Shown: piece after piece, positions 1-13,576 of the stretch | Position numbering within the stretch: position 1 is the first letter of the stretch | Layout: each line of letters starts with the position of its first letter | Origin: Ktedonobacteraceae bacterium | GTDB taxonomy: Bacteria > Chloroflexota > Ktedonobacteria > Ktedonobacterales > Ktedonobacteraceae | Direction of reading: 5' to 3' | DNA length: 13,576 bases | Assembly (NCBI GenBank): GCA_014896635.1 | Contig: JADBKA010000118.1 | Coordinates: 1-13,576 of the forward strand | Translations under genes and position numbers: made by a program | Notes under the pieces: model-generated | What the model saw: the letters and a program-made list of their open reading frames with translations, nothing else | Told to the model about the DNA's origin: nothing | Databases searched by the model: none

Positions 1-7
1 TCGTTCT

Positions 8-13
8 CCTCCT
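8..13 (-). promoter_or_regulatory. Ribosome-binding site of the next ATP synthase gene (expected atpA)
   Basis: On the minus strand this reads AGGAGG, followed by seven bases to the window edge. A start codon is therefore expected just outside the window. In F-type ATP synthase operons the gene after atpH is normally atpA, so this is probably its Shine-Dalgarno. The start codon itself is not visible. Confidence 0.6.
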
Positions 14-234
14 GATGGTTGCTGCTTAACTTTTCTACTGATTTTATTGCTCGATCTTTCGCCTCAGTAACTGCTGATAGGGAGAGAGATCAAAGGGGAC
101 ACCTCCGATCCCCCGCCAGGGGCGTGCAGATCCCTGGGCTTCACCAGGGGACCAGTCTTGCCCTGTGGGCCGGTCTAGGTCACGTGGACGCTCCCGCCTG
201 GACCTCTGCTCTGCTGCTCCCTTCTGAACTCTCT
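14..234. other. Intergenic region between atpH and the expected atpA
   Basis: About 220 bases without a convincing gene. This is unusually long for an ATP synthase operon, where atpH and atpA usually lie close together. It contains a G/C-rich repeat-like block (separate entry) and no T-run terminator in the direction of the operon, so readthrough into atpA is likely. The open frames crossing it have no recognisable content. Confidence 0.6.
95..149. repeat. G/C-rich interspersed repeat-like element with short hairpins, copy 1
   Basis: It starts with GGGGACACC (95-103), then a C-run and CCAGGGG, then CCCTGG (132-137) pairing with CCAGGG (144-149) over a six-base loop. The same opening motif followed by a C-run recurs at 3507-3545 next to the tldE stop. 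This suggests an interspersed palindromic (REP-like) family located just after genes. The family assignment is inference from two imperfect copies. Confidence 0.4.
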
Positions 235-882
235 CTAGACCTGTGCCTGGGACGGGGAAGCCGGGCGGGGAGTAGCCTCAGCGGCAGAACTGACGGCTCT
301 GAGCAGATCTTCAGTGAGAAAATCACTCCCTGTACTGGCACTGGCCACCCCTTGCAGTAATTGCTGTTGCAGGGCTACCAGGCGATACCGAACGCTGCCG
401 TCGATGACCTGATCGCCCACGCGCGCTACTACACCTCCCAGAATGTTCGGATCAATGCGTGTGCGCAGAATGATTTTTTTGCCTGTTCTGCGCTCCAGAG
501 CCTGCTTCACAAGGGCGAGCTGTGCCTCGTCCAGTTGCGCTGCCGTTGTTACTTCCGCTATCGCCTCATTCCTGTAATCAAGGATGAACTGTTCAAGCTC
601 TCTGGCAATATTGGGCATCAGATCGACCAGCTCGCGCTGGACGACGAGCAGTGCAAGGTTGAGCGACGTAGGCAGCACTCTGGACGCCAGCGCCTGGCGG
701 ATCGCCGTCTCTTTGCGTTTCGCCGGAATCTTTGGCTCGCGTAATAGAAAAGCTATTTTGCGTTGGGCGAAGACGCGCGCGATTTCTTTCACATCGTCAA
801 GCGTACGATCAATGGTATTCTGCTTACGGGCCAGGCCAAAAACGGCTTCGGCGTAACGTCGTGCTATCGCTCCCTTCAGCAT
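235..882 (-). CDS. atpH: F-type ATP synthase delta subunit (OSCP)
   Basis: This is the peripheral-stalk subunit that ties the catalytic alpha3beta3 head to the b-subunit stator on the cytoplasmic face. The 215-residue protein begins with the family pattern ARRYAEAVFGLA (7-18). Near residues 143-167 it has the C-terminal signature DPNILGGVVARVGD, continuing into a VIDGSVRYRL-type strand. Most family members are close to 180 residues; here an Ala/Ser/Pro-rich tail of about 35 residues follows, of unknown role. The ATG start overlaps the atpF stop by one base (TGATG), so translation is probably coupled to atpF. The identity is confident from both sequence and position. Confidence 0.95.
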   Translation of the reverse strand: MLKGAIARRYAEAVFGLARKQNTIDRTLDDVKEIARVFAQRKIAFLLREPKIPAKRKETAIRQALASRVLPTSLNLALLVVQRELVDLMPNIARELEQFILDYRNEAIAEVTTAAQLDEAQLALVKQALERRTGKKIILRTRIDPNILGGVVARVGDQVIDGSVRYRLVALQQQLLQGVASASTGSDFLTEDLLRAVSSAAEATPRPASPSQAQV

Positions 883-1430
883 CAGTTGTTCCTCGCCTGG
901 TTATTCTGGTTACCAGAATTACTAGCTGTGACGAACTCTTCCACCAGGCGGCGGTTATCCCGTGTATTCATTGATTTACCAATGACTCTCTCTGCTGCTT
1001 CAATGGAGAGGTTCACCACCAGGCGGCTCAACTCGTTGCGGGCGCGATTGGCTTCCTGCTGGATGCGAGCGACCTGTTGCTGGTAGATCTGTTCAGTGCG
1101 CGCCCTGGCCTCCTCTTCTATATTCTGTGCTACGCGCTGGGCGTCTCTGGTCGCACGCTCAATAGTGGCCTGGGCATCGCGGCGCGCCTGGGCGAGAATC
1201 TCTTCGGCGCGCGCGCTCGCCTCTTCGAGGTCTCGCTTCGCCTTTTCCGCGTTCTCTATGCCTTCGCGGATGATCGCCTGCCGCTTATCCAGCATTTTTG
1301 TGAAGATGGGAAACACCCATTTCCAGAGAATAAGCAGGACGATGAGGAAGCTGATCAACTGTGCGATAAAGGCGCCCGCATTGATCCCAAGACCTCCTCC
1401 TTCCTGCGCGATGACAAGTGCTAATTGCAT
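882..1430 (-). CDS. atpF: F-type ATP synthase b subunit
   Basis: This is the membrane-anchored stator stalk that dimerises and connects subunit a to the delta subunit and F1 head. The 182-residue protein has one transmembrane segment at about residues 20-41 (rich in I, L, V, F). The conserved-type WKWVFPIF follows, then a long, highly charged Ala/Glu/Arg/Gln coiled coil to about residue 150. The C-terminus ends in an Asn/Gln-rich tail of about a dozen residues. On the minus strand an AAAGGGAG ribosome-binding site lies about seven bases before the ATG. The gene follows atpE after 117 bases and overlaps atpH by one base. Length and layout are normal for the family. Confidence 0.95.
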   Translation of the reverse strand: MQLALVIAQEGGGLGINAGAFIAQLISFLIVLLILWKWVFPIFTKMLDKRQAIIREGIENAEKAKRDLEEASARAEEILAQARRDAQATIERATRDAQRVAQNIEEEARARTEQIYQQQVARIQQEANRARNELSRLVVNLSIEAAERVIGKSMNTRDNRRLVEEFVTASNSGNQNNQARNN

Positions 1431-1489
1431 GATACTACTCCCTTTCCTCAGGAGTGGTTAGTTTCTCAACATACGCTCTCATATAACAC

Positions 1490-1526
1490 GGAGACGCGGC
1501 ACGTTTTGTAGGCAGGCAGCGTCTCC
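1490..1526 (-). repeat. Hairpin in the atpE-atpF intergenic region
   Basis: GGAGACGC (1490-1497) pairs perfectly with GCGTCTCC (1519-1526) across a 21-base loop. In the operon RNA this stem lies 21 bases after the atpE stop. There is no U-run, so it does not look like a full terminator. A stem here could protect the atpE message from 3' decay or reduce readthrough, which would raise c-subunit output relative to downstream genes. That role is inference. Confidence 0.5.
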
Positions 1527-1547
1527 ATGCTCCTGACGGGAAGAGTC

Positions 1548-1802
<255 letters not shown>

Positions 1803-1894
1803 TCAATGTTCATCGTGATAAAGAATATGTATGCAATCGCAGAAAAATGCTCTCCGCGAGTAGCAAACTTCAGCAAAACAGCTGGAAAAACAGA

Positions 1895-2779
1895 CTAATG
1901 CACTGCTGCCGCCTCATGTGCTTCTCTTTCCGCCTTGTGCTCCTCGTACTCGTGTTCGGCCTGTTCGTGACTGGTCGTGCCGACTTCCATGAAGAGCAGG
2001 GTAAGGAAGGCGAAGACGAACGCCTGGATGGCTGCAACGAACATCTCAAACGGAATGAAGATCACATTTGCGACCGCCGGCAGCAGAAAGGCGAACACTG
2101 CCAGCAAGACGCTGCCGGCGAAGATGTTGCCAAAGAGACGGAAGGAGAACGAGATCAGGCGTCCCAGTTCGCTGACGATCTCCAGTAACCCGACGAAGAA
2201 ATCGACGATACCCATCGGGCCTTTAGTGAAGAGCGCACGGAAGTTGAAGTAGACACTCAGATGCTCCAGCGTTCCACGCATGATGAAGCCAAAGACCTGG
2301 GTTGCGACGACCGAGACGATGGCCATCGCCAGATTCAGGTTCAGATCGGTGGTTGCCGGTCGGAACCAGGGGATGATCTCGTTAGAATATTCGCCGAACA
2401 ACAGGAAGCCCCAGACGGCATGTTGCTGAGCCTCGGCAGTCTTGATGGTACCGATGGTATCGACACCGGGCAGCACATCCAGCAAATTCGCGGCGAGAAT
2501 GAAAATCAGGAACGTGGCAACAAAAGGAAAAAACTTACGGCCTTTTTCCTTGCCGGAGACACTCTCTACCAGCCCGAGGATGAATTCGATGACCCACTCT
2601 AGAAAGTTCTGTAGGCCAGAGGGGATCATCTTCATGTTGCGCGTACCAAAAAAGAATAGCACAACCAGAAAGATAATGGCTATCCACGCGCAGAGTAATG
2701 TATTGGTGATCGGAAACCCGAAGATCTTGCCGATTTCCTCCGGGGCGATCATAATTTCAGGAAGTTTCCACAGTTGCAC
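1895..2779 (-). CDS. atpB: F-type ATP synthase a subunit
   Basis: This is the membrane stator subunit that forms the two proton half-channels against the c ring. The 294-residue, strongly hydrophobic protein has several membrane segments. The essential arginine is Arg214, in SFSFRLFGNIFAGS (210-223). Earlier comes the family pattern PATTDLNLNLAMAI (141-154). The start is GTG, chosen because a GGGAGG site lies about eight bases upstream on the minus strand. After the last helix (ending near 266) the protein carries a hydrophilic tail of about 25 residues, rich in His and Glu (HEQAEHEYEEHKAE, 271-284). This is longer than the typical C-terminus and of unknown function; it might bind metal or sense pH. 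Confidence 0.95.
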   Translation of the reverse strand: MQLWKLPEIMIAPEEIGKIFGFPITNTLLCAWIAIIFLVVLFFFGTRNMKMIPSGLQNFLEWVIEFILGLVESVSGKEKGRKFFPFVATFLIFILAANLLDVLPGVDTIGTIKTAEAQQHAVWGFLLFGEYSNEIIPWFRPATTDLNLNLAMAIVSVVATQVFGFIMRGTLEHLSVYFNFRALFTKGPMGIVDFFVGLLEIVSELGRLISFSFRLFGNIFAGSVLLAVFAFLLPAVANVIFIPFEMFVAAIQAFVFAFLTLLFMEVGTTSHEQAEHEYEEHKAEREAHEAAAVH

Positions 2780-2856
2780 TCGGCTTCCTCCCTATCGTGC
2801 CGAGCCGTGCCAGGTCTGTCTCTAAATAAATGGTCTCCCGTCTATGTTATTTGCCT

Positions 2857-3075
2857 TCAGCCAAATACACTTCTATATAAACGGTATGCTCCATATATTC
2901 CAGAAATCAGGCCAAGCAGCAGCCCGATGAGTAAAAACAATGAACCGGTATGCAAGAGGCCATCGAGGTAACGCCCTCCGATGGCAAACAGAACTATAGG
3001 AACCGCTATGGTGAAGCCCATTCCGCCCAGCGCCCCTAACGACGTCAGGATGGAAGGTAATGGCTTCTTCTTCAT
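2857..3075 (-). CDS. atpZ: AtpZ/AtpI-family two-helix membrane protein
   Basis: A small protein first in the ATP synthase operon. The AtpZ/AtpI family has been linked to ATP synthase assembly and Mg2+/Ca2+ handling. From the ATG at 3075 it is 72 residues, with two membrane segments: one around IAVPIVLFAIGGRYLD, where the family G-x-x-LD pattern sits, and one around SLFLLIGLLLGLISG. The Gly-rich turns and the LD after helix 1 are the family marks. The start is uncertain: in-frame ATGs also exist at 3111 and 3147, and no candidate has a strong, well-spaced Shine-Dalgarno. Residues upstream of MKKKPLPS look non-conserved, so I use the short form. No separate atpI gene is seen. Confidence 0.8.
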   Translation of the reverse strand: MKKKPLPSILTSLGALGGMGFTIAVPIVLFAIGGRYLDGLLHTGSLFLLIGLLLGLISGIYGAYRLYRSVFG

Positions 3076-3340
3076 AAAAACACCAGACACGCGCTTACTT
3101 CCACTACCCATCTCCGGGACCACTGGAAGCGCCGCCGCTCCTTTCATTCCTGCTATCTGCCTCTCACACCGGGAAGAAGCTGCCGTTGGGAACGCTGAAC
3201 CCCGCCGCTGACACGGCATTACTCGTGTCCAGCCAATCCATAAGCATGATACAGGTTGATACGCCTGGGATGCATCTGAACACGTTTTTTGGAGATAGGG
3301 TACTCGACCCGACAAATCCCGCTTCTCTCTTTTTTCTACC
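3076..3340 (-). other. Long 5' leader of the ATP synthase operon
   Basis: About 260 bases lie between the inferred transcription start (near 3340) and the preferred AtpZ start. The frame stays open upstream, so part could encode a longer N-terminus from ATG 3111 or 3147. The Cys/Arg/Ser-rich translation further up does not look like protein. I see no named riboswitch. The length leaves room for 5'UTR regulation. Confidence 0.4.
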
Positions 3341-3346
3341 AGTAGA

Positions 3347-3376
3347 ATTATAGCACACGCGGCGGAACCCGTGCAA
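3347..3376 (-). promoter_or_regulatory. Promoter of the ATP synthase operon
   Basis: On the minus strand TGCTATAAT forms an extended -10 (TATAAT at 3347-3352). TTGCAC (3371-3376) lies 18 bases further upstream as a weak -35. It is the best promoter-like sequence ahead of the operon. A second extended -10 with the identical TGCTATAAT is found at 13489-13497. Confidence 0.6.
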
Positions 3377-3383
3377 CTATTTT

Positions 3384-3418
3384 ATTGCTGCCAGCCTATT
3401 TATATTGCTGGCAGCAAT
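3384..3418. repeat. 12-bp perfect inverted repeat between tldE and the atp promoter
   Basis: ATTGCTGCCAGC (3384-3395) pairs with GCTGGCAGCAAT (3407-3418) around an 11-base A/T-rich loop. It begins eight bases upstream of the -35 of the ATP synthase promoter and lies downstream of the tldE stop. It could end the tldDE transcript, although the tail reads AATAAAATAG rather than a U-run. Alternatively it could be an operator for the atp promoter. Confidence 0.5.
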
Positions 3419-3429
3419 GGAGCTTTCAG

Positions 3430-3467
3430 GGGATACCCTCATGCGCGTGAACTTGGGAGGGTATCCC
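3430..3467. repeat. 11-bp perfect inverted repeat after tldE
   Basis: GGGATACCCTC (3430-3440) pairs with GAGGGTATCCC (3457-3467) around a 16-base loop. The left arm is itself nearly palindromic (GGGATACCC). It may belong to the same G/C-rich element family as the blocks at 95 and 3507, or serve as a transcription stop for tldDE. Confidence 0.5.
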
Positions 3468-3506
3468 TTCTCTCCTCAAGGGGAAAAAAGGGAAAAGAGG
3501 TTTCTC

Positions 3507-3545
3507 GGGGGACACCCCTGGCCCCCCCTGGACTCCTGTACACAT
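3507..3545. repeat. G/C-rich interspersed repeat-like element, copy 2
   Basis: It opens with GGGGGACACC (3507-3516), followed by a C-run and CTGG, closely resembling the block starting at 95. It ends at the last base of the tldE stop codon. The shared opening motif and the position after a gene suggest an interspersed repeat family. Copy number elsewhere in the genome cannot be judged from this window. Confidence 0.4.
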
Positions 3546-4882
3546 CAGCCGGTGAGGCCGGTGAAGTTGAAGCGCGAGCAGCGTATGGCCGGGGCAACAA
3601 CAGTGAGATAGTCGGTGCAGTGGATGCGCTCGCGGCTGATGGCCTCAACGCCGCGCAGTACGTCGAGAATACTCTGAGTGAAGCGCAGATTCTTGACGGG
3701 GCGACTCAGTTCGCCCCGTTCAATCAAGAAAGTTCCGTCGCGTGTCATGCCGGTGAAGAGTGTTTTGACAGGATGAACAGCATTGGTATAGTGAAAGCGG
3801 GTGACATACAATCCTTTATCGACATGCCTGATCAACTCTTCTCTGCTGGCATCGCCGGCGACCATCATGGTATGCAGGGGCAGCGGACCGGCGGGATTGG
3901 GGGCCGGCAGGGCATGACCGGTGTTGGACTTGCCTTCCCGCGCGGCAGTAAACGAGTCATAGACGACAGCGTTGGCAATCCCATGATCAATCATCACTAC
4001 TCGCTGTTTGGGGACGCCTTCATAGTCAAAGGACTGTGGCAGGCCAGACGGATCATGTCCATCGTCATAAATGGTGACAAGCGGGCTGACAATCTGTTTG
4101 CCAAACTGACCGTTCATAAAACTGCGCTCTTCCTGTACCGCCGTCGCGGAGAGGCCCATGAAGGCCAGGTTTTGCAGCATATCGGCCACAGCATAGCAAT
4201 CCAACACAACGCGGTACTCGCCAAGAGGAATATCCGCCGGTTTGCGACTGCGCTGCGCCTTATCGACGGCTTCACGCGCCATCTCTTCAAAGTCGAGCGT
4301 TGTGGCATCGGTCGCCACACGCTGTGTGTAGCCTGAACCGCTATCGTCGGCCATAATAACGGCATGACACTCGGCGTCGGTGCGCGGCTCATAAGCAAAA
4401 ACGCCGAGCGAGTTGGCGACCGCTGTATAGCTGATGTTGGTCGAGAATGCCCCGGCAGCTTCCAGGCGACGCTCCTTCGCCATCTGGACAATAATGCCGA
4501 CGCGGCGCGCACGCTCTTCGGGCGTAAAAGCGGCTGTATGCTCGCTATAGCCGGCTGCGGGAACAATGGGCTGCGGCTCCGGCAGAGAGTGAAATTCGGG
4601 ATTCTCAGGCTGGATGCGCGCGATTTCCAGAGCCTGCTCGGCGACACGGCGCAAGGATTCGTCGTCGAGGCGATTCGTTGAAGCCACGCCGGTTCGTTTG
4701 CCAATGACGGCGCGCACATGCACTTCTTGATTGCTTTCTGCCACATTCTGATGAATATGATTATTGGCGAAGCGCGTCAGAGCGCCCTCGGTACCGAGCA
4801 GGAGCACTTCGGTCTGCTCGGCCTGCGAGTAGTGCAGGATTTTCTCCAGCAGTTCGCGGATACTTCTTTCGTCAGGATACAT
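3545..4882 (-). CDS. tldE: TldE/PmbA-family subunit of the TldD/TldE metalloprotease
   Basis: This is the non-catalytic partner of TldD. In characterised systems the TldD/E heterodimer degrades unfolded peptides and removes leader peptides from some ribosomally made natural products such as microcin B17. The 445-residue protein matches the PmbA/TldE layout. It lacks the HExxxH zinc motif of TldD. It carries the C-terminal-half patterns GVPKQRVVMIDHGIANA and SNTGHALPAPNP, and the late TLFTGMTRDGTFLIERGE. The ATG lies 23 bases after the tldD stop, with a GGAGAGGAAGG purine-rich site upstream, so the two genes form one operon. No obvious peptide precursor gene is nearby, so a general cytosolic role is more likely. 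Confidence 0.9.
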   Translation of the reverse strand: MYPDERSIRELLEKILHYSQAEQTEVLLLGTEGALTRFANNHIHQNVAESNQEVHVRAVIGKRTGVASTNRLDDESLRRVAEQALEIARIQPENPEFHSLPEPQPIVPAAGYSEHTAAFTPEERARRVGIIVQMAKERRLEAAGAFSTNISYTAVANSLGVFAYEPRTDAECHAVIMADDSGSGYTQRVATDATTLDFEEMAREAVDKAQRSRKPADIPLGEYRVVLDCYAVADMLQNLAFMGLSATAVQEERSFMNGQFGKQIVSPLVTIYDDGHDPSGLPQSFDYEGVPKQRVVMIDHGIANAVVYDSFTAAREGKSNTGHALPAPNPAGPLPLHTMMVAGDASREELIRHVDKGLYVTRFHYTNAVHPVKTLFTGMTRDGTFLIERGELSRPVKNLRFTQSILDVLRGVEAISRERIHCTDYLTVVAPAIRCSRFNFTGLTG

Positions 4883-4905
4883 TATTCGATTTCTGCCTTC
4901 CTCTC

Positions 4906-6363
4906 CTAAGACCAGCGACCGACGCCGACCTGGACATTGCGAAAGCGGGCAGGGGCCGCGCCATGCCCGGTGCGCATGACTTGCATTGGCTCACCTTTGC
5001 CACAGTTGGGAGTTCCCCAGACCGTCCACTCCTGCGGCCCACAGACGGCATCGCAGGAGTTCCAGAACTGCGGCGTGATGCCGGTGTACGTTGCATTCTT
5101 GTAGAGGCGTCCGAGTTTGCCGTTTTTGATCTCGTAGGCCAGTTCGACGCCAAACTGGAAATTGAGGCGGCGGTCATCAATACTCCAGCTTTTGTTAATG
5201 CTCATATAGATGCCGTCGTCGGTGTCGGCGATCAGATCGTCGAGCGTCCACGTCCCTGGTTCGAGACTGACGTTGGTCATGCGGATCATGGGCAGGCGGT
5301 TCCAGCTATCGGCGCGCACGCAGCCGTTGCTGGTCAGACCAAGCAGTGAAGCTGTATCGCGCGACATGAGGTAGCCGGTAAAAATGCCATTGGTGACGAT
5401 GGGAGTACGCTGGGCTGGCACGCCTTCGTCATCCCAGCCGAATGTGCCGAGTCCGCCGGCGATAGTAGCATCGGCGGTGATGTTGACGACATCCGAGCCG
5501 TAGCGGTACCGGCTGTCCAGCTTATCCAGGGTGAGGAAGCTTTTGCCGACGAAGCCAGCTTCCATGCCGAGCACACGATCCAGTTCGATAGGATGCCCAC
5601 AGGATTCGTGAATCTGAAGGGCCGTCTGGGGACCATCCAGGATGACTGTTGTCACACCGGCGGGACATTGATCTGCCGAGAGCAGCCTCACAGCCTCTTC
5701 GCCGATGCGCGCACCATGTTGCGGCAGGTTCATCGCTTCGATGAACTCATAGCCGGCTGTACCGGCCTGCCGGCCAAACGAGTTAGGATAAGAACGGGTC
5801 TGGATCTCGCTGCTGTCTGGATCGACAGCGCTGGCGGAAATAGCGGCCCCGGTATCGAAGAGTTCTTGCTCGATCTCGCTGCCTTCAGAACTGGCGAAGA
5901 ACTTGCACTCACGGGCATATTCCATGAAGCTGTTCGTGATGGCGACGCCCTTTACACTGCGCATGGCCGCATCGGCATCAAGCAACAGTTGCACTTTCTG
6001 AGCCAGTGGCACAGAGAAAGGGTCGATTTTGATGGGTGTGCGGTAGCTGCCACGCTGAGGAGCAAGCGGAGAGAGGTGTACCGGTGATCCGGCAACAAGA
6101 GCGCTGGCACGGGCAATCTCCACTGCCTGGTGCGCAATGCGGGCCACTTCGGCCTCTCCCATGCGCGCGCTGCTGGCGAATCCCCACGCACCATTGACAA
6201 TCACGCGAACGTTAAAGCCACTGCTGGTACCGCTGGCTACGCCCTCGACGCGCCCGCTTTTCACTTCGATGCTCTCAGTTGTGCGTTCCATGACGCGCAC
6301 ATCGGCGTAGCTGGCTCCCAGTTGCTGAGCGATGTTCAGTGCTCTGAGTGCTACATCTCGCAT
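4906..6363 (-). CDS. tldD: TldD-family zinc metalloprotease
   Basis: This is the catalytic subunit of the TldD/TldE peptidase. The 485-residue protein holds the zinc motif HESCGH, with His252, Glu253 and His257, within QIHESCGHPIELD. The conserved late segment has Cys454 in CGKGEPMQVMRTGHGAAP, matching the family's third zinc ligand region. The N-terminal half shows the family pattern ESIEVKSGRVEGVASG (30-45). Length is normal. It is first in a two-gene operon with tldE. An extended -10 (TGATACAAT) lies about 28 bases before the ATG. Confidence 0.93.
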   Translation of the reverse strand: MRDVALRALNIAQQLGASYADVRVMERTTESIEVKSGRVEGVASGTSSGFNVRVIVNGAWGFASSARMGEAEVARIAHQAVEIARASALVAGSPVHLSPLAPQRGSYRTPIKIDPFSVPLAQKVQLLLDADAAMRSVKGVAITNSFMEYARECKFFASSEGSEIEQELFDTGAAISASAVDPDSSEIQTRSYPNSFGRQAGTAGYEFIEAMNLPQHGARIGEEAVRLLSADQCPAGVTTVILDGPQTALQIHESCGHPIELDRVLGMEAGFVGKSFLTLDKLDSRYRYGSDVVNITADATIAGGLGTFGWDDEGVPAQRTPIVTNGIFTGYLMSRDTASLLGLTSNGCVRADSWNRLPMIRMTNVSLEPGTWTLDDLIADTDDGIYMSINKSWSIDDRRLNFQFGVELAYEIKNGKLGRLYKNATYTGITPQFWNSCDAVCGPQEWTVWGTPNCGKGEPMQVMRTGHGAAPARFRNVQVGVGRWS

Positions 6364-6390
6364 AGTATACTCTTTCTGTTTTTGTGATTT

Positions 6391-6399
6391 ATTGTATCA
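6391..6399 (-). promoter_or_regulatory. Extended -10 promoter element of tldDE
   Basis: The minus strand reads TGATACAAT, an extended -10 (TGn plus TACAAT) about 28 bases upstream of the tldD start. There is no good -35 at 17 bases. The 14-base sequence repeated at 13525 begins at its upstream edge, in the place where a regulator or upstream element would sit. Confidence 0.5.
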
Positions 6400-6412
6400 T
6401 AAATTCGACATT
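6399..6412. repeat. 14-base direct repeat, copy 1
   Basis: ATAAATTCGACATT occurs here and again at 13525-13538 in the same orientation, in both cases between genes. It could be a shared promoter or operator element, since it abuts the tldD -10 here. It could also be a flanking repeat of the accessory region. A repeat this short can also arise by chance in a window of this size. Confidence 0.35.
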
Positions 6413-6450
6413 CAAGGGTTCGGAGAGCAATTGATATGTCACCCGGCAAT

Positions 6451-6574
6451 GCCACTTTTCTGGCTCTGAGCAACGCTCGTTACCAGAACAGAGTGGTTTG
6501 TGCCTCTAGTGGAACACGTGGAAGTAGAGGCTCTGCCACGTGCAGGTGCCTGGCCTCGCACCTGCCTCTTTTTT
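6451..6574 (+). ncRNA. Candidate structured RNA: leader with attenuator, or a small RNA
   Basis: A plus-strand stretch with several stems. The first is a nested hairpin: CCACT (6452-6456) with AGTGG (6492-6496), TTCTGG (6458-6463) with CCAGAA (6483-6488), and GAGC (6468-6471) with GCTC (6475-6478) around an AAC loop. Next, GCCTCTA (6502-6508) can pair with TAGAGGC (6525-6531). Alternatively CACGTGG (6515-6521) can pair with CCACGTG (6536-6542). These two stems exclude each other, and the second touches the foot of the terminator stem (6542-6565). This is the geometry of a regulatory leader upstream of the TGT-like/Rmt operon, or of a short independent RNA. It matches no riboswitch class I recognise. 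Both function and boundaries are inference. Confidence 0.45.
6542..6574 (+). terminator. Intrinsic terminator upstream of the TGT-like gene
   Basis: GCAGGTGC (6542-6549) pairs perfectly with GCACCTGC (6558-6565) around an eight-base loop. It is followed by CTC and a run of six T (6569-6574). The T-run is on the plus strand only, so it stops plus-strand transcription. No plus-strand protein gene ends here. It therefore terminates a small RNA or works as an attenuator for the operon starting about 245 bases later. Confidence 0.75.
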
Positions 6575-6819
6575 CTCCCTTTAAGAACAGAAAAACTATG
6601 AGCCGGATGTACTTTCTCTCTATTTTACGTGCTATGGGAAGGGCGGTCTCACCGGTTTAAGAACTTTGTTTCCTGGCTCTTGAGGAAGAATAGTGGTAAA
6701 GTTTGAAGAGTGAGAAGATCCAGAAGAAGAGGGCGCGCCGGGTCCTTACAACGTGGGGTTCAGGTGTCCTCCGAAATATTTTTTTCATTGAGAGAGGAAG
6801 GTGAAGAGGATTGAGTGAG
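6575..6819 (+). other. Intergenic region between the terminator and the TGT-like gene
   Basis: About 245 bases with no convincing gene. A weak promoter candidate is TTGTTT (6666-6671) with AATAGT (6689-6694) at 17-base spacing. TTTAAGAAC occurs twice (6580 and 6656). The purine-rich GAAGAGG (6803-6809) lies ten bases before the ATG at 6820 and serves as its likely ribosome-binding site. Confidence 0.4.
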
Positions 6820-7923
6820 ATGAATCGGTACAAAGATTTGTCGCTGCCGCATGGGACGCTGGCGCTGCCGGCGTTTCTACCGGATGCCACGCTGGGAGTG
6901 GTACGCGCGGTAGATGCAAAGGATCTGGAACAATGCCAGGTGCAGGCGCTGGTGATGAACACGTTCCACCTGATGCAGCGCCCTGGCACATCAACCATCC
7001 AGGCACTGGGTGGACTGCACAGTATGAGCGCCTGGCAGCGGCCCATCGTGACCGATTCAGGCGGCTTTCAGGCGTATTCACTAATCCAGCAGAGCGCAAA
7101 GTTCGGCTCTCTGGATGACGATGGCATTACCTTCAAGCCTGAAAGCGCCGAGCGCAAATTTCACCTGACACCCGAAAAAGCTGTACAGCTACAGTTTGCC
7201 TATGATAGCGATGTGATCATGTGCCTGGATTACTGCACCCACGTGGATGCACCATATGCTGTGCAGGAATCGTCAGTACAGCATACAATAGCCTGGGCAG
7301 TACGCTGTAAGAGAGAATACGAGCGGCTGCTGGAACAGAAACATCTGCCGGCAGAGAAACGTCCCCTGCTGTTCGCGGTGGTTCAGGGTGGCGGCATACC
7401 AGAACTGCGCCGCCGCTGTGCGGAAGCACTGCTGGAGATCGGCTTTGATGGCTTTGGCTACGGCGGCTGGCCGCTGGATAGCAAAGGGAATCTGCTGACT
7501 GAGATCATTGCATATACGCGCGAGCTGATCCCGGCTCACCTGCCGATGCACGCACTTGGCATCGGCCATCCCGACAATGTGGCAGAATGCGCACGTCTGG
7601 GCTACGGCCTCTTCGATAGCGCGATGCCCACCCGCGATGCACGCCATGCGCGGCTGTATGTTTTTACAGAGGATGCGGCATCACCGGAGAGAGCAAACCA
7701 CTGGTTCACCTATCTCTATGTGAATGACGATAAATACATCAAGAAGAATGGGCCTGTATCGAGCGTCTGTGATTGCCTCTGCTGCCAGAACTATTCGATT
7801 GGCTATCTGCATCACCTCTTCAAAATCAATGATAGCCTTTTTCTACGCCTGGCGACAATTCATAATCTCCGCTTTATGACAATGCTGATGCAGCGATTGA
7901 GAGCGCACCATGCCAGAATTTGA
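6820..7923 (+). CDS. Divergent tRNA-guanine transglycosylase (TGT) family protein
   Basis: TGT enzymes exchange guanine in RNA for a 7-deazaguanine base. From the ATG at 6820 the protein has 367 residues. It keeps the acid/base aspartate (Asp79 in VTDSGGFQ), the pocket Asp137 (MCLDYCT), VVQGGG (187-192), the nucleophile Asp266 (LFDSAMPTR), and the zinc ligands Cys317, Cys319, Cys322 and His348. The base-recognition loop, normally near GGLAVGE or GGLSVGE, is GGWPLD here, so substrate choice may differ from preQ1. A TTG start at 6811 is an alternative, but the ATG has better ribosome-site spacing. It overlaps the downstream rRNA methyltransferase by 14 bases, so the two are very likely co-translated. 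It could still be an ordinary Tgt; no other queuosine genes are in view. Confidence 0.85.
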   Translation: MNRYKDLSLPHGTLALPAFLPDATLGVVRAVDAKDLEQCQVQALVMNTFHLMQRPGTSTIQALGGLHSMSAWQRPIVTDSGGFQAYSLIQQSAKFGSLDDDGITFKPESAERKFHLTPEKAVQLQFAYDSDVIMCLDYCTHVDAPYAVQESSVQHTIAWAVRCKREYERLLEQKHLPAEKRPLLFAVVQGGGIPELRRRCAEALLEIGFDGFGYGGWPLDSKGNLLTEIIAYTRELIPAHLPMHALGIGHPDNVAECARLGYGLFDSAMPTRDARHARLYVFTEDAASPERANHWFTYLYVNDDKYIKKNGPVSSVCDCLCCQNYSIGYLHHLFKINDSLFLRLATIHNLRFMTMLMQRLRAHHARI

Positions 7924-8722
7924 TGAAGTGGCGCTAAATCAGCTCATTGCGGATGTGTTAAGCAGCGCGAAGTACCGCGACGTCAGTCCTGCATTTGTAC
8001 GACACATCGGCATGCAAGAACTGGGCAGGCGGCGCAACTTGAAAGAGGCGGTGAAGGAGACGAAGAACAGGCTACACCAGGTGAGCGGCGCCTATCTGGG
8101 CCGAGAGCACTATGCCCGCTGGCTGGCAGAAATCAGACAGGCGGTGCGCTCCGGCGATGAGCACGAACTACGAGCGGCATGCCGACTCGTGATGAGTCAT
8201 CACGCCTCGACGCAGGAACGACTGCCTCTGCTCGATACGTTCTACCGCAGCGTGCTGGCCGACTATGCTCCCATTCATAGCGTGCTTGATGTGGCCTGTG
8301 GACTGCACCCGCTGGCAATCCCCTGGATGCCACTGGCACAGGATGCGCGTTATTATGCCTATGATATCCACCAGGACATGCTGAACTTTTTGCAAGAGTG
8401 TATGCATATCATGGGTGTACAGGGAGAGGTGCAATGCTGCGATGTGACGCAGACATGCCCGCAGCAGGAAGCAGAAGTCGCACTGGTGTTGAAGACGCTG
8501 CCCTGCCTTGAGCAGGTGGATAAGCTGGCGGGAGAGCGTCTTTTGCGCGAACTACGGGCGCGGCGACTGGTTGTCTCGTTTCCGGTGCGCAGTCTGGGCG
8601 GTAGAAAGAAAGGGATGGCGGAACATTATGAAAAGCACTTTTACGAGATGCTCGGAGAAGAGGTCGGGACGGTGAAGAAGTTTCTGTTCGAGACGGAACT
8701 GGTATTTGTGGTAGAACGATGA
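7910..8722 (+). CDS. 16S rRNA (guanine-1405-N7)-methyltransferase, Rmt/FmrO family
   Basis: Enzymes of this family use S-adenosylmethionine to methylate N7 of G1405 in 16S rRNA and block binding of 4,6-disubstituted aminoglycosides. The 270-residue protein matches the family throughout. It has a helical N-terminus with SSAKYRDVSP (18-27), HHASTQERL (97-105), the SAM-binding strand-loop VLDVACGLHPLAIP (125-138), DIHQ (152-155), LVLKTLPCLEQ (192-202), and the signature VSFPVRSLGGRKKGM (222-236) followed by HYEKHF. The family lacks close look-alikes, and NpmA/KamB enzymes (A1408) have different motifs. Its ATG lies inside the 3' end of the TGT-like gene. No aminoglycoside biosynthesis genes are visible, so self-protection by a producer is not supported here. 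Confidence 0.9.
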   Translation: MPEFDEVALNQLIADVLSSAKYRDVSPAFVRHIGMQELGRRRNLKEAVKETKNRLHQVSGAYLGREHYARWLAEIRQAVRSGDEHELRAACRLVMSHHASTQERLPLLDTFYRSVLADYAPIHSVLDVACGLHPLAIPWMPLAQDARYYAYDIHQDMLNFLQECMHIMGVQGEVQCCDVTQTCPQQEAEVALVLKTLPCLEQVDKLAGERLLRELRARRLVVSFPVRSLGGRKKGMAEHYEKHFYEMLGEEVGTVKKFLFETELVFVVER

Positions 8723-8736
8723 GTCGGCGAAAATCT

Positions 8737-9069
8737 CTATCGCTGACGCCTGTTTTTGCGTTCTTCGTTCAACTTCATTCCCCGGTAGACGGTATCAACG
8801 GAAAACTGAAGATCGAGACTCTCCAATTTTACTGTATCTCCCGCCCTGAACGTATGCAATTTCCAGCCATCTTCTTCACGGCGATACACTTCGATCAGGA
8901 TGCTCTGAGAGTCAACCATGACATATTCCTGTACTGAGGGGCATTCGCGGTAATAGAGAAATTTTCTCCCCCTGTCGGTGGCTTCGGTACTTGGAGAGAG
9001 CACTTCCATGATCACGCGCGGGTAGCGAATCATGTCATCGAGCGCCTGGTCGCTATAAACGCGGTGAGT
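8737..9069 (-). pseudogene. Truncated Uma2-family (PD-(D/E)XK) nuclease remnant
   Basis: The translation carries the C-terminal half of the Uma2 (DUF820) family: YPRVIMEVLSPSTEATDRG, then KFLYYRE, then VQEYVMVDSQS. The Glu of MEVLSPST and the following Lys are family active-site residues. Family-like sequence continues upstream of the ATG at 9033 for 12 more codons (VYSDQALDD), then meets an in-frame TAA at 9070-9072. The N-terminal 70-90 residues, including the expected PD motif, are absent. It is therefore a broken copy, unlikely to be an active nuclease. The remnant ends 15 bases after the Rmt gene, tail to tail. Confidence 0.75.
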
Positions 9070-9082
9070 TTACAGGATTGAT

Positions 9083-9104
9083 CATACCACTCTTTGATGG
9101 TATG
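9083..9104 (-). terminator. Hairpin after the FAD oxidoreductase gene
   Basis: CATACCA (9083-9089) pairs with TGGTATG (9098-9104) around an eight-base loop, 12 bases beyond the oxidoreductase stop. It has only a weak U-tail in the gene's direction, so it is at best a modest terminator. On the plus strand it is followed by the pyrimidine-rich TTCTCTTCTT, so it could equally stop transcription coming from the Rmt side. Confidence 0.4.
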
Positions 9105-9116
9105 TTCTCTTCTTAA

Positions 9117-10412
9117 TCAAATTGAAAGAAGAGAGAGTAGAGAGTGATGATCCGTACCGCTGATCGTTTCTCTATCCAGCCTGAACGGTAGCAGTCTCGC
9201 AGGCGTTCGGTCGCTCTGTACGGCCTCGGCCAGCATCTGACTGATCAGCATGCTGAACGGCATGCCGTGTCCAGAGAGACCACCGACAAACCAGGCATTG
9301 GCAAGACCCGGCACGCGGTCAACGATGGGAATGCGATCAGGCGTAAAAGCCATCAAACCCGCCCAGCGCTGCACGACCTGTAGTCCGCCGAGCTGCGGGA
9401 AGAGGCGCGGAAAAATCTGCTCCAGAGCTGCCTGCACCTCTGCCGTCGGTACAGGTTCCCGCACGCCTACATCACGTCCGGGCGCGTGTGCTCTGCATCC
9501 TCCCAGGACAATCGAGCCGTCTGGCGTCTGCTGCCAGTATTCGCCAGTCTCAGTGAGCGAGGCGAAGACCGCCGTCGTAAATACCGGCTTCAGCGGCGCA
9601 TAGGCCAGCGCCTGTCCGCGTACTGGCACGATCTTGCCCTTGATCCCGGTGATCAGCTCGTCTGTCCATGCATTGACGGCAAGCACAACAGAGCCGGTGC
9701 TGATCCTGCCTACATTCGTTTCTACCAGCACACTATTGCTGTCCTGGACGAGGCGCAGCGCCTGCGCGCGGTACACCTGCGCACCGCGTCTCTGAGCCGC
9801 CTGAACCAGGCCCTGGACCAGCTTTGCCGAATGCACCAGTGCCTGCCCCGGCAGAAATTTCCCCCCTGTAATCTCTGGAGCGAGAGGTGTACGAATCAGC
9901 TCCTGCACCTCGTCTCGCGCTAACAACTGCGCGGAAAAACCATCCGCCTGTAACGCTTCGACATCGCTGCGCAGGTGAGAGAACTGCTCTTCGCCCGGCG
10001 CCAGGCCCAGACTGCCCGGCTCGCGGTATTGACAATCGATCTCCTCTTCGGCCAGCACGCCACGCAGCAGCGCCTGATTCTCATAAGATATCGCCATCAC
10101 GGCCTGCGCCGTCTTCTGTCCCAGACGTCTGATAGCCGCCGGATAGTCCTCGGCCATGCCCGCCACGACAAAGCCGCCATTGCGTCCACTCGCGCCATGC
10201 GCCACCGCCACGCGATCCAGCAGGACCACACGCCTGCCTGAGCGCGCCAGCCAGTAGGCAACCGCTGCGCCAAAGACTCCGCAACCCACGACGAGCGCGT
10301 CAACCGTGCGCGGCAACTCGCCGGAGATGGGAAACGGGACAGCCGTGCGCTGCCAGTAGGAAGCAGGCTCGTTCGCTGAGTGAGATGGTTCGATCTCGTG
10401 ATTGGCAGACAT
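9117..10412 (-). CDS. FAD-dependent oxidoreductase (DAO family), possibly OrdL/PuuB-like amine oxidase
   Basis: This family oxidises an amine or amino acid with FAD and releases H2O2. The 431-residue protein has the dinucleotide fold VVGCGVFGAAVAYWLA (41-56, GxGxxG), with Asp66 ending the second strand (VVLLDR). Next comes the flavin-contact motif GASGRNGG (73-80). Near the C-terminus are DRIPIVDRVPGLANAWFVGG and GLSGHGMP. An N-terminal SYWQ and overall layout resemble gamma-glutamylputrescine oxidase-type proteins, but substrate cannot be fixed from sequence. The ATG at 10412 has AAAGGA about 12 bases upstream. It looks like a single-gene unit and neighbours do not indicate a pathway. Confidence 0.85.
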   Translation of the reverse strand: MSANHEIEPSHSANEPASYWQRTAVPFPISGELPRTVDALVVGCGVFGAAVAYWLARSGRRVVLLDRVAVAHGASGRNGGFVVAGMAEDYPAAIRRLGQKTAQAVMAISYENQALLRGVLAEEEIDCQYREPGSLGLAPGEEQFSHLRSDVEALQADGFSAQLLARDEVQELIRTPLAPEITGGKFLPGQALVHSAKLVQGLVQAAQRRGAQVYRAQALRLVQDSNSVLVETNVGRISTGSVVLAVNAWTDELITGIKGKIVPVRGQALAYAPLKPVFTTAVFASLTETGEYWQQTPDGSIVLGGCRAHAPGRDVGVREPVPTAEVQAALEQIFPRLFPQLGGLQVVQRWAGLMAFTPDRIPIVDRVPGLANAWFVGGLSGHGMPFSMLISQMLAEAVQSDRTPARLLPFRLDRETISGTDHHSLLSLLSI

Positions 10413-10455
10413 GGTACGGCAGAGTCCTTTCTCATTCCGACGTTAATTTCAACAT

Positions 10456-10474
10456 AGGCAAGAGCTTCTTGCCT
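10456..10474 (-). terminator. Hairpin between the methyltransferase and oxidoreductase genes
   Basis: AGGCAAGA (10456-10463) pairs with TCTTGCCT (10467-10474) around a three-base loop. It lies 11 bases after the methyltransferase stop in its direction of transcription. The following ATGTTGAAATT has few T, so termination may be partial. Confidence 0.45.
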
Positions 10475-10485
10475 GGGATTGCATG

Positions 10486-11415
10486 CTAAAACTGGTCAGG
10501 CAGAACCAGTCCTGTGCGCGTCTGATGGCTGGCAACAGGTGGTCTCCAGAAATCTAGCAGATACTCGAAGGTCGTCCCCATCGTGATATAGTTACTCGGC
10601 CAGCCAAAAATGCCGACATTATTCACAATGTTGGTGCGATCCCAGATAATCGTATTGCGCAGTTCATAGCCGACGGAGCGTAGAGCTTCGATCACTGCGA
10701 CATGAATCGTGATGCGCTTATTCTCCCACCACATATCAGGAACATTGACGACGCAGTGTCCTTTTTTTCTCAGCAATGGCAGCAAGCCGGCGAAGATCGC
10801 GGCCATCGCCTCTGCGTAATCGTCCAGTTCGAGCGTTCCCAGATCCTCTGCGCGCTGGCTGTACTGCTCCACTTTTTTGTACTGCCCATTTTTGCGCGCG
10901 TCCCCGCGCCGGCTCTTGTTGAGGCGCGCTCTATTGAGTAGATTGGCATAAGGCGGCGAGGTCACGATGCAGGTGATGCTCTCTTCCTCAAGATAGCTGG
11001 CAATGTTTCTGGCATCGTCGAATACAGGAATCTGCTGTGTCTCCTCAAAGGGATCGGCCTGCTGCAAGCGTTCGCGTGTGAGCGCAACATAATCGGGGTG
11101 AATGTCGAAGCCAACGGCATTCCTGCCACAATCGCGCGCTGCCACGAGCGTCGTGCCGCTACCCATGAAAGGATCGACGACCAGCTCTCCGCGATGTGAA
11201 AATAGCTCGATGCACCTGCGAGCCAGGGCGATGGGATAGGTGGCGGGATGTTTCTGCTTATCGCGGATATCGCGTCCCTCATAGGCAAACTGCCAGACGC
11301 CGAGCTGGCACCTGATCCAGGTCTTCGCATCGAGGCAGTTGATATGGGAAGCCTCACATGTGCAGGTGCGCTTCGTCCCAATGGTGAGTTTTTGTGACCG
11401 TTCCTCTGTTGCCAT
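10486..11415 (-). CDS. DNA methyltransferase with TSPPY motif (N4-cytosine/N6-adenine type)
   Basis: This is a SAM-dependent exocyclic-amino DNA methyltransferase. In the 309-residue protein, motif X (KHPATYP, 55-61) and motif I (DPFMGSGTT, 81-89, SAM binding) come before catalytic motif IV (TSPPY, 152-156). The C-terminal segment with WDRTNIVNN and TTFEYLLDFWRP probably contributes to target recognition. TSPPY favours N4-cytosine methylation, but this is not certain. The N-terminus is rich in cysteines (18, 20, 27 and 36), which could bind a metal. The ATG at 11415 has AAGGA a few bases upstream and a TATAAT 18 bases before it. Together with the nuclease remnant and second methyltransferase it forms a restriction-modification locus. 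Confidence 0.85.
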   Translation of the reverse strand: MATEERSQKLTIGTKRTCTCEASHINCLDAKTWIRCQLGVWQFAYEGRDIRDKQKHPATYPIALARRCIELFSHRGELVVDPFMGSGTTLVAARDCGRNAVGFDIHPDYVALTRERLQQADPFEETQQIPVFDDARNIASYLEEESITCIVTSPPYANLLNRARLNKSRRGDARKNGQYKKVEQYSQRAEDLGTLELDDYAEAMAAIFAGLLPLLRKKGHCVVNVPDMWWENKRITIHVAVIEALRSVGYELRNTIIWDRTNIVNNVGIFGWPSNYITMGTTFEYLLDFWRPPVASHQTRTGLVLPDQF

Positions 11416-11432
11416 TTTCCTTATCCACCCCT

Positions 11433-11438
11433 ATTATA
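11433..11438 (-). promoter_or_regulatory. Promoter -10 of the first DNA methyltransferase
   Basis: The minus strand reads TATAAT, 17 bases before the ATG at 11415. The leader would be only about ten bases long, still containing an AAGGA ribosome site. No good -35 is seen. Confidence 0.45.
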
Positions 11439-11516
11439 GAGCATCGTCAGGAGAAGGATAGCGGTTACAGCAGAGGTTGTCAACTCGTATCGCGGCTTTC
11501 CTGCACCCTCGTAGAG

Positions 11517-11522
11517 TATAAT
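11517..11522 (+). promoter_or_regulatory. Promoter -10 of the endonuclease remnant
   Basis: A perfect TATAAT on the plus strand, 69 bases before the GTG start of the nuclease remnant. No convincing -35 lies 17 bases upstream. Together with the -10 at 11433 it makes this a divergent promoter region between methyltransferase and nuclease, typical of restriction-modification loci. Confidence 0.4.
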
Positions 11523-11591
11523 AAAGCCAGTAATTGCCCGTGCTTTAGATGAGGGCTTTATGAGCAGGCAGAAAAAAAGGAAGCGACCCCG

Positions 11592-12032
11592 GTGGAGAAA
11601 ATAGTAGCTAATCCTGGCAGTACATTGGGCGAGGCTATCGGCACGCTCATTGAACTGGAAGTAAATCGTCTGCTGCGTCCTCTTGCAGAGGAGAATGGCT
11701 GCGTTTATGTGACCGCTGGTCCGGCAAACGTACGAACCGGCAAACCAACAAAACCGCTATTGAAAGACTCATCAGGCAATGAATATCAGATTGACGCCGT
11801 GATTGCTAACGTACGGATGCAACCTCTTGTCCTGATAGAGTCGAAGTATATCCGTTATCAGAAGCACAACAGGGATAAAGGAAGCTGGGTATGCACCGCT
11901 CATTATAGTTTGGGGAAAGTTAGCCCTTCTCCAGGAGAAGAATACTCTCTTTCAGGGCGACTTTATGCCGCTGCGGATTATCTCTCCATTTCCCGCCCCG
12001 CGTTCGTAAATCTTCTATACTATAGCGCGTAA
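11592..12032 (+). pseudogene. Restriction endonuclease remnant (PD-(D/E)XK), 3' half lost
   Basis: The open frame has 146 codons, but only about the first 106 look like a nuclease. An N-terminal helical part (STLGEAIGTLIELEVNRLL) leads to a PD-(D/E)XK-type core: Asp68 in YQIDAVI, then Glu83 and Lys85 in VLIESKYIRY, followed by KHNRDKGSWVCTAH. From about position 11908 the frame is merely the antisense of the 3' end of the second methyltransferase, whose stop is at 11920. The gene has therefore been cut and joined to that 3' end, and the usual C-terminal half is missing. GTG was chosen as start because AAGGAAG lies eight bases upstream. The specific enzyme and recognition site are unknown. Confidence 0.65.
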
Positions 12033-13290
12033 AACCAACAGCTTTTCCAATCTCGCCGAGATAGATGTCGGTCGGAATATGCACCCCATACGGAGCCGAG
12101 TCACCTAGAATCAGGAGAAAGACTCCACCTGGCTTGAGTACCCTGTACGTTTCTTGCAAGACCTGTAGCATGTCCTGAAAATAGCCGGCTACCATGATAT
12201 CGTAGCTCTTCTTCCCACCCTTCTGGAGACGACGCTGTGTTAATTCTTCGACCTTTGGCCTGAGTTCAACCGCCACATCCGGCACTCTTCGGCAAAAATC
12301 ATCCTTGACCAGTGCTCCCTCTTGATAACCAGAGCGCACAATCTGGGTGGTTGCAGACATGATCAGCTGTGAGCGAACTTTCTGTGTAATATCATGCCAG
12401 CTGCTGGCCTCGCCCCAGAAATACATTTCTAGCCTGGTTCTATCTGAGTAGTCATAATTATTCAAATAAGGGGGAGAGGTGAAAACGAGATCAACGGCGC
12501 CGTTCTCTATAGCATCCTGCCGGCGCCGGGAATCCCCTAAAATAAACGTAGCTTGCACTCTTCTTTGCACTGTACGCTGTACTTCCCGTAAATCACCATA
12601 CATCTGATAGAGCTGGTCTCGCAATTTTTCAATCACTTTCATACTACTTCCATTACCATTCTTTTTCGCCTTTTGAGGAGCGATATACGGCCAACCAGTA
12701 GCTACATCGGCTATTGAGCGCAGGAGATTGGTCAAACCGAGCTTTGCAAAGTTACGGAAAGGGCCAGCCGGTAATGCCTTGATGACCTCACGGCATACAT
12801 ACAGGCAAGCTAGTTTTTCACGACTATAACATTTATACACCAGTGCGGGAAAAATATCCTGGATAGGAAGCGTTGCCATATCCCGCTGTTGGATTGCGTT
12901 TTTGATACGCTCAAGCAGCTCATCAATTTGATGTAAAAGACCGGGGGAAGCAAAATCCCAGAAAAGTTTGGTTGCACCAACGAAATGCACAAAAGGATGT
13001 GCCTCTACGCCAAACGAGCGAATTCCGTGCTGTTGAGCGACAATATTTGTTGTGGCAGTCCCCGCAAAAGGATCATAGACGGTCATTCCTGGCCGAATAT
13101 TGTACACGCGAAATGCTTTTTCAACAGCTTTAAAAGAAAATCCGGCGGGATAAGTAAACCACCGATGAACAGGCGCGCGCAATGAGTCCTGAAACGTGCC
13201 GAGATTTTCACGATTCAGATCATGTTTCCTTGCAGATGCTGTGTTTTCCTCTTGAAAAATATTGAGCTGAGTTATATTCACTACATACAT
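11920..13290 (-). CDS. DNA methyltransferase with TSPPYLNN motif (probable N4-cytosine type)
   Basis: A second SAM-dependent DNA methyltransferase, of a different subfamily from the one at 10486. From the ATG at 13290 it has 456 residues. Motif I DPFAGTATT is at 73-81. A long helical insert follows, then catalytic TSPPYLNNYDYSDRTRLE (271-288), LKPGG (385-389) and LGDSAPYGVHIPTD (395-408). The C-terminus (KVALKESILLLEKG) looks complete. The start is uncertain: GTG at 13314 and GTG at 13281 are alternatives, and GGAG lies at the best spacing for GTG 13281. It is probably the modification partner of the nuclease remnant. With that nuclease broken it may persist as an orphan methylase. Confidence 0.82.
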   Translation of the reverse strand: MYVVNITQLNIFQEENTASARKHDLNRENLGTFQDSLRAPVHRWFTYPAGFSFKAVEKAFRVYNIRPGMTVYDPFAGTATTNIVAQQHGIRSFGVEAHPFVHFVGATKLFWDFASPGLLHQIDELLERIKNAIQQRDMATLPIQDIFPALVYKCYSREKLACLYVCREVIKALPAGPFRNFAKLGLTNLLRSIADVATGWPYIAPQKAKKNGNGSSMKVIEKLRDQLYQMYGDLREVQRTVQRRVQATFILGDSRRRQDAIENGAVDLVFTSPPYLNNYDYSDRTRLEMYFWGEASSWHDITQKVRSQLIMSATTQIVRSGYQEGALVKDDFCRRVPDVAVELRPKVEELTQRRLQKGGKKSYDIMVAGYFQDMLQVLQETYRVLKPGGVFLLILGDSAPYGVHIPTDIYLGEIGKAVGFTRYSIEDLRTRGGKWRDNPQRHKVALKESILLLEKG

Positions 13291-13440
13291 CTCCAGATTA
13301 GAAATACACTTCACGGTCAGTCAACAAAGCTATGATCCTACAGATATTCCTTTTCAAAAAACGGAAGAGAGTAGCGGATTCTCGTCAAATAACTTCTGAC
13401 ATTGTAAATCACATGCAGCGAAACCACAAGCGCATAGCCT

Positions 13441-13470
13441 GAAAATAGCAGAACCATGACTGCTATTTTC
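13441..13470. repeat. 11-bp perfect inverted repeat, possible operator
   Basis: GAAAATAGCAG (13441-13451) pairs with CTGCTATTTTC (13460-13470) around an eight-base spacer. It sits 18 bases upstream of the extended -10 at 13489, so a regulator bound here could control the outgoing promoter. It is not followed by a clear T-run on either strand. Confidence 0.5.
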
Positions 13471-13488
13471 TCCCTCCCTTCCCATTCA

Positions 13489-13497
13489 TGCTATAAT
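13489..13497 (+). promoter_or_regulatory. Extended -10 promoter reading out of the window
   Basis: TGCTATAAT is a perfect extended -10 on the plus strand, identical to that of the ATP synthase operon. No clear -35 is present. The gene it serves lies beyond the right edge. Confidence 0.45.
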
Positions 13498-13524
13498 AGA
13501 CAGGATTGGTAAACTGGCTATCCT

Positions 13525-13538
13525 ATAAATTCGACATT
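13525..13538. repeat. 14-base direct repeat, copy 2
   Basis: ATAAATTCGACATT, identical and in the same orientation to 6399-6412. Read on the minus strand both copies are followed closely by GATA (at +1 and +3), which fits a shared regulatory motif as well as a flanking repeat. Confidence 0.35.
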
Positions 13539-13576
13539 ATGCTAAACGTATTGAACACAAAGCGAAAAACAGATAT

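Follow-up and report, generated by a model that had tools for sequence, protein, structure and literature searches.

A divergent transglycosylase paralogue that overlaps, and recurrently accompanies, a G1405-type 16S rRNA methyltransferase gene: a candidate decoding-centre modification module

In the stretch of DNA analysed here (the window, 13,576 nucleotides from a bacterium of the Ktedonobacteraceae), a gene for a tRNA-guanine-transglycosylase-family paralogue, termed TGT2 below, overlaps a gene for a predicted Rmt/FmrO-family 16S rRNA (guanine-1405 N7) methyltransferase, and TGT2 is very probably a dedicated TGT paralogue working with the methyltransferase as one module. Given the recurrence of the combination in relatives and on some resistance plasmids, the two probably constitute one unit, and that unit would be a decoding-centre modification module. 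The whole proposal, the module together with a TGT2 that exchanges a decoding-centre guanine, most likely in 16S helix 44, for a preQ1-like base, is put forward with more reserve and falls somewhat short of being probable.

The TGT2 gene (6811..7923, + strand), recognized by profile matches, encodes 370 amino acids from a TTG start; the open reading frame list also offers an in-frame ATG at 6820 (+ strand) that would give a 367-residue form. The methyltransferase gene (7910..8722, + strand; 270 amino acids, assigned by profiles) starts at an ATG (7910-7912) ahead of the TGA with which TGT2 ends (7921-7923), an overlap of 14 bases (7910..7923, + strand). That a TGT-like gene and an Rmt gene lie on the same strand with an overlap of this length had been claimed in a sequence-only reading of the window, and is seen directly in the open reading frames and the sequence; both frames are unbroken. 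TGT2 and Rmt are likely co-translated, the overlap yielding both enzymes from one message and in step. Among the ten window proteins scanned, the pair included, are an ATP synthase a subunit, ATPase_gene1, TldD, an FAD oxidoreductase, two DNA methylases and a Uma2 fragment, with no transposase or integron flank (4.9 kb of contig follow Rmt); none of the ten belongs to an antibiotic pathway. A chromosomal setting fits the ATP synthase a subunit, ATPase_gene1 and TldD neighbours, and the closest database proteins with a taxon name are from Ktedonobacteria for both members of the pair. Viral carriage was rejected, viral_contigs holding no relatives of the window Rmt (single-protein query) or of the plasmid TGT2s (3-row query). 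Rfam has no known RNA element in the leader of the pair, and a leader hairpin at 6542-6565 was discarded as a conserved attenuator, any such hairpin being present in only one (L040) of 25 other loci scanned.

The window Rmt appears to be a G1405-type methyltransferase by family. It matches PF07091 (E 1.7e-60; score 205 against a cut-off of 27) and passes the generic NCBIfam Rmt model NF000466 (254.6 bits, cut-off 250), and has both families in common with the clinical enzymes RmtB to RmtH and ArmA. However, it fails the allele models for RmtB to RmtH, whose cut-offs are 500-550 bits, the best being RmtF at 149.9 bits. The closest solved structure is that of Sgm (3lcu; E 1.3e-47), of the Sgm/FmrO type of actinomycete producers, and D152, D178, K195 and R232 of the window protein align with Sgm D156, D182, K199 and R236, residues regarded as functional. 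Across rows of the first type of Rmt, K195 is retained in 101/101, D178 in 89/101 and R232 in 84/101. Unlike the window protein, Sgm falls outside the 90-row Chloroflexota set of the Rmt tree considered below.

TGT2 is a Tgt paralogue. The window copy matches PF01702 (E 1.4e-92) and passes the Tgt model TIGR00430 narrowly (315.5 bits, cut-off 306.75), while lying below the cut-offs for archaeal TgtA (TIGR00432, 94 of 350 bits) and the DNA transglycosylase DpdA (NF041059, 21.8 of 200 bits). It is not the housekeeping enzyme, a possibility rejected on the presence of a separate canonical Tgt in the same genomes: all six of the named genomes have both a canonical Tgt (500-531 bits) and an Rmt-linked TGT2 (299-324 bits). 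A tree was built from 99 rows, 94 of them different (83 of the 88 TGT2 rows, the other 5 being duplicates); the 88 TGT2 rows form one clade apart from 11 canonical rows with support of 100. Like the Rmt tree, it was made by a ‘quick’ method and has long branches flagged. The window protein as modelled by AlphaFold2 (pLDDT 93.1, pTM 0.91) has the Tgt fold and gives TM values of 0.85-0.88 to Tgt structures among the matches listed (top 50).

TGT2 has in common with the Tgt enzymes of Zymomonas mobilis, Thermotoga maritima and Escherichia coli its fold, catalytic Asp pair, Gln and zinc site, the last three represented in the window protein by D82, D140, Q192, D269, C320, C322, C325 and H351. In E. 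coli numbering, D89, S90, D143, Q187, G214, D264, R270, R273, C302, C307 and H333 are kept in 88/88 rows; C304 is missing from 4 Chloroflexota TGT2 rows. D264, presumably the nucleophile of E. coli Tgt, aligns with D269 of the window protein (codon 7615..7617, + strand), and the nucleophile is absent from one homologue, P0291, in another set of rows (1/47). Relative to canonical Tgt, the base-pocket loop GGLAVGE has become GGWPLD- (window residues G218-G219-W220-P221-L222-D223, canonical GGLAVG, codons at 7462..7479, + strand) and PVGT has become PDAT. L215 is replaced by W and A/S216 by P in 88/88 TGT2 rows, as against Leu at the pocket-switch position in 10/11 canonical rows; L243 to A (86/88), V32 to D (86/88) and K39 to R (87/88) are further changes, and R276 is fixed (all in E. 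coli numbering). Glu219 is kept in 2/47 rows of the other set, the window protein having Ser instead. Positions 215, 216 and 219 of the E. coli enzyme are 231, 232 and 235 in Z. mobilis numbering, and PMC3660597 describes a Leu231/Ala232 peptide that turns its carbonyl toward preQ1 and, in the guanine-bound state, exposes its NH, Glu235 acting as partner. TGT2 does not have this guanine/preQ1 switch of Leu231/Ala232 and Glu235. Since proline is without an amide hydrogen, the guanine-bound state of the pocket could not form in TGT2, to judge from sequence, and would be excluded; in the mechanism proposed, Pro at 232 (Z. mobilis numbering) removes the guanine-facing peptide NH and would lock the pocket in a preQ1-type state.

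The extent to which the two genes stay together was assessed by scanning a 10-row Rmt alignment against genome contigs and taking the best 80 of 341 relatives, a set that leans to the kin of the window. Conserved adjacency, for which the sequence-only reading had proposed a tabulation across genomes, is borne out, a TGT being directly upstream of Rmt on the same strand in 59/80 of these loci; such constancy of order and strand exceeds what chance pairing would give. In 46 of the 59 adjacent pairs the Rmt start, as projected from the alignment, is ahead of the TGT stop by 1-32 bases. Three further loci have TGT2 1.25-1.8 kb upstream, and 18/80 have no TGT in the examined flank. A complementary view comes from 151 Chloroflexota genomes, 30 with Rmt and 121 without: TGT2 is present in 29/30 of the former and in 0/100 of those tested among the latter, by score class and with kinship uncorrected. 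By comparison of place, 25 of the 30 have TGT2 adjoining Rmt on the same strand; it is 1.3 kb away in one (G035) and on another contig in three (G044, G097, G146), and in the sole genome without it (G110) a contig end truncates Rmt. Three of the 25 (L116-L118) have the order inverted to Rmt-TGT2 with the pair still together, so the link survives rearrangement. Presence of TGT2 was called for each genome from score class and range against PF01702. A check of the GGWP motif found it in the doubtful Rmt-containing genomes G044, G056, G134 and G146 and not in the odd second TGTs of the Rmt-less genomes G012, G041, G059 and G092; score and range alone decided the others, e.g. G050, G068, G091 and G124.

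For the 18 loci without a nearby TGT, score class places TGT2 elsewhere in the genome in 7, fragments in 2 and none in 8, with one ambiguous (L021 being assigned to G044 by its identical Rmt). At least 8 genomes (G157, G164, G165, G167, G169, G170, G172 and G174) thus have Rmt without TGT2, which counts against a module; six of these eight Rmts form one set in the tree (99), which looks like a single loss. The suggestion that the two enzymes act together accordingly stands as genetic linkage only, and is tempered by those genomes.

Neighbouring genes, found by clustering open reading frames around the loci and then by profiles, bear on what the module may do. TIGR00096, TIGR00046 and TIGR00697 matched above cut-off and the RsmF models under their equivalog cut-offs. 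Among the best 80 of 341 loci, tblastn puts RsmI near the pair in 30, RsmF in 27 and RsmE in 13, and 11 have the queuosine-precursor transporter TIGR00697. At least one of the three Rsm genes, which encode further methyltransferases of 16S helix 44 acting at the site that Rmt would modify, is in 43/80; counts from open reading frames in the same loci are 28, 28, 13 and 9, and 42 for any Rsm. In 19 of these 80, RsmI is the immediate upstream neighbour on the same strand (of TGT2 in 18, and in L044, which is without TGT2, of Rmt), and it abuts or overlaps in two more (L047, L049). The longest run on one strand, in L024, is transporter-RsmI-TGT2-Rmt-Rmt2-RsmF-RsmE. Rmt2, present in 24 loci, is a divergent Rmt that keeps the SAM motif, with Gly at 235 missing in 24/24 and Pro198 changed to His in 21/24; seven of these proteins score 164-181 bits with NCBIfam, where the cut-off is 250.

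As a control, the surroundings of RsmI were examined in 16 Rmt-less genomes with queries of Anaerolineae type at E 1e-8, in other lineages and with less than 10 kb of sequence for two of the 16: RsmF and the transporter are near RsmI in none of them, RsmE in 1. The canonical Tgt loci compared (L087-L092, about 4 kb each, and L140, 7 kb) have no RsmI, RsmF, transporter or Rmt. No Rsm neighbour is present in the examined flank of the window or of L007-L010, L012, L015, L018, L027 and L055, the Ktedonobacteria loci nearest to it. RsmF, RsmI, RsmH and RsmE are presented in the part of PMC12406665 consulted as housekeeping enzymes beside G1405 and A1408. The Rsm genes near the pair appear to be these housekeeping genes and not extra copies, RsmI being single copy in 43/46 genomes with a match, so that the neighbourhood may reflect no more than the pair having come to lie among genes of translation. 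Three candidate partners or requirements were set aside: the transporter as a strict partner (15/33 genomes with Rmt versus 4/20 without), de novo preQ0 (strong QueC, over 170 bits, in 14 of the 27 Rmt-containing genomes tested, 13 being without) and a QueA paralogue, which does not adjoin TGT2 in any genome compared and also occurs in the Rmt-less genome G020.

In the mechanism favoured, Rmt would methylate N7 of G1405, excluding 4,6-disubstituted aminoglycosides, and TGT2 would replace a guanine in RNA of the decoding centre, most likely one of 16S helix 44, by a preQ1-like 7-deazaguanine. Helix 44 is favoured on account of the neighbours, which are rRNA enzymes, and since a Tgt for tRNA is already present. 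That TGT2 is an rRNA transglycosylase replacing a helix 44 guanine by 7-deazaguanine is, taken by itself, a distinctly tentative proposition, and no report of 7-deazaguanine in rRNA appears among the titles and abstract openings listed from open-licence papers, which counts against it. A tRNA target is nearly as likely: TGT2 could insert another 7-deazaguanine, or act on another set of tRNAs, and so adjust decoding where ribosomes bear m7G1405 or are exposed to aminoglycosides, a possibility to be taken seriously even if it does not reach probability. It is favoured by retention in 88/88 rows of the equivalents of R270 and R273, which in E. coli Tgt read the UGU loop of tRNA, and this also counts against the rRNA reading. 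The narrow pass of the Tgt equivalog model and the queuosine-precursor transporter in 11/80 loci (best 80 of 341) point the same way. A further pertinent case is Vibrio cholerae, in which, according to PMC11703503, good growth and tolerance in the presence of tobramycin require tgt, via Q34. However, canonical Tgt is already present in 6/6 named genomes, the recurrent neighbours are enzymes of rRNA and not of tRNA, and canonical QueA has no match in five Rmt-containing genomes (G055, G089, G097, G103, G121).

The boldest form of the rRNA proposal, in which TGT2 acts on the very guanine methylated by Rmt and the m7G1405 mark is exchanged or erased, is improbable. It would draw on a proline-locked pocket that does not require a lone pair at N7 of the base being expelled, so that m7G, itself a good leaving group, could be excised. 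If true, Rmt and TGT2 would be two ways to fill position 7 of guanine at the aminoglycoside site. More generally, transglycosylation of rRNA would add a new class to the modifications of the ribosome. In most accounts clinical rmt genes confer resistance on their own; should several of them derive from a module that also includes TGT2, this partner may determine how strong the resistance is, what it costs in fitness or in which order modification proceeds, and such an origin may account for the joint movement of tgt with some rmt genes.

A more deflationary explanation is that TGT2 is a mere duplicate whose activity on queuosine tRNA is weak or redundant, carried because it lies ahead of Rmt and provides the translation start for it, and without shared function. 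The genomes with Rmt alone (8), several plasmid rmt regions without tgt, the rmtE2 plasmids in which tgt is 5′-truncated and rmtE2 whole, and the homologue P0291 without nucleophile would all be in keeping with it. Against this, the catalytic residues are kept and W-P is fixed in 88/88, which points to selection for a distinct activity; TGT2 is retained when apart from Rmt (7/18 non-adjacent loci, by score class); the pair is still together in the three genomes with reversed order; and 0/100 tested genomes without Rmt hold TGT2. The duplicate explanation is unlikely.

Adjacency of rmtG and tgt is already in print: the available part of a review places rmtG in an operon with rsmH, tgt and ‘rsmL’ (PMC9311965), and that of a genome paper has a putative tRNA ribosyltransferase upstream of rmtG (PMC3904158). 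Among the titles and abstract openings listed from open-licence papers there is no Rmt-linked TGT subfamily and no Chloroflexota Rmt-TGT pair. The statement, in the sequence-only reading, that tgt stands beside rmtD-type genes proves right for rmtD2, where a TGT2-type tgt is separated by an 18-base gap, and the same holds for rmtG (8-base overlap), for rmtE2 (overlap 11, with tgt 5′-truncated and rmtE2 whole) and, with a phosphoesterase gene in between, for rmtB2. No tgt was found within 3 kb of rmtF2, rmtC, armA or rmtB1 in the plasmid regions examined, and there was no tblastn match. The Klebsiella rsmH-tgt-rmtG plasmids (NZ_CP021956.1) are among the closest known systems, with rsmH upstream, an RsmI-like N-terminal fragment downstream and a TGT2-type tgt, 46% identical, overlapping the Rmt gene; this arrangement is mobile, near IS91-type ISVsa3 and IS26 transposases, its Rmt is 33% identical to that of the window and its TGT nests with Clostridia-type proteins. 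Plasmid TGT2s are 46-54% identical to that of the window, the higher values coming from truncated copies (full-length 46-48%), versus at most 34.5% for other Tgts among the matches listed (60 of 72 records).

The window had also been read as pointing to where mobile rmt genes may have come from, and this found no support. In the TGT tree the rmtB2, rmtG and rmtD2 copies are each beside a different Clostridia-type protein (P0300, P0254 and P0241, the term being extended from a few matches named Clostridia, Christensenellales or Eubacteriales), suggestive of at least three captures; with the plasmid copies nesting there, the window is not their source. As donor it was rejected on low identity to the plasmid copies and separation in both trees, and that it is the chromosomal ancestor of the mobile pairs is very improbable, since, although gene pair, order and short overlap match the rmtG plasmids, its Rmt is at most 36.8% identical to plasmid alleles among the matches listed and the sets are separate in both trees. 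In the Rmt tree (104 rows) the window is in an 11-row, mostly Ktedonobacteria set (support 96), nested in the 90-row, mostly Chloroflexota set (99), and the eight plasmid Rmts form a separate set (support 88, long branches flagged). The reversed-order Rmts of L117 and L118 lie near Sgm, with weak support.

The TGT2 (paralogous tRNA-guanine-transglycosylase-family) protein linked to plasmid rmtD2 (locus L003) is almost identical to P0241, a metagenomic protein that represents 104 sequences (branch 0.006 in the TGT tree), and this near-identity provides a lead to the donor. On plasmid pEc09 (L004, NZ_MH325468.1), another tgt copy starts ~2 kb 3′ of rmtG, an arrangement like that of a tandem repeat.

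At 24 loci, including L014, L024, L047, L049, L062 and L070, there is a divergent second Rmt gene, Rmt2, in many cases immediately 3′ of Rmt; its Gly-Met pair is gone and its SAM motif is retained. A two-gene insertion separates TGT2 from Rmt in L046 (3167-4983) and L048 (3181-4999), and its first ORF has, on reading by eye, a candidate P-loop that is GPNGAGKS- or GGNGAGKS-like. In L044 and L122 the 16S rRNA methyltransferase gene RsmI is followed by Rmt with no intervening TGT2, as if the latter had dropped out. In both Dictyobacter genomes (G002 and G004; L099 and L100), a reading frame of ~700 aa encodes yet another protein with a TGT domain, the third in each and a remote one. G001, G053, G062, G071, G087 and G142, among others, have a QueA paralogue (~150-218 bits) alongside the canonical QueA of the queuosine pathway.

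In the window, 245 bases 5′ of the TGT2 start, a G+C-rich hairpin of 8 bp precedes a run of T (6542-6565, + strand). This element is attenuator-like, but on scanning 25 other loci for a comparable leader hairpin, L040 was the sole match. Directly 3′ of Rmt is a Uma2 fragment (8737-9033, − strand), matching only positions 94-168 of the 172 in the profile. Further downstream, 10486-13314 is possibly a restriction locus, in which a + strand ORF (11592-12032) that gave 0 matches in Pfam and PADLOC lies between − strand genes for two DNA methyltransferases that are type II-like.
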